Assembly: GCF_900172215.1 (NCBI RefSeq)
Contig: NZ_FWFP01000012.1
Span: forward strand, 1 to 64,000
Origin: Ruegeria meonggei
Lineage (GTDB): Bacteria; Pseudomonadota; Alphaproteobacteria; Rhodobacterales; Rhodobacteraceae
Reading direction: 5' to 3'
Length of the DNA stretch: 64,000 nucleotides
Positions 1 to 64,000 of this stretch are shown here, piece by piece. The translations under genes and the position numbers were made by a program. Numbering within the stretch: position 1 is the stretch's first letter; the number at the start of each line of letters is the position of its first letter. The notes beneath the pieces are model-generated. The model made no database searches. It saw only the letters and a list, made by a program, of their open reading frames with translations, and was not told the DNA's origin.

Positions 1-59
1 GCTTCCTGTTCTTTGATCATCCCGACTATCTGGGCTTCCGTGAAACGACTCTTTCGCAT
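1..59 (-). CDS. IS3-family transposase OrfA, N-terminal fragment
   Basis: Only the first 19 codons are present, from an ATG at 57-59; they read MRKSRFTEAQIVGMIKEQE. This is the start of the small helix-turn-helix protein (OrfA, HTH_Tnp_1 type) that IS3-family elements fuse by -1 frameshifting to the OrfB integrase. An AAGGAG-like ribosome binding site lies just upstream on the minus strand. The gene runs off the window, so whether it is intact is unknown. Confidence 0.75.
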   Translation of the reverse strand, partial: MRKSRFTEAQIVGMIKEQE

Positions 60-127
60 CTGTTTGCTCCTTCGAAACGTTGAGCAAACTCTACATTAAG
101 GTGAGGGAAGTTTCGGGGGGCAGGTCA
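1..127 (-). mobile_element. IS3-family insertion sequence, 5' end only
   Basis: The left part of the window is the beginning of an insertion sequence read on the minus strand. It starts with a terminal TGACCTGCCCCCCGAAACTT on the minus strand (outer end near 127), followed by a roughly 65-nt leader and the start of a transposase gene at 59. A 5' TG end, a short leader and a small OrfA beginning MRKSRFTEAQIVGMI are typical of IS3-family elements; IS407-like would be my guess for the group. The rest of the element lies outside the window, so completeness, the other inverted repeat and the target duplication cannot be seen. Confidence 0.75.
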
Positions 128-316
128 CAACCTGGAGCGCGTTGCTAAGACCCGAGACATCAATTGCGCTGTTTGGACCAATGTTCAGCTAGGCGCAGAA
201 TGCGGAGCCGTTGCTGTCGGCATTCGTCAAAGTGTTTAGAAAAAACGGGTGTTTTTCGGAAGCATCTTCTGCCTTCTTGAACCCTAGATTTGTTCTTTAA
301 CTGACAGCTTCCACTG

Positions 317-2968
317 CTATTGCAGTTGCAATATATCCGGAACGCAAAGCTGTCTTCTTGCCGGCATTTTGTCCGCACCATCCGATCGTTTCAGCCGTTT
401 CGGACCGTCTTTGACCTTGATCTTCGGCTTTGCTAGTGGACCCTTCAAGTTCACGGGCCAGGGGCTCTTCGAAAGAGGTTCGCCAATCTTGCGGGGCTGC
501 AGATTTAGGTCCAAAACCTTGCCCGCCACATTAACACCGCCAAAGACGACGACTTGGACATGATCTGTCTCCAATGTGGTTTGTTTCGTCGAAATACTTC
601 CATTTGAAATACTAATCGGCGCGCGCAAACATACAATTGGAGCAACCTTCTGTTTCTCTTTGGTAAACACCCAAGGTAGCACCCCCAATCCTGCCAGATC
701 TAAAAGCTGGGTCTCGATCGAGCCATCACGCATTGAAACTGTGGCATTGCCGCTCATGCTATTGGCAAAATGCTTGGCTGAATCGGTTCTGCCGGTCACC
801 GAAAAATCTGCATAGATCGTACCGCTTGCGCCTTTTTTGAAGTTCAGACCATGAAGAATATCATCCAGCTGCCAGCCGCCCGCTTTGCCGGTCAACGTGA
901 GTAGATGCGCGTCGTTCGAAAGATCCATCTGCCCGCTGACGTCGAAATGAGCACCTCCGTATTCAAACTTCAAAGGTCCGGCCTTAAGCTCATTTTCGTT
1001 GAGCGTCAGTTCGCTCTGCAAACTGCTGATGCCCTTGGCTCCTTCGATGTGCCGAAGGTCAACGTCGACATCCATATCCATGCCGGACAAGAGAATTGAG
1101 CGCCCGATAGGTTTAAGCGTTACATCTCTTAACGCGCCTTGGTTGCCCTCGTCTTCTTTCTTAGATTCTTTCTCTTCCGGATTTGGGCCGCCTAATTTCC
1201 GCAACTGAGCGGCAGCCTGAACGATAGTTCGGATCTGATCTATCATTATCAGGTCACTCTCAATGGAACCCTGCAGCACCGGGTCGCTTGTTGCATCATC
1301 AAGATCGGCCATAATCTGCAAGATAGAGTCGGCGACCTCAACATTGGCACTCGCGTTCCAATCAGTGCCTTCGCTAACAAGGTTGATTTCAAGGCGAGCC
1401 TGCCCGGTTGCCACACGTTCAAGCGATAGTGCCTCCAAAAGATCCGCTCCGGATGGAACTGCGACATCAATTGCCAAATCCAGGTCCTCGAATTTGAGTA
1501 CATTCTCGACAGTGCCATGCACCTCAAGGTTCCAGACGTCCGTATCGCTTGTCTTTCCATCCAAATTCGTCAGCGAAAGCTGATTGATGTCGCCGTTCAA
1601 ATGGAAGTCACCGGAAAACCTGCCAAGCTGGTTGTCTGGTCCCAACAATTCTGGCGATATCAAACTGCTTGCCGGTATATCCATTAGGCCTTCTGCTGAT
1701 ATGCCTTGCAACTGAAGCGCGTCATCGACCGAACCGTTCAAAATGATAAACGGGTCGGCTGGGTTCCCAATTCTAAGGTTGATGTTTCCGACTTTTATAG
1801 CGCCTTCTGGTGTTCTGGAAAGCTCGGAGAACTTAATCGGGGGCGGGCCTTCGCCGGACGTGTCCAACGTGAAACCGTTGGTCTTAATGACCATTTGCCG
1901 CCGTGGAACTTGCCCGGGTACGCTGTCGATAACCATGTCGACTGCGATAAGTTTAAGATCATATCGCGAGGCGGCTGGGGCTGGTTCCGCATCTTCTGGG
2001 TACAACCTAATTCGGGTTGTTAGCGATACGTCTTCCGGATTTCCCAATTCCCCGATCTGCCCCGTCAACGAAAGGCTTTGTCCGCCGGCCAATTCAGCCA
2101 ATACAGATAGGTCGTCAATTCGTGCTACACCGTCGACTGATGTGAACGTTGCGCCAATATTCCCTGTACCTTCCAAAACGCGGCTCAGCTTCAGGATATC
2201 GAGAAGCTGGCCAAGTTCGGCAATCTCTACGGTCGTGGCCACTTGCAGACCGTTCTCTTGAGGAACTTCCTCGGCAACAATCGAAATCTGTTCGAAGTTC
2301 ACCGCCAACCGAAACGGGTCTTCCGTGGGGAATGTCGCGTTCAGATCAAACCTCTCTCCGTTCAGCGAACCGGCCCCGATTGCCGTCGCAACATCGGTTT
2401 CCGTATTACGCTTTAAGAGCAGTTCAGGAAGCTGCAGATCTAGCTCAAGTCCATTTAGGTCGTTCTGGTAAAGAACGGTAATATCGGTCAGGTGAATTCT
2501 TTGGTCCGTTAGAATTCCGGCCAACAGCGGCGTCGGGGAATTCGCAGGTTTCCCGGCTTCAGCTTCCGTTTGGGAAATGGACTGCCAGTTTCCGAAGCCG
2601 TCTTTGTCTGTGATTAGGTTCAGATGAACACCTGAGAGTGAAAGACCACTCAGTGACAGTTTACTGCTCCAAAGGTCGCGCGCGGAAACTTCAAACTCGA
2701 TCTCATCGATTGCTGCAAGTTTCACATCAGCATTCGGAGATCCGGGTAATTCCAGCCCTGCCGCTGACACCTGCAATTGCCGGCCAATACCCAGACGCAC
2801 TTCATCTTCAATTCTAACCTCATGGCCAAGTTTCTTAGAGATCAGATTTTCGACGAAAGCAGCCCTGACCGAGGAAAACAACGCAGAAGACAGGAAAAGC
2901 CAAGCTGCAAACACAGCGACAATCGCGACAGCGCAACAAATCAAAATACCTTTTGCAACGTATCGCAC
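317..2968 (-). CDS. AsmA family protein
   Basis: This 883-residue protein has one N-terminal membrane anchor (about residues 6-29) and then a long, beta-rich periplasmic region. It matches the AsmA family of bridge-like proteins implicated in lipid transport and outer-membrane homeostasis. The C-terminal part (about 600-830) carries the conserved AsmA_2-like segment, with phrases such as SGTIYADFSVTGRTDSAKHF and an LDLAGLGVLPW stretch. The start is a GTG at 2966-2968, chosen because AGGAG sits 7-8 nt upstream; no ATG fits as well. The base composition is AT-richer than the core genes further right. It stands alone, reading towards the IS end. Family assignment is firm; substrate is unknown. 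Confidence 0.85.
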   Translation of the reverse strand: MRYVAKGILICCAVAIVAVFAAWLFLSSALFSSVRAAFVENLISKKLGHEVRIEDEVRLGIGRQLQVSAAGLELPGSPNADVKLAAIDEIEFEVSARDLWSSKLSLSGLSLSGVHLNLITDKDGFGNWQSISQTEAEAGKPANSPTPLLAGILTDQRIHLTDITVLYQNDLNGLELDLQLPELLLKRNTETDVATAIGAGSLNGERFDLNATFPTEDPFRLAVNFEQISIVAEEVPQENGLQVATTVEIAELGQLLDILKLSRVLEGTGNIGATFTSVDGVARIDDLSVLAELAGGQSLSLTGQIGELGNPEDVSLTTRIRLYPEDAEPAPAASRYDLKLIAVDMVIDSVPGQVPRRQMVIKTNGFTLDTSGEGPPPIKFSELSRTPEGAIKVGNINLRIGNPADPFIILNGSVDDALQLQGISAEGLMDIPASSLISPELLGPDNQLGRFSGDFHLNGDINQLSLTNLDGKTSDTDVWNLEVHGTVENVLKFEDLDLAIDVAVPSGADLLEALSLERVATGQARLEINLVSEGTDWNASANVEVADSILQIMADLDDATSDPVLQGSIESDLIMIDQIRTIVQAAAQLRKLGGPNPEEKESKKEDEGNQGALRDVTLKPIGRSILLSGMDMDVDVDLRHIEGAKGISSLQSELTLNENELKAGPLKFEYGGAHFDVSGQMDLSNDAHLLTLTGKAGGWQLDDILHGLNFKKGASGTIYADFSVTGRTDSAKHFANSMSGNATVSMRDGSIETQLLDLAGLGVLPWVFTKEKQKVAPIVCLRAPISISNGSISTKQTTLETDHVQVVVFGGVNVAGKVLDLNLQPRKIGEPLSKSPWPVNLKGPLAKPKIKVKDGPKRLKRSDGADKMPARRQLCVPDILQLQ

Positions 2969-3333
2969 GTTCTTCTCCTAAAATTCCGATTCATCCAATG
3001 GGCAGCCTAGACCATTTAATCATTAAGTTAATGGAATATATGGTCGGTAAATGATCTGAAATCTGAATGATCTTGACCATATAGGTGATATTCTCGCCTG
3101 TTTAGTCGAGCCGCCAAGAAGCGGGTAAATGACAAACGTACGGCTAGTGTTGCGCGCCCGGTTACTAAACGGCTGGCTCGAAGAGAGTTTTACTAGCCAA
3201 AACGGATGCGCTGCATGAGCTTTGAACATAGCGGCACGACGTAAGCTTCAACCGACAGGCAGCCAGGTTCCTCCGATTTTCCAAATTTATCTAATTACTG
3301 CTATGTGTGAATGCATCAAACGATGAGGGCATG
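2969..3333. other. Intergenic region with a spaced inverted repeat
   Basis: This AT-rich stretch of about 365 nt separates two divergent genes and carries no convincing coding sequence. It contains a 9-bp perfect inverted repeat, TATATGGTC at 3037-3045 and GACCATATA at 3075-3083, with a 29-nt spacer that itself contains two GATC tetramers. It may hold the divergent promoters of the AsmA-family gene and the K+ channel gene, but I cannot assign -35/-10 elements with confidence. Confidence 0.4.
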
Positions 3334-3657
3334 ATGAATTCACTAACCAGAATAACACGTGGGATAGGCGTCGCTTTCAAGGACGGTAGAGTGAAAGGCA
3401 TTCTTGCCTTCACAGTTGGAATGATTTTATGGGCCTCGGTCTTTTATCACTTTGTCGAAGGTTGGAGTTGGCTCGACTCAATCTACTTTTCTGTCGTGAC
3501 CATTTCGACCGTGGGGTTTGGTGACTTCTCACCTGAGACTGCGGCAGGGAAGATTTTCACAATGGTATACATCATCGTGGGTCTCGGTGTCTTCGTAACC
3601 GCAGCGACGACAGTGGCAGATACAATCTTGTCCCAAGACGACAAAAAAGCGGACTAA
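3334..3657 (+). CDS. Two-TM potassium channel family protein
   Basis: A 107-residue protein of the Ion_trans_2 type: one TM helix (about 23-43), a pore loop with the selectivity filter TVGFGD at about 59-64, and a second TM helix (about 72-95), ending in a short charged tail. The filter is the K+-channel signature, so it should form a tetrameric K+-selective pore like KcsA or the core of MthK, but with no RCK ligand domain. I chose the second of two tandem ATGs (3331/3334) because GAGGG at 3325-3329 is spaced better to it; an upstream in-frame GTG at 3307 has no ribosome binding site. The gene is monocistronic with a 177-nt gap before the exporter operon. Confidence 0.85.
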   Translation: MNSLTRITRGIGVAFKDGRVKGILAFTVGMILWASVFYHFVEGWSWLDSIYFSVVTISTVGFGDFSPETAAGKIFTMVYIIVGLGVFVTAATTVADTILSQDDKKAD

Positions 3658-3773
3658 GAGATCACACTCAATTGAGCCAAGCCGAGTTCGTGCATAGGCA
3701 TAAGTCTGCCTGTGCACCTCAAGCCGTGATCCAGATTCATTTGCGTCTTCAAGCTGATAGATGATCATCAAAA

Positions 3774-3822
3774 CTCAAAAAATATACATATTATGTTTTT
3801 TGAGTGTAATATTCAAAAAACA
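3774..3822 (+). promoter_or_regulatory. Candidate operator: three CTCAAAAAA-type half-sites
   Basis: Just ahead of the exporter operon lie three related half-sites in alternating orientation: CTCAAAAAA (3774-3782), TGTTTTTTGAG (3794-3804) and TTCAAAAAACA (3812-3822). The last two form a perfect 10-bp inverted repeat with a 9-nt spacer. The first and second form a 9-bp inverted repeat with a 13-nt spacer. The array ends 2 nt before the Shine-Dalgarno sequence at 3824-3829, so a bound protein would block transcription, or an RNA hairpin would mask the ribosome binding site. That this is a repressor site is inference. Confidence 0.5.
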
Positions 3823-3834
3823 CGGAGGGATGGA

Positions 3835-4914
3835 ATGGAAAAGACTCAGGACGCGAAGATCGTCGATCTGGCAATACGATTGCTCTTTCTAGGACTATTC
3901 CTCTACAGCGCCCTGGTCATGGTGGCCCCGCTTGCGAGCGTGGTTATCTGGGCAATGATCCTCTGTGTGGCGCTGTACCCGGCATTTGATTGGCTGCAAT
4001 CCAAGCTGGGAGGGCGGAAAAAACTTGCCACGACGATCTTGGTTTTGTTGGGCCTTGTTCTGACCCTCGGGCCTGTCGCTACGGCGGTGTCTGGTGCCGC
4101 AGAACTTGGGTCTGAATTCGCGGAACAAGCAGACAAGGGTGAGTTGAAAGTCCCACCTGCGCCCGAGGGCCTAAAGGAATTGCCCTTAGTGGGAGACAAA
4201 ATTGCCGAAGTCTGGGGAATGTTCGAGCGCAATCTTGACGGCGCGCTTGCAAAGTATGGCACGCAAATCCTTGAGATCACCAAATCGCTCTTCGGAAAGG
4301 TGCTGGGCATCGGAATAGGGCTGCTTGGCTTAGCTCTGTCCGTATTGATTATGGGGGCTTTGTTCAGCCCCGGGCCAAGTTTGGTCCAGGGTCTTCAGCG
4401 CTTTGCCAACCGTGTTTTCGCTCCGCGCGGTGGAGAATTCATAACACTGGCAGGTGCAACAATTCGGAACGTGACAAAAGGCGTGATTGGCGTAGCGGCC
4501 ATTCAGGCGGTCTGCGTTTGGATACTATTGGCTTTGTTTGGGATTTCTTCGGCCGCCACGCTAGCATTTGTCTGCCTGATACTCTCGATTATCCAAATCG
4601 GGCCCGGATTGGTTCTCATACCGGTAATTATATACGCGTGGAGTTCTATGTCCGGTGGCACTGCTTTGATCTTCACCATACTGGCCGTTCCCGTCATGAT
4701 AATGGACAGTTTCCTGAGACCCGTGTTCATTTCAAAAGGCCTTGAGACTCCCATGTTAGTCATCCTCATCGGTGTTCTCGGAGGTATGATGGCGTACGGT
4801 TTGATCGGCGTCTTTATGGGGCCGGTTCTCTTCGCGGTCTTCTATGAGCTGTTCAAGGTTTGGATTGATACCTCGCCCGAAGCTGAGGGTGCTGTTGAAG
4901 GTGCGGCGAAATGA
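3835..4914 (+). CDS. AI-2E family transporter (PerM/YdiK-like permease)
   Basis: A 359-residue polytopic membrane protein of the AI-2E transporter (UPF0118) family. It has N-terminal TM helices (about 14-50), a periplasmic segment (about 80-145), and a C-terminal bundle with the conserved glycine-rich GVLGGMMAYGLIGVFMGPVL motif near 315-335. Family members have been linked to autoinducer-2 export or to Na+/H+ antiport, so substrate cannot be read from sequence. The start at 3835 has GGAGGG 5 nt upstream; an earlier in-frame ATG at 3793 lies inside the inverted repeat and has no ribosome binding site. It overlaps the following HlyD gene by 4 nt (ATGA), indicating translational coupling. Confidence 0.85.
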   Translation: MEKTQDAKIVDLAIRLLFLGLFLYSALVMVAPLASVVIWAMILCVALYPAFDWLQSKLGGRKKLATTILVLLGLVLTLGPVATAVSGAAELGSEFAEQADKGELKVPPAPEGLKELPLVGDKIAEVWGMFERNLDGALAKYGTQILEITKSLFGKVLGIGIGLLGLALSVLIMGALFSPGPSLVQGLQRFANRVFAPRGGEFITLAGATIRNVTKGVIGVAAIQAVCVWILLALFGISSAATLAFVCLILSIIQIGPGLVLIPVIIYAWSSMSGGTALIFTILAVPVMIMDSFLRPVFISKGLETPMLVILIGVLGGMMAYGLIGVFMGPVLFAVFYELFKVWIDTSPEAEGAVEGAAK

Positions 4915-5975
4915 GGAAGACGATATGGACAACCCTGGCTGTCATTCTGATTTTTCTTGTCTGGTACCTGGTCGCTGATCGGAAAACGCCATTTACCGGA
5001 AACGCCAGAGTAAAAGCCGTGGCGACCCAGATCGTCCCCCAGGTGACAGGAACTGTAACTGAAGTCTTGGTCGAAAATGGTCAGATAGTCTCGGCCGGAG
5101 ATGTCCTCGTCCGGATCGACTCTCGATCCTACGAGATTCAGCGCGACAAGGCGGAAGCTGACCTCGAGGCAGCCACTCAGGAAGTGGGCGCATCTTCGGC
5201 AGAGGTAAGAGCGGCACAAGCCAAACTGGCAAGATCGCAAAGCGATCTGGATACAATGCGCATTCAAACGGAACGTGTATTTGCGCTCGAAAAGAAAGGG
5301 TTGGTTGCCGTCTCAAAGGCCGATGATGCACGAGGGCAACTGGCAGAGTCTGAGGCAAACTATGAGAACGCAAAAGCGGATCTGGAAAAAGCAAAACAGA
5401 GACTAGGTGACGACGGGATTGAAAACCCGAAAATCCAGCGCGCTCTGGCCGCTCTGGCGGATGCGGAACTGAACCTTGAATGGAGCGAACTACGCGCTCC
5501 GGCGACGGGCGTCATTTCCAATCTACTAATAGCGCCCGGGACGTATGCTCGATCCGGTCAGAATCTATTGACGTTTCTGGACGCAACTGACGTCTGGATC
5601 GAGGCGTATTTTACTGAGAACAACCTAGGAAGAGCCTCGATAGGGTCTCCGGTTGACGTGGTGTTGGATATGCATCCAGGTCAGATTGTTCCGGGTGTTA
5701 TTGAGAGCTTTAGTTCGGCGGTTTCCCTAAGCGGCGGTGATGTGCCCGGGCAATTGGCGAGCCCGCCAAGCACCAAAGGTTTTTTACGAGAGCCTGAGAG
5801 ATTCCCAGTCAGGATCGTTTTACCCGGCTATGAAGCCGGAAGCACCGAAGATGACCTTCGCTTTCAGCTGAATGGACAAGCCGATGTGATCATGTACTTA
5901 AGCGACAACTCGTTGCTGAACCTCGTGGGCCGTACCTACATCCGTGTGGTTTCAATTCTGTCCTATGCGTACTGA
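4911..5975 (+). CDS. HlyD family secretion protein (periplasmic adaptor)
   Basis: A 354-residue membrane fusion protein: N-terminal TM anchor (about 4-24), biotinyl-lipoyl-like half domain (about 40-75), a long coiled-coil hairpin (about 80-170), the second lipoyl half and a beta-barrel domain. This is the EmrA/AaeA type, which links an inner-membrane exporter to an outer-membrane channel. It overlaps the upstream permease gene by 4 nt and the downstream DUF2955 gene by 11 nt, so the three proteins are probably made together as one envelope export complex. No TolC-like gene is nearby, so the outer-membrane partner would be encoded elsewhere. Confidence 0.9.
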   Translation: MRKTIWTTLAVILIFLVWYLVADRKTPFTGNARVKAVATQIVPQVTGTVTEVLVENGQIVSAGDVLVRIDSRSYEIQRDKAEADLEAATQEVGASSAEVRAAQAKLARSQSDLDTMRIQTERVFALEKKGLVAVSKADDARGQLAESEANYENAKADLEKAKQRLGDDGIENPKIQRALAALADAELNLEWSELRAPATGVISNLLIAPGTYARSGQNLLTFLDATDVWIEAYFTENNLGRASIGSPVDVVLDMHPGQIVPGVIESFSSAVSLSGGDVPGQLASPPSTKGFLREPERFPVRIVLPGYEAGSTEDDLRFQLNGQADVIMYLSDNSLLNLVGRTYIRVVSILSYAY

Positions 5976-6975
5976 GGACCAACGCTCTGTCGCCCGGCTT
6001 GCGTTGGGTGTTACCGGCGTCTTTTCATTGGGCCTATTTCTTGGGTGGCCGCTTGCCGTCGTTGGGGCGGTGTTTGCCGCACTGTTTTTGCAGGCGCCCG
6101 CCGCATTGCCTTTAACAGCATTTGCTAAGCTTTTTGTCTTCTCTATTGGGTTGATGGTCATTTCGTTCCTGTTGTCGTCAATCTTCTCACCATATCCGCT
6201 TGTATTTCTGATGCTGGTGGCGATTGGAATAATCCTGTCTTTCATGTGGTCAGTTTCGGGTGCCGGAGTTTTACCCGGTGTCATAGCTCTCATGGGCGCA
6301 TTGATGATTCCGAACCTGGTTCTGCAATCACAGGACCTGGCTTTGGTGCTCGTGTATTGGATACCGTTGAACCTGCTGTTCGCAGGCTTCGTATCGACAC
6401 TGATGTTCGTGTTGATACCCGCAGAACCTCAAACGGCGGCTCAAAAAAAAGCTGCAGCGCCGCCGAGTTTCGACCCACATCGCCGAATTGTCAGAATGTC
6501 TCTTGTCACAGTGCCGTTTGCTATGGCTTTTTTTGTTTCCGGCGCGTCTGCATTACTGGTTCTGTTCTTTGTCGCGCTCCTGAGCCAGCAACTTGCGGCG
6601 ATGCCTGCCGCGGGTAAAACGGTTGCAAAAGCTATGCTGACGGCAAATCTGCTTGGGGCGGCAGTATCCATCATTTGCTATGAGATAAACGTAATAGCTC
6701 CGGTTATTCTGACGCCCATTTTGCTGTGTTTTTTCTTTTGCCTGACACTCGGAGCACTTGGAAAATCTCAAGTTCCGCTCGCCGCCGCTGCCGGCTCCGC
6801 TATTACAACGGCTCTGATTGTATACGGCGGGTCGGTTGCACCGTTTTCAGACGAGGCTGACGTCAAGAGCATCACTCGAGTTTTACAAGTTGCCAGCGCC
6901 GCTTTCTTTGTAATCATCGCATATTTCGTGGTGGATGAATTCTGGCCGGAAAAAGAGCGCCAGGCGGCTCAATGA
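5965..6975 (+). CDS. DUF2955 domain membrane protein (FUSC-like exporter)
   Basis: A 336-residue protein with two blocks of roughly five to six TM helices each, separated by a hydrophilic linker (about 155-175, with AEPQTAAQKKAAAPP). Length, layout and the HlyD neighbour match DUF2955 proteins, relatives of the fusaric-acid resistance/aromatic exporter (FUSC, AaeB) group. The start ATG at 5965 lies within the end of the HlyD gene; an earlier GTG at 5944 has no ribosome binding site. In AaeAB the HlyD protein and the FUSC protein form an aromatic-acid efflux pump, so efflux of a small organic acid is the best guess. Assignment to DUF2955 is from recognition, not a search. Confidence 0.75.
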   Translation: MRTEDQRSVARLALGVTGVFSLGLFLGWPLAVVGAVFAALFLQAPAALPLTAFAKLFVFSIGLMVISFLLSSIFSPYPLVFLMLVAIGIILSFMWSVSGAGVLPGVIALMGALMIPNLVLQSQDLALVLVYWIPLNLLFAGFVSTLMFVLIPAEPQTAAQKKAAAPPSFDPHRRIVRMSLVTVPFAMAFFVSGASALLVLFFVALLSQQLAAMPAAGKTVAKAMLTANLLGAAVSIICYEINVIAPVILTPILLCFFFCLTLGALGKSQVPLAAAAGSAITTALIVYGGSVAPFSDEADVKSITRVLQVASAAFFVIIAYFVVDEFWPEKERQAAQ

Positions 6976-7110
6976 AGTTAGTTGCGATGTGGCGTGGTTC
7001 AGAAAGAAGTAGAGTTTCCAGTGTGACCCCCTTTTATTTGATTTATCCGGTCCGAAAGAAGTCAGCTTTGTCCCGCATTGCTGACATTCAGACTTCGTAC
7101 CTTTGAAATG

Positions 7111-7134
7111 AAAAGGGGCGCTCTGACGAGCGCC
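7111..7134 (-). terminator. Rho-independent terminator of tkt
   Basis: On the minus strand GGCGCTC (7128-7134) pairs with GAGCGCC (7117-7123) across a 4-nt loop. It is followed by CC and a TTTT run (complement of 7111-7114). It lies 30 nt past the tkt stop codon. Confidence 0.75.
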
Positions 7135-7163
7135 TCCCGTTTCTTTTCTGTCAAAATGCTGGA

Positions 7164-9185
7164 TCAGCCCAGTAATCCCCTGACCTTGGCAACTGTCGCC
7201 TCGGCGGTGATGCCGAAGTGTTTGTACAGTTCACCCGCGGGTGCCGAGGCTCCAAAGCCGGACATGCCAATAAAGCCTGCCTTGGCTTCGCGGCCGCGTT
7301 CGCCCAGCAGCCAGCGATCCCAGCCTCCGGCGCGGACTGCAGCCTCGATGCCGACACGAACGGGTCCGCCGGGCAGTACGCGTTTGCGATAGGCTTCGTC
7401 CTGCTGCGCGAAAAGTTCCATACAGGGCATAGAGACGACGCGGGTGCCAATACCCTCCGCCTCGAGCATGGCCTTGGCTTCCATCGCCAGCGAAACTTCG
7501 GACCCGGTGGCAATCAGGATGGCCTGACGCTTGCTTTCAGCATCAGCCAGAACGTATGCGCCCTGAGCGGTCAAGTTTTTGGCCTTGTGGTCCGTACGTA
7601 CCGTTGGAACGCCCTGACGGGTTAGTGACAGGACCGAAGGGCAGTCTTTGATAGTCAGTGCCAATTCCCAGGCTTCGGCGGTCTCAATCACATCGGCGGG
7701 GCGAAACACAAGTGTATTTGGCGTCGCGCGCGAAATGGCCAGATGTTCAACCGGCTGGTGGGTCGGGCCGTCTTCGCCCAAGCCGATCGAGTCATGGGTC
7801 ATGACGAAAACGGTGGGCACTTTCATCAGCGCCGCCAACCGCATGGACGGGCGGGCATAGTCGGTGAAAGCCATGAACGTGCCACCATAGGGGCGGATGC
7901 CGCCGTGCAGTGCCATGCCGTTCATCGCGGCGGCCATGCCGTGTTCACGGATCCCGTAGTGGATGTAACGGCCCTTGCGGTTTTCCGGTAGGAACACGCC
8001 CATATCGGCGGATTTGGTGTTGTTCGATCCAGTCAGATCGGCCGAGCCGCCGACGGTCTCGGGCATGATCGGGTTCACGACGTTCAGAACCTTCTCAGAC
8101 GCCGCGCGGGTCGCCAGTTTTGGCTGATCTTCCGACATCAGTTTTTTAAAGGTACGGATCGCCCCAGCCAGCTTTTTGGGGGCCTCGAACGCATAGGCGC
8201 GGTTGAACTCGGCCTGTTTGCGGTCGGATATGGTTGCAAAACGCTCTTCCCATTCGGCGCGATCAGAGGCGCCACGGGCCCCGATGGCCTCCCAGGCAGA
8301 TTTCACATCGGCCGGGATTTCGAAGGCGTCATGTGGCCAGCCGTAACCGTCTTTCGCAGCTTTCAGCTGCCCCTGATCGGTCAAGGCGCCGTGGCCTTTC
8401 GACGTATCCTGTGCCGCGTGACCCAACGCAATGTGGCTTTCGCACGCAATCATCGTCGGCTTGTTGGATTCTTTTGCCTGCACGATGGCTGCATCGATGG
8501 CTTTGGGATCGTGTCCGTCAATCTCAATCACATGCCAGCCTGACGCTGTAAAACGGCGCACCTGATCAGTGCGGTCGGCGATGTCGACTGTGCCGTCGAT
8601 GGTGATATTGTTGTTGTCCCAGAAGACGATCAGCTTGCTCAACTCGTGTCGACCAGCCAGTGTGATGGCCTCTTGGCTGACACCCTCCATAAGGCAGCCG
8701 TCGCCGGCGATTACATAAGTATAGTGATCGACGATCTTCTTGCCGTATTGCGCGCGCTGAATTTCCTCGGCCATGGCAAAGCCAACAGCGTTCGAGATAC
8801 CCTGACCCAACGGGCCAGTGGTCGTCTCGATCCCGTCAACCAGGAAGTTTTCGGGGTGGCCTGCAGTCTTTGCGCCCAACTGGCGGAAATTCTTGATTTC
8901 ATCCAGTGTTACATCGGCATTGCCCGTCAGGTATAGCAGCGAATACACCAGCATCGAGCCATGGCCCGCCGACAGGATAAACCGATCGCGGTCAGGCCAG
9001 TTCGGGGCCGAGGCGTCGAATTTGAGGTGCTTTTCAAACAGGACAGTCGCAACATCGGCCATGCCCATCGGCATACCGGAATGGCCGGAATTGGCGGCGG
9101 CGACGGCGTCAAGGGTCAGGGTGCGGATGGCGGCCGCCTTGTCCCAGTGTTCGGGGTTGGCATTGCGCAGCGCAGTCAGGTCCAC
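7164..9185 (-). CDS. tkt: Transketolase
   Basis: A 673-residue thiamine-diphosphate enzyme of the pentose phosphate pathway, which moves two-carbon units from ketoses to aldoses. The N-terminal ThDP domain carries the GDGCLMEG...WDNNNI signature (about 153-187). The middle domain has the catalytic [14 protein letters not shown] segment near 410, and a C-terminal transketolase domain follows (about 540-665). Full length and typical of the family. The start is GTG at 9183-9185, supported by AAAGGA 8 nt upstream and by the normal N-terminus ([19 protein letters not shown]). It is divergent from the coiled-coil/zapA cluster, as in other Rhodobacteraceae as far as I recall. Confidence 0.97.
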
Positions 9186-9419
9186 GGGCGTTGTTCCTTT
9201 GGATTACAGGCAGATGGGGCGCTCAATACCATTCAGCCCCCAAAGTGCAAGCAGAACTGGGTTTTGCGGCTGGCAATTGGTTAAAGAAAACGGTCCAAGC
9301 TGTTGAAAGCAAACAGTGGGTATTTTCCGCCCCGTTGGGTTAGACTGGGGCAAGCGCGCGGAAATGTTGATTCGGACACTCCGCGAGACAAGGAACCTTG
9401 ATCAAGAGGTGGCAGGGGC

Positions 9420-10217
9420 ATGAGCCAGATCGAAGAACTACAGCGCCGTATTGTTGCCGCGATGGAACGGATCGGTACCGGCGTCGAGGTGTTGCGGAAT
9501 GTTGCACCACCCAGCGGCGGCCAGGACGACGCAATACGCGCAGCTTTGGATGATGAACGCGTCGCCAATGCACAGCTGGAAGAACGGTTAACGACGCTGA
9601 AGGACCGTCATCAGCAGGAAGTCGACGCGATGCGCGCCGATATGGAAAGTCTGCGAAACGTCCCAACTGAAGACCCGGAAAAAGGCGCGTTGCGCGAACA
9701 GCTTGCTGAGGCTACCGCACGGCTGACCTCGGTTGAGGCAGCCCGGGCCGAGCTGGCCGAGGCCAAGGCCGCACTGGAAAACCAGGACGAGTTGGAAGCG
9801 CTGAAGGCGGAAAACACAAAGCTGGTGGCTGCCGCAAACAGCACACAGGAGTTGCAGGCCGAAAACAACCGCCTGAAATCCGAGCTTGCCGACAGCGAAC
9901 GCGTGGCCGAACTGAGCGCTGAGCTTGAGATGTTGCGCGCCGAACGCTCAAGCCATGGAGCGGCGATGTCGCGCCTTGATGATGATTTGCAGCGCATGCG
10001 CAAGGCAAACGATCAGCTGCGCAAATCGGTGGATGAACTGCGGGCTGCAGCCGAAGACGGCGTTCCGGATGCCGAGCTTCTTAACCGCGCGACAGTGGCC
10101 GAGCTTGAGGCAACACGCGCGGCTCAGGCGACGGATGCCGCCGAGGCGCACGCTGTGCTAGCCCGGTTGGAGCCGTTGTTGTCACAAGCGAGACTGGCCG
10201 AGGGAGAGGTAGAATAA
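9420..10217 (+). CDS. Coiled-coil hypothetical protein upstream of zapA
   Basis: A 265-residue, highly charged, Ala/Glu/Leu-rich protein predicted to be a continuous coiled coil from about residue 35 to 225, with an N-terminal MSQIEELQRRIVAAMERIG helix. I do not recognise a named family. Its stop codon overlaps the start of zapA by one base (TAATG), so the two are translationally coupled. A role with ZapA at the division septum is therefore reasonable, as coiled-coil partners are common there, but this is inference from position. Confidence 0.7.
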   Translation: MSQIEELQRRIVAAMERIGTGVEVLRNVAPPSGGQDDAIRAALDDERVANAQLEERLTTLKDRHQQEVDAMRADMESLRNVPTEDPEKGALREQLAEATARLTSVEAARAELAEAKAALENQDELEALKAENTKLVAAANSTQELQAENNRLKSELADSERVAELSAELEMLRAERSSHGAAMSRLDDDLQRMRKANDQLRKSVDELRAAAEDGVPDAELLNRATVAELEATRAAQATDAAEAHAVLARLEPLLSQARLAEGEVE

Positions 10218-10612
10218 TGCCTGAATTAACAATTCAAATCGGCGGTCGTGGTTTTGACGTGTCGTGCCAGGAAGGCGAAGAGGTCTTTCTGCAATCAGCC
10301 GCGAAGATGCTGGATGACGAAGCGCAAGTCCTGTCCGATCAGATCGGCCGGATGCCGGAATCACGGATGCTACTGATGGCGGGTCTGATGCTTGCCGACA
10401 AAGTTGCCGGAACCGATGACAAGTTTAAGTCGCTTGAGGCCAAACTGACTGCGGTCGAGGCCGAGTTACAGTCCCTGCGCAACATGCCTCAGCCCGAACC
10501 CGAGAGGATCGAAGTGGCCGTTGTACCGCCGTCCGTGACTGATACGCTGGCAGAATTGGCTGCACGGGCCGAGGCTTTGGCCTCTGTGATTGAGGAAAGC
10601 TCTGCCACATGA
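10217..10612 (+). CDS. zapA: Cell division protein ZapA
   Basis: A 131-residue ZapA-family protein: an N-terminal globular domain with the family's ITIGGRxFxxxC-like opening (LTIQIGGRGFDVSCQEGEE), the LxxAAxxLD motif (FLQSAAKMLDDEAQVL) and a C-terminal coiled coil (about 60-95). ZapA binds FtsZ and cross-links protofilaments in the Z ring. It overlaps the upstream coiled-coil gene by 1 nt and the downstream MliC-like gene by 4 nt. The tail after residue 95 (rich in Pro and Glu) is longer than in E. coli ZapA (109 aa). Confidence 0.88.
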   Translation: MPELTIQIGGRGFDVSCQEGEEVFLQSAAKMLDDEAQVLSDQIGRMPESRMLLMAGLMLADKVAGTDDKFKSLEAKLTAVEAELQSLRNMPQPEPERIEVAVVPPSVTDTLAELAARAEALASVIEESSAT

Positions 10613-10962
10613 ACACTCTGAAAACTGTCGCTTATGCTGCGGCTCTCGTATGTTCCGCCACGGTGGCCTTGGCCCAGATCGACATTTTGCCGGTCACTTT
10701 CACCTGCGACAATGACGTACCTTTGGAAATTGCCTATTTCAACGCCCAGGACGGGTCCAGCGCGGCTGCGATGATAGTTGATAATCAGCTGGTCACGTTG
10801 CGCCAAGCTCAAAGCGGATCAGGAATTCGCTATGAATCCGAAGGCGGGGTAGGGACGTATGTCCTGCGATCCAAAGGCTGGGATGCGACGGTGAGCTTTC
10901 TGGCGACAGATGCGGATGCCGCCAGTGAGCAGGTCATTTTGGAAAACTGCGTCAGCCGTTGA
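10609..10962 (+). CDS. MliC-family periplasmic lysozyme inhibitor-like protein
   Basis: A 117-residue secreted protein with a signal peptide (residues 1-21, cleavage after ALA). A small beta-barrel domain follows with the MliC/PliC opening VTFTCDND and a last cysteine in ENCVSR that could pair with the first. MliC proteins inhibit c-type lysozyme; no lipobox Cys is seen at the signal cleavage site, so this would be a soluble PliC-like form. It overlaps zapA by 4 nt. Its stop (TGA) directly abuts the stop of the convergent grxD gene with no bases between. Confidence 0.65.
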   Translation: MNTLKTVAYAAALVCSATVALAQIDILPVTFTCDNDVPLEIAYFNAQDGSSAAAMIVDNQLVTLRQAQSGSGIRYESEGGVGTYVLRSKGWDATVSFLATDADAASEQVILENCVSR

Positions 10963-11325
10963 TCAGGCGTTTGCTTCGCGGATTTTGTCGGCTGCTTCCT
11001 TGTCATAGCCGACACCGTTCTCTTCAAAAAGAGTATCCAGTTCGCCAGACAGGGTCATTTCGGTGATGATGTCGCATCCGCCGACAAACTCGCCTTTGAC
11101 ATAAAGCTGCGGCACTGTTGGCCAATCGGAATAATCCTTGATACCCTGACGCAGGTCCTCGTCAGCCAGGACATTCACATCTGCAAAATCCACGCCCATA
11201 TAGTTCAGCACACCGGCCACGCGCGAAGAAAACCCGCATTGCGGCATCTCTTTGGTGCCTTTCATATACAGCACCACGGTATTGGCTTTGACGGTTTCGT
11301 CGATCTGCGTTTTAACGTCGGTCAT
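10963..11325 (-). CDS. grxD: Monothiol glutaredoxin Grx4
   Basis: A 120-residue monothiol glutaredoxin with the CGFS active site (Cys30 in MPQCGFSSR), the WPTVPQLYVKGEFVGGCDI segment that binds glutathione, and an Asp/Glu-rich end. Grx4 proteins hold a GSH-coordinated [2Fe-2S] cluster, often with BolA, and act in Fe-S trafficking. bolA is at the head of the same operon, which fits this well. The start at 11325 is preceded by AAAAGGAT 7 nt upstream. The upstream small ORF overlaps it by 14 nt. Confidence 0.95.
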   Translation of the reverse strand: MTDVKTQIDETVKANTVVLYMKGTKEMPQCGFSSRVAGVLNYMGVDFADVNVLADEDLRQGIKDYSDWPTVPQLYVKGEFVGGCDIITEMTLSGELDTLFEENGVGYDKEAADKIREANA

Positions 11326-11602
11326 CTTGCATATCCTTTTCACCCGAATCCGGGGCGGTCGTTTCCTCTTGTGACGGGTTGTTGGCCCATCCTTCTTCCT
11401 CTAGCCGCCGATGTTCAGCCTGCGCCAAAGCCAGCGGATTCAGCCCATATCTATCAATGCCGTCGACTTTGCTGATTTTGTCCGGGTCTGGACGCATGTC
11501 AGCCAGTTTTCGTTTTCTGTTGCGCTTCACATAGGCTTCGATCAACGCGGCGGCAACTATCAATGCTGCGATTGCTGCTATCCAGAACAGCCAACCATTC
11601 AT
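11312..11602 (-). CDS. Small single-TM protein in the bolA-grxD operon
   Basis: A 96-residue hypothetical protein with an N-terminal TM helix (about 3-25, NGWLFWIAAIAALIVAAALIEAY minus the ends), a basic patch (KRNRKRKLADMRPD) and an acidic, disordered tail. The family is not recognised. Its 3' end overlaps grxD by 14 nt and its 5' end overlaps the preceding 79-residue ORF by 4 nt (ATGA). This chain of overlaps supports it as a real, co-translated gene. Confidence 0.6.
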   Translation of the reverse strand: MNGWLFWIAAIAALIVAAALIEAYVKRNRKRKLADMRPDPDKISKVDGIDRYGLNPLALAQAEHRRLEEEGWANNPSQEETTAPDSGEKDMQDDRR

Positions 11603-11838
11603 TCTTTTGGGGCCATGGCTTTGGCGTATTCATGAGGATCTCTTGGTAATGGGCCAGCTTGTCCTTGATCGCTATTCAGACCGTTATAGCTTGATGCTAC
11701 GAATGTAGCGTTTTGGCTGGGTGTTGTTCCGCGTTTAGTTAAATAGCGTTTTTTACCAAACGTCGATTTGATGATGAGTACGATACCAATACACGTAATC
11801 ACCCCGGAAACTGTATGTATCCAAGCAGTGAACGTCAT
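11599..11838 (-). CDS. Small membrane protein in the bolA-grxD operon
   Basis: A 79-residue protein with one N-terminal hydrophobic helix (about 6-25) and a polar C-terminal half. No family recognised. It begins in a 4-nt ATGA overlap with the end of bolA and ends in a 4-nt overlap with the next ORF, so four genes (bolA, this, the 96-residue ORF, grxD) look like one translationally coupled operon. Confidence 0.5.
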   Translation of the reverse strand: MTFTAWIHTVSGVITCIGIVLIIKSTFGKKRYLTKRGTTPSQNATFVASSYNGLNSDQGQAGPLPRDPHEYAKAMAPKE

Positions 11839-12071
11839 TCAGGCACTTTCGTTGTCAACGCCAATGCATGCAATTCGCCAGCCGGGCCATCCATCTTACC
11901 CTTCAATGCCGCATAGACCGCACGTTGCTGTTGCACCCGGTTTTTCCCGCGAAAGCTTTCGTCCACGACCATGGCGGACATGTGCACACCGTCACTGCCG
12001 CCAACCTGAATCTCCGCATCTGGAAAGGCTTCGCGCAGCAGGTGTTCGATATCGTTGGCGCTCATCGGCAT
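11835..12071 (-). CDS. bolA: BolA family protein
   Basis: A 78-residue BolA-family protein with the class II KH-like fold: IEHLLREAFPDAEIQVGG helix-strand start, the HMSAMVVDESFRGKNRVQQQR core with the invariant FxGK-type motif, and the conserved late His in GELHALALTTKVP, a likely Fe-S ligand. BolA proteins form [2Fe-2S]-bridged heterodimers with CGFS glutaredoxins. The start at 12071 has AGGAG 8 nt upstream; a longer frame begins at 12128 but has no ribosome binding site. Confidence 0.93.
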   Translation of the reverse strand: MPMSANDIEHLLREAFPDAEIQVGGSDGVHMSAMVVDESFRGKNRVQQQRAVYAALKGKMDGPAGELHALALTTKVPE

Positions 12072-12155
12072 GTAGGTTTCTCCTGAAGGTCTTTCCCAAG
12101 ATGTAGAGCGCCGGGCCGGGGCGTGCAAGGGTCAGATAGGCTCCTTGAAACGACA

Positions 12156-12183
12156 AAACCTGCACCGGTGAAGGCGCAGGTTT
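12156..12183 (-). terminator. Hairpin terminator downstream of purL
   Basis: AAACCTGC (12156-12163) pairs with GCAGGTTT (12176-12183). On the minus strand the stem ends in TTT, then TGTCG. It lies between the purL stop (12205) and the bolA start, so it probably ends purL transcription. Confidence 0.6.
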
Positions 12184-12204
12184 CCAGACACTTTACTTTT
12201 GATG

Positions 12205-14364
12205 TCAGGCGACGGCTTCGGCAAAACTGGTGCGGAATGTCGCTGTCATCTCCTCCAGCGGAGCCTCGGAGGTACCGATGCAGACGTTGTCGCCTGTGAA
12301 CCGCCCGACCGAGACCAGCGGAACACCCGCCTGACCCGCGGCGATCATCAGCGCCTCAGCCTGATCAAAGTTGCAGGCGACTAGATAGCGCGCCTGATCC
12401 TCACCAAACAGGAACTCTGTCGGGGCATCGTCCAGACAGACACCAACCCCGGCGGCTTCGGCCAGCTCGAATGCAGCCAGAGCAAGGCCACCGTCGCCCA
12501 GATCAGTACAGGCTTTGATCATATCGCGGTTGGCGCTGATGAAGTCACCGTTGCGCTTTTCCGCGTCCAGATCGACATACGGCGCGTCACCGTCTTCGCG
12601 GTTGAAAACCTCAGCCAGCAGTGCGGATTGACCTAGATGACCGCTGGTATCGCCGATCACCAGTGCGACGTGGCCCTCGCGGACCTCATTGCCGATGATC
12701 TCATCGGTGTGGGTCAGCAGGCCTACCGCGCCAATGGTCGGCGTGGGCAGGATCGCTTGACCGTCGGTCTCGTTATACAGCGAGACGTTGCCGGAAACGA
12801 TCGGCATATCCAATGCTTCAACTGCGGCACCGATGCCTTTGATCGCTCCGACGAACTGGCCCATGATCTCGGGCTTTTCGGGGTTGCCGAAGTTCAGGTT
12901 GTCGGTGGTGGCCAGAGGTTTGGCGCCGACGGCAATCAGGTTTCGATACGCCTCGGCCACCGCTTGTTTGCCACCCTCAACGGGATTGGCGCGGACATAG
13001 CGCGGGGTGACATCGCTGGTGAAAGCCAGCGCCTTGTCGGTGCCATGCACGCGGACCATACCGGCACCCAGACCGGGTGTGCGCGCGCTGTCGGCCATGA
13101 CCATGGTGTCATATTGTTCGTACACCCACTGCTTGCCAGCGTAGTTGGGCGAGGCGAGCAGGGCGCGCAACCCGTCAATCGGATCTATCTGAGGCACTTC
13201 GGCCAGTTCATCGGCCTCCGGCGTCGGCTCCCACGGGCGGTCGTATTCAGGCGCGGTTGAGGACAGTTTGGACAGAACCAGATCGGCTTTGACCTCGCCG
13301 TTATGGACGATCAGGAAGCGATCCTCGGCAATGGTTTCTCCGACGATCGCAAAATCCAGATCCCATTTTTCGAACACGGCACGGGCCTCGGCCTCAAGCT
13401 CGGGCTTCAGAACCATCAGCATTCGTTCCTGCGATTCCGACAGCATCATCTCATAGGCGGTCATGTTGTCTTCGCGCTGGGGGACGTTCTCCAGATCAAG
13501 ACGCACGCCCAGACCGCCTTTGTCGCCCATTTCGACAGCGGAACAGGTCAGGCCCGCCGCGCCCATGTCCTGGATTGAGATCACGGCGCCGGTCTGCATC
13601 AGCTCCAGTGTCGCTTCCATCAGACGCTTTTCAGTGAAGGGGTCACCAACCTGAACAGTGGGGCGCTTTTCTTCGATAGTGTCGTCAAATTCTGCCGAAG
13701 CCATGGTTGCACCACCGACACCGTCGCGACCGGTCTTGGCACCCAAATAGACAACGGGCATTCCGACGCCGGAGGCAGCCGAATAGAAAATCTTGTCGCT
13801 GTCAGCCAAGCCTGCCGCAAACGCATTTACAAGGCAATTGCCGTTATACGCTGGGTGGAACCGCACTTCGCCACCGACGCAGGGCACGCCGAAACAGTTG
13901 CCATAGCCGCCGATGCCTTCGACCACGCCATTGACCAATTGCCGGGTTTTGTGGTGGCCCGGTTCGCCAAAGGACAACGCGTTCATTGAGGCGATGGGCC
14001 GCGCACCCATGGTGAAGACGTCGCGCAGGATGCCGCCAACTCCCGTTGCCGCGCCTTGATAAGGCTCGATATAGGACGGGTGATTGTGGCTCTCCATTTT
14101 GAAGACAACCGCCTGGCCGTCGCCGATATCTACCACGCCTGCGTTTTCACCAGGGCCACAGATGACTTGAGAGCCAGAGGTTGGCAAAGTCCGCAGCCAT
14201 TTCTTTGAAGATTTGTAGGAGCAATGTTCATTCCACATGGCCGAAAAGATGCCGAGTTCGGTAAAAGTCGGCTCGCGCCCGATGATCCCGAGGATCATAT
14301 CGTATTCGTCGGGCTTCAGCCCGTGTGCGGCAATCAGATCCGAGGTGATGGCGGGCTCTTGCAT
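12205..14364 (-). CDS. purL: Phosphoribosylformylglycinamidine synthase subunit PurL
   Basis: A 719-residue small-type PurL, the FGAR amidotransferase catalytic subunit of de novo purine synthesis. It works with PurS and PurQ, both encoded in this window at 32899 and 33253. Two AIRS-like repeats are visible: the first with [16 protein letters not shown] and the ATP-binding GxxG region, the second with the [10 protein letters not shown] and [13 protein letters not shown] segments. The short length and separate PurS/PurQ mark it as the three-subunit type. Start ATG at 14362-14364. Confidence 0.97.
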
Positions 14365-14461
14365 CGTGTGTCCTTGTCCAGGTTGGCCGGGATTGCGGGC
14401 CTTTTAGGGCAAGGTGCCGCTTGTGGAAAGGGTCAAGTCAGCGCAGGCCAGCTGTGAAAGT

Positions 14462-14493
14462 AAAAAACGGAACCGGCGATTGGGCCGGTTCCG
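14462..14493 (-). terminator. Strong Rho-independent terminator of the MscS-family gene
   Basis: A perfect 10-bp stem (CGGAACCGGC, 14468-14477, with GCCGGTTCCG, 14484-14493) and a 6-nt loop, followed on the minus strand by TTTTTT (14462-14467). It lies about 60 nt past the stop of the mechanosensitive channel gene. Confidence 0.9.
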
Positions 14494-14553
14494 TCTGTTG
14501 TTTGGAACGTGCGGGTGTCACCCGCTGACGCATCAGCGGATGATCCGTTATCG

Positions 14554-16803
14554 TTAAGCTGGGTTCTGCGCCTTTCGGGACGCATCTGCAGCCGCAGCGC
14601 CAACTGCTGCTTTTTGTTCTTCGGTCAGGTTTTCAGCGTCTTCCAACCCCGGGATCGCAACGCGAACTTCGCGACGAGCAAAGTCGATACCGTTTTCCTT
14701 GAAGGCGGCCTTGACCCGGTTGAAGATCTCTTTGCGCAGGGTGAACTGCTTGCCCGGTTTGGCCATGAACTTGCCGCGGATGATCATGCCGACATCGTCA
14801 AAGTCGAACACGCCCTGAGATTTGAAGGGCTGCAGGAAGCCGTCTTTGTGAACCTCGTCCTCCATCATCTCAGCACCAATCTTCTTGAAGATCTTCTTCA
14901 CCTTGTTCGGATCGGTATCGAAGGGCACGGTGAATTTCAGCTTCATGATGACCCAGTCGCGGCTGAAGTTGGTGATCTTCTGAATCTCACCATATGGGAT
15001 GGTATGAACCAGCCCGCGGTGGTGGCGCAGTTGCATCGAGCGGATCGAGATTTTTTCGACCGTACCCATGGTGCCGCCAATATCGACATATTCACCAACT
15101 CGGAACGCATCGTCGATCAGGAAGAAGATTCCGCCGACAATATCCGAGACCAGCTTTTGCGCACCAAAGCCGATGGCCAGGCCAAGAATACCGGCACCAG
15201 CCAGCAGCGGCGTGATATCAAGCCCCAGCGCACCAAGCGCGAGCAGGACAAAGATCACCGCAATCGCGACCTGAGCAGTCACGCGCAGAAGGGGCAGAAC
15301 CGTCGCCAGACGTGATCCACCGGAGCCGCCGCCTTCGCCCGCTTCTTGATCGGCACTTTGTTCAACCGCAGTTTGCTCTTTAGCAAGGCGACGGTTGATC
15401 CACAGCGAAACGACTTCGTTCAGGATGTAGCCAACCGCAATGATGATGAAGAACTGAATGATCTTGCTGCCGGACTCATCTCCACCGCCTGCAATTTCAC
15501 TGAGGTCGAGATCCCATGCCCGGGCGATCATCAGAATGACAAGAATACCTGCCAACACCCGTCCGATCCGGATATAGCTGCGCTTGGTGGACTTATATGC
15601 GCGCTCGGCCACGGGGCCTTCGCCGAGCATCGGCGGTTGAAGATGGCCAACCAGCCCACGTATCAGCGTATCCAGAGCGGGCGCGATCAGCAGCCAAGCC
15701 ATGGTGGTGAAATGCGCACCATTGACGAGCAGCGCCAAAGACGAAGGATTGCGTTGAGCTACAATAAACTCGACCAGCAGCCAGATTACCGCCGACACAC
15801 CGATTGCGAAGTAAGGGTAGTACTGAGCGACTTCCTCGTCAAATTTGGAGTGATCAGGGTCGGTACCCAGCATCATCTGAGACAGGCCTTCGCGCGCTGT
15901 CCACGCGATCACGCCGATGTAGATGTGTATCGATGCGTTTAACCAGAAACCAATGCGAGTTTCGCCACTGGTAATGCCATTCAGCCTGTTGAAATGCAGC
16001 AGGAACAGCGTGAAACCCACCAAAATAAGTAGACCGATCAGGTTGCGGTGCAAGTATTTCGCCCAGTGATCATCGGTGTTTACCAGCCGGTAGTGAGGTT
16101 TGCTTGGTGCCAGTACGAACCGCGAGGCCGCTGCACCCAAACGTGGAATCCAGATCAGGTAGAAAACGAATGGTGCTGCGTAGGTGATTTGTTCCGGAGT
16201 CAGAAGCCCACGCCCGACCGCGCGGATGACGACATAAAACACGACCAAACCTGCGATTTCGCGGCAAAATCGGCGAAACAGGTATCTGACGGCGCCCCAA
16301 AGGTCATTTTCATCCCCGACGTCTGCATGTTCGTGCCACCGTCGAGTGAGGAATTCGAATAGCTTTTCGGCTAGGAAGCCGACGACAAGCACACTGAGGA
16401 TCAGGCCCAAAAGGGTAAATGCGCCGGTTGTACCAAAGGTTGTTGAAAAGTTTTTGAAAGCATCGGCTTGTGCACTGAAAATGTTCGGGACCGTGACGAT
16501 AACCTGAGTCCACGACGCCACCATTTCGGCCCAAATCTCATTGATTTCTGTGATTGGGTCTTCGCGTTCTTCGGCTTCGGCGGCGTTTTTTTCCGCGACC
16601 GCGTCTAGACGCTCCAGCAAGATCGCTCGGACCTGGTCGTCGGACATACGGGCGACCATGTCGTCCACTTGTTCCGGGGTCAGATCATTGGGGATGGTTG
16701 TGGTTGCAGTTGAACCGCCAGACGTGGCTTGCTGCGCGGACAGAGGCCCCGAAAGAAAAACAATCGAAAGGATCGCCATCAACAAGCGAATTGGGTGAAT
16801 CAT
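14554..16803 (-). CDS. MscS family mechanosensitive ion channel, large form
   Basis: A 749-residue protein: signal peptide (about 1-24), an acidic helical periplasmic segment with the ERLDAVAEKNAAEAEEREDP stretch, eight or more TM helices, and a C-terminal MscS domain (about 525-720). The pore-lining TM3 segment is glycine- and alanine-rich (LLAGAGILGLAIGFGAQKL) and is followed by the MscS beta-domain (FRVGEYVDIGGTMGTVEKI). The multi-helix layout places it with the MscK/YbiO-like large MscS proteins that release solutes on hypo-osmotic shock. The start at 16803 has GAGGA 8 nt upstream. It is monocistronic with its own strong terminator. Confidence 0.9.
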   Translation of the reverse strand: MIHPIRLLMAILSIVFLSGPLSAQQATSGGSTATTTIPNDLTPEQVDDMVARMSDDQVRAILLERLDAVAEKNAAEAEEREDPITEINEIWAEMVASWTQVIVTVPNIFSAQADAFKNFSTTFGTTGAFTLLGLILSVLVVGFLAEKLFEFLTRRWHEHADVGDENDLWGAVRYLFRRFCREIAGLVVFYVVIRAVGRGLLTPEQITYAAPFVFYLIWIPRLGAAASRFVLAPSKPHYRLVNTDDHWAKYLHRNLIGLLILVGFTLFLLHFNRLNGITSGETRIGFWLNASIHIYIGVIAWTAREGLSQMMLGTDPDHSKFDEEVAQYYPYFAIGVSAVIWLLVEFIVAQRNPSSLALLVNGAHFTTMAWLLIAPALDTLIRGLVGHLQPPMLGEGPVAERAYKSTKRSYIRIGRVLAGILVILMIARAWDLDLSEIAGGGDESGSKIIQFFIIIAVGYILNEVVSLWINRRLAKEQTAVEQSADQEAGEGGGSGGSRLATVLPLLRVTAQVAIAVIFVLLALGALGLDITPLLAGAGILGLAIGFGAQKLVSDIVGGIFFLIDDAFRVGEYVDIGGTMGTVEKISIRSMQLRHHRGLVHTIPYGEIQKITNFSRDWVIMKLKFTVPFDTDPNKVKKIFKKIGAEMMEDEVHKDGFLQPFKSQGVFDFDDVGMIIRGKFMAKPGKQFTLRKEIFNRVKAAFKENGIDFARREVRVAIPGLEDAENLTEEQKAAVGAAAADASRKAQNPA

Positions 16804-16913
16804 CGAATCTGTCCTCGAACACAAGTCTTAGTGATTTTTTTTTGATCATAGGTCTAAGTGCCGGACTTTCCCAGATGTTTTGCCACTCGGCGATGGGTCT
16901 GATGCGAATGGGC

Positions 16914-16942
16914 AAAAAAAAGGCCGAGCATAAAGCTCGGCC
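16914..16942 (-). terminator. Strong Rho-independent terminator, minus strand
   Basis: GGCCGAGC (16922-16929) pairs with GCTCGGCC (16935-16942) over a 5-nt loop. The minus strand continues into an eight-T run (16914-16921). It sits 140 nt past the stop of the LysR gene, so it either ends that transcript or belongs to a small RNA in between. Confidence 0.88.
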
Positions 16943-17081
16943 GTAGTCCAACAGGGAGGTATGAAGATGATGAGCGTTACAGCATCACCGCCTTCGAATG
17001 CTCATTTAGTGATCAGTTTGTGAACGATCAAGATGTTTCAGGCTGATCCTTGGACATTCCCGCTATGACCTCGCTGCATAG

Positions 17082-17987
17082 CTAGAGTTTTCCCATTTGC
17101 TTCAGCTGCTTACGTTGAGCGATGATTTCATCCTGTACGAAATCCCGGAAGGCAGCGACGCGTTTGGAATGACGAAGTTCCTCGGGGTAGGCGAGGTACA
17201 CAGGCACGTCTGCGGTTTCTATATCCGACAGGATCGGCAACAGGTGCGGGAAATCCTGGGTGACGTAATCTGGCAGCAATCCGATGCCCAGATTGTGCAG
17301 AACGCCCTGTAATACGCCAAAATAGTTGTTCACCGTCAGCAGTGATTTGGGATTGTAGGTCATCAAATGCCGAACCATCGATGCGCTGGCCCCCACCTGC
17401 GGCGCGGACGGGGTTTGGCAGATCAACCTGTGTTTCGAGATATCCTCAAGTGACTCCAACTGTCCGCTTTCGCCCAGATATTCCGGCGTTGCATAAAGTA
17501 GCATCTGAACAGTCATCAACCGCTTGCGCACCAGATCGGCCTGGCTGGGCTCTTTCATCCGGATGGCAACGTCCGCCTCGCGCATGGGTAGATCCAGCAC
17601 ACGTTCTTCCAGCATCAGATCAATGTTCAGGTCCGGGTACTGTTCATAGAGCTTGGGCAGGCGCGGGGCGAGCCATAGGGTGCCAAACCCAAACGTCGTG
17701 GTGACGCGCAGGACGCCGAACACCTCTTCCTCGCTGTCGCGGATGCGTGCGGCGGCGGCGTCCAGACGTTTGGACATTGCTGAGGTTGCATCAAAAAGCA
17801 ACTCACCCTGTTCGGTCAGGATCAGGCCGCGGGCATGGCGGTGGAACAGGGTCGAATCAAGCGATTCTTCCAGCGCTCTGATTTGCCGGCTGACTGCCGA
17901 TTGTGACAGGTTAAGCCTGTCGCCCGCATGAGTCAGACTGCCTGCGTCCGCCACCGCGTGAAATATTCTAAGCTTGTCCCAATCCAT
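17082..17987 (-). CDS. LysR family transcriptional regulator
   Basis: A 301-residue LysR-type regulator: winged HTH at residues 1-62 (LRIFHAVADAGSLTHAGDRLNLSQSAVSRQI, split here by domain) and a periplasmic-binding-protein-like effector domain (about 90-290). The gene is divergent from the indolepyruvate:ferredoxin oxidoreductase gene, with a 169-nt gap that contains candidate dyad sites. Control of that oxidoreductase and of itself is the usual arrangement and is inferred here. The effector cannot be read from the sequence. Confidence 0.92.
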   Translation of the reverse strand: MDWDKLRIFHAVADAGSLTHAGDRLNLSQSAVSRQIRALEESLDSTLFHRHARGLILTEQGELLFDATSAMSKRLDAAAARIRDSEEEVFGVLRVTTTFGFGTLWLAPRLPKLYEQYPDLNIDLMLEERVLDLPMREADVAIRMKEPSQADLVRKRLMTVQMLLYATPEYLGESGQLESLEDISKHRLICQTPSAPQVGASASMVRHLMTYNPKSLLTVNNYFGVLQGVLHNLGIGLLPDYVTQDFPHLLPILSDIETADVPVYLAYPEELRHSKRVAAFRDFVQDEIIAQRKQLKQMGKL

Positions 17988-18054
17988 CGCCGCAACTTTC
18001 GTTTTCTTTCGGACTGCCTATATGAAATAGGTAACAACTTCCACATTCAAACCT

Positions 18055-18108
18055 TGAAATCCTTAGGTTTCAGTGGATAAAGACTATACAGGTCAATATT
18101 TATGACCT
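18055..18108 (+). promoter_or_regulatory. Candidate LysR-type operator dyads
   Basis: In the divergent gap two dyads are seen: TGAAA (18055-18059) with TTTCA (18068-18072), and the better AGGTCA (18090-18095) with TGACCT (18103-18108) over a 7-nt A/T spacer. The inner part of the second one, TCAATATTTATGA, fits the T-N11-A core of LysR boxes. Assignment to the adjacent LysR gene is inference. Confidence 0.5.
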
Positions 18109-18156
18109 AAAATGAACAAAATCATAGCACACTGATCTGACGAGGGGAGGCGTCTG

Positions 18157-21100
18157 ATGAGTCAGCCACAAATATCGCTCAATGACCGTTTCGATCTGGA
18201 TAGAAATCCCGTTCTTTTGAACGGAACTCAGGCGCTTGTCCGCTTGATGCTGATGCAAAAGGCGCGCGACTTGCAGGCCGGGTTGAATACAGCCGGGCTG
18301 GTGACCGGGTATCGCGGCTCACCGCTGGGTGCAGTGGATCAGCAGATGGTGCGTGCGCAAAAGCACCTGACGAAAAGCGACGTCATCTTTCAATACGGCC
18401 TGAACGAGGATTTGGCCGCCACCGCGCTGTGGGGCAGCCAGCAGGCTGGACTGCGTGGGGACGGGCGGTTCGATGGCGTGTTCGGCCTGTGGTACGGCAA
18501 AGGTCCGGGCGTCGACAGGTCCGGCGACGTGATGCGCCACGCGAATATGGCGGGTACTGCCGAACATGGCGGTGTTTTGGTGGCCATGGGTGATGATCAC
18601 ACCGGAGAAAGTTCGACCGTGCTGCATCAATCCGAATGGTCCCTGGTCGACATGTATATGCCGATTGTCAGCCCGGCGGGTGTGCAAGAGATTCTGGATT
18701 ACGGTATCTACGGCTTCGCTCTCAGCAGGTTTGCCGGCGTCTGGGTCGGGCTGAAGACGATGAAAGACACGATCGAAGTCACTTCGGTCGTGGATGGCAG
18801 TGCCTACCGGATGAAGGTGTCGGTGCCCCAGTTCGACATGCCCGACGGAGGTTTGAACATCCGGCTGGGCGACACCCCGCACCTGCAAGAGGCGCGGATC
18901 ATCGACTATAAACGTTTTGCGGCCGAGACGTTCTCGCGGGTTAACAAGATGGACAAGCGGGTGTGGGGCAAACCGGGCGCCAAGATCGGCTTTGTTGCGG
19001 CGGGCAAAAACTGGCTGGACCTAAGCCATGCAATGTCATTGCTGAATATTGATGAGGCCGAAGCCGAACGGCTGGGGATCACCACCTACAAGATCGGACA
19101 GACCTTCCCGCTGGATATGACCGGGTTCCACGACTGGGCTGAAGGCCTGGACCTCATTGTAATCGTAGAAGAAAAGCGAAAACTGATCGAGGTTCAGGTC
19201 AAAGAGGCCATCTTTGACGACCGCCGTGGCCGCCGGGTGTATGGCTGGTACAAAGGCGGGGCAGGCGCGTTGCATCGTGAGGAGCTGTTTCCAACTCGGG
19301 GCGCACTGGACCCGATCATGATCGCCGAGAAGCTGGGCGAAATTCTGATCGAAGAAGGCCGCGATACCGACGGCGTGCGCGGCGGATTGGCGAAACTGTC
19401 CAATGCGCGACGGGCGGATAACGCGGAAGAGATCGCGACACGCCTGCCGTATTTCTGTTCGGGCTGCCCTCATAACAGCTCGACCAAAGTGCCGGATGGC
19501 AGCCGCGCCTATGCGGGGATTGGCTGTCACTATATGGTGCAGTGGATGGATCGAAACACCACCGGGTTCACCCAGATGGGCGGCGAGGGTGCCAACTGGA
19601 TCGGAGAAGAGCCGTTTTCGACGACAAATCACGTATTCCAGAACTTAGGCGACGGAACGTATAACCACTCAGGTGTTCAGGCGATCCGGGCGGCTTTGTC
19701 GGCAGGCACCAATATTACGTTCAAGATACTGTTCAACGATGCGGTCGCTATGACCGGCGGGCAGGGGAACGAGGGCGATCTGACCTCAGAACGGATCGTG
19801 GCCGAGGTTACGGCCATGGGTGTTCAGCATGTGGCCTTGGTCTATGACGAAAAGGAAGATGTGAACTTCAAGGCGCTGCCTTCCGCCGTCGAAACGTTCG
19901 AACGCGCGGATTTGATGCAAGTGCAGGAACGGTTTCGAGAAATCGAAGGTGTTTCGGTCATCGTGTATGTCCAGACCTGTGCTGCCGAAAAACGACGCCG
20001 CCGCAAGCGCGGCACATTCCCGGATCCGGATAAACGGGTCTTTATCAACACCGATATCTGCGAAGGATGTGGCGATTGCGGAGTGCAGTCGAACTGCGTC
20101 TCGATCGTACCAAAAGAGACTGAACTGGGCCGAAAGCGGGCGATTGACCAGTCCAGCTGCAACAAGGATTTCTCTTGCGTTAAAGGGTTTTGCCCGTCGT
20201 TCGTGACCTTAGAAGGCGCGCAAATCCGCAAGGAAGCAACCACCGAGATTGACCTGCCTGACTTGCCCGAACCCGTTCTGCCCAAGATCAACGGGACGCA
20301 TAACGTCGTAATCACTGGCGTTGGCGGGACAGGAGTGGTGACCTTGGGTGCGGTGTTGGCACAAGCTGCACAGATCGACGGCAAAGGGGCCGGCATGATG
20401 GAGATGGCGGGACTGGCCCAAAAAGGCGGCGCGGTGCATATTCATTGCCGCCTGGCCAACCATCCGGAAGACATCAGCGCCATTCGCGTCGCCACGGGTG
20501 AGGCGCATGCGCTGATCGGGGGTGACCTTGTGGTATCTGCGGGGGCCAAAACCCTGGGTCTGACGCGGGCGGGCCAAACGGGCGCCATAGTGAACAGCCA
20601 CGAAACCGTCACCGGGGATTTCACCCGCGATACCGAGTTCCAAATCCCAGGTGACCGGTTGGAGCTGGCTCTGCAGGCGCGGCTGAAAGAAGGCGTGTCG
20701 CTGTTTGATGCGACCGATCTGGCGCGGGCAGTGATGGGCGACTCGATCTATTCCAATATGATGATCTTTGGCGCGGCCTGGCAACAGGGCTTGCTGCCGG
20801 TCAGCCACAGCGCCATTTTGCAGGCGATTGAGCTGAACGGCACCGCCATTGAGCGCAACAAACGCGCCTTTGACATCGGCAGATGGGCCGTTTTGCACCC
20901 TCAGGAAGTCTCAGAGATTCTAAAGCCTAACTTGGCGGAATTGCCCAAAACTTTGGAACAAGTAATCGACCATAGGGCCCAACACCTGAAGGCTTATCAA
21001 AATGCGCGTCTGGCCAAACGGTATCAAAAGTTGGTCAACACGTTCGAGGATGATGATCTGAAAGAGGCTGTGGCAAAAGGCTATCATAAGCTGTTGTCCT

Positions 21101-21576
21101 ACAAGGACGAATACGAAGTCGCCCGGCTGATGCAGGACAGCCGCGATAAGGCTGCAGCCGAGTTTGACGGTGATTTCAAGATGACCTTCCATCTCGCGCC
21201 GCCCATTCTTGGAAAATCAGGCCCCGACGGGCGACCGCAAAAGAAGGCTTTTGGCGAATGGATGCTGGGGCCGATGAGGGTATTGGCCAAGCTGAAAGTT
21301 CTTCGCGGGACGCCTTTGGATATCTTTGGTTACAGTACCGAGCGCCGGATGGAGCGTGCTTTGATCAAGCAATATGAGAGGGATATCAAAGAGGTAACGT
21401 CGCTTGTTACCCCACAAACCCGCGACGCTGTGATATCTCTGGCGCGGTTGCCTCTGGATATTCGCGGGTTCGGTCCGGTGCTACAGGCCAACGAGGCTAA
21501 AGCAGCGAAACGACGCGAAGAATTGCTGGCTACTATTCGTCACGGAGGGCCGGAACTGCGCAGTGCCGCTGAGTAA
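18157..21576 (+). CDS. Indolepyruvate:ferredoxin oxidoreductase, fused alpha-beta
   Basis: A 1139-residue 2-oxoacid:ferredoxin oxidoreductase. It has an N-terminal pyrimidine-binding domain (about 25-250), a ThDP-binding domain (about 430-620, with GIGCH near 452 and GGQGNEGD near 535), a cysteine-rich Fe-S segment (about 630-675, with CEGCGDC, CNKDFSC and CPS), and a C-terminal gamma-like domain (about 705-900, GVGGTGVVTLGAVL). This fused form is known in proteobacteria as indolepyruvate:ferredoxin oxidoreductase. It oxidises indole-3-pyruvate and similar aryl oxoacids to acyl-CoA, so it should act in aromatic amino acid breakdown, including phenylalanine via phenylacetyl-CoA. The divergent LysR gene is its likely regulator. 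Confidence 0.92.
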   Translation: MSQPQISLNDRFDLDRNPVLLNGTQALVRLMLMQKARDLQAGLNTAGLVTGYRGSPLGAVDQQMVRAQKHLTKSDVIFQYGLNEDLAATALWGSQQAGLRGDGRFDGVFGLWYGKGPGVDRSGDVMRHANMAGTAEHGGVLVAMGDDHTGESSTVLHQSEWSLVDMYMPIVSPAGVQEILDYGIYGFALSRFAGVWVGLKTMKDTIEVTSVVDGSAYRMKVSVPQFDMPDGGLNIRLGDTPHLQEARIIDYKRFAAETFSRVNKMDKRVWGKPGAKIGFVAAGKNWLDLSHAMSLLNIDEAEAERLGITTYKIGQTFPLDMTGFHDWAEGLDLIVIVEEKRKLIEVQVKEAIFDDRRGRRVYGWYKGGAGALHREELFPTRGALDPIMIAEKLGEILIEEGRDTDGVRGGLAKLSNARRADNAEEIATRLPYFCSGCPHNSSTKVPDGSRAYAGIGCHYMVQWMDRNTTGFTQMGGEGANWIGEEPFSTTNHVFQNLGDGTYNHSGVQAIRAALSAGTNITFKILFNDAVAMTGGQGNEGDLTSERIVAEVTAMGVQHVALVYDEKEDVNFKALPSAVETFERADLMQVQERFREIEGVSVIVYVQTCAAEKRRRRKRGTFPDPDKRVFINTDICEGCGDCGVQSNCVSIVPKETELGRKRAIDQSSCNKDFSCVKGFCPSFVTLEGAQIRKEATTEIDLPDLPEPVLPKINGTHNVVITGVGGTGVVTLGAVLAQAAQIDGKGAGMMEMAGLAQKGGAVHIHCRLANHPEDISAIRVATGEAHALIGGDLVVSAGAKTLGLTRAGQTGAIVNSHETVTGDFTRDTEFQIPGDRLELALQARLKEGVSLFDATDLARAVMGDSIYSNMMIFGAAWQQGLLPVSHSAILQAIELNGTAIERNKRAFDIGRWAVLHPQEVSEILKPNLAELPKTLEQVIDHRAQHLKAYQNARLAKRYQKLVNTFEDDDLKEAVAKGYHKLLSYKDEYEVARLMQDSRDKAAAEFDGDFKMTFHLAPPILGKSGPDGRPQKKAFGEWMLGPMRVLAKLKVLRGTPLDIFGYSTERRMERALIKQYERDIKEVTSLVTPQTRDAVISLARLPLDIRGFGPVLQANEAKAAKRREELLATIRHGGPELRSAAE

Positions 21577-21610
21577 ATCGTCACAGGAATGTCACGATCC
21601 CTAGGCAAAA

Positions 21611-21641
21611 TTGTTGCTTACGCCTATCCTGCAGGCAACAA
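21611..21641 (+). promoter_or_regulatory. Inverted repeat before the acyltransferase gene
   Basis: TTGTTGC (21611-21617) and GCAACAA (21635-21641) form a 7-bp inverted repeat across a 17-nt spacer, ending 16 nt before the acyltransferase start codon. It could be an operator or a leader hairpin close to the CGGAG ribosome binding site. Function unknown. Confidence 0.35.
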
Positions 21642-21656
21642 CCTACGGAGACCAGA

Positions 21657-22535
21657 ATGCCCTCGCGCCGTCATGTCGTTCGTGACATTTCCTACGCCTA
21701 TTCTGCCGAAACCAAAGGCGGACGTATGGTGATCAAACTGATGGAGAACACGACCGGGCGCATGCGCCTGATCAAACGTGCCGACGGGTATGAGCAAGAG
21801 GTCGCCCAGGGACGCGATTTCTGGGAAGTGATCGTCGAACGCTATGGTCTGACGCTGGACGTGGTCGGTGGGGCGTTGTCCAACATCCCAAAAGACGGCC
21901 CGCTGATCCTGATTGCCAACCACCCCTATGGTATTCTCGACGGTTTGATGATGGGCCATATGCTGGCGCAGGCACGCGGAGATTTTCGCATTCTAGCCAA
22001 CCACGTCTTTCGCAAGGCCGAAGATCTGAACCGTATCGTTCTGCCAATCTCGTTCGATGCAACCAAAGAGGCAATGAAGCTGAATCTCGATACCCGGAAA
22101 ACGGCGTTGAATTACCTGGGCGAGGGCGGTGCGATCGGGATATTCCCTGGCGGCACGGTCAGCACGGCGGTTAAACCGTTTTCCTACCCGATGGATCCAG
22201 GGTGGCGTGGGTTCACGGCACGGATGGTAGCCAAATCCAACGCCACGGTTGTTCCGGTGTTTTTTGACGGCCACACCTCGCGCCTGTTTCAGATTGCCAG
22301 CCATCTGCACAACACTCTGCGCATGGGTTTGCTGATCAAAGAGTTCAAAAAGCGCGTTGATACAAATGTCAAAGTCGTGATCGGTGAACCCATCGGTCGC
22401 GACGTTCTGGACCCGATGGGCAAGGACACGCGCAAGATGATGGATTTCTTGCGCAAAGCCACGTATGAGCTGTCCCCAACGCCGTTGGAGTCATATGACT
22501 ACGGCTATGAATTTGAGGAACGGCATCGCGCCTAA
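21657..22535 (+). CDS. Lysophospholipid acyltransferase family protein
   Basis: A 292-residue PlsC-like acyltransferase. The catalytic His motif is of the NHPYGILDG form (about residues 83-91), which is the variant of HX4D seen in the hemolysin-like/LPLAT branch. The second block [13 protein letters not shown] (about 162-174) corresponds to the usual EGTR-like region. There is no clear TM anchor. The likely role is acylation of a lysophospholipid or of an ornithine/glutamine lipid intermediate at the inner membrane; substrate is not decidable. murI follows 8 nt downstream, so the two are probably cotranscribed. Confidence 0.85.
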
Positions 22536-22543
22536 AGGGGCAA

Positions 22544-23353
22544 ATGGCAGTAGGCATTTTTGATTCTGGTTTGGGCGGTCTCACCGTTCTGGACGCCGCG
22601 CAGAAACGTCTGCCGGACGTGGATTTCCTGTATTTCGCGGACAATGTTCACGCGCCTTATGGCGTGCGTGATGCAGAAAACATCTACGACCTTACGCGCA
22701 GCGCGGTAACGGACCTGTGGAACAGGGGCTGTGATCTGGTGATTCTGGCCTGCAATACCGCCAGCGCCGCGGCGCTGCGCCGGATGCAGGAAGAAGGCGT
22801 TCCCGAAGGCAAGCGGGTCTTGGGGGTCTTTGTACCACTGATCGAGGCGCTGACCGAACGGCAATGGGGTGACAACAGCCCGCCGCGCGAAGTGGCGGTC
22901 AAACACGTGGCGCTGTTTGCAACGCCTGCGACCGTGTCCAGCCGGGCGTTTCAACGCGAACTGGCGTTTCGCGCCATTGGTGTGGATGTCGAGGCACAGG
23001 CCTGTGGCGGCGTGGTCGATGCCATCGAGGACGGCGACATGATCCTGGCCGAGGCTTTGGTGCGTAGCCATGTGGATGCGCTGAGACGCAAAATGCCAGA
23101 ACCGCAGGCTGCAATTCTGGGGTGTACCCATTACCCGTTGATGGCCGAAGCTTTCCAGAAAGCGTTGGGTCCGGATGTGCAGGTGTTCAGCCAGGGTGAT
23201 TTGGTGGCTGAAAGTCTGGCGGATTACTTAGAACGCCATCCAAAAATGATGGGGGCAGGTTCGGGTGGCTATCTGACGACCGGAAAGCCGGAATTTGTCA
23301 GCGACCGGGCGACACAGTTCCTCCGACGACATATCTCGTTTCAGGCCGTCTGA
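22544..23353 (+). CDS. murI: Glutamate racemase
   Basis: A 269-residue Asp/Glu racemase family enzyme that converts L- to D-glutamate for peptidoglycan. The N-terminal [11 protein letters not shown] motif, the first catalytic cysteine in ACNTASA (about 69) and the second in GCTHYPL (about 192) are all present, so it should be active. It starts 8 nt after the acyltransferase stop with AGGGGC just before the ATG. Confidence 0.95.
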
Positions 23354-23446
23354 CTTCGGTCAAGGACTGCGCCTTTCTCATTCCTTAACTCAAAGACCGT
23401 CACATCGGCGGTCGTGACATGTGACACACTGAACGAGAGGTCTGAC

Positions 23447-24475
23447 ATGACCCACAAAATCGCAATTTTGGGTGCATCCGGCTATACCGGCGCCGAACTT
23501 GTACGGCTGATCGCCGAGCACCCGAATATGACCATCGCCGCCCTGGCCGCTGAGCGAAAGGCGGGCCAGTCGATGGCGCAGGTCTTTCCGCATCTGCGCC
23601 ACATGAACCTGCCGGATCTCTGCAAAATCTCGGAAATTGATTTCTCGCAGATCGATCTGTGCTTTTGCGCCTTGCCGCACAAAACAAGCCAGGAGGTTAT
23701 CCGCAACCTTCCAAAAACTCTGAAGATCGTTGATTTGTCAGCAGATTTTCGGCTGCGGGATGCTGATGAATATGAAAAATGGTACGGGAACCCGCACACT
23801 GCTTTGGATGATCAGCAAGAGGCTGTCTACGGCCTGACCGAGTTTTACCGGGACGACATCCGTGCAGCACGGCTGGTGGCGGGTACAGGTTGCAACGCGG
23901 CTACAGGGCAGTATGTACTGCGGCCGTTGATTTCGGCCGGGGTGATTGATCTGGACGATATCATTCTGGACATGAAATGCGCTGTGTCCGGCGCTGGCCG
24001 TTCGCTAAAGGAAAACCTGCTGCATGCAGAACTGAGCGAAGGCTACAGTGCCTATGCTGTCGGCGGAACGCACCGTCACTTGGGTGAGTTCGATCAGGAG
24101 TTCTCGGCCTTGGCTGGACGCACCGTGCACGTACAGTTCACGCCGCATCTGATCCCGGCCAATCGGGGCATTCTGGCCACGGCTTATGTCAAAGGCGATC
24201 CGACAAGTGTGTACGAAACGCTGTTGAATGCTTATGAAAATGAACCGTTTATCCAGATGCTCCCGTTTGGCGAAACCCCGTCGACGCACCATGTGCGGGG
24301 CTCGAACTTTTGCCATATCGGTGTGGTTGCCGACAGGATCGAGCGTCGCGCCATTGTCGTCGGTGCGTTGGATAACCTGACAAAAGGTAGCAGCGGCCAA
24401 GCCTTGCAGAATGCCAACCTGATGTTAGGTGAGATTGAAACCCAGGGGCTGATGATGGCGCCTTTGTTCCCGTGA
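23447..24475 (+). CDS. argC: N-acetyl-gamma-glutamyl-phosphate reductase
   Basis: A 342-residue NADPH-dependent reductase of arginine synthesis, which makes N-acetylglutamate semialdehyde. The nucleotide-binding [13 protein letters not shown] motif is at residues 9-21. The catalytic Cys lies in [12 protein letters not shown] (about 150), and a His is at GGTHRHLGE (about 210). The start at 23447 follows GAGAGG with a 6-nt gap; a longer frame from 23414 has no ribosome binding site. The next gene, ccmE, starts 8 nt after the stop. Confidence 0.96.
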
Positions 24476-24482
24476 GGACGGT

Positions 24483-24929
24483 ATGAAAACGCTCAAGAAA
24501 CGTCGTCGTGTCCAAGTTATCGTGTTGGCAGTCGTGGCTCTGGCCTTGTCTACAGCGTTGATCGGCTATGCGATGCGGGACGGGATCAACTTTTTCCGCT
24601 CGCCCAGTCAGGTGATCGCCGAACCACCCAAACCGACCGAGGTATTTCGCATCGGCGGTCTGGTCGAGGAAGGCTCGATCATTCGCGGACAAGGTGAGAC
24701 GGTGCAATTTGTGGTGACCGATGGCGGCGAAAGCGTGCCCGTGGCGTTTACTGGCGTGTTGCCGGACCTGTTTACCGAAAATCAGGGGATGGTGGGCACC
24801 GGATCTTATGTGGACGGTGTGTTTGTTGCCACTGAAATCCTCGCGAAACATGATGAGACCTATATGCCAAAAGAGGTCGTGGATGCCCTGAAAGAGCAAG
24901 GCGTCTACAAGGAAGCCGGCGAGGGTTGA
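24483..24929 (+). CDS. ccmE: Cytochrome c maturation haem chaperone CcmE
   Basis: A 148-residue periplasmic haem chaperone with an N-terminal basic stretch and TM anchor (about 10-30), an OB-fold, and the haem-binding motif KHDETYMP with His123 and Tyr127. CcmE holds haem covalently and passes it to CcmF/CcmH for attachment to apocytochrome c. Downstream ccmF and ccmH complete the ligation module, but a lysis gene pair lies between ccmE and ccmF. Confidence 0.95.
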   Translation: MKTLKKRRRVQVIVLAVVALALSTALIGYAMRDGINFFRSPSQVIAEPPKPTEVFRIGGLVEEGSIIRGQGETVQFVVTDGGESVPVAFTGVLPDLFTENQGMVGTGSYVDGVFVATEILAKHDETYMPKEVVDALKEQGVYKEAGEG

Positions 24930-25053
24930 AACACAACTCAAAGCGATAGTCTGAAAAGGGCGTTGCGTGTTCAGGACATGCACCGCCCTTTCTAATTGCC
25001 CCTTCTTAACCGGCTTGCCCCAGCGTTTGATCATATCAACGGCGGAGGGTGAG

Positions 25054-25665
25054 ATGCAGACGGTGCGACGGATTGCGACGGAAATCGTGGCGCGCGAAGG
25101 TGGATTTGTCGACGATCCCGATGATCCCGGAGGGGCGACCAAATTCGGTGTGACCATTCATACCATGCGGCGCCTGGGGCTGGACCTGTCGGGGGATGGG
25201 CACATTGACCGGTCTGATGTGCGCTTGCTTAGTAAATCTCAGGCTGTTGATGTGTTTGTGCGTCACTACTTTGAGCAGCCGCGACTGGGATTGCTGCCCG
25301 AGGTCCTGCAAGACTCAGTGTTCGACATGTACGTCAATGCAGGCGCACAGGCAGTGAAAATTCTGCAAAGGCTGCTGCAAGACATGGGATTCGGCGTCAC
25401 TGTGGACGGGCTTGTAGGCCCGGAAACAGCACAAGCCTGTCAAAGCGCCGCTGTCCCGGAACCAATGGCCCTGCGCGATGCTTATGGGGTGGCGCGACGG
25501 AACTATTATTTCCGTCTGGCCGACCGCCGGCGGTCCTCGCGCAAGTATGCTCGGAGCCGGGCGGGTGGAAAAGGCGGTTGGATTCGACGGGCCGAGAAAT
25601 TCATCTCACCTGCTTATCACTATAGCGACGCGGAATTTCGAAAGAGGGTAGCAGGATGGGATTGA
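25054..25665 (+). CDS. GH108-type endolysin (N-acetylmuramidase), GTA lysis-like
   Basis: A 203-residue peptidoglycan hydrolase of the glycoside hydrolase 108 family. The catalytic Glu15 lies in AREGGFVDDPDDPGGATKFG (the family EGG motif), and a C-terminal peptidoglycan-binding segment follows (about 85-150). An EF-hand-like loop, DLSGDGHIDRSD, is inserted at about 47-58, suggesting calcium binding. No signal peptide is seen, so it needs a holin, and one is encoded next with a 10-nt overlap. The pair resembles rcc00555/rcc00556, the lysis cassette of the Rhodobacter gene transfer agent. The start at 25054 has GGAGGGTGAG just upstream; an earlier frame start at 24967 lacks one. Confidence 0.8.
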   Translation: MQTVRRIATEIVAREGGFVDDPDDPGGATKFGVTIHTMRRLGLDLSGDGHIDRSDVRLLSKSQAVDVFVRHYFEQPRLGLLPEVLQDSVFDMYVNAGAQAVKILQRLLQDMGFGVTVDGLVGPETAQACQSAAVPEPMALRDAYGVARRNYYFRLADRRRSSRKYARSRAGGKGGWIRRAEKFISPAYHYSDAEFRKRVAGWD

Positions 25666-26234
25666 TCTCGAACGTATTGGCGTTTCTGTTTGGCGGCGGA
25701 CGCAATGTCGTTCGCGAAACCGCCGAAGTTTTTCGGGAAAACGCTGAAAAAGGTGCTGAACGCAACCTTACCCGTCAACATCAGGCGATGGCGCAGTTTG
25801 CGTCAGAGTTTCAAGCACCGACTAAGGGCGCGTTTGATCGGTTTATGGATGGCCTCAACCGGCTGCCACGGCCAGCGATGGCGTTGGGGACTCTGGGCCT
25901 GTTTGGTGCGGCGATGGTCGACCCGCTGTGGTTTACTGCAAGGATGCAGGGAATTGCGTTGGTGCCGGAACCACTTTGGTGGCTGCTGGGGGTCGTTGTG
26001 TCATTTTACTTCGGCGCGCGGCATCAGACCAAGGTTCAGGACTTGCAGCGCGAGATATCGGTTACGATGCAACGCACGCCTCAGGTGATGCGAAATCTTG
26101 AAGCGCTGAGTAAATTGCGCGCCGACAGCGTGGGCGCAGCAGATCCGGGCACAGACGCGGTTTTGGCAGAAGAAGCGGCCCACCCAGAAGAAAATCGCGC
26201 GCTGGAGGATTGGCGAAGCAGCCGTGCAGCTTAA
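25656..26234 (+). CDS. Holin (3TM superfamily), GTA lysis-like
   Basis: A 192-residue protein with an amphipathic N-terminus, a central pair of TM helices (about 72-92 and 103-121) and a charged C-terminal tail. It matches the Holin_3TMs family found beside endolysins in Rhodobacteraceae. Holins open the inner membrane so that a signal-less endolysin reaches the cell wall. It overlaps the endolysin gene by 10 nt. No other phage or GTA structural gene is in the window, which fits a detached lysis module better than a prophage. Confidence 0.75.
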   Translation: MGLISNVLAFLFGGGRNVVRETAEVFRENAEKGAERNLTRQHQAMAQFASEFQAPTKGAFDRFMDGLNRLPRPAMALGTLGLFGAAMVDPLWFTARMQGIALVPEPLWWLLGVVVSFYFGARHQTKVQDLQREISVTMQRTPQVMRNLEALSKLRADSVGAADPGTDAVLAEEAAHPEENRALEDWRSSRAA

Positions 26235-26310
26235 CCCGCGACACTATGCTCGCCCCGAAGGGGGCGAAAGTGATTGGTGCTTGCCGGGCAACAGGATTAT
26301 ATCCAAGGCC

Positions 26311-28275
26311 ATGATTACAGAACTTGGCCACTTCGCCCTGATACTCGCCTTTCTGGTTGCGATCGTGCAATCAGTTGTTCCCCTTATCGGTGCTGCCAAG
26401 CGGTGGCCGGGGTGGATGTCATTCGCCGAACCTGCGGCGATCATTCAGTTCCTGCTGGTCGGGTTTTCCTTTTGGGTGCTGGTTTGGGCGTTTGTTACGT
26501 CCGATTTTTCGCTTCGGATCGTGGTCGAGAACAGCCATTCCGCCAAACCGATGCTTTACAAGATCAGTGGGACATGGGGCAACCACGAGGGCTCGATGCT
26601 GTTATGGGTCCTCATCGTTTCACTGTTTGGGGCCATGGCTGCGGTGTTTGGTGGTGGTCTGCCGCCAACGCTGAAAGCCAGGGTTTTAGCAGTTCAGTCA
26701 GCGATTGCTGTGGCATTCTTTGCCTTTATTCTGTTCACCTCAAACCCGTTCGACCGGCTGATCGTTGCCCCGTTTGATGGGCGGGACCTGAACCCGCTGC
26801 TGCAGGATCCCGGTTTGGCTTTCCATCCACCGTTTCTGTACCTGGGTTACGTTGGTCTCAGCATGGCGTTCAGCTTTGCGGTCGCCGCCTTGATCGAGGG
26901 GCGCGTTGACGCAGCCTGGGGTCGGTGGGTAAGACCCTGGACACTGGCCGCCTGGATTTTCCTGACCATTGGTATCGCGCTGGGGTCCTGGTGGGCCTAT
27001 TACGAACTTGGCTGGGGCGGTTTCTGGTTCTGGGATCCGGTGGAAAATGCGTCATTCATGCCATGGTTGTTGGCTGCTGCGTTGCTGCATTCGGCCATTG
27101 TGGTTGAAAAACGCGAGGCGCTGAAAAGCTGGACTATCCTGCTGGCGATCATCGCGTTCGGGTTTTCTCTGATCGGGACGTTCATTGTGCGGTCCGGGCT
27201 GCTGACATCGGTCCATGCCTTTGCCAATGACCCGGAGCGCGGTGTGTTCATCCTGTTTATTCTGGTCATCTTCATCGGAGGTGCGCTGACGCTGTTTGCC
27301 GCTCGTGCGCAGGCGATGGAGGCCAAAGGCGTTTTTGGTATGGTCAGCCGCGAAAGCGCGCTGGTTCTGAACAACGTCCTGCTGGCCGTCAGCTGTTTCG
27401 TGGTGTTTTTCGGGACGATGTGGCCGATGGTGGCTGAGATGGCCTTTGACCGCAAACTCTCGGTCGGGGCACCGTTTTTCAACGCCGCCTTTACACCGTT
27501 CATGATTGCATTGGGCATCGCAATGCCGGTGGGGGCGATGCTGCCGTGGAAACGGGGCAAAATCGGCAAAGCAGCCTTTTCATTGCGCTACGCCTTTGTG
27601 TTGGCGGTTGCCTTGGCATTGCTGGTCTGGGTGATGCAGACTGAACGCAGCGCTCTGGGCCCGATTGGGCTGTTTTTGGGCGCATGGATCACCTTTGGCG
27701 CTATCGTTGATCTCTGGAGTCGTACGGGCCGCAAGGGCAGTTTCCAGCGCCTGTTCCGTCTGCCCGGGGCGGATTGGGGCAAGGCCGTGGCCCATACAGG
27801 CATGGGCGTGACCATGTTCGCTATTGCTGGTCTGACCGCGTGGGAGGTTGAAGACATCCGCGTCGCGCAGCCCGGTCAACCTTTTGAGGTTGGTCAATTC
27901 ACTCTGACACTGGAGGATGTCCGCAACGTCGAGGGACCTAACTACTTCTCGACCACCGCCGATGTTCTGGTGCAGCAGGACGGGCGGACCATTGGTACGC
28001 TCCATCCGGAAAAGCGCGACTATCCGGTAGCGCGCATGCCAACCACCGAAGCGGCCATCGACTACCGCTTTTTGCGGGACCTTTATGTGGTTATCGGCGA
28101 TCAGCAAGCTGATGGCGGCTGGGTTATGCGGACGTATATCAAACCCCTGGCAAATTGGATCTGGGGCGGGTGTATCCTGATGGCTCTGGGTGGGCTGCTC
28201 AGCTTGTCTGACAGACGGTTCCGTGTCGCTGCCGGTGCGCGCAAGGCTCCTGCTGGCGGGGTACCTGCGGAATGA
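26311..28275 (+). CDS. ccmF: Haem lyase CcmF
   Basis: A 654-residue polytopic protein that ligates haem to apocytochrome c. The haem-handling WWD motif is clear (WGGFWFWDPVENASFMPW, about 228-245), as are the conserved periplasmic loop histidines and about 14-15 TM helices with a large periplasmic segment near the C-terminus. I place the start at 26311 (MITELGHFALIL), the normal CcmF N-terminus, although the ribosome binding site there is weak. ccmH overlaps its end by 4 nt. Confidence 0.95.
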   Translation: MITELGHFALILAFLVAIVQSVVPLIGAAKRWPGWMSFAEPAAIIQFLLVGFSFWVLVWAFVTSDFSLRIVVENSHSAKPMLYKISGTWGNHEGSMLLWVLIVSLFGAMAAVFGGGLPPTLKARVLAVQSAIAVAFFAFILFTSNPFDRLIVAPFDGRDLNPLLQDPGLAFHPPFLYLGYVGLSMAFSFAVAALIEGRVDAAWGRWVRPWTLAAWIFLTIGIALGSWWAYYELGWGGFWFWDPVENASFMPWLLAAALLHSAIVVEKREALKSWTILLAIIAFGFSLIGTFIVRSGLLTSVHAFANDPERGVFILFILVIFIGGALTLFAARAQAMEAKGVFGMVSRESALVLNNVLLAVSCFVVFFGTMWPMVAEMAFDRKLSVGAPFFNAAFTPFMIALGIAMPVGAMLPWKRGKIGKAAFSLRYAFVLAVALALLVWVMQTERSALGPIGLFLGAWITFGAIVDLWSRTGRKGSFQRLFRLPGADWGKAVAHTGMGVTMFAIAGLTAWEVEDIRVAQPGQPFEVGQFTLTLEDVRNVEGPNYFSTTADVLVQQDGRTIGTLHPEKRDYPVARMPTTEAAIDYRFLRDLYVVIGDQQADGGWVMRTYIKPLANWIWGGCILMALGGLLSLSDRRFRVAAGARKAPAGGVPAE

Positions 28276-28727
28276 AGCGTCTGGTTCTTATCTTTGCGCT
28301 GATTGCATCGCCTTTGTTCGCCGTCCAACCTGACGAGGTACTGGATGATCCGGTTCTGGAACAGCGCGCCCGTGATCTGAGCACCGGCTTGCGCTGCCTC
28401 GTCTGCCGCAACGAGAGCATCGATGAAAGCAACGCCGAACTGGCCCGTGACCTGCGATTGCTGCTGCGCGAGCGGCTTGTGGCCGGTGACACCGACAAGC
28501 AGGCGATTGCCTTTATCGTGGATCGGTATGGCGAGTACGTGTTGCTGAAGCCCACGGTGGCAGGGTCAAACCTGATGCTGTGGCTGGCAGGACCGATCAT
28601 GTTGCTGATCGCAGCCGCTGTGGGGTGGAGCTTTCTGCGCAAGAGATCTCAGGCCCAACCCGCTGGCGGCAACGACGCCCTCAGCGAGGCCGAGAAGGAG
28701 CGCCTGCGCCAGATTCTCGAGGAATGA
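28272..28727 (+). CDS. ccmH: Cytochrome c maturation thiol oxidoreductase CcmH
   Basis: A 151-residue periplasmic protein with a signal peptide (about 1-17), the LRCLVCRN redox motif (Cys42, Cys45) that reduces the CXXCH of apocytochrome c, and a C-terminal TM helix (about 97-118). This is the short CcmH/Ccl2 form without the TPR half; a separate CcmI is expected elsewhere. The ATGA overlap couples it to ccmF. Confidence 0.95.
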   Translation: MKRLVLIFALIASPLFAVQPDEVLDDPVLEQRARDLSTGLRCLVCRNESIDESNAELARDLRLLLRERLVAGDTDKQAIAFIVDRYGEYVLLKPTVAGSNLMLWLAGPIMLLIAAAVGWSFLRKRSQAQPAGGNDALSEAEKERLRQILEE

Positions 28728-28799
28728 CCCAGGGTTCATCTTTTCCTTTGCCGCTATATAGTTCAGGGTTCTGGCAAATTCAGATCCCCGGAGGCGTTG

Positions 28800-29576
28800 A
28801 TGGAATACGAAGAGGTCCTGTTGGACGTTACGGACGATTTAGCGGTTGTCACCCTGAACCGACCGGACAAAATGAATGCCATGACAGCACAGATGCGGGC
28901 CGAGATTACGCATGCCATGAAACACGCCGCGCGCCATGCTCGTGCCGTTGTTCTGACAGGCGCAGGACCCGCTTTTTGTTCCGGACAGGATCTGGGCGAT
29001 GCTTCGAGCACCGGTAAAATCGACCTCGAACGGACGCTGCGCGACGAATATGAGCCGATGCTGGAGACAATTTACAATTGCCCCGTTCCAACGATTGCTG
29101 CGGTCAACGGACCCGCGGCGGGGGCAGGGGCCAACGTTGCGCTTTGCGCGGACGTCGTGATCGCAACCGAAAGCGCCTATTTCCTGCAGGCTTTCGCCCG
29201 CATTGGCCTGTTGCCTGACGCGGGCGGCACATGGTTCATGCCTCGTCAGATGGGGTTTGCCAAAGCCATGGGTGCAGCGTTGTTTGCCGATAAGATCAGT
29301 GCGCGGCAAGCGGATGAATGGGGTTTGATCTGGGAAGCTGTGGCCGACGATGCGTTCCAATCCCATTGGCGCAAACGGGCAGAGTATTTGGTCAAGGGTC
29401 CGACAGCTGGATTTGGCGCGATCAAACAGGCAATCCGTGGCACTTATGACAACAATTTGCCTCAGCAACTGGCCAAAGAGGCGCATTTGCAGGGCGAATG
29501 CGGACGGTCGCGGGACTTTTCCGAAGGTGTTGTAGCTTTCATGCAAAAACGCCCTCCGAAATTCGAAGGGCGTTAA
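28800..29576 (+). CDS. Enoyl-CoA hydratase/isomerase family protein (PaaG-like)
   Basis: A 258-residue crotonase-fold enzyme. The oxyanion-hole motifs FCSGQDLGD (about 59-67) and AAVNGPAAGAGANVAL (about 98-113) are present, as is the LLPDAGGTWF segment with an Asp where PaaG-type ring-epoxide isomerases have it. The best match is 2-(1,2-epoxyphenyl)acetyl-CoA isomerase-like, which would suit phenylacetate breakdown; other crotonases cannot be excluded. The start ATG at 28800 has CGGAGG 5 nt upstream. Its last codons form part of a terminator hairpin. Confidence 0.85.
   Translation: MEYEEVLLDVTDDLAVVTLNRPDKMNAMTAQMRAEITHAMKHAARHARAVVLTGAGPAFCSGQDLGDASSTGKIDLERTLRDEYEPMLETIYNCPVPTIAAVNGPAAGAGANVALCADVVIATESAYFLQAFARIGLLPDAGGTWFMPRQMGFAKAMGAALFADKISARQADEWGLIWEAVADDAFQSHWRKRAEYLVKGPTAGFGAIKQAIRGTYDNNLPQQLAKEAHLQGECGRSRDFSEGVVAFMQKRPPKFEGR
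29546..29574 (-). terminator. Terminator shared by two convergent genes
   Basis: AACGCCCT (29549-29556) pairs with AGGGCGTT (29567-29574). On the minus strand the stem continues into TTTTTG. It therefore terminates the methyltransferase gene coming from the right while lying inside the last ten codons of the enoyl-CoA hydratase gene. Confidence 0.75.
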
Positions 29577-29581
29577 AAGCG

Positions 29582-30595
29582 TTATGCGCGGCGGCGCCTA
29601 CGAGTGCGCCGCTCGGGCGCGGCATCTTCACCGGTGCCGTCTGACGCCGACGAAAATGGCCCCAGTGCATCCGTAATCTGGTCCAGCGTTGGCCGCGTGC
29701 CTCGGGGGCGGGTATCCAACGCCTCGCGCATCTTGCGCAGATGCGCCGGCATCGTGCCGCAGCACCCGCCGATGATGGTGGCGCCTGCATCCCGGGCCAT
29801 GGCAGCGTATTCGCCCATTAATTCAGGCGTGCCGTCGTAGTGGATGTGGCCATCTACATACTTCGGAATCCCGGCATTGCCTTTTGACACCACAGGCCGT
29901 TCGGTTCCCTGTGCCGCAAACCCCAACACGGTGCGCAAGATGTCCGACGCTCCGGTGCCGCAATTCGCACCAAAGGCGACCGGCGGGTTGGGCAGGGTTT
30001 CGACCAGCAGCGCAAGATCGGACGATGTCACGCCCATCATAGTGCGCCCGGCGGTATCAAAGCTCATGGTGCCGCACCAGGGCATGTCGGCCAGGGCAAA
30101 AGCCTCAGCTGCGGCGCGGAATTCTTCGGGTGCACTGATGGTTTCCAGCCACAGAACATCCGCACCACCGGCTTTCAGCGCATCGGCCTGTTCATGAAAC
30201 ATTTCAACGGCCTCTGCGTGGGACAAGCTGCCAACAGGTTGCATGATCTCACCGGTCGGACCGACCGATCCGGCAACGATCACAGGACGCCCGGCCTGAT
30301 CCGCCACTTCGCGGCCAAGTTCGGCCCCGATGCGGTTCAACTCGGCCACCCGGTTCTGCGCCTCGTGCAGCTTGAGCCGTGCGGACGTACCGCCAAAGGT
30401 ATTGGTCAGGAACAGATCGCTGCCCGCATCAACCGATCCCTGGTACAGGGCACGGATCTTGTCGGGCGCGTCTACATTCCACAGTTCGGGGGCATCCCCC
30501 GATTGCAGGCCCATATTGAACAGATTGGTCCCTGTGGCCCCATCGGCAAGGATGGTTTCATTGGTTTCCAAAAAGGTGTTCAGTGCGTTTGTCAT
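29582..30595 (-). CDS. bmt: Betaine--homocysteine S-methyltransferase-type enzyme
   Basis: A 337-residue homocysteine S-methyltransferase domain protein. The three Zn-binding cysteines fit GANCGTG (about 218-224) and GGCCGT (about 282-287), and the N-terminal ILADGATGTNLF motif is typical. It should transfer a methyl group from a betaine-type donor, possibly also from DMSP, to homocysteine to give methionine. The C-terminal 40 residues are charged and end in an Arg-rich tail (RRTRRRRRA), which is an extension beyond the catalytic domain. I chose the ATG at 30595; a longer frame begins at 30658 but runs through the terminator hairpin. Confidence 0.85.
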   Translation of the reverse strand: MTNALNTFLETNETILADGATGTNLFNMGLQSGDAPELWNVDAPDKIRALYQGSVDAGSDLFLTNTFGGTSARLKLHEAQNRVAELNRIGAELGREVADQAGRPVIVAGSVGPTGEIMQPVGSLSHAEAVEMFHEQADALKAGGADVLWLETISAPEEFRAAAEAFALADMPWCGTMSFDTAGRTMMGVTSSDLALLVETLPNPPVAFGANCGTGASDILRTVLGFAAQGTERPVVSKGNAGIPKYVDGHIHYDGTPELMGEYAAMARDAGATIIGGCCGTMPAHLRKMREALDTRPRGTRPTLDQITDALGPFSSASDGTGEDAAPERRTRRRRRA

Positions 30596-30641
30596 TGGGA
30601 TATTCCGGGAAGAGGCCCAGGAGCGGCCAGTACAAATAACA

Positions 30642-30670
30642 GACGCCCCGTGTCTCATGACAGGGGCGTC
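30642..30670 (-). terminator. Terminator of the ATPase zeta subunit gene
   Basis: GACGCCCC (30642-30649) pairs with GGGGCGTC (30663-30670), and an inner TGTC/GACA stem closes a TCAT loop. The minus strand continues as TGTTATTTG, a weak U tract. It separates the zeta-subunit gene from the methyltransferase gene, both on the minus strand. Confidence 0.65.
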
Positions 30671-30687
30671 AAATCAAATTCATAAAT

Positions 30688-30704
30688 CTCATGATGATCA
30701 TGAG
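30688..30704. repeat. 17-bp palindrome in the zeta-subunit 3' region
   Basis: CTCATGAT, one central G, ATCATGAG: a near-perfect palindrome between the zeta subunit stop (30721) and its terminator. It may be a protein-binding site for the methyltransferase promoter or a second RNA hairpin. Nothing more can be said. Confidence 0.4.
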
Positions 30705-30720
30705 GCTTGTAGCTAGGGTC

Positions 30721-31041
30721 TCAGGATTCGGCTTCCGCCATCACTTGTTCCTTGGCTTCAACCAGCAGTTCGACCATCTTTTCACGGATTTTAGTTTCAT
30801 CCGCCAGATTGCCCAAGTAGCCTTTTACAGCTTCAACAACATCGTCTTCGCTGACATTTTGAAGGTCGGTGTGAACAAGTTCCTGCCCGTAGGCGCGCGC
30901 CTGTTCCACAGTTTCACCCTTCAGCGCCGAAGCCCAAACCGCCATAAACCGGTTGCGGCGCATCCGTGCGATGAACTGCATCTTTTCGTCATGGGCGAAT
31001 TTGTTTTCAAACGCGGCTTCACGTTCGTCGAATGTGGTCAT
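30721..31041 (-). CDS. F1-ATPase inhibitor zeta subunit (DUF1476)
   Basis: A 106-residue all-helical protein of the DUF1476 family, known from Paracoccus as the zeta subunit that inhibits ATP hydrolysis by F1FO-ATP synthase. The N-terminal inhibitory helix (MTTFDEREAAFENKFAHDEK) and the conserved RRNRFMAVWASALKG core are present. The family is confined to alphaproteobacteria, which supports the taxonomic placement. Monocistronic, with its own terminator. Confidence 0.9.
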   Translation of the reverse strand: MTTFDEREAAFENKFAHDEKMQFIARMRRNRFMAVWASALKGETVEQARAYGQELVHTDLQNVSEDDVVEAVKGYLGNLADETKIREKMVELLVEAKEQVMAEAES

Positions 31042-31228
31042 TGGTTGGGGACCCCTTGGATTGCATGTTCTTTCCTGATGATATGACTATACGACGCCTT
31101 GGGTGCAAGGGATTTGCGCTGTGTCAAAGCCTCTCGGGTCGGTGAACTTGCGGGAAAGGGGGGCTTAGATTAAGAGGGCGCTAACGTGAGGGGACTCATT
31201 CCCGCTCGACAGACTGGAAAGGTCGCTT

Positions 31229-31984
31229 ATGGCGCGTCGCAAGAAAATCTATGAAGGTAAGGCCAAGATTCTTTATGAAGGCCCTGAACCGGGTACGATC
31301 GTTCAGTATTTCAAGGATGATGCCACCGCCTTTAACGCCGAGAAAAAAGACGTGATCGACGGCAAGGGTGTCCTGAACAACCGCCTGAGCGAGTTTTTCA
31401 TGAACGGCCTCACTCAGATCGGTGTGCCCACCCATTTTATCCGCCGTCTGAACATGCGTGAACAGCTGGTGCGCAGCTGCGAAATCGTTCCGTTGGAAGT
31501 GATCGTACGCAATTACGCCGCAGGAACCATGTCGAAACGTCTGGGCATCGCCGAGGGTACGCAACTGCCGCGTCCTATTGTCGAATACTGCTATAAGGAC
31601 GATGCGCTGGGGGACCCTCTGGTCAGCGAAGAACATATCGCCGCCTTTGGCTGGGCCAGCCAGCAGGACATGGAAGACATCCTGAGCCTGGCGCTGCGCG
31701 TGAACGATTTCATGAGCGGTGTGATGTTCGGTGTCGGCATTCGCCTCGTTGATTTCAAGATCGAGATCGGCCGTGTTTACGAAGGGGATTTCCAGCGTCT
31801 GATCATTGCCGATGAGATCAGCCCCGACAGCTGCCGCCTGTGGGACATTGAAACCGGCGAGAAGCTGGACAAAGATGTGTTCCGTCGCGATCTGGGCAAT
31901 CTTACCGATGCTTATTCCGAAGTGGCCCGTCGTCTGGGCGTCTTGCCCAAAACAAACGTCGCCAAGCCAACGCTGATAAACTAA
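31229..31984 (+). CDS. purC: Phosphoribosylaminoimidazole-succinocarboxamide synthase
   Basis: A 251-residue SAICAR synthase, which joins aspartate to CAIR with ATP in purine synthesis. Visible are the ATP loop [10 protein letters not shown] (8-17), the [18 protein letters not shown] motif (about 90-107) and the [10 protein letters not shown]...[12 protein letters not shown] signature (about 171-210). Full length. GGAAAGG lies upstream of the ATG. Confidence 0.97.
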
Positions 31985-32012
31985 GCGATTGACAGAGTTA
32001 TCACGTCCAAAC

Positions 32013-32043
32013 GCGCAGCTTCTCTTGAGGCTGCGCTTTTTTC
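32013..32043 (+). terminator. Rho-independent terminator of purC
   Basis: GCGCAGC (32013-32019) pairs with GCTGCGC (32030-32036) over a 10-nt loop and is followed by TTTTTTC. It lies about 30 nt past the purC stop. Confidence 0.88.
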
Positions 32044-32122
32044 TTTGTACTTCGCGTCATGAAAGACTTGCCGCCGGGCTCGGGTTCACACGGCAAGCGG
32101 ATAGAACAGGGTGACGTTCGAT

Positions 32123-32791
32123 ATGGCTGAATTGTTCGACCAAGCGGTGTTTCTGAAGTTCCTCGCCGCCTTGCTGGCGATTTTCAATCCGCTTTACGGT
32201 ATCCCGATCTTTCTGGGAATGACCGAGGGCTACAGCGCGCCGGAACGCAAACGGGTGGCGTTGGTGGTTACCGGAACAATTGTTGTCGTAGCGCTTTTGT
32301 CTGTGGTGGTTGGTGAAAAGATACTGGCGATATTTGGTATCGACATCCCCTCGTTCCGTATTGCCGGTGGGTTGATCATATTCGGTGTGGGCATGTCGAT
32401 GATGAACGCCTCAGACCGTACGCCGGGCGATCAACAGGCTGCAGAACACGGGCATCTGAAAAAGAGCAGCATCGCCGTGGTTCCATTGGCGATCCCCTTG
32501 ACCATCGGACCGGGCACAATTGCTACGACGATCGTGTTTGCCCATACGCTTACGGATGGTGAGGCAATCGTAACCCTTGGGTTGGCTGTTTTGATCGCCT
32601 GTGCAGTAGTCGGAATAGGGCTGTTGTTTGCTGATCCGATCTCGCGGTTTTTGGGACCGACGATGATCAATGTCATCACTCGGGTCATGGCCATCATTCT
32701 GGTGGCGGTCGCGGTAGAGATGCTGGTGACCGGTGTGTTCAACGCCATTGATACGCATTATCCCGGGCTCACATCTGGTAGCGGCAGTTAA
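32123..32791 (+). CDS. MarC family integral membrane protein
   Basis: A 222-residue, six-TM protein of the MarC (UPF0056) family, with the conserved NPLYGIPIFLGMT opening, a central RTPGDQQAAEHGHLKKSSIAVVPLAIPLTIGPG segment (given in parts: RTPGDQQA at about 102-109, AVVPLAIPLTIGPGTI near 120-135) and C-terminal NVITRVMAIILVAVAVEM helix. The family was once thought to give multidrug resistance, but its function is unknown. I chose the ATG at 32123; a GTG at 32111 is in frame and overlaps the likely ribosome binding site. Confidence 0.88.
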   Translation: MAELFDQAVFLKFLAALLAIFNPLYGIPIFLGMTEGYSAPERKRVALVVTGTIVVVALLSVVVGEKILAIFGIDIPSFRIAGGLIIFGVGMSMMNASDRTPGDQQAAEHGHLKKSSIAVVPLAIPLTIGPGTIATTIVFAHTLTDGEAIVTLGLAVLIACAVVGIGLLFADPISRFLGPTMINVITRVMAIILVAVAVEMLVTGVFNAIDTHYPGLTSGSGS

Positions 32792-32898
32792 AGGCCCAGC
32801 CTTGCGGCGCAAACAGGGTTGTCGAACGCCCCTTGGCGCGCTATCCCCCGCGCAACGGAACGGGCCTGGAACGATGGCCCTCAGCTGGAGTTGCAGGA

Positions 32899-33129
32899 AT
32901 GAAAGCACGGGTGCATGTGATGCTGAAGACCGGGGTTCTTGACCCGCAAGGCGAGGCCGTGCGCCACGCATTGGGCGCCATGGGCTTTAATCAGGTCGAA
33001 GGTGTGCGTCAGGGCAAGGTGATTGACCTTGAACTGGCCGATGGCGCGACCGAGGCCGATGTGACCGACATGTGCGAAAAGCTGTTGGCCAACACTGTCA
33101 TCGAACGCTACGAGATCGAACTGGTCTGA
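32899..33129 (+). CDS. purS: Phosphoribosylformylglycinamidine synthase subunit PurS
   Basis: A 76-residue PurS, the small dimeric subunit that holds PurL and PurQ together and helps channel ammonia. The family pattern VMLKTGVLDPQGEAVRHAL...GVRQGKVIDLEL is complete. The start at 32899 has TGGAG 8 nt upstream. purQ follows after a 123-nt gap that contains a possible 35-codon ORF. Confidence 0.95.
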   Translation: MKARVHVMLKTGVLDPQGEAVRHALGAMGFNQVEGVRQGKVIDLELADGATEADVTDMCEKLLANTVIERYEIELV

Positions 33130-33133
33130 CCGG

Positions 33134-33241
33134 ATGCCGGAAGCGCCAAATACAACTTTGAACCAGGTAAGTGAAAATCTTGCCGCCGTTGACCTGCTGA
33201 CGCCGTCCGGTGTTGCTGTGGTCACCGATTTAGTCTCGTAG
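33134..33241 (+). CDS. Possible 35-residue ORF between purS and purQ
   Basis: An ATG at 33134, 4 nt past the purS stop, opens a frame that ends in TAG at 33239-33241, directly on the purQ ribosome binding site (GGAGGG). The product would begin [20 protein letters not shown]. There is no ribosome binding site of its own, so it would depend on coupling to purS. It fills the gap almost exactly, which is suggestive but may be chance. Confidence 0.3.
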
Positions 33242-33252
33242 GAGGGCCCGCA

Positions 33253-33921
33253 ATGCGTGCAGCCGTCATCGTTTTCCCCGGTTCTAACTGTGATCGGGAC
33301 CTTGCAGTCGCTTTTGAACAGGCGGGGTTTCAGGTCGATATGGTCTGGCATAAAGACGCCGCACTGCCAGAGGGGATCGATATCGTTGGCGTTCCGGGTG
33401 GGTTTTCCTATGGTGACTACCTGCGCTGTGGGGCCATTGCGGCGCAGTCGCCGATCTGCCAGGCCGTTGTCGACCACACCAAACGTGGCGGTTATGCGGT
33501 AGGGGTCTGCAATGGGTTCCAGATTCTGACGGAAACCGGCATTCTACCTGGTGCGTTGCTGCGTAATGCTGGTCTGAAATACATCTGCAAGACCGTAGGG
33601 TTAAAGGTCGAAACCAGCGACAGCGCGTTCACCCAAGGCTACAATGCAGGTGATGTGATCGGCATTCCGATCGCCCATCACGACGGAAACTATTTCGCCG
33701 ATGATGCTATATTGTCCACGCTTCGGGATCAGGACCGGATCGCATTCACCTATACCGAGAATCCAAACGGCTCGGCCGGTGACATCGCTGGTATTCTGTC
33801 CGAGAACCGCAGGGTCCTTGGTATGATGCCTCATCCCGAACGTGCCGCCGACGAAGGCCATGGCGGCACAGATGGAACGGCATTGTTTCGCGCATTGTCA
33901 GGGGCTCTCGCACCCGCGTGA
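33253..33921 (+). CDS. purQ: Phosphoribosylformylglycinamidine synthase subunit PurQ
   Basis: A 222-residue class I glutamine amidotransferase that supplies ammonia to PurL. The nucleophile Cys86 is in GVCNGFQIL, the oxyanion [11 protein letters not shown] strand is at 48-58, and the catalytic His is in MMPHPERA (about 194). A very strong GGAGGG ribosome binding site lies 7 nt upstream. Confidence 0.97.
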
Positions 33922-33957
33922 CTTGAGCTTGCCACAAAGCACGCGTAATTTTCCGGG

Positions 33958-35736
33958 ATGAGTTCCGCTGATCAATCTGTCTGGTCTGTTTTGACAAAAC
34001 CGTTCCGGGGTGCGCCGCTGGGCTGGCGGCTTCGTGTTGCCGTCCTGATTTTGCTGGTGGCAACCGTTTCGACGGTCTGGATCACCAACCGTCTGTTGAC
34101 AGACAGGTTCACAGAATCCACGCGAAATCGGGCTGAACTGCGGCTTGCGCTCTACTCTGGAAACCTGCTGAGCGAGCTGCGCAGGAACGCCATTGTTCCA
34201 CAGCTGCTGTCGCGGGATCCCACGTTGATTTCTGCGCTACAGTCCAGTGACTATTCGCTGTCTACACAGCGGCTGATCTCGTTTGTTGAAGAAATCGGCG
34301 CGGCCTCGTTGATGTTGCTGGATGGCGATGGTCGCACGGTCGCTGCAACCGACAGGAACCGGCTGGGCGAAGCGCATCGGAGTTCGCCCTATTTCATTGA
34401 CGCTGTCCGCTCGAACGCAACGATTTTCACAGTCAGTGAAAAGGAGGCCGGAGGCTACAGTTTTGTCTATTCGCGCAGGATTGACGCCAATGCCGAGAAC
34501 CTTGGGGTCATCGTAGTCGAGGTTGATCTGCAGAAGTTCGAAAGCGCCTGGGCCGGGATTTCGGATGCGGTGATGGTGGCGGACAGCACCGGCCGGATCA
34601 TCTTGTCGACCGAACCACAATGGCGCGGCCTGGAAGAGGGCGAGGCGATGCTACGGCAGCCCCCGCAAGGCGCAATCGAGCGTGCCATCAGGGCCACCAC
34701 CGATTGGACCGCACTGCCGCCTGACGCCTATCTGCAGGGTGAGGCGGTGATGCGGATGCAGACACGGATTCCATTCCGCGGCTGGCAGATGACATCATTC
34801 ACCACATATGCGTCGATCCGTGAAAAGGTGAACAGCGTTCTGGCGCTGGAAATCATGGGGTTTGCGATTCTTCTGGCGCTGGCCTTTTACGCGCTTAGCC
34901 GCAGGGCCACGCTGCGAATGGCATTGTTCCAGCGCGAGTCGGCAGAGCTTCGCGCATTGAACGCAAGGCTACAGCGGGAAATCGCTGAGCGGGAAAGGGT
35001 TGAAAAGACACTGGAAGTTGCCGAGCAAACGTTGGCGCAAAGCTCGAAACTTGCCGCCTTGGGCGAGATGTCTGCTGCCGTCAGTCACGAGTTGAATCAA
35101 CCACTGGCTGCAATGAAGACCTACTTGGCCGGGGCCCGTCTGTTGTTGCGCAGAAATCGCCCCGAAGAGGCGCTGGCCAGCTTTGGCCGCATCGACGGTT
35201 TGATCGAACGGATGGGGGCGATCACGCGGCAGCTCAAGTCTTATGCACGCAAGGGCGCCGATGCGTTTTCCCCTGTAAACCTTAGCGAAGCGCTCGCTGC
35301 CAGCCTCTCAATGATGGAGCCGCAGCTGCGTCAACGGCACGTCAAGATCACGCAGATCCTGCCCGAAGAAGCCGTCATCGTGATGGGGGACCGGATGCGG
35401 ATCGAACAGGTTATGGTGAACCTCTTGCGCAATGCGCTGGACGCCACCAAATCAGTATCAGAACCGGATGTGGAAATCATTCTGGCTGCCGGCGATACGG
35501 CGGTACTGACTGTGCGCGACAATGGTCACGGGATCGAAAATATCGAGAACCTGTTTGAACCGTTCTATACGACCAAGCAGCCCGGCGACGGGGTTGGGTT
35601 GGGTCTTGCTATCTCGTCCGGTATCGTGAACGACCATGGCGGGCGGCTGACCGCCCGCAACAGCCAGCACGGCGGTGCAGTGTTTGAGATGCAGCTGCCG
35701 ATACTGGGAAGCGACGGCCTTGAGGCCGCTGAATAA
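33958..35736 (+). CDS. DctB-like sensor histidine kinase
   Basis: A 592-residue membrane kinase: TM1 (about 22-44), a periplasmic double-Cache-like sensor (about 50-290), TM2 (about 293-315), a coiled linker, HisKA with His377 in AVSHELNQP, and an HATPase domain with N box NLLRNALDA, G1 DNGHGIE and G2 GVGLGLAISSGIV. The layout and the neighbouring response regulator match DctB, the C4-dicarboxylate sensor. No dctP, dctM or dctA transport gene is adjacent, so the ligand is not settled. Regulator gene starts 13 nt downstream. The ATG at 33958 has only a weak upstream CCGGG. Confidence 0.88.
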   Translation: MSSADQSVWSVLTKPFRGAPLGWRLRVAVLILLVATVSTVWITNRLLTDRFTESTRNRAELRLALYSGNLLSELRRNAIVPQLLSRDPTLISALQSSDYSLSTQRLISFVEEIGAASLMLLDGDGRTVAATDRNRLGEAHRSSPYFIDAVRSNATIFTVSEKEAGGYSFVYSRRIDANAENLGVIVVEVDLQKFESAWAGISDAVMVADSTGRIILSTEPQWRGLEEGEAMLRQPPQGAIERAIRATTDWTALPPDAYLQGEAVMRMQTRIPFRGWQMTSFTTYASIREKVNSVLALEIMGFAILLALAFYALSRRATLRMALFQRESAELRALNARLQREIAERERVEKTLEVAEQTLAQSSKLAALGEMSAAVSHELNQPLAAMKTYLAGARLLLRRNRPEEALASFGRIDGLIERMGAITRQLKSYARKGADAFSPVNLSEALAASLSMMEPQLRQRHVKITQILPEEAVIVMGDRMRIEQVMVNLLRNALDATKSVSEPDVEIILAAGDTAVLTVRDNGHGIENIENLFEPFYTTKQPGDGVGLGLAISSGIVNDHGGRLTARNSQHGGAVFEMQLPILGSDGLEAAE

Positions 35737-35748
35737 CGAGGAAGACCT

Positions 35749-37083
35749 ATGGCACAGGCCATGAAAATCGCCATTGTGGATGATGAACAGGACATGCGCC
35801 AATCGATCAGCCAGTGGCTGGCGCTGTCAGGCTATGACACTGAAACCTTTTCCAGCGCGGAAGACGCGTTGAAGGTTCTTGGGCCGGAGTATCCGGGTAT
35901 CGTCATCTCGGATATCAAAATGCCGGGGATGGACGGTATTCAACTGCTGAAAAAGCTGATGGGAGCCGACAGCACATTGCCGGTCATCATGATCACCGGC
36001 CACGGAGACGTTCCGATGGCGGTTGAAGCGATGCGCGTCGGGGCGTTTGATTTCCTTGAAAAGCCGTTCAACCCGGATCGGATGTCGGAGCTGGCCAAAC
36101 GCGCCAGCAACGCACGGCGTCTGACATTGGACAACCGGGCATTACGGCGAGAGCTATCCGGTGGCACGCAGATCATGAACAAGCTGATTGGTGCCAGCCC
36201 CGTGATGGAGCGTCTGCGCGAGGATATTCTGGATCTCGGCCAAGCCGATGGTCATGTTTTGATCGACGGCGAAACCGGCACTGGTAAGACGTTGGTGGCC
36301 CATGCGCTGCACGCGGTCGGCAGCCGAGCAGGTAAGAAATTCGTTCTCGTCTCGTGCGCAGCGCTTGAGGAAGAAGCACTGTCGAAACGCCTATTTGGCC
36401 CGATGATGCCGGAAGACGCTCAGCTGCCAGCAATTGAAGAAGCGCGCGGCGGAACCTTGGTTCTGGAAGACGTCGAAGCACTGAGCGATACGCTACAGGC
36501 CCGTCTGCTAAGCGTCATGAACGATCAGGGCACGCCTGCCGAGACACGGATCGTGGCGATTTCGAACCTGCAAGAGGCCGGCAAGACCAGTGAAGATGTT
36601 CTGCGTCCCGACTTGTTCTATCGCTTGGCCGCCCTGCGCATCACCATGCCGCCGCTGCGCCAGCGCGGAGAGGACATTCTGACCCTGTTCACCCGCCTAA
36701 GCGAGCAGTTTGCCGAAGAATACGGCTGCGACGCACCTCAGGTCAGTGCGCAGGAAGCTGCGCAGTTGTTGCAGGCCCCTTGGCCGGGCAACGTGCGGCA
36801 GTTGATCAATATCGCGGAACGCGCGGTGCTGCAATCGCGGCGCGGGTCGGGAACAATTGCGTCCTTGCTGATGTCCGATCACGAAGAAATGCAACCGGTC
36901 ATGACCACTGAAGGCAAACCGCTGAAGGAATACGTCGAAGCGTTTGAGCGGATGTTGATCGACAACACGATGCGGCGGCACAAGGGCTCGATCGCGTCAG
37001 TGATGGATGAGCTGTGTCTGCCACGTAGGACGTTGAATGAAAAAATGGCGAAATACGGCTTGCAGCGTTCAGACTATTTGTAG
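35749..37083 (+). CDS. DctD-like response regulator lacking the GAFTGA loop
   Basis: A 444-residue protein: receiver domain with phospho-acceptor Asp55 (ISDIKMPG), an AAA+ domain with Walker A GETGTGKT (174-181), and a Fis-type HTH at the end (about 415-438). In sigma-54 activators the segment after SCAAL...LFG contains GAFTGA. Here LFG (215-217) is followed by PMMPEDAQLPAIEEARGGTL, so GAFTGA is absent, the loop is about five residues short, and Walker B reads VLEDVE instead of the usual FLDEI/E. The arginine-finger region LRPDLFYRLAAL is kept. It therefore should not remodel sigma-54 polymerase in the standard way and may act on sigma-70 promoters, as NtrC of Rhodobacter capsulatus does. Confidence 0.88.
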   Translation: MAQAMKIAIVDDEQDMRQSISQWLALSGYDTETFSSAEDALKVLGPEYPGIVISDIKMPGMDGIQLLKKLMGADSTLPVIMITGHGDVPMAVEAMRVGAFDFLEKPFNPDRMSELAKRASNARRLTLDNRALRRELSGGTQIMNKLIGASPVMERLREDILDLGQADGHVLIDGETGTGKTLVAHALHAVGSRAGKKFVLVSCAALEEEALSKRLFGPMMPEDAQLPAIEEARGGTLVLEDVEALSDTLQARLLSVMNDQGTPAETRIVAISNLQEAGKTSEDVLRPDLFYRLAALRITMPPLRQRGEDILTLFTRLSEQFAEEYGCDAPQVSAQEAAQLLQAPWPGNVRQLINIAERAVLQSRRGSGTIASLLMSDHEEMQPVMTTEGKPLKEYVEAFERMLIDNTMRRHKGSIASVMDELCLPRRTLNEKMAKYGLQRSDYL

Positions 37084-37592
37084 GTGAGGGGGGGGGCAGC
37101 CCCCCTCTTGGCCTATTCGGCCAATTCTCCCCCCGGGATATTTTGGGCCAGATGAAGCGATCCCGAACAGTGTTCGGGGTCTCTGTGCAGTTTGCCCATT
37201 GTCTTTTCCACAGGACTGCTTTTATTGTGTCGGAACGGGCAGGGCCGTTTTGGTGCCTTTTTGCCCCGAATCTTAGAGTTTCGCTGCGACGCCGCAGGTG
37301 GTGAAAGATCCCACGAGGCGACGCAGACCGATTGTGCCTCGACTGGGGCAGCTGAACGCCTGAGCCCGCAAAAGCGGGTGAAAGGAATAAATGGGCAGGA
37401 AGCGGTGAGCCGCGCCTGTCGGAGAAGAACCGCGATGACGCGCGCGCAACCATTGAGTGTACGGGCAGGGGGCCACAGCGCCAGACCCTGCCGCGCGCCG
37501 TCCGAAATCGCCCTTACAAGACACCACCCCAAAAGCGCCTGTCCCCCCGGATGGGTTAGGACAACGCGTTTGGCGCGGTGCACCAAGGAAAC
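37084..37592 (+). promoter_or_regulatory. rne upstream region and likely structured leader
   Basis: About 500 nt without a supported gene. It begins with a structured repeat (37085-37155), then a 17-bp palindrome (CCCGAACA at 37162-37169, TGTTCGGG at 37171-37178). A possible promoter follows: TTGTCT (37199-37204), 17 nt, TTATTG (37222-37227). From about 37235 to the rne start the GC-rich sequence holds several self-complementary stretches, such as CCCGCaaaaGCGGG near 37364-37377. RNase E genes in other bacteria are autoregulated by cleavage in a long 5' UTR; a similar leader here is inference. Confidence 0.5.
37085..37155 (+). repeat. Structured intergenic repeat, copy 1
   Basis: Directly after the response-regulator stop codon: a GGGGGGC-AG-CCCCCC hairpin (37091-37105), a second hairpin TTGGCC-tatt-cGGCCAA (37109-37124), then the conserved block TCCCCCCGGGATATTTTGGG and CCAGATGAAG. 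The same order of two hairpins and a CCCCCGGGATATTTT...GCCAGGTGAAG tail recurs at 56237-56299. Strand is given by the flanking gene. Confidence 0.7.
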
Positions 37593-40364
37593 ATGGCTAA
37601 GAAAATGCTTATCGATGCCACCCACACCGAGGAAACTCGGGTTGTGGTGGTCGACGGAAACAAGGTTGAGGAATTTGACTTTGAATCCGAAAACAAACGG
37701 CAACTTGCCGGCAACATATATCTAGCAAAAGTCACCCGGGTCGAGCCTTCGCTACAGGCCGCATTCGTGGATTACGGCGGGAACCGGCATGGTTTTCTGG
37801 CGTTTTCCGAGATTCATCCGGATTACTACCAGATCCCGGTCGCTGACCGCGAAGCGCTGATGGAAGAAGAACGCGCTTACGCTGAGGCTTTGAAAGCGCG
37901 CGATGAGGCGGAAGAGGCCAAGCCAAAGCGGCGGCGTTCACGCTCGCGGACCAAAGCAGCCGATGTGAAATCGGATGACCCAGTCGAGTCGATCGACGTG
38001 TCGTCTGAGCCCACAGGCATGGAAACCATCGATCTGGATGAGAGCGAAGAGGGTGCCGATACATCGGTTCCCGAAGGCACGTCTCCGGCGGATCGCGTGG
38101 CGGATACTCCGGTAGAAGAGCCCGTTGATGAAGCGGGTGAAGAGACTGCTGGTGAGGCTGAGTCCGATGTGACCGCGGAGGTTCCGTCGGAAGAGGCTGC
38201 GGTGGTACCTGATGCCGAGGTTGAACAGGCCGAAGAAGCGCCCGCTGAGGACGCATCGACTGACACTGAAGAGCCTGCCGAGAATTCTTCGAACGAGGAT
38301 GATACCAAGGACGACGATGCAGAGGCAGAAGCGCGTTCAGACGCGTCTGCCAAAGATGACAGCATTGAATCCGTGGCAGACGAGGATGACAGCGAGGACA
38401 TTCGACCGCCGCGCAAGCCGCGCCCGCGCCGGTACAAGATTCAGGAAGTCATCAAGGTTCGGCAGGTACTGCTGGTGCAGGTCGTCAAGGAAGAGCGTGG
38501 CAACAAGGGTGCCGCTCTGACCACGTATTTGTCGCTGGCCGGTCGCTATTGCGTTTTGATGCCGAACACAGCGCGCGGCGGCGGCATCAGCCGTAAGATC
38601 ACCAATGCGCCGGACCGTAAAAAACTGAAAGAGATTGCTGCGGAAATCGATGTGCCTACCGGGGCTGGTCTGATCATTCGGACTGCAGGGGCCAAACGCA
38701 CCAAATCCGAGATTAAACGTGACTATGAATACCTACAGCGCATGTGGGAACAGATCCGCGAACTGACGCTGAAATCCATTGCGCCCGCGAAAATCTATGA
38801 AGAAGGCGATCTGATCAAACGCTCGATCCGTGATCTTTATAACCGCGAGATCGATGAGGTTCTGGTCGAAGGCGAAGGCGGATACCGCATCGCCAAGGAC
38901 TTCATGAAGATGATCATGCCGTCCCACGCCAAGAACGTGAAACGGTACGAAGATGCTCTGCCACTGTTCGCGCGCTATCAAGTTGAAAGCTATCTGACTG
39001 GCATGTTCAACCCGACCGTTCAGCTGAGGTCGGGTGGCTATATCGTGATCGGTGTGACCGAAGCGCTGGTTGCGATCGACGTGAACTCTGGCCGGGCCAC
39101 CAAGGAAGGTTCGATCGAGGAAACCGCACTTAAAACCAACCTTGAGGCCGCTGAAGAAGTGGCGCGGCAGTTGCGGTTGCGGGACCTTGCCGGTCTGATT
39201 GTCATCGACTTTATCGATATGGACGAGCGTAAGAACAACGCGTCCGTCGAAAAGCGTCTGAAAGACAAGCTGAAAACAGATCGTGCGCGTATTCAGGTCG
39301 GCCGGATCTCGGGCTTTGGCCTGATGGAGATGAGCCGTCAGCGGCTGCGTCCCGGCATGCTAGAAGCGACCACACAGCCTTGCCCAGCTTGTCATGGCAC
39401 TGGTTTGATCCGGTCGGACGACAACATGGCTCTGACCATTCTGCGCCAGATCGAAGAAGAGGGTACCCGCCGTCGTTCCCGCGAGGTTTTGGTGCGCTGC
39501 CCGGTCAGCATTGCCAACTTCCTGATGAACCAGAAGCGCGAACATATCGCTCAGATCGAATCGCGTTATGGCTTGTCTGTTCGGATCGAAGGGGATGTAC
39601 ATCTTGTCAGCCCCGATTTCTCGATGGAGAAGTTCAAGACTGCCAGCCGCATCGTGCCCGAAGCCACTGCACCTGTCGTGTCCGTGGATGCGTCCTTGAT
39701 GGATATGGTGGACGCGGACGAAGAAGAGGCGGTCGTCGAAGAGGAAGAAACGGTTCAGGCCGAAGAAGAGACCAAGCCCAAGCGCAAACGCCGTCGGCGT
39801 CGGCGGAAAAAGGGCAATGGATCGGGCGAAACGCCTGAAGTTGAAGGCGAAGAGGGTGAAACAGCTGCCGCTGAGGCAGGTGAAGAACCCGCTTCAGAAC
39901 CTGTTGCTGAAGCGGCTTCTGAGGAAGAAAAACCCGAAAAGCCCAAGCGCCGCCGTGCACCACGTCGCAAGAAGAAAGACGTCGAGGCAACCGAGGAAGC
40001 CGTACCTGCAGAGGCCGACGCAAAAGCTGCGGAACCTGCGGCTGACGCAACAGTTGACGCGCCTGCAGTTGAAGAGGCCCCGGCCGCCGAACCTCAGGAA
40101 TTGATTAGCACGGATGTACCGACTGAGACTGCGCCCGAACCTGCGGTTGAGGTCGAAGCAGACACGACGCCCGAGCCCGCGGTAGAAGCCGCACCAGAAC
40201 CCGTGGCAGAGGAACCGGCCCAGGACGAAACGCCCGAGCCGGTCGCGGAAGAGCCAGTTCAGGAAACTCCCGAGCCTGTGCTTGAGGTGGTGACTGATGA
40301 GCCGGAACAACCCAGCGAACCGGCCAAGCCCAAGCGACGCGGCTGGTGGTCTTTGGGCCAGTAA
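37593..40364 (+). CDS. rne: Ribonuclease E
   Basis: A 923-residue RNase E/G. The S1 domain (about 35-330) is split by a long acidic, low-complexity insertion (about 95-275). The DNase I-like catalytic domain has the metal ligands in VAIDVNSG (about 490) and IVIDFIDM (about 533). The Zn-link is CPACHGTG (about 596-603). The C-terminal third (about 690-910) is an Ala/Glu/Pro-rich, disordered degradosome scaffold with Arg/Lys patches such as RKRRRRRRKK, ending in RRGWWSLGQ. It processes rRNA and starts mRNA decay. The start at 37593 has AAGGAA 3-4 nt upstream; a GTG at 37578 is in frame. Confidence 0.95.
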   Translation: MAKKMLIDATHTEETRVVVVDGNKVEEFDFESENKRQLAGNIYLAKVTRVEPSLQAAFVDYGGNRHGFLAFSEIHPDYYQIPVADREALMEEERAYAEALKARDEAEEAKPKRRRSRSRTKAADVKSDDPVESIDVSSEPTGMETIDLDESEEGADTSVPEGTSPADRVADTPVEEPVDEAGEETAGEAESDVTAEVPSEEAAVVPDAEVEQAEEAPAEDASTDTEEPAENSSNEDDTKDDDAEAEARSDASAKDDSIESVADEDDSEDIRPPRKPRPRRYKIQEVIKVRQVLLVQVVKEERGNKGAALTTYLSLAGRYCVLMPNTARGGGISRKITNAPDRKKLKEIAAEIDVPTGAGLIIRTAGAKRTKSEIKRDYEYLQRMWEQIRELTLKSIAPAKIYEEGDLIKRSIRDLYNREIDEVLVEGEGGYRIAKDFMKMIMPSHAKNVKRYEDALPLFARYQVESYLTGMFNPTVQLRSGGYIVIGVTEALVAIDVNSGRATKEGSIEETALKTNLEAAEEVARQLRLRDLAGLIVIDFIDMDERKNNASVEKRLKDKLKTDRARIQVGRISGFGLMEMSRQRLRPGMLEATTQPCPACHGTGLIRSDDNMALTILRQIEEEGTRRRSREVLVRCPVSIANFLMNQKREHIAQIESRYGLSVRIEGDVHLVSPDFSMEKFKTASRIVPEATAPVVSVDASLMDMVDADEEEAVVEEEETVQAEEETKPKRKRRRRRRKKGNGSGETPEVEGEEGETAAAEAGEEPASEPVAEAASEEEKPEKPKRRRAPRRKKKDVEATEEAVPAEADAKAAEPAADATVDAPAVEEAPAAEPQELISTDVPTETAPEPAVEVEADTTPEPAVEAAPEPVAEEPAQDETPEPVAEEPVQETPEPVLEVVTDEPEQPSEPAKPKRRGWWSLGQ

Positions 40365-40367
40365 CAG

Positions 40368-40395
40368 AAAGGCGGGCTCAAGTGCCCGCCTTTTT
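40368..40395 (+). terminator. Terminator of rne, usable on both strands
   Basis: GGCGGGC (40371-40377) pairs with GCCCGCC (40384-40390) over a 6-nt loop, with AAA before and TTTTT after. It lies between the convergent rne and tusA genes and should serve both. Confidence 0.9.
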
Positions 40396-40419
40396 CTTTT
40401 TGGGTAGGCAGTTTTGCCC

Positions 40420-40653
40420 TCAGCCAGTTTTTTGAATGACGTAAATCTGGTGCCCGTCTGCATCGTCCTGCGAAAGCAGTTGATGCCCGCTTTCAATGCA
40501 GAAATGCGGCACGTCTATAATGGCGGCCGGATCATCCGCCAGTACACGCAACACGCTGCCTTCGGGCATGGATTTCAAGCGTTTTCGGGCTTTTAGAACC
40601 GGCAGCGGGCACAACAGCCCCAGCGCATCGAGCGTTTCCGTAGGATCAGACAT
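40420..40653 (-). CDS. tusA: TusA/SirA family sulfurtransferase
   Basis: A 77-residue TusA-like protein with the CPxP motif (Cys15 in LLCPLPVLKARKRL) that carries persulfide sulfur for tRNA thiolation or related sulfur transfer. The ATG at 40653 gives the normal N-terminus (MSDPTETLDALGLLCPLP); the longer frame from 40746 is not supported. Whether it is true TusA or a YeeD-like relative cannot be settled from sequence alone. Confidence 0.85.
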   Translation of the reverse strand: MSDPTETLDALGLLCPLPVLKARKRLKSMPEGSVLRVLADDPAAIIDVPHFCIESGHQLLSQDDADGHQIYVIQKTG

Positions 40654-40758
40654 AAACCTCAGATATTTGCACTTTGTCGTGGTGTCCAGCGTGCAACCAC
40701 GAGGATGTGACCGAATGGCCCCGTGACGCGGTGGGTATGATACCATATGTGCTGATCT

Positions 40759-41511
40759 ATGTTCGGAATAGAAATCATAGACGCGGGCCTGCTGCCCGCC
40801 ATGCTCGTCGCTCTGCTTGGCGGGTTGATCAGCTTTTTGTCTCCCTGCGTTTTGCCTATCGTTCCCCCCTATCTTGCCTATATGAGCGGTGTGTCGATCA
40901 ATGAGATGCAGGACGAAGCGCAGGCGCGGCGCAAGGCAACTCTGTCGGCGCTGTTCTTTGTTCTGGGCCTGTCGACTGTGTTCTTGTTGCTTGGATTTAC
41001 CGCGTCGGCTTTCGGGGTGTTTGTACTGAAAAATCAGGTCTTGTTTGCCAAACTATCGGGCGCGGTTGTGATTGTCTTTGGTCTTCATTTCCTGAACGTC
41101 ATTCGCATTCCATTCCTTGACCGTGAGGCGCGGATTGAAGCGGGCGATTCTGGCGGTTCCGTGTTCGGCGCCTATATTTTGGGTCTTGCTTTCGCGTTTG
41201 GCTGGACACCGTGTATTGGTCCGCAATTGGGGGCGATCTTGTCGCTGGCCGCGTCCGAGGCCTCGGTTGCGAGGGGAACCTTGCTGCTGGGCGTTTACGC
41301 GGCGGGGCTGGGAATTCCGTTCTTGCTGGCGGCAATGTTCCTGAACCGGTCGATGTCCGTCATGAACCGCATCAAACCGCATATGGCAACAATCGAAAAG
41401 GTGATGGGCGGCCTATTGCTGTTTGTCGGCATCATGCTGATCACCGGACTGTTCACCGAATTCAGCTGGTGGCTGCTTGAAACATTCCCAGCGCTGGCCA
41501 ATTTTGGCTAA
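40759..41511 (+). CDS. ccdA: Cytochrome c biogenesis protein CcdA
   Basis: A 250-residue, six-TM thiol transporter of the DsbD/CcdA family. The two membrane-embedded redox cysteines are in SPCVLPIVP (about 28-36) and TPCIGPQLG (about 150-158). CcdA brings electrons from cytoplasmic thioredoxin to periplasmic thiol proteins used in cytochrome c maturation, which links it to the ccmE/F/H genes at 24-29 kb. Stands alone here. Confidence 0.93.
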   Translation: MFGIEIIDAGLLPAMLVALLGGLISFLSPCVLPIVPPYLAYMSGVSINEMQDEAQARRKATLSALFFVLGLSTVFLLLGFTASAFGVFVLKNQVLFAKLSGAVVIVFGLHFLNVIRIPFLDREARIEAGDSGGSVFGAYILGLAFAFGWTPCIGPQLGAILSLAASEASVARGTLLLGVYAAGLGIPFLLAAMFLNRSMSVMNRIKPHMATIEKVMGGLLLFVGIMLITGLFTEFSWWLLETFPALANFG

Positions 41512-41574
41512 TCGACCGATCTGACTTACCTTGGCGTTCATGCTGCGCTAACCTGCACGGCAGAAGGTAAGGCT

Positions 41575-42789
41575 ATGAGCAGTCAACAAAATCAGCCTCA
41601 GGTTCGCAGGCGTCGGGTGTTTTACATTCCCGGCTACGATCCGATTCACCCGCGCCGATACCGCGAACTCTATCGCAAGGAAAGCCAGGCGCAGGCCGCG
41701 ATCTCGGGGTACGAAATTTCCCTGTCCCCCAAATCGGACGAAGGACCGTATGGCTGGCATGTCCGCTCGCGTCAGGACGGGGTGGATATTCAGGCGGATA
41801 TCGACGTGCTGGTCTGGTCGGACATCGTGCGCGACACAATGGCGACCTCGATTCCAGCGACTTATCTGCAATTGGTCCGAACGGCCTGGATCTATATCGG
41901 GTCCGGGACGCTTTGGCGACTGATGAGGTTGCGCAAAGGTCCGGTGATTGCGGCGCTCTACCCGGTTGGAATGCTGATTGTGCAACTTGCTGTCGCCTTT
42001 GCAGTTGCTTGGGGTCTGACTGCACTGCTTACCCCAGTGGTTGGCTGGCTGGCGCTGATCCCTGCGGCGGTTGTTGTATACGCGCTGCTTCACTGGTTTC
42101 GCAAAATCGATCACCGGTTGTTTGCCTATTACCTGATGCATGACTATGCCTATTCTGCTGCGCAAAAGGGCGCAATTCCGGCAGAATTGAACGCGCGCCT
42201 ATCCACGTTTACGGACCATATTCGCGGCGCTCTGACCTCGGATGAAGATGAGGTTTTGGTGGTCGGCCATTCCTCGGGAGCACATCTGGGCGTTGCAGTG
42301 CTGGCTGATCTTATCCGCACGGGCGCAATGTCAGACCGCCATCCACCACTGTCCTTTCTGACATTGGGACAGGTGGTGCCGATGGTTTCTTTTCTGCCCA
42401 ATGCCGACGCATTGCGCAGCGACCTGCAATTTCTATCTGAACGGGACGAACTGACATGGGTCGACGTATCAGCACCGGGGGATGGCTGCGCCTTTGCCCT
42501 TTGTGATCCCGTGGCAGTGACCGGAGTAGCAACGGAAAAGACCCGCTGGCCACTGGTGTTGTCCGCAGCCTTTACGCAAACCCTGACACCAGAACGCTGG
42601 CAAGAACTGCGCTGGCGGTTTTTTCGACTGCATTTCCAATATCTGTGCGCATTTGATCGACCGAAGGATTACGATTACTTCAGGATCACGGCAGGGCCGC
42701 AGACTTTGGGGCAACGCTTTTCCCAGCGCGCGCCGTCAAAGTCGCGTATCGAACGACCGACCTCAAAATACAGATCGGTTCGGCCATGA
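41575..42789 (+). CDS. Membrane protein with alpha/beta-hydrolase fold
   Basis: A 404-residue hypothetical protein. Its N-terminus reads RRRVFYIPGYDPIHPRRYRELY, a hydrolase-like first strand. Two adjacent TM helices follow (about 122-145 and 148-170), then a GHSSGAHLG nucleophile elbow (Ser at about 225), which is the lipase/esterase GxSxG motif. It is therefore probably a membrane-bound serine hydrolase. The following P450 gene overlaps it by 4 nt (ATGA), so the two are likely to act on the same lipid or hydrophobic substrate. No characterised homologue comes to mind. Confidence 0.65.
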   Translation: MSSQQNQPQVRRRRVFYIPGYDPIHPRRYRELYRKESQAQAAISGYEISLSPKSDEGPYGWHVRSRQDGVDIQADIDVLVWSDIVRDTMATSIPATYLQLVRTAWIYIGSGTLWRLMRLRKGPVIAALYPVGMLIVQLAVAFAVAWGLTALLTPVVGWLALIPAAVVVYALLHWFRKIDHRLFAYYLMHDYAYSAAQKGAIPAELNARLSTFTDHIRGALTSDEDEVLVVGHSSGAHLGVAVLADLIRTGAMSDRHPPLSFLTLGQVVPMVSFLPNADALRSDLQFLSERDELTWVDVSAPGDGCAFALCDPVAVTGVATEKTRWPLVLSAAFTQTLTPERWQELRWRFFRLHFQYLCAFDRPKDYDYFRITAGPQTLGQRFSQRAPSKSRIERPTSKYRSVRP

Positions 42790-44135
42790 AACCGCCAAAG
42801 CCAACACCTCGTCCGGACAAGGTAACGCTTTGGCAGTATCTAAAGCTGTTTCGCAAAGACCTGCTGTCGGCCCAGCCGCAGCGCCTGTACCGCGCCTGGA
42901 TGGCCGAGTTTCGCACACCGTTCTTCCGGTCTTATCTGGTGAACCAGCCCCACCTCGTTGACACGGTCCTGAAACAACGCCCTGACGATTTCCCAAAATC
43001 CAATCGCATCAGCGAAGGCCTGCGCCCGCTGCTGGGCAATTCGGTATTTCTGACCAATGGTGAGACATGGAAACGGCAACGCCGCATTATTGATCCAGCT
43101 TTTGAGGGCGGGCGGCTGAAGGACACATTTCCCGCCATGCTGGGTGCCGCACAGGCCTGTGTCGAGCGTTTACGGGACCAGACCGGAACCGTTGTAGAAT
43201 GCGAAGAGACTACCAGCCACGCGGCGGCTGATGTGATTTTCCGAACGTTGTTCTCGGTCCCGATCGAGGATGAAGTGGCTGCTCAGGTGTTTGACAAATT
43301 CCAGGATTATCAACGCCAGCAGCCTTTGTTGAACCTTGCGGCCTTTATGCCGATCCCGCGTTGGGTACCGCGCGTGCATTCCCGAACTACACGCAGGAAT
43401 GCCAAGGACATTAAGGCATTGATCACTCGGCTGACGTCGGAACGGGCAGAGCTGATCGCCAAGAGGCAAGCACCGGACGATCTTGCCACCAAGATCATGA
43501 CCACGCCCGATCCCGAAACCGGGCGCTGCTTTGACACGCGGGAAATGGTGGATCAGGTCGCGATTTTCTTTCTGGCCGGTCATGAAACCAGTGCCTCGGC
43601 CCTTGCCTGGACATTGTACCTGGTGGCGCTTTATCCCGAATGGCAGGAAAAGCTAAGCGCGGAGGCGCAGGCGCTGGACGCATCTGACTTTGCCGCTGTG
43701 TCCAAGCTCCGCCTCAGCCGCGATGTGTTCCGCGAGGCGCTGCGGCTGTACCCACCGGTGCCGATGATGGTGCGTGAAACCACATCTCCCGAACACTTTC
43801 GGGGCAGGGATGTTCCCACGGGGTCACAGATCGTACTCAGCCCCTGGCACCTGCATCGTCAGGAACGCTTGTGGGACCGACCGGATGAATTTGATCCAAC
43901 ACGGTGGAGCACCGAAAACGGCAAAAGCTGCCAACGCACGGCTTATATCCCGTTTTCGGCTGGCCCTCGCGTTTGCACCGGGGCCGGGTTCGCCATGATC
44001 GAAGGACCGCTTTTGCTGTCCACATTGCTGCGGCATTTCCGGTTCGAAGTTGTCGAGGGGCGAACACCCGTTCCGGTCGCACATTTAACGGTCAGATCCA
44101 AAGATGGAATTTGGTTGCGCGTGGTTGAGCGCTAA
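42786..44135 (+). CDS. Cytochrome P450
   Basis: A 449-residue P450 mono-oxygenase. The I-helix oxygen-activation motif AGHETS is at about 264-269, the ExxR motif is in EALRLYPP (about 319-326), and the haem-thiolate loop FSAGPRVCTG is at about 396-405 with the ligand Cys at about 403. No membrane anchor, as usual for bacterial P450s. It is translationally coupled to the upstream hydrolase gene. No ferredoxin or reductase gene is nearby, so redox partners must be encoded elsewhere. Substrate unknown; the long B-C region resembles fatty-acid hydroxylases, but that is weak. Confidence 0.92.
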   Translation: MKPPKPTPRPDKVTLWQYLKLFRKDLLSAQPQRLYRAWMAEFRTPFFRSYLVNQPHLVDTVLKQRPDDFPKSNRISEGLRPLLGNSVFLTNGETWKRQRRIIDPAFEGGRLKDTFPAMLGAAQACVERLRDQTGTVVECEETTSHAAADVIFRTLFSVPIEDEVAAQVFDKFQDYQRQQPLLNLAAFMPIPRWVPRVHSRTTRRNAKDIKALITRLTSERAELIAKRQAPDDLATKIMTTPDPETGRCFDTREMVDQVAIFFLAGHETSASALAWTLYLVALYPEWQEKLSAEAQALDASDFAAVSKLRLSRDVFREALRLYPPVPMMVRETTSPEHFRGRDVPTGSQIVLSPWHLHRQERLWDRPDEFDPTRWSTENGKSCQRTAYIPFSAGPRVCTGAGFAMIEGPLLLSTLLRHFRFEVVEGRTPVPVAHLTVRSKDGIWLRVVER

Positions 44136-44208
44136 CAAACTACCATCACCCTCCGCCTTGCTGTATGCGGTTGCAAAACGCGGAATCATTATTGAACGGG
44201 AAACTCTT

Positions 44209-45090
44209 ATGTCCAAAGCACAACAGCGCGAGCAAATGTCGAACGGCGCAGGATTCATTGCGGCACTGGATCAAAGCGGCGGTTCGACGCCCAAGGCGTT
44301 GGCTTTGTACGGAGTTGAAGAATCCGACTACAGCTCGGACGCAGAAATGTTCGGTGAAATTCAGAAAATGCGCGCCCGGATCATTCTGGCCGACGAATTC
44401 ACAAAGAACAAAGTGATTGGTGCGATCCTGTTCGAACGCACCCTCGGCGAGCAGATCGACGGTCGCAAAGTTGCCGATTACCTGTGGTCGGTCAAAGGCA
44501 TCGTGCCGTTTCTGAAGATCGACAAAGGTCTGGAGGAACAAGCCAACGGTGTTCAGGTGATGAAACCGATCCCCGGCCTAGCGGAAACATTGGCCAAAGC
44601 AGAAGGTGTTTTTGGCACCAAGGAACGCTCGGTAATCCATGAGGCCAATGCCGAAGGGATCGCCGCCGTGGTTGCGCAGCAGTTTGATGTCGCCCGCGAA
44701 GTGACCGCTGCCGGAATGATTCCGATTGTTGAACCAGAGGTGAACATCAACTCGGCCACCAAAGCCGAAGCGGAAGATATTCTGAAGGCTGAGATTCTGA
44801 AGAATCTCGACCAGCTGGACGAAGGGCAGGATGTGATGCTGAAACTCACCATCCCCAACAAAGCGAACCTGTTCGACGCCTTGGCGGATCATCCGCGTGT
44901 TCTGCGTGTTGTAGCTCTGTCGGGTGGTTATTCGACTGAACAAGCCTGTGATCTGCTGAGCCAGAACGGAAAGATGATCGCATCTTTCTCACGCGCTTTG
45001 ACCGAAGGCCTGTCCAAACAGCAATCAGATGCCGAGTTCAATGACGCTTTGGGCAGCAATATCGACAAGATCTTCCGCGCTTCGGTCTGA
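44209..45090 (+). CDS. Class I fructose-bisphosphate aldolase
   Basis: A 293-residue class I aldolase. Family blocks are present: GFIAALDQSGGSTPKALALYG (in parts at about 14-34), KGIVPFLKIDKGL (about 97-109, containing a catalytic-site Lys), and IVEPEVNI (about 174-181). It cleaves fructose 1,6-bisphosphate to DHAP and glyceraldehyde 3-phosphate through a lysine Schiff base. The ATG at 44209 has AACGGGA 8 nt upstream; the frame is open further up but overlaps the P450 gene. Its last 66 nt overlap the convergent tag gene. Confidence 0.9.
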   Translation: MSKAQQREQMSNGAGFIAALDQSGGSTPKALALYGVEESDYSSDAEMFGEIQKMRARIILADEFTKNKVIGAILFERTLGEQIDGRKVADYLWSVKGIVPFLKIDKGLEEQANGVQVMKPIPGLAETLAKAEGVFGTKERSVIHEANAEGIAAVVAQQFDVAREVTAAGMIPIVEPEVNINSATKAEAEDILKAEILKNLDQLDEGQDVMLKLTIPNKANLFDALADHPRVLRVVALSGGYSTEQACDLLSQNGKMIASFSRALTEGLSKQQSDAEFNDALGSNIDKIFRASV

Positions 45091-45702
45091 GTGGCGCAAT
45101 TCCGGTCTGATGAAATCGCGGCGCAACTGCGCCGCTTTTTCCCGCATGACGCACCCGATTGCGTGGTCGTTCACCAGCCCCATAGCCTGCATGAACGCAA
45201 ACACGGTGGTTGGGCCGACAAATTTCCAGCCGCGTTTCTTCAGATCCTTGGACATAGCCACGGATTCCGGTGAGGTGGACGCTGTTTGCGGCTCGGGCGA
45301 GGTTTCAGCCTCATACCGCCAAACATAGGCGGCCAAAGAGCCTTCAGCCGCCACAAGTTCTTGTGCGCGGCGAGCGTTGTTGATCACGGCTTCGATTTTA
45401 CCGCGGTGGCGTACAATGCCCTTGTCTTGCAAAAGACGTTCAATATCTGCCTCGTCAAACTCGGCTACCGCATTGTAATCAAACCGATTAAAGGTCTTTC
45501 TAAAGTTCTCTCTCTTGGCCAGAATGGTGCGCCAGCTTAGTCCGGACTGAAAGCTTTCGAGGCACAATTTCTCGAACAATCTCTGGTCGTCGGCTACCGG
45601 GTAACCCCATTCCTGATCATGGTAGTCATAGAACTCAGGGGCGGAGCTGCACCAGCCGCATCGTGGTAGGCCGTCTGGCCCGGGAATGGTGTTGCTCATC
45701 AC
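45025..45702 (-). CDS. tag: DNA-3-methyladenine glycosylase I
   Basis: A 225-residue Tag-family glycosylase that removes 3-methyladenine from alkylated DNA. The N-terminal Zn and substrate residues are seen in RCGWCSSAPEFYDYHDQEWG (14-33), and the LCLESFQSGLSWRTIL segment (about 46-61) and the late His/Cys in LVNDHAIGC are conserved. Compared with E. coli Tag (187 aa) it has an insertion (SPEPQTASTSPES, about 135-147) and about 30 extra C-terminal residues, read from the strand opposite the end of the aldolase gene. Two ATGs at the start (45702, 45699). Confidence 0.9.
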   Translation of the reverse strand: MMSNTIPGPDGLPRCGWCSSAPEFYDYHDQEWGYPVADDQRLFEKLCLESFQSGLSWRTILAKRENFRKTFNRFDYNAVAEFDEADIERLLQDKGIVRHRGKIEAVINNARRAQELVAAEGSLAAYVWRYEAETSPEPQTASTSPESVAMSKDLKKRGWKFVGPTTVFAFMQAMGLVNDHAIGCVMREKAAQLRRDFIRPELRHSDRSAEDLVDIAAQSVIELGI

Positions 45703-45759
45703 TTGTACTCTTTTTGTTCTCGGTAAAGATACAGGTAAGTCAGCGAAGGATGCAAGGGA

Positions 45760-45981
45760 TCAGTTGGGGGTTCTGTACCACTTCAGAATAAACACCCGAA
45801 TGGCCGAAGCCAGACCAATTTCGGGATCACGCGCAACATCAATTTCTGCCGCTAACACATTGATTGGAATTTCTTTCGCCTGCGCGATCTCTCGAAAGGC
45901 GAGCCAAAATTCATCCTCAAGCGAGACCGAAGTGCGGTGACCTTTTAGGGTCAGGGATCGTTTGACCGGGCGACTGCTCAT
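45760..45981 (-). CDS. Ribbon-helix-helix domain protein
   Basis: A 73-residue protein with a strand-helix-helix pattern: VKRSLTLKGHRTSVSLEDEFWLAFREIAQ (in parts, about 6-34), then a second helix, matching the RHH_4 type small regulators of alphaproteobacteria. RHH proteins bind DNA as dimers through the antiparallel strand (here RSLTLKGHRTSVSL). It starts in a 4-nt overlap with the DUF4169 gene, so it is the third gene of a fumC operon. Target sites unknown. Confidence 0.8.
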   Translation of the reverse strand: MSSRPVKRSLTLKGHRTSVSLEDEFWLAFREIAQAKEIPINVLAAEIDVARDPEIGLASAIRVFILKWYRTPN

Positions 45982-46154
45982 TCATCCAACTCACGATCAT
46001 CCAAGTCTCGATGAAACTTGTCACGTTCGAATTTACTCTCAATCTTTTCGGATTTGGTCCGTCCGAATTTCACGGCGTTTTGGTCTGCGCGGGCCTTTGA
46101 CTGGGCCCGCGCTTTTTCCTTTCGATACCGGTTCAGGTTGACCGGCTTGCTCAT
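45978..46154 (-). CDS. DUF4169 family protein
   Basis: A 58-residue, very basic and helical protein (starts [20 protein letters not shown], ends in an acidic DDRELDE), too short for usual ORF cut-offs. The N-terminal V-N-L-xx-xR-K-xK-AR pattern and the FGRTKxEK block are those of DUF4169, a small alphaproteobacterial family of unknown function. It overlaps fumC by 4 nt at its start and the RHH gene by 4 nt at its end, so all three are translationally coupled. Confidence 0.8.
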
Positions 46155-47548
46155 TTGTCCTTGGGGCCGATCATATGTTCGGGGCGAACTACGGCGTCAA
46201 AGGTTTCCTCATCCACAAAGCCCAACGCGATTGCCTCTTCTTTGAGGGTCGTGCCGTTCTTATGCGCCGTCTTGGCGACCTTGGTGGCGTTATCATAGCC
46301 AATGGTCGGCGCCAGCGCAGTCACCAGCATTAGCGATTCTTTCATCAACTTGTCGATCCGCGGTTCGTTGGCCTGAATGCCCAGCAACATACGTTCGGTA
46401 AAGCTGTCGGTGGCGTCACCGAGCAATTGAATGGATTGCAGCAGGTTGTAGGACATCATCGGGTTGTACACGTTCAACTGGAAATGACCCTGCGAGCCTG
46501 CAAACTTGATCGCGGCGTCATTACCCATCACATGGGCGGCGACCTGTGTCAGTGCTTCGGCCTGCGTCGGGTTCACTTTCCCGGGCATGATCGACGATCC
46601 GGGCTCGTTTTCCGGCAGGATCAACTCGCCTAGACCAGAGCGCGGACCAGAACCCAACAGGCGGATATCATTGGCAATTTTATAGCAAGATCCAGCAATG
46701 GTCGCCAAGGCACCAGACAGGAAGACCATGGCGTCATGAGCGGCCAGCGCTTCAAATTTGTTTGGCGCAGTAACGAAGGGCAGGCCGGTGATCTCAGCCA
46801 TGTTGGCCGCGACTGCCTCATCCCATCCGTGATGTGTATTCAGGCCGGTGCCAACAGCAGTGCCGCCTTGTGCCAGCTCATAGATGCCGGGCATCGAGGT
46901 CACAACCCGTTCAATCCCCTGACGGATCTGATGCGCGTAGCCGCCAAATTCCTGTTCCAGTGTCAGCGGGGTGGCGTCCTGCGTATGCGTCCGGCCGATC
47001 TTGATGATGCCTTCGAATTCCTTGGCCTTCTTCTCCAGGGCCGAAGCGAATTTCTCTAACCCCGGCAAAAGAACGTCCCTCACGCTCATTGCGGTGGCAA
47101 TGTGCATGGCGGTGGGAAACGTGTCGTTCGACGATTGCCCCATGTTGCAATGATCGTTGGGGTGCACTGGGTCTTTTGAGCCGATAACACCGCCCAGAAT
47201 CTCAATCGCACGGTTCGCGATGACCTCGTTCGAGTTCATGTTCGACTGGGTGCCCGACCCGGTCTGCCAAACAACCAGCGGAAAGTTGTCGTCGAACTTG
47301 CCATCGATCACCTCACCGGCGGCCTGAATGACTGCGTCCGCGATTTTGCCGTCCAGTTTTCCAATCGCCTTGTTTTCCATGGCGCAGGCTTTTTTGATCA
47401 CGCCCAGCGCCCGCACGATGGCTGTGGGCTGCTTTTCCCAGCCGATCGGAAAGTTCATGATTGAACGCTGAGTCTGGGCGCCCCAGTACTTATCAGCAGG
47501 GACTTCCAACGGGCCAAAGCTGTCGGATTCGGTGCGGGTCTGAGACAT
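46151..47548 (-). CDS. fumC: Fumarate hydratase class II
   Basis: A 465-residue class II fumarase of the TCA cycle, interconverting fumarate and malate without an Fe-S cluster. The signature [11 protein letters not shown] (about 319-329) with the active-site Ser, the [10 protein letters not shown] segment (about 96-105) and the [11 protein letters not shown] segment (about 138-148) are complete. It heads an operon with DUF4169 and an RHH protein. Confidence 0.97.
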
Positions 47549-47756
47549 CGGTCACTCCGTCTTGTATGCAGTCGTATGCCGTGTACCCGTGACAGTGTCA
47601 TCGTGCAATCGGCCAGTTGCGCACACCATAAACGTATGGCCTGCAAAGGTATAGAAGCGGGGGGTGCGTCATTTTTCTTTTGAAAGGCGGTCACAGCGGC
47701 ATTGTGCGCAGGGATGGCTGGGTTACAATCAATGCATCACCACATTGGAGGTTGAG

Positions 47757-48320
47757 GTGGGTATTATTGATAGGACCCGTCCCCTGAAGATCATCGCATT
47801 TTCACTCGGGATTTTATTTTGGACCGCTTTGTCAACCGTTCAAGCCTTTGCGGCAGACATTTCGGCTTTTGTCGGCGATTATGTCGGGTCCGCAACCGTG
47901 GTGGACGGTGACGGAACCGAAACCCCACGCGATATGAGCGTGTCGATCCACGAAAACAGGCAGGGCTTTAACGTCAGCTGGAAAACGACGACCTACAAGT
48001 TGGACGGACGTGTCAAGGATCAAAAATTCTCGATTGATTTCAACCCGTCCGACCGGTCCGACGTTTATTCAGCAGCAATGAAGCGCAACGTGTTCGGGCA
48101 TGAGGTGCCGCTGGATCCGATGCAGGGTGAGCCATTTGTCTGGGGTCGTATCGAAGGTGATACGCTGACCGTGTTTTCCCTTTTTATCGGTGAGACAGGC
48201 GATTATGAGCTGCAGCAGTTTGACCGCACACTGGCCGACGGCGGACTGAACCTGTCCTTCTCAAGGTTTCGAAACGGGATAAAATCCCGCTCCGTTGAGA
48301 CGTTTCTGAAAAAGAAATAG
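47757..48320 (+). CDS. Secreted hypothetical protein
   Basis: A 187-residue protein with a signal peptide (about 1-32, cleavage near AFA-ADIS). A beta-rich domain follows that begins FVGDYVGSATVVDGDGTETPRD and looks like a small lipocalin- or avidin-like barrel, though I do not recognise the family. I chose the GTG at 47757 because GGAGG lies 5 nt upstream and the signal peptide then has a normal length; an earlier ATG-type frame start at 47664 overlaps the fumC promoter side. Confidence 0.65.
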   Translation: MGIIDRTRPLKIIAFSLGILFWTALSTVQAFAADISAFVGDYVGSATVVDGDGTETPRDMSVSIHENRQGFNVSWKTTTYKLDGRVKDQKFSIDFNPSDRSDVYSAAMKRNVFGHEVPLDPMQGEPFVWGRIEGDTLTVFSLFIGETGDYELQQFDRTLADGGLNLSFSRFRNGIKSRSVETFLKKK

Positions 48321-48336
48321 AGGCCGCTGTACGGCG

Positions 48337-48795
48337 TTACTTCCGGAAACTGTCCAGAGACACCACATCGGCGTCCTGGTGGTCTTCTTCCTCTTCGACC
48401 TCAATCGAATCTTCAACATAGGCTTCGCTCTCGTCTTCATCTTCGGGGCTTTCAAAGCGCAAGCCGAATTCGACGGATGGGTCCACGAAGGTCTTGATTG
48501 ATCCGTACGGAATATAAAGCGTCTCGGGTGCGTCACCGAAGTTCAGCGTGATGCCGAAACCGTCATCTCCGACTTCGAGATTCTCGAACCAGTGCTGCAT
48601 GACAACGGTCATTTCTTCAGGATACCGCTCGCGCAGCCAATCGGCGAGCTCAACACCATCCTGACGTGTATCAAAGGTAATGAAGAAATGATGCGCGCCC
48701 GGCAGGCCGTTTTCAGAAACGTCGGTCAAAACGGTTTTGATCAGCCCGCGCATCGCGGTGTGCATCAGGTTTCCATAATCGATGTCTTGCGACAT
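48337..48795 (-). CDS. sspB: SspB-type ClpXP adaptor
   Basis: A 152-residue SspB-family protein of the alphaproteobacterial type: a folded N-terminal substrate-binding domain (about 1-110, with GLPGAHHFFITFDT and LYIPYGSIKTFVDPS) and an acidic linker (EEEEDHQDADVV) ending in a short VVSLDSFRK tail, where the ClpX-binding motif is expected. SspB delivers ssrA-tagged proteins to ClpXP, and the tmRNA gene that adds the tag is only 3 kb away. Confidence 0.88.
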   Translation of the reverse strand: MSQDIDYGNLMHTAMRGLIKTVLTDVSENGLPGAHHFFITFDTRQDGVELADWLRERYPEEMTVVMQHWFENLEVGDDGFGITLNFGDAPETLYIPYGSIKTFVDPSVEFGLRFESPEDEDESEAYVEDSIEVEEEEDHQDADVVSLDSFRK

Positions 48796-48871
48796 GTGTA
48801 ATCCTCAAAAGTGGTTAACCTCAGAATAGAGGTTTTCATCGGAAACGAAAGACCGGGTATCAGGTGATTGT

Positions 48872-50125
48872 TCAAAGGAAATGAAATCCCATTCCAATCG
48901 CAGCAACAACGGTCAGAGTTGTTGCCATTCCAAATTTAAACTTAAAAATCAATAGGCCAGCGATCACCGTCAGGATCAAAGCCCTCAGGTCCAGGCTTGT
49001 AAGCTCCGGCCACGGTAGGGTCACTGGCCCCCAGGACTGGTTGGGAACTTCTGCGAAAAGAACGTTCAAACCAAACCAAACGGACAGGTTAAGAATCACA
49101 CCTACGACAGCGGCGGTGATCCCGTGCAATGCCGCAGACAAACGAGGGCGCGCCGCCAATTGATCCAGGTAAGGGGCCGCCAGAAATATCCAAAGGAAAC
49201 AAGGGACAAAGGTTGCCCATATTGCGACCATACCAGCAGCTATCGCAAGCGTTGCCCCACCCGATATCTGACCCGTCAGCATGGCGACAAATTGGGTTAC
49301 CAGAATCAAGGGGCCGGGCGTGGTCTCGGCCAGACCCAACGCGTCTATCATCTGATCGGTACTGATCCACTGGTGTTTGTCCACGACAGTCTGGGTCATA
49401 TAGGCCAGCACGGCATAAGCGCCGCCAAAGGTCACAACTGCCAAACGGGCAAAGAACCATCCCAAATCACTGAGCAGTTTCTGCCCCGATAGGTTGAGCG
49501 CAAGCAGTGGCCCAAGCCACAACATCAACCACAGGGCACCCATTCGGATCATGCCCGTCACCTTGGGAGCCTGGGGGATGTCTGAGGTCTGAGGCTGTCC
49601 CTGAAACGTGACAAATCCCCATATTGCCGCGACCATAATAATCAGCGGGAACGGTAGGTTCAGCGCAAAGATGGCCAGGAATCCCAGCCCGGCAATCGCC
49701 TTGTGCTGCGTATCTGTAAGCGCCTTGCGCGACAGGTTTCTAAGTGCCTGCAGCACGATGACAATGACCGTTGCCTTCACCCCCAGAAACCCGGCTTGAA
49801 CCAAGGGCAGGTTACCAAACGCCGCATAAAGACCGACAAGGGCTGCGATGATAAAGGCACCGGGCAGGACAAACAGGGCACCGGCGATCAAGCCACCGGT
49901 GACGCCGCGCAGTCGCCAACCTGCATAGGTGGCCAATTGCATAGCTTCGGGGCCGGGTAACAGCATGCATAGCGACAGCGCCCGCAAATATGTCTGTTCG
50001 TCCAGCCAGGGGCGTTTTTCTACCAGTTCCTGATGCATCAATGAGATTTGGGCGGCGGGGCCTCCGAAGGAAAGCAGGCCAATACGCCCAAACACACGGA
50101 CCAATTCTGAACGTGTCGGTGTCAT
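48872..50125 (-). CDS. chrA: Chromate efflux transporter ChrA
   Basis: A 417-residue CHR-family transporter with two homologous halves. Each begins with the FGRIGLLSFGGPAAQIS-type motif (residues 10-26) or its partner FARLAVVTFGGAYAVLAYM (about 224-242), and there are about ten TM helices. ChrA exports chromate across the inner membrane. It starts in a 4-nt overlap with the upstream chrB-like gene, giving a two-gene resistance operon. Confidence 0.93.
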   Translation of the reverse strand: MTPTRSELVRVFGRIGLLSFGGPAAQISLMHQELVEKRPWLDEQTYLRALSLCMLLPGPEAMQLATYAGWRLRGVTGGLIAGALFVLPGAFIIAALVGLYAAFGNLPLVQAGFLGVKATVIVIVLQALRNLSRKALTDTQHKAIAGLGFLAIFALNLPFPLIIMVAAIWGFVTFQGQPQTSDIPQAPKVTGMIRMGALWLMLWLGPLLALNLSGQKLLSDLGWFFARLAVVTFGGAYAVLAYMTQTVVDKHQWISTDQMIDALGLAETTPGPLILVTQFVAMLTGQISGGATLAIAAGMVAIWATFVPCFLWIFLAAPYLDQLAARPRLSAALHGITAAVVGVILNLSVWFGLNVLFAEVPNQSWGPVTLPWPELTSLDLRALILTVIAGLLIFKFKFGMATTLTVVAAIGMGFHFL

Positions 50126-50937
50126 GCCTTGCGATCCGTCGGCCAGTCATGCCCTTCCTCGGACCCGTCCCGTGCCCAACGGTAAAGCGCATCATAAAGG
50201 TGCAGCCCTGCCGCAAGGTTTTGGTGGTCGTCGCGGTATTGCCGGGACAAGCCTACCGACACGGCCAGCAGCCCTGCCGCCTCGGGCGCAAGGTTGTGGC
50301 GGTTGGTATCTGCCGCCCGAACAACCGTGGCGAGACGGTCCAGGGCTGGGGTGTGCAATGCGAACTCATCAAGCATGGTGTCGAAGGTGCAGTGGTCCTC
50401 TCGGTGGGTCCAAAACGTGTTTTCGATATCAAACGGCGTGGCGCCAAAAACCTCGGCAACCGAGGTGACTTCGGATGGGGCCACAAACAGGAAACGCGCC
50501 GTGGGATCGACAAAGCGGCGGATCAGCCAGGGGCAGGCAATACGATCGATTTTGGGGCGATGACGCGTGACCCAGAGTGTCGTGCCCTCAACGCGTTCGG
50601 GCAAAGCGTTGGCGGGGACACGCGGCGCATCTGTTATGGCACGCCAACCGTACATGCCACCCTCCAGATACTCGGCGTTACATCCTTCGCTGCGCAGCCA
50701 TGAGACCAAGCCCTGACTGAGCTTTTTGCCTTTTTGGCAAACGATAACGGCCGAACGGTCGCCGATCAGACCGACAAGGCCCTGAAAGTCCTGCGCTGCA
50801 TGGCGCCTGGATCCAGGGATCAGATAGGGATCAGCTTCAAAGTCGGGGTCCAGACATATGTCGATCAAAACCGGTGCCTGAGGCGTTCCGATCAGTCGCA
50901 ACAACTGCTTTGGGGTAATTGAGTTTGGCGCGGGCAT
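50122..50937 (-). CDS. ChrB-domain chromate resistance protein with rhodanese domain
   Basis: A 271-residue fusion: a rhodanese-like domain (about 8-105, with active-site Cys in VIVCQKGKK and the GGMYGW end) and a ChrB C-terminal domain (about 115-265, with WVTRHRPKIDRIACPWLIRRF and FWTHREDHCTFD). ChrB proteins sense chromate or support resistance; the rhodanese part could link it to sulfur or sulfate supply, since chromate enters as a sulfate analogue. It lacks the ChrB N-terminal DNA-binding region, so it is probably not a classical repressor. Coupled to chrA by ATGA. Confidence 0.85.
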   Translation of the reverse strand: MPAPNSITPKQLLRLIGTPQAPVLIDICLDPDFEADPYLIPGSRRHAAQDFQGLVGLIGDRSAVIVCQKGKKLSQGLVSWLRSEGCNAEYLEGGMYGWRAITDAPRVPANALPERVEGTTLWVTRHRPKIDRIACPWLIRRFVDPTARFLFVAPSEVTSVAEVFGATPFDIENTFWTHREDHCTFDTMLDEFALHTPALDRLATVVRAADTNRHNLAPEAAGLLAVSVGLSRQYRDDHQNLAAGLHLYDALYRWARDGSEEGHDWPTDRKA

Positions 50938-51067
50938 AGCATGTCTCCTGGTTTAGGCGGATACATGCGAAACTTGGGCTGACGCCTCACGGGGCGTTCG
51001 CAATCTTACCCCATGGCCATTGCTTACGTGCAAGCGCCATGAGGGTCAAGATTACGTGGGCATTACA

Positions 51068-51499
51068 TCAGGCCCATTCCAGCCTTTGACCTGTCATGCA
51101 AACGGGCAGAGTGTCTTCAGGAAACTGGCCAAGTTGTTCGAACAAAGAGATGAAGTCGAACTGGTTATATGCCTCGACCATGCGCCCATCACGTACACGG
51201 GCAATAACGCTGCCAGCGGCCTGCAATGGGGCGCCGTTGTCCGCACGGGTCGTTTTCACCTTGATAATGGCAGACACCCAATCGTCCTGTTCAATAACCT
51301 TGGGCAGTTCCACATGAATCTCTCCAAGGACATGCCGAAACGCCATGACAAGATCGCGGAATTCATCGGCGCCAACCTGCATTTCCGGGATTATTCCTTC
51401 GGCCATCGTGTCTGGCGCAAAATACTGGTCGATTGCGTCGGTATCTCCCTTTTCCCAGACCTCGGCATACCAGTCCCTGAGTAAATCCGCGTGTGCCAT
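51068..51499 (-). CDS. NTF2-like (SnoaL-type) protein
   Basis: A 143-residue single-domain protein of the NTF2/SnoaL fold: LLRDWYAEVWEKGDTDAIDQYFAPD helix-strand start, GADEFRDLVMAFRHVLG helix, and the curved sheet with WVSAIIKVKTTRAD and GRMVEAYNQFDFISLFEQLG. Such proteins are ester cyclases, isomerases or ligand-binding proteins; no function can be assigned. The start at 51499 has AAGGAG 7 nt upstream. Confidence 0.75.
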   Translation of the reverse strand: MAHADLLRDWYAEVWEKGDTDAIDQYFAPDTMAEGIIPEMQVGADEFRDLVMAFRHVLGEIHVELPKVIEQDDWVSAIIKVKTTRADNGAPLQAAGSVIARVRDGRMVEAYNQFDFISLFEQLGQFPEDTLPVCMTGQRLEWA

Positions 51500-51597
51500 C
51501 CCAGCTCTCCTTTTCCTGTCGCCGTCAGCATGAGACGAAAGAATGAAAAAACTCTGAACGTGAACAAGACGTTGGGAATACAGCAAACATTTGGGTG

Positions 51598-51932
51598 GAA
51601 ATGCAGGTTTCTGTTGCCAGGTACCTGCGAACCCCGCCTTACGCGGCTAGGCGCAAGGGCTTAAGTTTCGGTCTTGCTACTGCTTACGCAGCAACTGCAA
51701 CCGGAGCACGATTGTCATTTGCAATTGTACTTTTTGGGCCGGTACGGTGGCACCCCGCCGAAACAAAGCTAACCCCTTTAGACGTTCGTCGATCCTATTT
51801 CGGCCCCCCGATTCTGACGAAATCCTCAAATGAAGGATACCTCCAGAAGGTATATGGTGGAGCCGCCGGGTACCGCCCCCGGGTCCGATCCGCTTATTAC
51901 GAGCGCGTTTATGTCCATAGTCCCGAAGGACA
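51598..51932 (-). ncRNA. ssrA: Two-piece (permuted) tmRNA
   Basis: A circularly permuted alphaproteobacterial tmRNA on the minus strand. The acceptor piece comes first (about 51932-51855) and ends in an encoded ACCA after CGGCTCC. A 47-nt spacer follows (51854-51808), which is cut out. The coding piece begins GGGGCCG at 51807, which pairs with CGGCTCC to make the 7-bp acceptor stem, and continues with the family motif AGGATCGACG. The tag frame is 51722-51684 and reads ANDNRAPVAVAA then TAA. The 3' end near 51600 is approximate. tmRNA rescues stalled ribosomes and tags the products for ClpXP; an SspB adaptor gene is nearby. Confidence 0.93.
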
Positions 51933-51937
51933 TACCC

Positions 51938-51966
51938 TATATAGGTGAGCATGAAGCTGGATGCAA
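51938..51966 (-). promoter_or_regulatory. Sigma-70 type promoter of ssrA
   Basis: On the minus strand TTGCAT (51966-51961), a 17-nt spacer, and TATATA (51943-51938), placing the start of transcription near 51931, at the first bases of the acceptor piece. Match to consensus is good at both elements and spacing is ideal. Confidence 0.75.
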
Positions 51967-52006
51967 ACCGGGAATTTCTCACCCCGGTCGGTTATAAAAC
52001 AATATC

Positions 52007-52369
52007 TTACGCAGATTTGTTGATGTTCGCCAAAATCAACCACAGAGCAAGAACCAGTTCGATTCCACCAAATATCAGCGCCTTGGCCAAAGGTGGGTTG
52101 TCCAAAACAACCGACACAAACCGGCCAAGGGCGGCGCCTGCGTAAACCACGCCCAGCATTGCATAGGCCATGGGGTTGTTCAGCCACAAAACGGCCACCC
52201 CGGTGACTACGAACAACCCGCCGACTGACGCACGCATCTCACTTAGGCCCATATTGCTGGTGGTTGGGGCCAGATCCAATGAGGTGGCCGTCCAGGCTGG
52301 GGCCAGAAATCCGAACAGACCAAAGACGATGGTCAGGATGGCAGCAGCTATGTTCAGGGCAGTGATCAT
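52007..52369 (-). CDS. DUF4345 family membrane protein
   Basis: A 120-residue, four-TM protein (helices about 3-22, 42-62, 67-87, 98-118) of the DUF4345 family, function unknown. It begins 11 nt after the GntR stop codon and is probably cotranscribed with it. I chose the ATG at 52369 (GAGGTG upstream); the longer frame from 52441 would run into the GntR gene. Confidence 0.75.
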   Translation of the reverse strand: MITALNIAAAILTIVFGLFGFLAPAWTATSLDLAPTTSNMGLSEMRASVGGLFVVTGVAVLWLNNPMAYAMLGVVYAGAALGRFVSVVLDNPPLAKALIFGGIELVLALWLILANINKSA

Positions 52370-52379
52370 CGACACCTCA

Positions 52380-53111
52380 TCACGCGGGTTTGCGTCGCTG
52401 TTGGGCGACATCCTGCGCCAGTTTACGCGTGTAGTTTTCAAGCTTTACAAGTGTTGCGTCCACTCTGTCACCGTCACGGTTTTCCAGCGCATCCGCGATT
52501 TGGGTATGCAGAACGATGATTTCTTCGCGGGACCGGGCGGTGAAAGTGATCATGTTCATCAAGGGCTGCATCGCCTCAACTGCACCGGCGAGTTGATAAG
52601 ACAGAACCGGGTTGCCCGCACCGTCGACAAGCGCGCGATGGAAGGCGACGTCCGAAGCGCAGAAAGCCTCATCCGTCAGGCCAGGCTGGGCTTGGCGAAA
52701 AATCTCGGCGCGCATGGTGGCCAGTTGATCGGCGGTCCGGCGGTGGGCCGACAGCGGTGCGCAGGCCCGTTCCAACGCATAGCGCGCCTCGCACGCGGTA
52801 TCGAAGCTGACCGCATTCATCGACAAAAGCAGCGTCGAGGTGGTGATCTGCTGGGTATAGGCATCTTCAAACCCCAGCCGATTGACAAATGCACCGCCCG
52901 TCGCGCCCCGTTGCGTGCGTATAAGCGATTGTGCAGCAAGGCGTTTCAGCGCTTCGCGCACGGTGGGCCGGGAAACGTTGAACTGATCAGACAGTTCCGC
53001 CTCGGACGGCAATCTCTCATCCACGATCAATTTGCCCGAGACGATTGCATCCCGAATGGCCTGAGCGATTTGGGCTGATAAATCCGCAGGTTTCTGGGGG
53101 TCGATTTTCAT
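52380..53111 (-). CDS. GntR family (FCD) transcriptional regulator
   Basis: A 243-residue regulator: winged HTH (about 10-75, with the GntR pattern LPSEAELSDQFNVSRPTVREAL) and an all-helical FCD effector domain (about 95-235, with FHRALVDGAGNP and the late His in EIIVLHTQIADAL). It is divergent from DUF2182-DUF1326-DinB-dmdA, so it probably controls that operon, and GntR regulators near dmdA are known in roseobacters as far as I recall. The start at 53111 is preferred over 53138 because the latter lies next to the operator repeats and lacks a ribosome binding site. Confidence 0.88.
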   Translation of the reverse strand: MKIDPQKPADLSAQIAQAIRDAIVSGKLIVDERLPSEAELSDQFNVSRPTVREALKRLAAQSLIRTQRGATGGAFVNRLGFEDAYTQQITTSTLLLSMNAVSFDTACEARYALERACAPLSAHRRTADQLATMRAEIFRQAQPGLTDEAFCASDVAFHRALVDGAGNPVLSYQLAGAVEAMQPLMNMITFTARSREEIIVLHTQIADALENRDGDRVDATLVKLENYTRKLAQDVAQQRRKPA

Positions 53112-53136
53112 TTTCCGGGAGCCGTAGGTAATTTTC

Positions 53137-53166
53137 ATTTGTCTGACATTTAAAAGTCTGACATTT
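53137..53166 (+). promoter_or_regulatory. Tandem GntR-type operator sites
   Basis: GTCTGACATTT occurs twice in direct repeat, at 53141-53151 and 53156-53166, with a 15-nt period. The first is part of TTGTCTGACAT (53139-53149), close to the TTGTC-N-GACAA form of FCD-family GntR operators. It lies in the gap between the divergent GntR and DUF2182 genes. Confidence 0.6.
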
Positions 53167-53196
53167 GAATTGCAAGAACTGAGTCGGGAGGAAGAA

Positions 53197-53988
53197 GTGA
53201 GTCGCACAGTTCTCCGCAACGGATTCTGGTTGGGATTCTACGCCCTGATCCTGTGGTCGTGGTGGATGATGTTCACCATGAGCCGCGATATGGATCTGGA
53301 CTGGGTCGGCCGCCCCGGTCCGATGGGCGAGGCCATGCGCGCCATGGACCCCCGCATGGACATGTACATGCCGATGGCTGAGTTTGGCCCGTTGTTCTGG
53401 ATGTGGGCGATCATGATGGCGGCCATGATGTTGCCTACTCTGGTGCCAACCCTGCGCAGCTATGATGACCTGATCCGCAGCGCCAATGGCACGCGGGCAG
53501 GGTGGATCGGCGTTCTGACCGGGTATTTCATCGTGTGGGTAGGCTTCGCAGCGCTGATTACAGGTGTGCAACTGATCCTGCTTTTTGGCGGCGTTGTGGA
53601 TATGCTGGGTATTGCCAAATCAACCTACCTGTCGGGCGGTCTGTTGATTATCGTCGGCGCATTCCAGTTCACCCGCGTTAAAGAAGTGTGTCACGGCGTC
53701 TGTCATTCACCCATGTCCTATTTTCTGGGCCATTGGAAAACCGGTTTCGCAGGCGGGCTGCGGATGGGCCTTGGGCTTGGCACCTTCTGTGTCGGCTGCT
53801 GCTGGGGGTTCATGGCTCTTGGCTTTGTCGGCGGTGTCATGAGCCTGTTGTGGATGGGCGCAGCGACCTTTTTCATGGTGTTGGAAAAACTACCCCAGAT
53901 CGGGCACGCTATCACGCGCCCGCTGGGATTTGCATTGATCGCAGGCGGGCTTTTTTTGCTCGTCTACCCCTTAGCTTTCGGAGGATAA
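53197..53988 (+). CDS. DUF2182 membrane protein, Met/Cys-rich
   Basis: A 263-residue protein with about seven TM helices, of the DUF2182 family (described as predicted metal-binding membrane proteins). It is very rich in methionine (MDPRMDMYMPMAEFG and MWAIMMAAMMLP, about 51-85) and has two cysteine clusters, EVCHGVCHSPM (about 168-178) and FCVGCCWGFM (about 199-208). These look like soft-metal ligands, perhaps copper, but no function is proven. The GTG at 53197 has GGGAGGA about 5 nt upstream; an earlier TTG at 53170 has none. First gene of the operon leading to dmdA. Confidence 0.85.
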   Translation: MSRTVLRNGFWLGFYALILWSWWMMFTMSRDMDLDWVGRPGPMGEAMRAMDPRMDMYMPMAEFGPLFWMWAIMMAAMMLPTLVPTLRSYDDLIRSANGTRAGWIGVLTGYFIVWVGFAALITGVQLILLFGGVVDMLGIAKSTYLSGGLLIIVGAFQFTRVKEVCHGVCHSPMSYFLGHWKTGFAGGLRMGLGLGTFCVGCCWGFMALGFVGGVMSLLWMGAATFFMVLEKLPQIGHAITRPLGFALIAGGLFLLVYPLAFGG

Positions 53989-53992
53989 GCTT

Positions 53993-54625
53993 ATGGCTAA
54001 CATGGAAATTACTCCCGCAGATTGGTCCATCAAGGGTGAGTTGATTCTGAACTGCTCGTGTGAACTGTTTTGCCCTTGTGTGGTCTCTCTGGGGGCGCAC
54101 CCTCCGACCGAGGGGCATTGCCACGCATGGATGGGGATCGTCATTGATGAAGGGCATTATGAAGGCGAAGACATCTCGGGCATGAATGTCGGGCTTCTGG
54201 TCGATATCCCGGGTCGCATGGGAGAGGGTCAGTGGAAGGTCGCGGCCTATGTCGACGAACGGGCCACGGACGCAGCCTATGACGGTCTTCTGCAGATTTT
54301 CAGCGGTCAGGCCGGGGGGACAACAAGCCTGTTCACCATGCTGGTCAGCGAAATCATCGGTGCCGAGCGCGCACCGGTTCAGATCGAGCGGGACGGCACC
54401 AAACGCCGCATCACCATCGGACGTAAAATCCAGGGCGAAATTGAAATGCTGGCCGGTTCCAACCCTGAAAACCCGGTAATGGTGTCGAACTCGAAATACT
54501 GGATGGGGCCAGATATCATCGTAGCCCGCGGTACAAAATCCAAGGTGCGTGATTACGGCCGAGTCTGGGATTTTGGCGGCAAATCGGCAGAGATTTGCCC
54601 CATCGACTGGCATGGGCAAAAGTGA
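53993..54625 (+). CDS. DUF1326 family protein with CSC...CPC motif
   Basis: A 210-residue soluble protein of the DUF1326 family. The N-terminal ILNCSCELFCPC motif (about 19-30) puts four cysteines in a dozen residues, followed by a His in EGHCHAWMG, which is a probable metal or thiol site. The rest is beta-rich. It starts 4 nt after the DUF2182 stop with AGGATAAG upstream and shares one base with the next gene (TGATG). DUF2182 and DUF1326 occur as neighbours elsewhere, suggesting one function; that function is unknown. Confidence 0.85.
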   Translation: MANMEITPADWSIKGELILNCSCELFCPCVVSLGAHPPTEGHCHAWMGIVIDEGHYEGEDISGMNVGLLVDIPGRMGEGQWKVAAYVDERATDAAYDGLLQIFSGQAGGTTSLFTMLVSEIIGAERAPVQIERDGTKRRITIGRKIQGEIEMLAGSNPENPVMVSNSKYWMGPDIIVARGTKSKVRDYGRVWDFGGKSAEICPIDWHGQK

Positions 54626-55131
54626 TGATCACAGCCAGTTTCGCCCAAGAGATGGCGCGGTATAATCACTGGCAAAACAGCCAGTTGAAAGAGTTTCTTG
54701 TGGCATTGTCACCCGAGGAGCTAACCTGCGAACGGGGGGCCTTCTTTGGCTCGATCATGGGGACCGCAAATCACCTGTTATGGGGCGACTGGATCTGGAT
54801 GTCGCGCTTTGACAATGGGCAGGGTCCTGGCGGCGGCATCCCAGCCAGCAAATCTCTGTGCGCGGACCTGTCGGAATGGTTGCCTCTGCGCGACACGGTG
54901 GATCAGCGCATCACCGAGTGGGCAACCGCTTTGCCAGACGGGGTGTTGACCGGGCCATTCACCTGGTTTTCAGCGGCTAAAAATGAAGATGTCACAAAGC
55001 CTTATGCGCAATGTGTCATTCATTTTTTTAACCACCAGACACATCACCGGGGACAATTGCATCAAATGCTGACCGAAACCAGATCAGCCGCCCCCGTCAG
55101 TGATCTGGTCTTTCTGCCAGAGGAGGTCTAA
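54625..55131 (+). CDS. DinB family protein
   Basis: A 168-residue four-helix-bundle protein of the DinB/YfiT superfamily. The metal-binding histidines are in ANHLLWGDWIW (about 49-59) and in QTHHRGQLHQM (about 145-155), the normal DinB triad. Members are divalent-metal, often thiol-dependent transferases or isomerases. It is coupled to DUF1326 by a 1-nt overlap, and dmdA starts 0 nt after its stop (TAA at 55129-55131, GTG at 55132), with the dmdA ribosome binding site inside its last codons. Confidence 0.85.
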   Translation: MITASFAQEMARYNHWQNSQLKEFLVALSPEELTCERGAFFGSIMGTANHLLWGDWIWMSRFDNGQGPGGGIPASKSLCADLSEWLPLRDTVDQRITEWATALPDGVLTGPFTWFSAAKNEDVTKPYAQCVIHFFNHQTHHRGQLHQMLTETRSAAPVSDLVFLPEEV

Positions 55132-56235
55132 GTGGCTCAGATTTCATTGTCCCGTCGCTTGCGCCGCACGCCTTTTTCTGAAGGGGTCGAGGCGGCTGGT
55201 GTCAAAGGGTTCACTGTCTATAACCGAATGCTCTTGCCGACTGTGTTTGAAAGCGTGCAGGCAGATTACCGACATCTGAAATCCCATGTTCAGGTCTGGG
55301 ACGTCTCCTGCGAGCGGCAGGTTGAGCTGCGCGGCCCAGACGCGGCCCGATTGATGCAGATGCTGACCCCGCGCGATTTGCGGGGCATGTTGCCCGGACA
55401 GTGTTATTACGTGCCCATCGTGGATGAAACCGGCGGCATGCTGAATGATCCGGTGGCGGTGAAGTTGGCCGAGGATCGGTGGTGGATATCGATTGCTGAC
55501 AGTGACCTGTTGTTGTGGGTCAAGGGCATCGCCAACGGATACCGTCTGGATGTGCTGGTCGATGAACCGGATGTTTCGCCGTTAGCCATTCAGGGGCCCA
55601 AAGCAGACGAGTTGATGGCACGTGTCTTTGGGGACCGTGTCCGCGATATCCGTTTTTTCAAGTTCGACATGTTCGAATTTGAAGGTCGTGATCTGGCGGT
55701 GGCCCGTTCTGGGTATTCCAAACAGGGCGGGTTCGAGATTTATGTCGAGGGATCCGACATTGGAATGTCGCTGTGGAACGCTTTGTTTGCGGCTGGCGAA
55801 GATCTGCAGGTGCGCGCCGGTTGTCCCAACCTGATTGAGCGGATCGAGGGCGGATTGCTGTCTTATGGCAATGACATGACCGATTACAATACGCCTCATG
55901 AATGTGGGCTGGGCAAATTCTGCAACACGCACACGGCGATTGGCTGCATCGGTCGGGACGCGCTGTTGCGCGTGGCCAAAGAGGGGCCGGTTCAGCAGAT
56001 ACGCCCAATCACAATCCACGGAGATGAGGTTCCCCCCTGTGATCGCCCCTGGGCAGTGTATGCTGGCGGTAAGCGGGTCGGGCAGGTCACCTCGGCTGCG
56101 TGGTCCCCGGACTTTGAAAGCAACGTTGCGATCGGGATGATGCGGCTCAGCCATTGGGATGCGGGCGCGGAGGTTGAGGTCGAAGCCCCGGACGGCACGC
56201 GCCGCGCCACAGTCAGAGAGGCGTTCTGGATTTAA
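55132..56235 (+). CDS. dmdA: Dimethylsulfoniopropionate demethylase DmdA
   Basis: A 367-residue protein of the aminomethyltransferase (GcvT) fold. DmdA moves a methyl group from DMSP to tetrahydrofolate, giving methylmercaptopropionate, the first step of the demethylation route in marine roseobacters and SAR11. I recognise it as DmdA rather than GcvT from the RRTPFSEGVEAAGVKGFTVYN opening (in parts, residues 9-29), the WDVSCERQVELRGPDA block (about 58-73), and the neighbouring acuI gene, as in Ruegeria pomeroyi. GTG start with AGGAGG 6 nt upstream. Full length (the Ruegeria enzyme is about 364 aa). Confidence 0.93.
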   Translation: MAQISLSRRLRRTPFSEGVEAAGVKGFTVYNRMLLPTVFESVQADYRHLKSHVQVWDVSCERQVELRGPDAARLMQMLTPRDLRGMLPGQCYYVPIVDETGGMLNDPVAVKLAEDRWWISIADSDLLLWVKGIANGYRLDVLVDEPDVSPLAIQGPKADELMARVFGDRVRDIRFFKFDMFEFEGRDLAVARSGYSKQGGFEIYVEGSDIGMSLWNALFAAGEDLQVRAGCPNLIERIEGGLLSYGNDMTDYNTPHECGLGKFCNTHTAIGCIGRDALLRVAKEGPVQQIRPITIHGDEVPPCDRPWAVYAGGKRVGQVTSAAWSPDFESNVAIGMMRLSHWDAGAEVEVEAPDGTRRATVREAFWI

Positions 56236-56236
56236 A

Positions 56237-56299
56237 GGGCTCGGGGGCTCTGCCCCCGTTGCTGCGCAACTCCCCCGGGATATTTTTTGCCAGGTGAAG
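56237..56299 (+). repeat. Structured intergenic repeat, copy 2
   Basis: Directly after the dmdA stop codon: a GGGGGC-tct-GCCCCC hairpin (56243-56257), a short GTTG-ctgc-GCAAC hairpin (56258-56270), then TCCCCCGGGATATTTTTTGC and CAGGTGAAG. Order and tail match copy 1 at 37085-37155, with the stems varying in sequence but kept as stems. It lies between dmdA and acuI. Confidence 0.7.
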
Positions 56300-56338
56300 T
56301 TTGCGGCCTGGTGAATTGAAAGTGAAAGGAATGATCAG

Positions 56339-57334
56339 ATGTTCAATGCATTGGTGATGGACAAAGACGAAGACGGCGGCCTGGCCAGCGCGTCGGTGAA
56401 GCAGTTGTCACTTGAGGATCTGCCTCAGGGCGAGGTCACAGTGGCTGTTGAGTATTCAACGGTGAACTACAAAGACGGGCTATGCCTGTCACCAAAGGGG
56501 GGTGGTCTGGTCCGCACCTATCCGCATATCCCCGGCATCGATTATGCTGGAACGGTCGAGGCGTCCTCGGATGATCGCTATAAGCCCGGCGACAAAGTGG
56601 TTTTGACCGGCTGGCGCGTGGGTGAGGCGCATTGGGGCGGGTACACGCAAAAAGCGAATGCGCGGGCCGATTGGTTGGTGCCTCTGCCCGAGGGTCTGAG
56701 CTCCCGTCAGGCGATGGCCGTGGGGACCGCAGGTTTTACCGCGATGTTGGCCGTTATGGCGCTGGAAGATCACGGGATGACGCCCGGGCACGGGCCGGTT
56801 CTGGTGACCGGGGCCGCGGGTGGGGTTGGATCGGTTGCCACGGCTATTCTGGCTAATCTGGGCTACGAGGTTGCCGCCGTCACTGGGCGCCCTGAGACGG
56901 GTGACTACCTGAAATCTCTTGGGGCGACGACAATTGTGCCCCGAGAGGAACTGAATGAAACCACCAAACGCCCGCTGGAAAGCGAATCCTGGGCCGGATG
57001 TGTGGATGCCGTTGGCGGAGAGATGCTGGCGCGCGTACTGGGTCAGATGAAATACGGAGCGTCTGTCGCGGCCGTAGGTCTGGCTGGTGGCGCGGGCCTG
57101 CCTGCGACGGTTATCCCGTTCCTGCTGCGCGGGGTCAATCTGTTGGGTATCGACAGTGTGATGCAACCCTATGACAACCGCCTCCGGGCCTGGCAACGTA
57201 TCGCCACGGATTTGCCGATGGAAAAGTTGGACGCCATGGTGCACCCCGCAACGCTGGGTGATCTGCCCCAATTGGGGGCCGATATCCTGAAAGGTCAGGT
57301 CAAAGGCCGTGTGGTAGTGGACGTAAACGCCTGA
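56339..57334 (+). CDS. acuI: Acryloyl-CoA reductase AcuI
   Basis: A 331-residue medium-chain dehydrogenase/reductase without the Zn-binding cysteines. It has a GroES-like N-terminal domain (about 1-130) and a Rossmann domain with GAAGGVGSVATAIL (about 157-170). AcuI reduces the toxic acryloyl-CoA, formed from DMSP cleavage, to propionyl-CoA with NADPH. The NYKDGLCL segment (about 43-50) and the linkage to dmdA are typical. About 100 nt separate it from dmdA, with the repeat in between; cotranscription is likely but the hairpins may lower its expression. Confidence 0.93.
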   Translation: MFNALVMDKDEDGGLASASVKQLSLEDLPQGEVTVAVEYSTVNYKDGLCLSPKGGGLVRTYPHIPGIDYAGTVEASSDDRYKPGDKVVLTGWRVGEAHWGGYTQKANARADWLVPLPEGLSSRQAMAVGTAGFTAMLAVMALEDHGMTPGHGPVLVTGAAGGVGSVATAILANLGYEVAAVTGRPETGDYLKSLGATTIVPREELNETTKRPLESESWAGCVDAVGGEMLARVLGQMKYGASVAAVGLAGGAGLPATVIPFLLRGVNLLGIDSVMQPYDNRLRAWQRIATDLPMEKLDAMVHPATLGDLPQLGADILKGQVKGRVVVDVNA

Positions 57335-57352
57335 TCCACATGATTTCCATGG

Positions 57353-57383
57353 GGCCGGCCTGCCTGTGCACTGGCCGGTCTTT
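57353..57383 (+). terminator. Likely terminator of acuI
   Basis: GGCCGGCC (57353-57360) pairs with GGCCGGTC (57373-57380), including one G-U pair, over a 12-nt loop; TTT follows. The U tract is short, so its strength is doubtful. Confidence 0.55.
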
Positions 57384-57520
57384 GTGGTCTTGGAATCGTC
57401 CAAAAAATGCCGGAAACACCTCTGGTCAATGGCGCATTTCCGCATCATCATTGCTATACATCCCAATTGCGATGGCTTATGAGCCATGCAAACAGTACCT
57501 GAAGACGGGGAGTGAGCAGA

Positions 57521-58084
57521 ATGTCTGACGATTTCGAACTGGATACCGATGATCTGAAACGGCGCATGGACGGCGCAATGGCCAATCTCAAAACCGAATT
57601 CGCCTCGCTTCGGACCGGTCGTGCGTCGGCCTCGATGCTCGAGCCCGTCATGGTGGATGCCTACGGGTCGATGACGCCGATTAACCAAGTGGGAACGGTC
57701 AACGTGCCGGAACCACGCATGGTCACGATCAATGTCTGGGACAAGGGCCTGGTTGGTAAGGTTGAAAAAGCGATCCGCGAAAGCGGTCTGGGTATCAATC
57801 CACAGCTGAATGGCACCATCATCATGCTGCCAATCCCGGAACTGAACGAAGAGCGCCGCCGCGAGTTGACCAAGGTTGCTGGTCAATATGCCGAGAACGC
57901 TCGGGTCTCGGTCCGTAATGTGCGTCGCGACGGTATGGATCAGATCAAAAAGGCCAAATCAGACGGTATGTCCGAAGACGACCAGAAATTCTGGGAAAGC
58001 GAAGTTCAGGATTTGACCGATACGATGATCAAGGCCGTAGACGCCGCGCTTGAGACCAAGCAGGCCGAGATTATGCAGGTCTGA
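57521..58084 (+). CDS. frr: Ribosome recycling factor
   Basis: A 187-residue RRF, which with EF-G splits post-termination ribosomes. The two-domain layout is clear: long three-helix bundle with [20 protein letters not shown] (in parts, about 17-36) and the small domain with [14 protein letters not shown] (about 67-80). The start at 57521 has GGGGAG 8 nt upstream; a GTG at 57512 is in frame. First gene of the frr-uppS-cdsA-dxr-rseP-bamA block. Confidence 0.97.
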
Positions 58085-58093
58085 AACCAGAAT

Positions 58094-58825
58094 ATGCTCA
58101 ACTCTCCGCATACTGCGCCCGATGCCGGGCCGCGCCATGTCGCTATCATTATGGATGGCAACGGTCGCTGGGCGCAGGCGCGCGGCAGGCCAAGACTGTT
58201 CGGTCACCACGCCGGTGCGCGACGCGTGCGGGAGGTCGTCGAAGCGTGCCCGGGGCTTGGAATAAAGTATCTAACGGTGTTTGCGTTTTCGACCGAGAAC
58301 TGGAAACGCACGCAGGCCGAGGTCGCAGGTCTTATGAGCCTGTTTCGGCGGTACATCATCAAGGAAACCCGAACTCTGAAGGAAAACGGGGTTCGAGTAC
58401 GCTTTATCGGCGATCGGGTACGCCTTGATTCCAAGTTGACCGGTTTGATGGACGCGCTGGAAGAGCAAACCAAAGATAACGATCTGATTCACCTGACCAT
58501 CGCGCTGAACTATGGTGGTCGGGACGAAGTCGCGCGGGCCACCAAACGTTTGGCACGGGATGTGGCCAAGGGGCATCTTTGCCCCGAAGATGTAGATGAA
58601 GAAACTTTGACCCGGTACCTGGATACGTGTGTTCTTCCCGATCCGGATCTGGTGATCAGGACAAGTGGCGAGGCACGCATCTCGAATTTCCTTCTGTGGC
58701 AATCTGCCTATTCGGAATACGAATTCATCGATACGCTCTGGCCGGATTTCACCGCGGCAGAACTGGAACGGCTGTGCCGTAACTTCGGCACTCGGGATCG
58801 CCGTTTCGGGGCAGTTCTGGCATGA
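58094..58825 (+). CDS. uppS: Undecaprenyl diphosphate synthase
   Basis: A 243-residue cis-prenyltransferase that makes C55-PP, the lipid carrier for peptidoglycan. The signature IIMDGNGRWAQARGRPR (about 19-35) with the catalytic Asp, the ENWKRT motif (about 75-80) and the DLVIRTSGEARISNFLLWQSAYSE motif (about 187-210, in parts) are complete. Overlaps cdsA by 4 nt. Confidence 0.96.
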   Translation: MLNSPHTAPDAGPRHVAIIMDGNGRWAQARGRPRLFGHHAGARRVREVVEACPGLGIKYLTVFAFSTENWKRTQAEVAGLMSLFRRYIIKETRTLKENGVRVRFIGDRVRLDSKLTGLMDALEEQTKDNDLIHLTIALNYGGRDEVARATKRLARDVAKGHLCPEDVDEETLTRYLDTCVLPDPDLVIRTSGEARISNFLLWQSAYSEYEFIDTLWPDFTAAELERLCRNFGTRDRRFGAVLA

Positions 58826-59604
58826 GCGACGGCCGATGGTCCGACCTGACTGCGCGGGTTCTTTCCGCCGTCGTGCTGGTTGCCATTGGCTCGGTCGAGG
58901 TTTGGCTGGGCGGGTTCTGGTTTGAGACCTTCATCGCCATTGCCTGTGGGCTGATGACCTGGGAGTTGGTCCGGATGATCGACCCGGGCAGCCGTGGAAC
59001 TGCCATTCAGCTTGGGGTCCTCACAGGGGTTGCCGTGATCCTCAGCTATCATTTGCCGCCGCTTTACAAATTGCCGTTCCTGCTGGCTCCGGCTTTGGTC
59101 GGGGCAGGGCAGGTCAGCCGGTCCAAAGGGACCTATGCGCTGTTTGCCATCTGGATTGCCGCCGCCGGGCTTGGCTTTATCTCGATCCGTGAGAACATGG
59201 GTTTTGGCTGGATGGTGTGGCTGATCACGGTTGTTGTAGCAACGGATGTGGCCGGGTATTTCGTGGGTAAAACCTTTGGTGGACCCAAGTTCTGGCCCCA
59301 GGTCAGCCCCAAGAAAACCTGGTCTGGAACTGCCGGGGGATGGGCCGCAGCCGCTCTCGTAGGGATCGTATTCGCCTATAGCGCTGGGTTTGGAGTCATG
59401 TTTGTTGTGATCTCTGTGATGGCCTCAATGGCCAGCCAGGCGGGTGACATCGTTGAAAGCGCGACCAAGCGTAAATTTTGCGTCAAGGACAGCTCGAACC
59501 TGATACCGGGGCATGGTGGTTTTCTGGATCGGTTTGACGGGATGATGGGAGCGGCCCTGTTTGTCTTGATTGCTGGGCTTTTCTATTCTCCCGGGGCCAT
59601 GTGA
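58822..59604 (+). CDS. cdsA: Phosphatidate cytidylyltransferase
   Basis: A 260-residue polytopic enzyme (about 7-8 TM helices) that makes CDP-diacylglycerol from phosphatidate and CTP, the branch point of phospholipid synthesis. The family end motif is present: SNLIPGHGGFLDRFDGMM (about 224-241), with the metal-binding Asp residues. Start and stop overlap its neighbours (ATGA with uppS, 1 nt with dxr). Confidence 0.95.
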   Translation: MSDGRWSDLTARVLSAVVLVAIGSVEVWLGGFWFETFIAIACGLMTWELVRMIDPGSRGTAIQLGVLTGVAVILSYHLPPLYKLPFLLAPALVGAGQVSRSKGTYALFAIWIAAAGLGFISIRENMGFGWMVWLITVVVATDVAGYFVGKTFGGPKFWPQVSPKKTWSGTAGGWAAAALVGIVFAYSAGFGVMFVVISVMASMASQAGDIVESATKRKFCVKDSSNLIPGHGGFLDRFDGMMGAALFVLIAGLFYSPGAM

Positions 59605-60776
59605 TGCGCAAGGTTTCGATTTTTGGCGCGACCGGTTCGATTGGGCAAAACACCATTGATCTGATCAGCCGGAACCCCTCGGCCTATGACGTAGTAGCGC
59701 TGACAGGTGGTGCGAATATTGAACAACTGGCCGACGATGCCCGACGCCTGAGCGCAGATGTCGCTGTCACCGCGCATGAAGATCGGCTGGAGGATCTGCG
59801 GTCCGCTCTGACCGGCACCGGGGTTGAGGTTGCCGCCGGGCAGGCGGCCCTGACTGAGGCTGCGGCCCGCCCGGCAGATTGGGTAATGTCCGCCATCGTA
59901 GGTGCAGCGGGTCTGCCGCCCGGGCTAGAGGCCTTGAAACAGGGTGCGACCCTGGCGCTGGCGAACAAAGAAACGCTGGTTTGTGCGGGGGCGCTGGTGC
60001 TGGGTACAGCCCGCAAGCACAACGCCCAGCTGTTGCCGGTCGACAGTGAGCATTCCGCCGTGTTTCAGGCACTGGTGGGCGAGGATATTGATGCGGTTGA
60101 GCGTATCATCATTACCGCCAGCGGCGGAGCGTTTCGCGACTGGCCGCTAGGTGATCTGGCCAGCGCCACAGTTGAACAAGCCTCAAGCCACCCAAACTGG
60201 AACATGGGTCAAAGGATCACTATCGACAGCGCGTCGATGTTCAACAAGGCACTGGAGTTGATTGAAACCAAAGAGTTCTTTGGTGTCGCCGCGGATCAGA
60301 TCGAAGTCCTTGTTCATCCGGAGTCCATCGTGCACTCGCTGGTCGGGTTCAGGGACGGTGCGGTCATGGCGCATATGGGCGCGCCAGATATGCGCCACGC
60401 GATCGGTTATGCCCTGCATTGGCCTGAACGCCGCGACCTGCCGATCGAACGCCTGAATTTGGCAAAACTCGGCCAGCTTCGGTTTCAAGACCCGGACGAG
60501 GCGCGCTATCCGGCGCTGCGCCTGGCCCGAAACGTGATGGAGCGCGGCGGCCTGTCCGGAGCGGTCTTCAATGCCGCCAAAGAGCGCGCGCTTGATCACT
60601 TTATCGCCCGCAAGGTCGGCTTTCTGGAAATGGCTGAAATTGTTGAGACTGTTTTGAACAGATTTGAGGGCGCAGACAGCCTTATTGATGCCCCCATAAC
60701 CCTTGATAACGTACTGCAAACGGACCATCTGGCACGTAAATGGGCGGATGATACCGTGATGAAAAGAGCAGGATAG
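59604..60776 (+). CDS. dxr: 1-deoxy-D-xylulose 5-phosphate reductoisomerase
   Basis: A 390-residue NADPH enzyme, the second step of the MEP pathway to isopentenyl diphosphate. It has the nucleotide-binding GATGSIGQNTIDLI (7-20), ALANKETLVCAG (about 124-135), metal/substrate residues PVDSEHSA (about 148-155) and the flexible-loop region NWNMGQRITIDSASMFNKALE (in parts, about 200-220). The ATG at 59604 shares a base with the cdsA stop; the GTG at 59601 is a less likely start. Together with uppS this places two isoprenoid steps side by side. Confidence 0.97.
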   Translation: MRKVSIFGATGSIGQNTIDLISRNPSAYDVVALTGGANIEQLADDARRLSADVAVTAHEDRLEDLRSALTGTGVEVAAGQAALTEAAARPADWVMSAIVGAAGLPPGLEALKQGATLALANKETLVCAGALVLGTARKHNAQLLPVDSEHSAVFQALVGEDIDAVERIIITASGGAFRDWPLGDLASATVEQASSHPNWNMGQRITIDSASMFNKALELIETKEFFGVAADQIEVLVHPESIVHSLVGFRDGAVMAHMGAPDMRHAIGYALHWPERRDLPIERLNLAKLGQLRFQDPDEARYPALRLARNVMERGGLSGAVFNAAKERALDHFIARKVGFLEMAEIVETVLNRFEGADSLIDAPITLDNVLQTDHLARKWADDTVMKRAG

Positions 60777-60780
60777 AAAC

Positions 60781-62133
60781 TTGGACGTACTCTCTCTGAT
60801 CCCTCAATTCGGCAACTTGGTTTACACCATCGTGGCCTTTGTGATCGCCTTGTCTGTGATTGTCGCGGTGCACGAATATGGCCACTACATCGTTGGCCGC
60901 TGGTCAGGCATCCATGCGGAGGTCTTTTCTATCGGCTTTGGCCCCGTTCTCTGGAGCCGTGTGGACAAACGCGGGACCAGATGGCAGATCGCAGCGCTGC
61001 CATTTGGCGGTTACGTCAAGTTTCTGGGCGACGCCAACGCGGCCTCGGGCAAAGACGAAGATGCCATGAATGAGATTTCCGAACAAAGCCCGGAGGAACT
61101 GCGCCGCACGATGCATGGTGCGCCACTGTGGGCGCGGGCCGCCACCGTTGCGGCCGGACCTGTGTTCAATTTTGTGATGTCTATTCTGGTGTTTGGTCTG
61201 ATTTTCTTTTCACAGGGCGTCACTAAAGAACCGCTGACCGTTGGCACCCTGCACCCCTTGCCTGGTACAGCTCAGGGGCTGCAGGACGGGGATGAGATTG
61301 TCGCTGTAGCCGGTCAGAACCTACCGGATTTTGATCAGGAGGGGTCCTGGTCCGATTTCACCGACGCGCTTCCGGTCGAACCTGCTCTGGATTATACCGT
61401 TATCCGGGACGGCCAAACGATTGATGTCAGTGGGCCCTGGCTTTACCCGCCACTGATTCAGCAAGTTGCCCCGCGCAGTGCAGCCATGGATATTGACCTC
61501 AAGCAAGGCGACGTCATCACTGCCGTAAACGGCGATCCAATTTTTGCCTTTGAACAGCTGAAAGATCATGTCGAGAGCTCGGACGGCAAAGTACTGTTGC
61601 TGAACGTCTGGCGTGACGGTGCCGATCTTGAATTTGCGCTGGCCCCACGTCGCACGGACGAGCCGGGTTCAGACGGTGGTTTTGTAACCCATTGGCGGAT
61701 TGGTATTGTTGGCGGCATGGTTCTTGAACCCGCCACCGAACCCGCGGGTGTCATTGCATCCCTGTCAGGTGGCGTTCAGCAAACCATGCGTATCGTCGAG
61801 GGATCCCTGTCAGGCATCTGGCATATGGTGACCGGCGCAATCAGCACCTGCAATATGTCCGGGCCTATCGGTATCGCCGAAACATCTGGGGCCATGGCCA
61901 GCCAGGGGGCGCAGAATTTCATTTTCTTCATTGCCGTTTTGTCGACCGCCGTAGGCTTGTTGAACCTGTTTCCGATCCCTGCTCTGGACGGGGGACACCT
62001 GGTTTTCTACGCCTATGAGGCCGTGACCGGCAAACCGCCCAGCGACGGCGCCCTGCGCATTCTGATGGGTGTTGGTATATCGCTGATTCTGGGTCTTATG
62101 TTGTTTTCAGTCACGAACGACCTGTTCTGCTAA
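60781..62133 (+). CDS. rseP: RIP metalloprotease RseP
   Basis: A 450-residue site-2 protease. The zinc motif HEYGH is at about 30-34, PDZ domains lie in about 130-310 (with GLQDGDEIVAVAGQNL and MDIDLKQGDVITAVNGDPI), and the second zinc/active-site motif LNLFPIPALDGGHL is near 394-407. It cleaves anti-sigma factors within the membrane. The start is TTG at 60781 with AGGA 7-8 nt upstream and only 4 nt after dxr; no ATG fits. Confidence 0.95.
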   Translation: MDVLSLIPQFGNLVYTIVAFVIALSVIVAVHEYGHYIVGRWSGIHAEVFSIGFGPVLWSRVDKRGTRWQIAALPFGGYVKFLGDANAASGKDEDAMNEISEQSPEELRRTMHGAPLWARAATVAAGPVFNFVMSILVFGLIFFSQGVTKEPLTVGTLHPLPGTAQGLQDGDEIVAVAGQNLPDFDQEGSWSDFTDALPVEPALDYTVIRDGQTIDVSGPWLYPPLIQQVAPRSAAMDIDLKQGDVITAVNGDPIFAFEQLKDHVESSDGKVLLLNVWRDGADLEFALAPRRTDEPGSDGGFVTHWRIGIVGGMVLEPATEPAGVIASLSGGVQQTMRIVEGSLSGIWHMVTGAISTCNMSGPIGIAETSGAMASQGAQNFIFFIAVLSTAVGLLNLFPIPALDGGHLVFYAYEAVTGKPPSDGALRILMGVGISLILGLMLFSVTNDLFC

Positions 62134-62223
62134 TTGTGGCGACCCTTACACAGGGATGCCGCAATTCCGCCGCATTCAGGCCGTAGATTATCACGCGAAA
62201 ATTGTGCGTGTTAGGGGTTTGAG

Positions 62224-62352
62224 ATGACGAAGGCGCTGCAAAAATCTGTACGAAGCTTCGGCTTTCTCTTTGCGCTGAACTGGGATTCTATCCTGTTTTT
62301 CAGCGCGACCGCACTAGCGATGGCTGGCTGGGCTTATCTCATCCTTATGTGA
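62224..62352 (+). CDS. Small single-TM protein between rseP and bamA
   Basis: A 42-codon ORF: basic N-terminus (MTKALQKSVRSFGFLFALNW) and a hydrophobic helix (about 22-42) to the last residue. It is short but has the look of a genuine small membrane protein: it starts 90 nt after rseP, ends before a good terminator, and has codon use like its neighbours. A GGGG-TTTGAG stretch precedes the ATG, a weak ribosome binding site. No family recognised. Confidence 0.5.
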   Translation: MTKALQKSVRSFGFLFALNWDSILFFSATALAMAGWAYLILM

Positions 62353-62380
62353 TTCTGAATCCAGGAATGGATTATTACGT

Positions 62381-62410
62381 AAACGGCCCTCGTGGCCGTT
62401 TTCTTTTTTG
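62381..62410 (+). terminator. Rho-independent terminator before bamA
   Basis: AAACGGCC (62381-62388) pairs with GGCCGTTT (62394-62401) over a 5-nt loop and is followed by a TC-TTTTTT tract. It should separate bamA, at least in part, from the upstream operon, so bamA probably has its own promoter in 62411-62470. Confidence 0.88.
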
Positions 62411-62479
62411 GTGTTTTGACAAGGTTACGCAATCTCGCTACTCAGCAATAAAGTCCAAAAATATTGGGTAGTGAAAAAA

Positions 62480-64000
62480 ATGACTAATAGGCGAGGCGCG
62501 GGCATATCCTGCGGAGGGCAAAAGCCGGAAAACAAGATTTTGTGGCGACCACTAGCGTTATTTATTCTTATTTCCCTTGTGAGTTTAATGCCTGCCCCTA
62601 GGGCAGCATGGGCTCAGTCTTTCACCATCAACTCGTTTGATGTCGAGGGCAATCAGCGCATCGAAACTTCGACGATTATCGCGCGGACGGGGATTGAACC
62701 GGGGCAGACGGTAACCGCCGGACAATTGAACGACGCCTTTCAGCGATTGCTTGACAGTGGTGTTTTTGAGACAGTTGAACTGACGCCACGCGGCAACACC
62801 TTGCTGATTGAGGTCGAGGAATACCCGACGATCAACCAGATCAGCGTCGAAGGGAATCGCCGCGTTAAGGACGATGTCCTTCTGGAAGCTATCTCTTCTG
62901 AATCTCGTCGGGTCTTTACGCCCCAGGTGGCCGAAGCGGATGCTGATTTGATCGCCGAGATATATTCCTCGCAGGGCCGTGTATCCGCGACCGTCATTCC
63001 GCGCATCATTCGCCGCAGTGACAACCGGGTCGATCTGGTTTTCGAGGTGGCCGAAGGAACCACGATCGAAGTGGAGCGGGTCAGCTTTGTTGGCAACCGT
63101 GCTTATTCGGACCGTCGTTTGCGCCGGGTTTTGCAAACCAAACAGGCAAACGTGCTGCGGACCTTCCTGCGGGGTGACACGTTCATTGCCGACCGGATCG
63201 AGTTCGACAAACAGGTCATTCGGGATTTCTACCTGTCTCGTGGCTATGTCGATTTCCGCGTCAACAGCGCCAATGTTGAGTTTACACGAGAGAGAGACGC
63301 TTTCTTCCTGGTGATGAATATCACCGAGGGTCAAAAATTCTCATTTGGGCAGATTTCGACTGTCAGCGAAATTCCCGGGGTTGATCCTGCGATCTATCAG
63401 GAAGCTCTGAAAATCAAACCTGGCGTGACTTATACCCCGTCGCTGGTCGAGAACTCGATTGCGCGGATGGAGCGTCTGGGGATCAAGCAGGGCGTCGATT
63501 TCCTGCGCGTGGAACCACGAGTTTCCAGAAACCAACGAGATTTGACACTGGACGTTCAGTTTGTTCTGACTAAAGGTCCGCGGATTTTTGTTGAGCGGAT
63601 CGACATCGAAGGCAACACGACGACGCTGGACCGTGTGATCCGTCGTCAGTTCGACACTGTAGAAGGTGATCCTTTCAATCCGCGTGAAATTCGACAGGCT
63701 GCGGAACGCATTCGTGCCCTTGGTTTCTTTGCGGTTGCCGATGTGGAACCGCGCGAAGGGTCTTCGCCAAGCCAGGTGATTGTTGACGTGGATGTTGAAG
63801 AGCAACCAACCGGGTCGCTGAGCCTCGGTGGTAGCTACTCGGTGTCCGACGGTTTCGGAATCGCGGTTGGTTTGAGTGAATCGAACTTTCTGGGTCGTGG
63901 TCAAACAGTGAGCTTGAACTTGGCGACAGCACAGGACGCCGAGCAATACACGATCGGCTTTAGTGAACCCTATTTGTTGGGCCGCAAGCTGCGCTTTGAC
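62480..64000 (+). CDS. bamA: Outer membrane assembly factor BamA, 5' part
   Basis: The first 507 codons of BamA; the gene runs off the window. A signal peptide with a long basic front (about 1-47, cleavage near AWA-QS) precedes POTRA repeats, seen as successive VEGNQRIE, VEGNRRVKDD, FVGNRAYSD and IEGNTTTLDR openings (about 55, 117, 198 and 376). The beta-barrel begins near 450 (LSLGGSYSVSDGFG, then SNFLGRGQ). BamA is the core of the machine that folds and inserts outer-membrane proteins. I chose the ATG at 62480; a GTG at 62471 is in frame and could also be used. Confidence 0.95.
   Translation, partial: MTNRRGAGISCGGQKPENKILWRPLALFILISLVSLMPAPRAAWAQSFTINSFDVEGNQRIETSTIIARTGIEPGQTVTAGQLNDAFQRLLDSGVFETVELTPRGNTLLIEVEEYPTINQISVEGNRRVKDDVLLEAISSESRRVFTPQVAEADADLIAEIYSSQGRVSATVIPRIIRRSDNRVDLVFEVAEGTTIEVERVSFVGNRAYSDRRLRRVLQTKQANVLRTFLRGDTFIADRIEFDKQVIRDFYLSRGYVDFRVNSANVEFTRERDAFFLVMNITEGQKFSFGQISTVSEIPGVDPAIYQEALKIKPGVTYTPSLVENSIARMERLGIKQGVDFLRVEPRVSRNQRDLTLDVQFVLTKGPRIFVERIDIEGNTTTLDRVIRRQFDTVEGDPFNPREIRQAAERIRALGFFAVADVEPREGSSPSQVIVDVDVEEQPTGSLSLGGSYSVSDGFGIAVGLSESNFLGRGQTVSLNLATAQDAEQYTIGFSEPYLLGRKLRFD

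Follow-up and report, generated by a model that had tools for sequence, protein, structure and literature searches.

A PpoB2-family and DUF1326 gene pair linked to the DMSP demethylation genes of Rhodobacteraceae

Introduction

A close described counterpart of the locus considered here is the dmdA-acuI operon of Ruegeria pomeroyi (SPO1913-SPO1914), which encodes the same enzymes in the same order. According to the consulted sections of the source, DMSP and acrylate induce reporters of this operon whereas MMPA does not, and acuI mutants show sensitivity to both inducers (PMC3338564). In the window, a 64,000-nucleotide stretch of Ruegeria meonggei (contig NZ_FWFP01000012.1), the two enzyme genes are preceded by genes for a PpoB2 (DUF2182), a DUF1326 and a DinB protein; the same sections mention no such genes, and the text of the paper contains no 'GntR'.

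The Pfam family PF09948 (COG5486) is named after PpoB2 of Marinomonas mediterranea, which transfers copper to tyrosinase according to the consulted part of its source (PMC2855505). The DUF2182 protein of the window belongs to this family, is likewise a membrane protein and likewise has an enzyme gene as operon partner. The M. mediterranea protein serves a tyrosinase client, whereas the partners here are DmdA, AcuI and DUF1326, in an operon without a known copper enzyme. Since the family bears the name of a copper-transfer protein, the term 'uncharacterised', applied to DUF2182 in the initial annotation, does not hold.

A copper chaperone gene is also tied to methylated-sulfur metabolism in the mtoX-SCO1-mauG operon, and a characterised MtoX requires copper. 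That chaperone belongs to another family, however, and the tested SBP56 proteins from loci of the window type are distant paralogues. The relatives of DinB include thiol-handling metalloenzymes, and we know of no function for the branch found here. The window DinB shares a His triad with the DinB/YfiT superfamily and its profile weakly matches PDB 3di5 and 2qe9, but it is an optional member of its operon. A literature search yielded neither a described role for DUF1326, nor a GntR-type regulator of dmdA, nor a metal requirement of the DMSP-demethylation pathway upstream of methanethiol oxidation.

Gene organization and conserved residues

Table 1. Features of the dmdA locus in the window.
Feature	Coordinates	Strand	Basis
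GntR/FCD-type regulator gene	52380..53111	-	Pfam GntR + FCD
Candidate tandem GntR operator, TTGTCTGACATTTAAAAGTCTGACATTT	53139..53166	+	Conserved in GntR-divergent intergenic regions
PpoB2/DUF2182 membrane protein gene	53197..53988	+	PF09948, 203 bits (Pfam cut-off 28.7)
DUF1326 gene	53993..54625	+	PF07040, 179.9 bits, over Pfam cut-off
DinB-superfamily gene, facultative operon member	54625..55131	+	PF05163, 81.3 bits
dmdA, DMSP demethylase	55132..56235	+	Equivalog NF009133, 694 bits (cut-off 410)
acuI, acryloyl-CoA reductase	56339..57334	+	TIGR02823, 448.5 bits (cut-off 297)

The genes follow one another closely (Table 1). Gene calls bore out the spacings first read from the sequence, which lead from PpoB2 into a genuine dmdA: a gap of 4 nt before DUF1326, a shared nucleotide (TGATG) between DUF1326 and DinB, and no gap at all between DinB and dmdA. 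The PpoB2 gene has a GTG start and a TAA stop, dmdA also starts with GTG, and acuI begins 103 nt downstream of dmdA; its product scores slightly below the cut-off of the AcuI equivalog model (426 against 440 bits). The gene coupling exceeds chance, because overlaps of DUF1326 and DinB recur at the DmdA loci: among 50 adjacent pairs at the best 80 of at least 587 DmdA matches, with starts chosen by script, the overlap is 4 nt in 24 and 1 nt in 14. The GntR gene lies divergently on the minus strand and is therefore outside the translation unit.

The motifs noticed initially are all present, namely CHGVC and CVGCC in PpoB2, CSCELFCPC in DUF1326 (general form CxCxxxxCPC, with one more Cys) and the His triad of DinB. 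PpoB2 has about seven hydrophobic segments by hydropathy, and M69, M73, M77, M78, C165, C169, C198, C201 and C202 are invariant in an alignment of 42 sequences, all from dmdA loci. In DUF1326 (38 sequences) C27, C29 and C43 are invariant and C21 and C23 are conserved in at least 90%, while in DinB (22 sequences, one apparently frameshifted) H137 and H141 are invariant and H50 reaches at least 90%. Among solved structures no match was found for DUF1326 or PpoB2. The initial annotation had taken all three proteins for a soft-metal or thiol-handling set. For PpoB2 and DUF1326 a soft-metal role is plausible, because the PpoB2 family transfers copper, five Cys are conserved in DUF1326, and PpoB2 itself contains invariant Met and Cys residues; DinB stands apart and is dispensable.

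Genomic linkage to dmdA and acuI

The linkage was surveyed in 149 genomes of the family, one per genus with one exception, the family (Rhodobacteraceae) being judged from named relatives. A gene was counted as dmdA when it scored above the NF009133 cut-off, which leaves lower-scoring DmdA-like paralogues uncounted, and as acuI at E 1e-60 or better, a call broader than the curated AcuI cut-off, which 14 of the 149 genomes pass. A second set comprised named DmdA loci, the best 80 of at least 587 confirmed matches and therefore skewed toward close relatives.

DUF1326 lies within 2.5 kb of PpoB2 in 91 of 94 cases across the 149 genomes, and DinB varies in presence; the conserved unit is for this reason the PpoB2-DUF1326 pair, with DinB a separate and dispensable companion. 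Among the best 80 of at least 587 matches, both PpoB2 and DUF1326 occur within 4 kb of DmdA at 73 loci and DinB at 52. The three-gene module of the initial annotation was abandoned, as DinB can be present where the pair is missing (L076, L086, L184), and pairs frequently come without DinB.

The proposed adjacency to dmdA proved to be family-wide. Both genes lie within 5 kb of 48 of the 70 DmdA copies (48 of 64 genomes), and DUF1326 is commoner in genomes with dmdA (53 of 64) than in those lacking it (26 of 85; Fisher p = 1.4e-10). Counted by pairs, 48 of 91 lie by dmdA and 17 more adjoin acuI with no dmdA nearby, which is not the outcome named at the outset as speaking against a DMSP link, a pair mostly distant from dmdA. 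Fifteen of these 17 are in genomes without dmdA, several are ordered PpoB2-DUF1326-DinB-acuI, and a GntR homologue accompanies five, some of the loci stopping at a contig end.

The acuI-only loci, together with the R. pomeroyi reporters, whose induction by acrylate and DMSP and not by MMPA points to acrylate more than to methanethiol, suggest another reading. The pair, together with DinB, might serve the acrylate/acryloyl-CoA side: AcuI removes acryloyl-CoA, while the Cys-rich and DinB proteins would cope with the thiol or metal-thiolate damage that this electrophile causes, and dmdA would be a mere neighbour sharing an acrylate-responsive control; the acrylate and DMSP sensitivity of acuI mutants and the thiol-handling relatives of DinB point the same way. 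However, six pairs next to dmdA have no acuI within 5 kb (one of these pairs is at a contig end), and the candidate operator described below also precedes DmdB-type ligases, which act at a methylmercaptopropionate step. Nor does the pair track the DMSP lyase family PF16867 in dmdA-less genomes (6/15 versus 19/70, p = 0.36), and DMSP lyase offered no explanation of the acuI-only loci. We consider this reading unlikely, though it deserves to be kept in view.

Not all pairs are found in such company. Neither dmdA nor acuI lies beside 26 of the 91, a few of them at contig ends, and the dmdA-bearing arrangement occurs on two plasmids. On one of these, M. algicola pMaD9, the pair is followed, according to the annotations, by an acyl-CoA synthetase, DmdA, an alcohol dehydrogenase in the position of acuI and an SBP56 protein. 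Outside the family, DUF1326 occurs in 31 of 299 genomes; of 20 such loci, eight share one neighbourhood, where no DmdA or AcuI match was found, and the rest have no evident common context. Conversely, 14 of the 64 dmdA genomes have no pair at any dmdA or acuI locus, so demethylation can do without the pair, and seven of the dmdA operons among the best 80 of at least 587 matches lack it.

Exchange of the pair in place

The unrelated settings, the plasmids and the dmdA operons without a pair would suit a mobile copper pair that settled by chance at acuI or dmdA and contributes nothing to DMSP metabolism. Such a passenger would not be expected to be conserved across genera, to share a regulatory site with a DmdB-type ligase gene or to be replaced with its flanks preserved, and we regard this explanation as improbable. 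The replacement is seen in Marivita, where loci L081 and L063 are 91% identical in GntR, 88% in DinB, 97% in DmdA and 98% in AcuI, but 43% in PpoB2 and 53% in DUF1326. The pair was thus swapped in place between flanks that are 88-98% identical, and exchange between conserved flanks makes a pure hitch-hiker less likely.

More widely, there are two pair types, A and B; the PpoB2 and DUF1326 trees each show one switch between them, the DmdA tree seven and the GntR tree nine. Only two of the seven on the DmdA tree are forced by its starred branches. After thinning, the count rested on 63 of the 73 loci, including 20 of the 22 of type B (61 loci in the case of GntR), drawn from the best 80 of at least 587 matches. 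Type B was defined as a 22-row PpoB2 set; the longest-branch split of the DUF1326 tree gave a 7-row subgroup, which was left unused. Another tree, in which 91 of 172 rows and the window were kept, carries a warning that long branches meet.

A candidate GntR operator

A GntR homologue lies within 4 kb of DmdA at 76 loci (best 80 of at least 587 matches), and TGTCNGACA is present in 98 of 112 GntR-divergent intergenic regions, some loci being counted twice. This candidate operator between the divergent GntR gene and the pair is a new observation. Of the three exact half-site matches in the window's own genome, two make up the tandem site. In 30 genomes, hand-picked and mainly containing the pair or SBP56, the site gave 81 exact matches and its reversed control 15, where matches that overlap on the two strands are counted twice; 28 of 57 operator-like sites there lie by none of the tested neighbours, with ligase sites assigned by hand.

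Within the genus, the double site was confirmed to lie between GntR and PpoB2 in 12 of 13 genomes; in the thirteenth (G447) the locus fell outside the fetched set, and its two site matches are 15 nt apart, as in the others. A single site stands about 75-140 nt upstream of a DmdB-type ligase in 11 of the 13. The ligase downstream of the site in the window's own genome has NF005426 as its best model, at 810 bits against a cut-off of 822. The site is also retained at DmdA genes without an adjoining pair (G001, G038). Because the candidate site precedes both the pair and the DmdB-type ligase, the pair very probably belongs to a GntR-controlled DMSP-demethylation regulon.

SBP56 proteins near the locus

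A further possibility is that the pair serves specifically to metallate an SBP56-family protein that resembles methanethiol oxidase and acts downstream of DmdA, as the copper need of a characterised MtoX might suggest. An SBP56 gene lies beside the locus GntR at 10 loci (best 80 of at least 587 matches), in G043 and, among genomes of the genus, in 6 of the 12 checked; on pMaD9 it is two genes past DmdA. An operator-type site directly precedes SBP56 in G072 and G126, and a lone PpoB2 adjoins an SBP56 gene in G136. In dmdA-less genomes SBP56 is weakly associated with the pair at acuI (4/15 versus 5/70 without it, p = 0.048).

These neighbours do not qualify as proven methanethiol oxidases, since nine locus proteins reach 103-156 bits with the MtoX equivalog model, whose cut-off is 650. 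True MtoX is present in 3 of the 149 genomes, and no match was found in the window's own genome at E 1e-60. The overall co-occurrence of SBP56 and the pair (p = 5e-7) was set aside as evidence, as it is gone within dmdA genomes (32/18 versus 8/6, p = 0.76), and of the 65 genomes in which the pair lies at dmdA or acuI, 29 are without an SBP56 gene of this kind. G066 has dmdA-SBP56 with no PpoB2 match, and around the window genome's own SBP56 gene the operator was not enriched (L190 has 4 matches when as many as 2 mismatches are allowed, with 4.48 expected). A dedicated SBP56 metallation role is the least probable of the readings considered.

Proposed function

From the gene order and its conservation, the pairing, the common site and the conserved ligand residues, it is tentatively proposed, at a probability somewhat short of even, that PpoB2 and DUF1326 form a two-protein Cu(I)/thiolate-handling unit inside the GntR-controlled DMSP-demethylation regulon. 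GntR would occupy a tandem TGTCWGACA-type operator upstream of a co-transcribed PpoB2-DUF1326-DinB-dmdA-acuI unit, and a single copy of the site upstream of the gene for the DmdB-type methylmercaptopropionate-CoA ligase, so that induction would yield the demethylation enzymes and the metal-handling pair jointly. The Met/Cys-rich PpoB2 may transport Cu(I) or pass it on at the inner membrane, and the five-Cys DUF1326 may carry or buffer it in the cytosol. If copper is indeed the metal, the physiological reason could be that it stays available without being free at a time when the thiol pool is perturbed by methanethiol, which binds Cu(I) strongly, and by acryloyl-CoA, which alkylates thiols. DinB would be a separate, optional metal-dependent enzyme accompanying the locus.

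The initial annotation had connected the genes to copper through methanethiol. The DMSP link is borne out across the family, and a common GntR-type site also precedes the DmdB-type ligase; a purely methanethiol-copper version is weakened by the 17 acuI-only pairs, by the non-induction by MMPA in R. pomeroyi and by the absent SBP56 association within dmdA genomes. A bolder version, in which DMSP demethylation has its own copper economy, would have the GntR-controlled regulon join DmdA, the DmdB-type ligase and AcuI to the pair as a Cu(I) relay that protects against copper-methanethiolate chemistry and loads a cytosolic SBP56-type methanethiol oxidase where one is present, and make DUF1326 a new class of cytosolic copper chaperone; we think it as improbable as a chance passenger.

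DMSP demethylation sets how algal sulfur is divided between methanethiol and the climate-active gas DMS. Many marine roseobacter-type bacteria carry their DMSP breakdown genes in one operon with two copper-handler-like genes, apparently under one regulator, which makes it possible to test whether copper or thiols play a part at this point of the ocean sulfur cycle. The conserved site linking dmdA, acuI, the DmdB-type ligase and the copper-type pair offers an entry to the questions of the regulator and of a metal need, and DUF1326 gains a functional context.

Operon structure and conserved residues

The gene coordinates of the operon agree exactly with the spacings of 4, -1 and 0 nt claimed in the initial annotation. 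AcuI scores slightly below its equivalog cut-off (426 bits against 440). A minus-strand string of GntR, DUF4345, SnoaL-like and ChrB/rhodanese-like genes (window 50122-53111) recurs at many Ruegeria dmdA loci.

Features of the dmdA operon and its upstream region in the window
Feature	Position	Strand	Remarks
GntR gene	52380-53111	-	divergent from operon
Candidate operator TTGTCTGACATTTAAAAGTCTGACATTT	53139-53166		between GntR and operon
PpoB2/DUF2182	53197-53988	+	
DUF1326	53993-54625	+	
DinB-family gene	54625-55131	+	
dmdA	55132-56235	+	equivalog model 694 bits, cut-off 410
acuI	56339-57334	+	acrylyl-CoA reductase family cut-off well exceeded

DUF2182, initially described as uncharacterised, now bears the Pfam name PpoB2, copper chaperone. 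The family's namesake, Marinomonas mediterranea PpoB2, is described as transferring copper to a tyrosinase and as the first protein of COG5486 to be given a function (PMC2855505). Across 42 PpoB2 homologues, all from dmdA loci, four methionines (M69, M73, M77, M78) and five cysteines (C165, C169, C198, C201, C202) are invariant; residues 29-64 of the window protein form a further Met-rich loop, which is absent from a second PpoB2 type. Among 38 DUF1326 sequences, distant members included, C27, C29 and C43 are invariant while C21 and C23 are conserved at 90% or more, and the alignment of DinB proteins shows that their His triad is kept. Copper is proposed, with moderate confidence, as the metal handled by PpoB2 and DUF1326. 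At one locus (L181, from genome G043) DinB is seemingly frameshifted (6735-7169), with PpoB2, DUF1326, DmdA and AcuI frames found on either side.

Family-wide linkage to dmdA

The proximity of the pair to the DMSP demethylase gene is borne out and strengthened by the genome survey proposed initially, in which the linkage proves to be family-wide. Among 149 Rhodobacteraceae genomes, 64 encode DmdA above cut-off (70 copies), 82 encode PpoB2 and 79 DUF1326, and both members of the pair lie within 5 kb of 48 of the 70 DmdA copies (48 genomes). Because 91 of the 94 DUF1326 copies are within 2.5 kb of a PpoB2, these two genes constitute the unit. The module originally proposed thus stands as regards PpoB2 with DUF1326, but not as regards DinB: among the 80 loci in named genomes that best match the window DmdA, out of 587 confirmed matches, the pair is found within 4 kb at 73 and DinB at 52, and the order PpoB2-DUF1326-DinB-DmdA-AcuI at 50. 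Of the 91 pairs, some of them at contig ends, 42 have both dmdA and acuI nearby, 6 have dmdA alone, 17 have acuI alone and 26 have neither gene.

By their annotations, Marinovum algicola and Antarctobacter carry the arrangement on plasmids. An annotator had already noticed the association: in the Marinovum record the ligase is preceded by two genes, labelled 'Transmembrane protein involved in DMSP breakdown' and 'protein involved in DMSP breakdown'. Text searches of mainly open-access literature listed no paper that describes it. In two genomes outside the family (loci L236 and L241), DUF1326-PpoB2 directly follows two genes that both loci share; one resembles a DUF938 methyltransferase, and the other is a short-chain dehydrogenase in L236.

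Exchange of the pair within the operon

In a DUF1326 tree of 92 rows, built by a quick method and subject to long-branch warnings, all 51 dmdA- and acuI-linked rows fall inside one well-supported group of 60; its other nine rows come from elsewhere, some at contig ends and three (L227, L229, L230) outside the family. The pair occurs as two types, A and B. Over 63 of 73 loci, or 61 in the case of GntR, the type changes once each on the PpoB2 and DUF1326 trees, nine times on the GntR tree and seven times on the DmdA tree, where strongly supported branches force just two of the seven. The clearest case of exchange is found between the Marivita loci L081 and L063, where GntR (91%), DinB (88%), DmdA (97%) and AcuI (98%) are far more alike than PpoB2 (43%) and DUF1326 (53%). 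Judged from these trees and identities, the pair is swapped in place while the surrounding operon is retained, as would be expected if something pair-like is wanted at the locus. Parts of the cassette may also swap separately, since Marivita L063 and L062 are 92% identical in PpoB2, yet only 68% in DUF1326 and 64% in DinB.

Association with acuI

At the 17 acuI-only loci the pair lies before or beside acuI with no dmdA near, and a GntR homologue was found at five of them. One of the 17 (L180, genome G014) contains a broken dmdA-like remnant between DUF1326 and acuI, spread over more than one frame and ~40% identical to the window DmdA, which suggests that dmdA decayed while the pair and acuI persisted. 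In Ruegeria pomeroyi, expression of dmdA and acuI is induced by DMSP and by acrylate, but not by methylmercaptopropionate (PMC3338564). Together with the acuI-only loci, this means that the pair could serve acryloyl-CoA stress, alongside or in place of methanethiol. The DMSP lyase family PF16867 shows no association with the pair among genomes without dmdA (6/15 versus 19/70, p = 0.36).

SBP56 proteins as possible clients

Methanethiol oxidase (MtoX) is described as a copper-dependent enzyme of the SBP56 family (PMC5739008). An SBP56 gene follows GntR at 10 of the 80 named loci that rank best among the 587 DmdA matches (one split into two frames), in six of the 12 genus genomes inspected and in G043; it follows dmdA in G066 and lies two genes past DmdA on the Marinovum plasmid pMaD9. 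In genome G136 a lone PpoB2 adjoins an SBP56 gene, among neighbours that by eye resemble formaldehyde- and sulfur-oxidising enzymes. Nine local SBP56 proteins were rejected as MtoX, scoring 103-156 bits, below the cut-off of 650; true MtoX occurs in three of the 149 genomes. SBP56 and the pair show no association within dmdA genomes (p = 0.76) and a weak one in genomes without dmdA (4/15 with the pair at acuI versus 5/70 without it, p = 0.048). SBP56 can be one client of the pair but not its general client. Directly after SBP56, the own-genome locus L190 (8663-9334, contig C8) and L181 (10834-11526) encode a protein of membrane type that carries the motif G-x-NPGMGWPLAVS-ALME and for which no Pfam match was found at E 0.001 (L181) or 0.01 (L190).

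A candidate operator and its probable regulon

The motif TGTCNGACA occurs in 98 of 112 GntR-operon intergenic regions, some loci being counted twice. Scanning for WWGTCWGACAWTT in 30 genomes, chosen by hand mostly for having the pair or SBP56, turned up 81 matches, compared with 15 when the motif was reversed as a control. Merging the matches leaves 57 sites, of which 18 lie at the pair, two at dmdA without an adjoining pair, two before SBP56, one at acuI and six in front of acyl-CoA ligases; the remaining 28 are close to none of them. The genus scan (13 genomes) gave 50 matches against 10 in the control, with a double site between GntR and PpoB2 at all 12 loci inspected. In 11 of the 13 genomes, a DmdB-type ligase has a site ~75-140 nt in front of it. 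The own genome, one of these 11, has three matches, two at the operon and one immediately upstream of a ligase gene that scores highest with the 3-(methylthio)propionyl-CoA ligase model (810 bits, against a cut-off of 822).

The site adjoins a different acyl-CoA synthetase in three other genomes; both of the synthetases that were scanned belong to the same family as the synthetase inside the Marinovum dmdA operon. At loci L258, L260 and L261 a GntR-type site is flanked on one side by an acyl-CoA synthetase-like gene (for L258 and L260, of the PRK08162 family) and on the other by a divergent gene for a membrane protein, judged by eye to resemble a small-molecule exporter; the synthetase-like gene is possibly a further DMSP-regulon ligase.

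We infer that the divergent GntR of this locus binds the candidate site. The pair very likely belongs to this regulon, and its linkage to DMSP is probably regulatory. The leading reading of its function, held tentatively, is Cu(I)/thiolate handling that would accompany the induction of DMSP catabolism.
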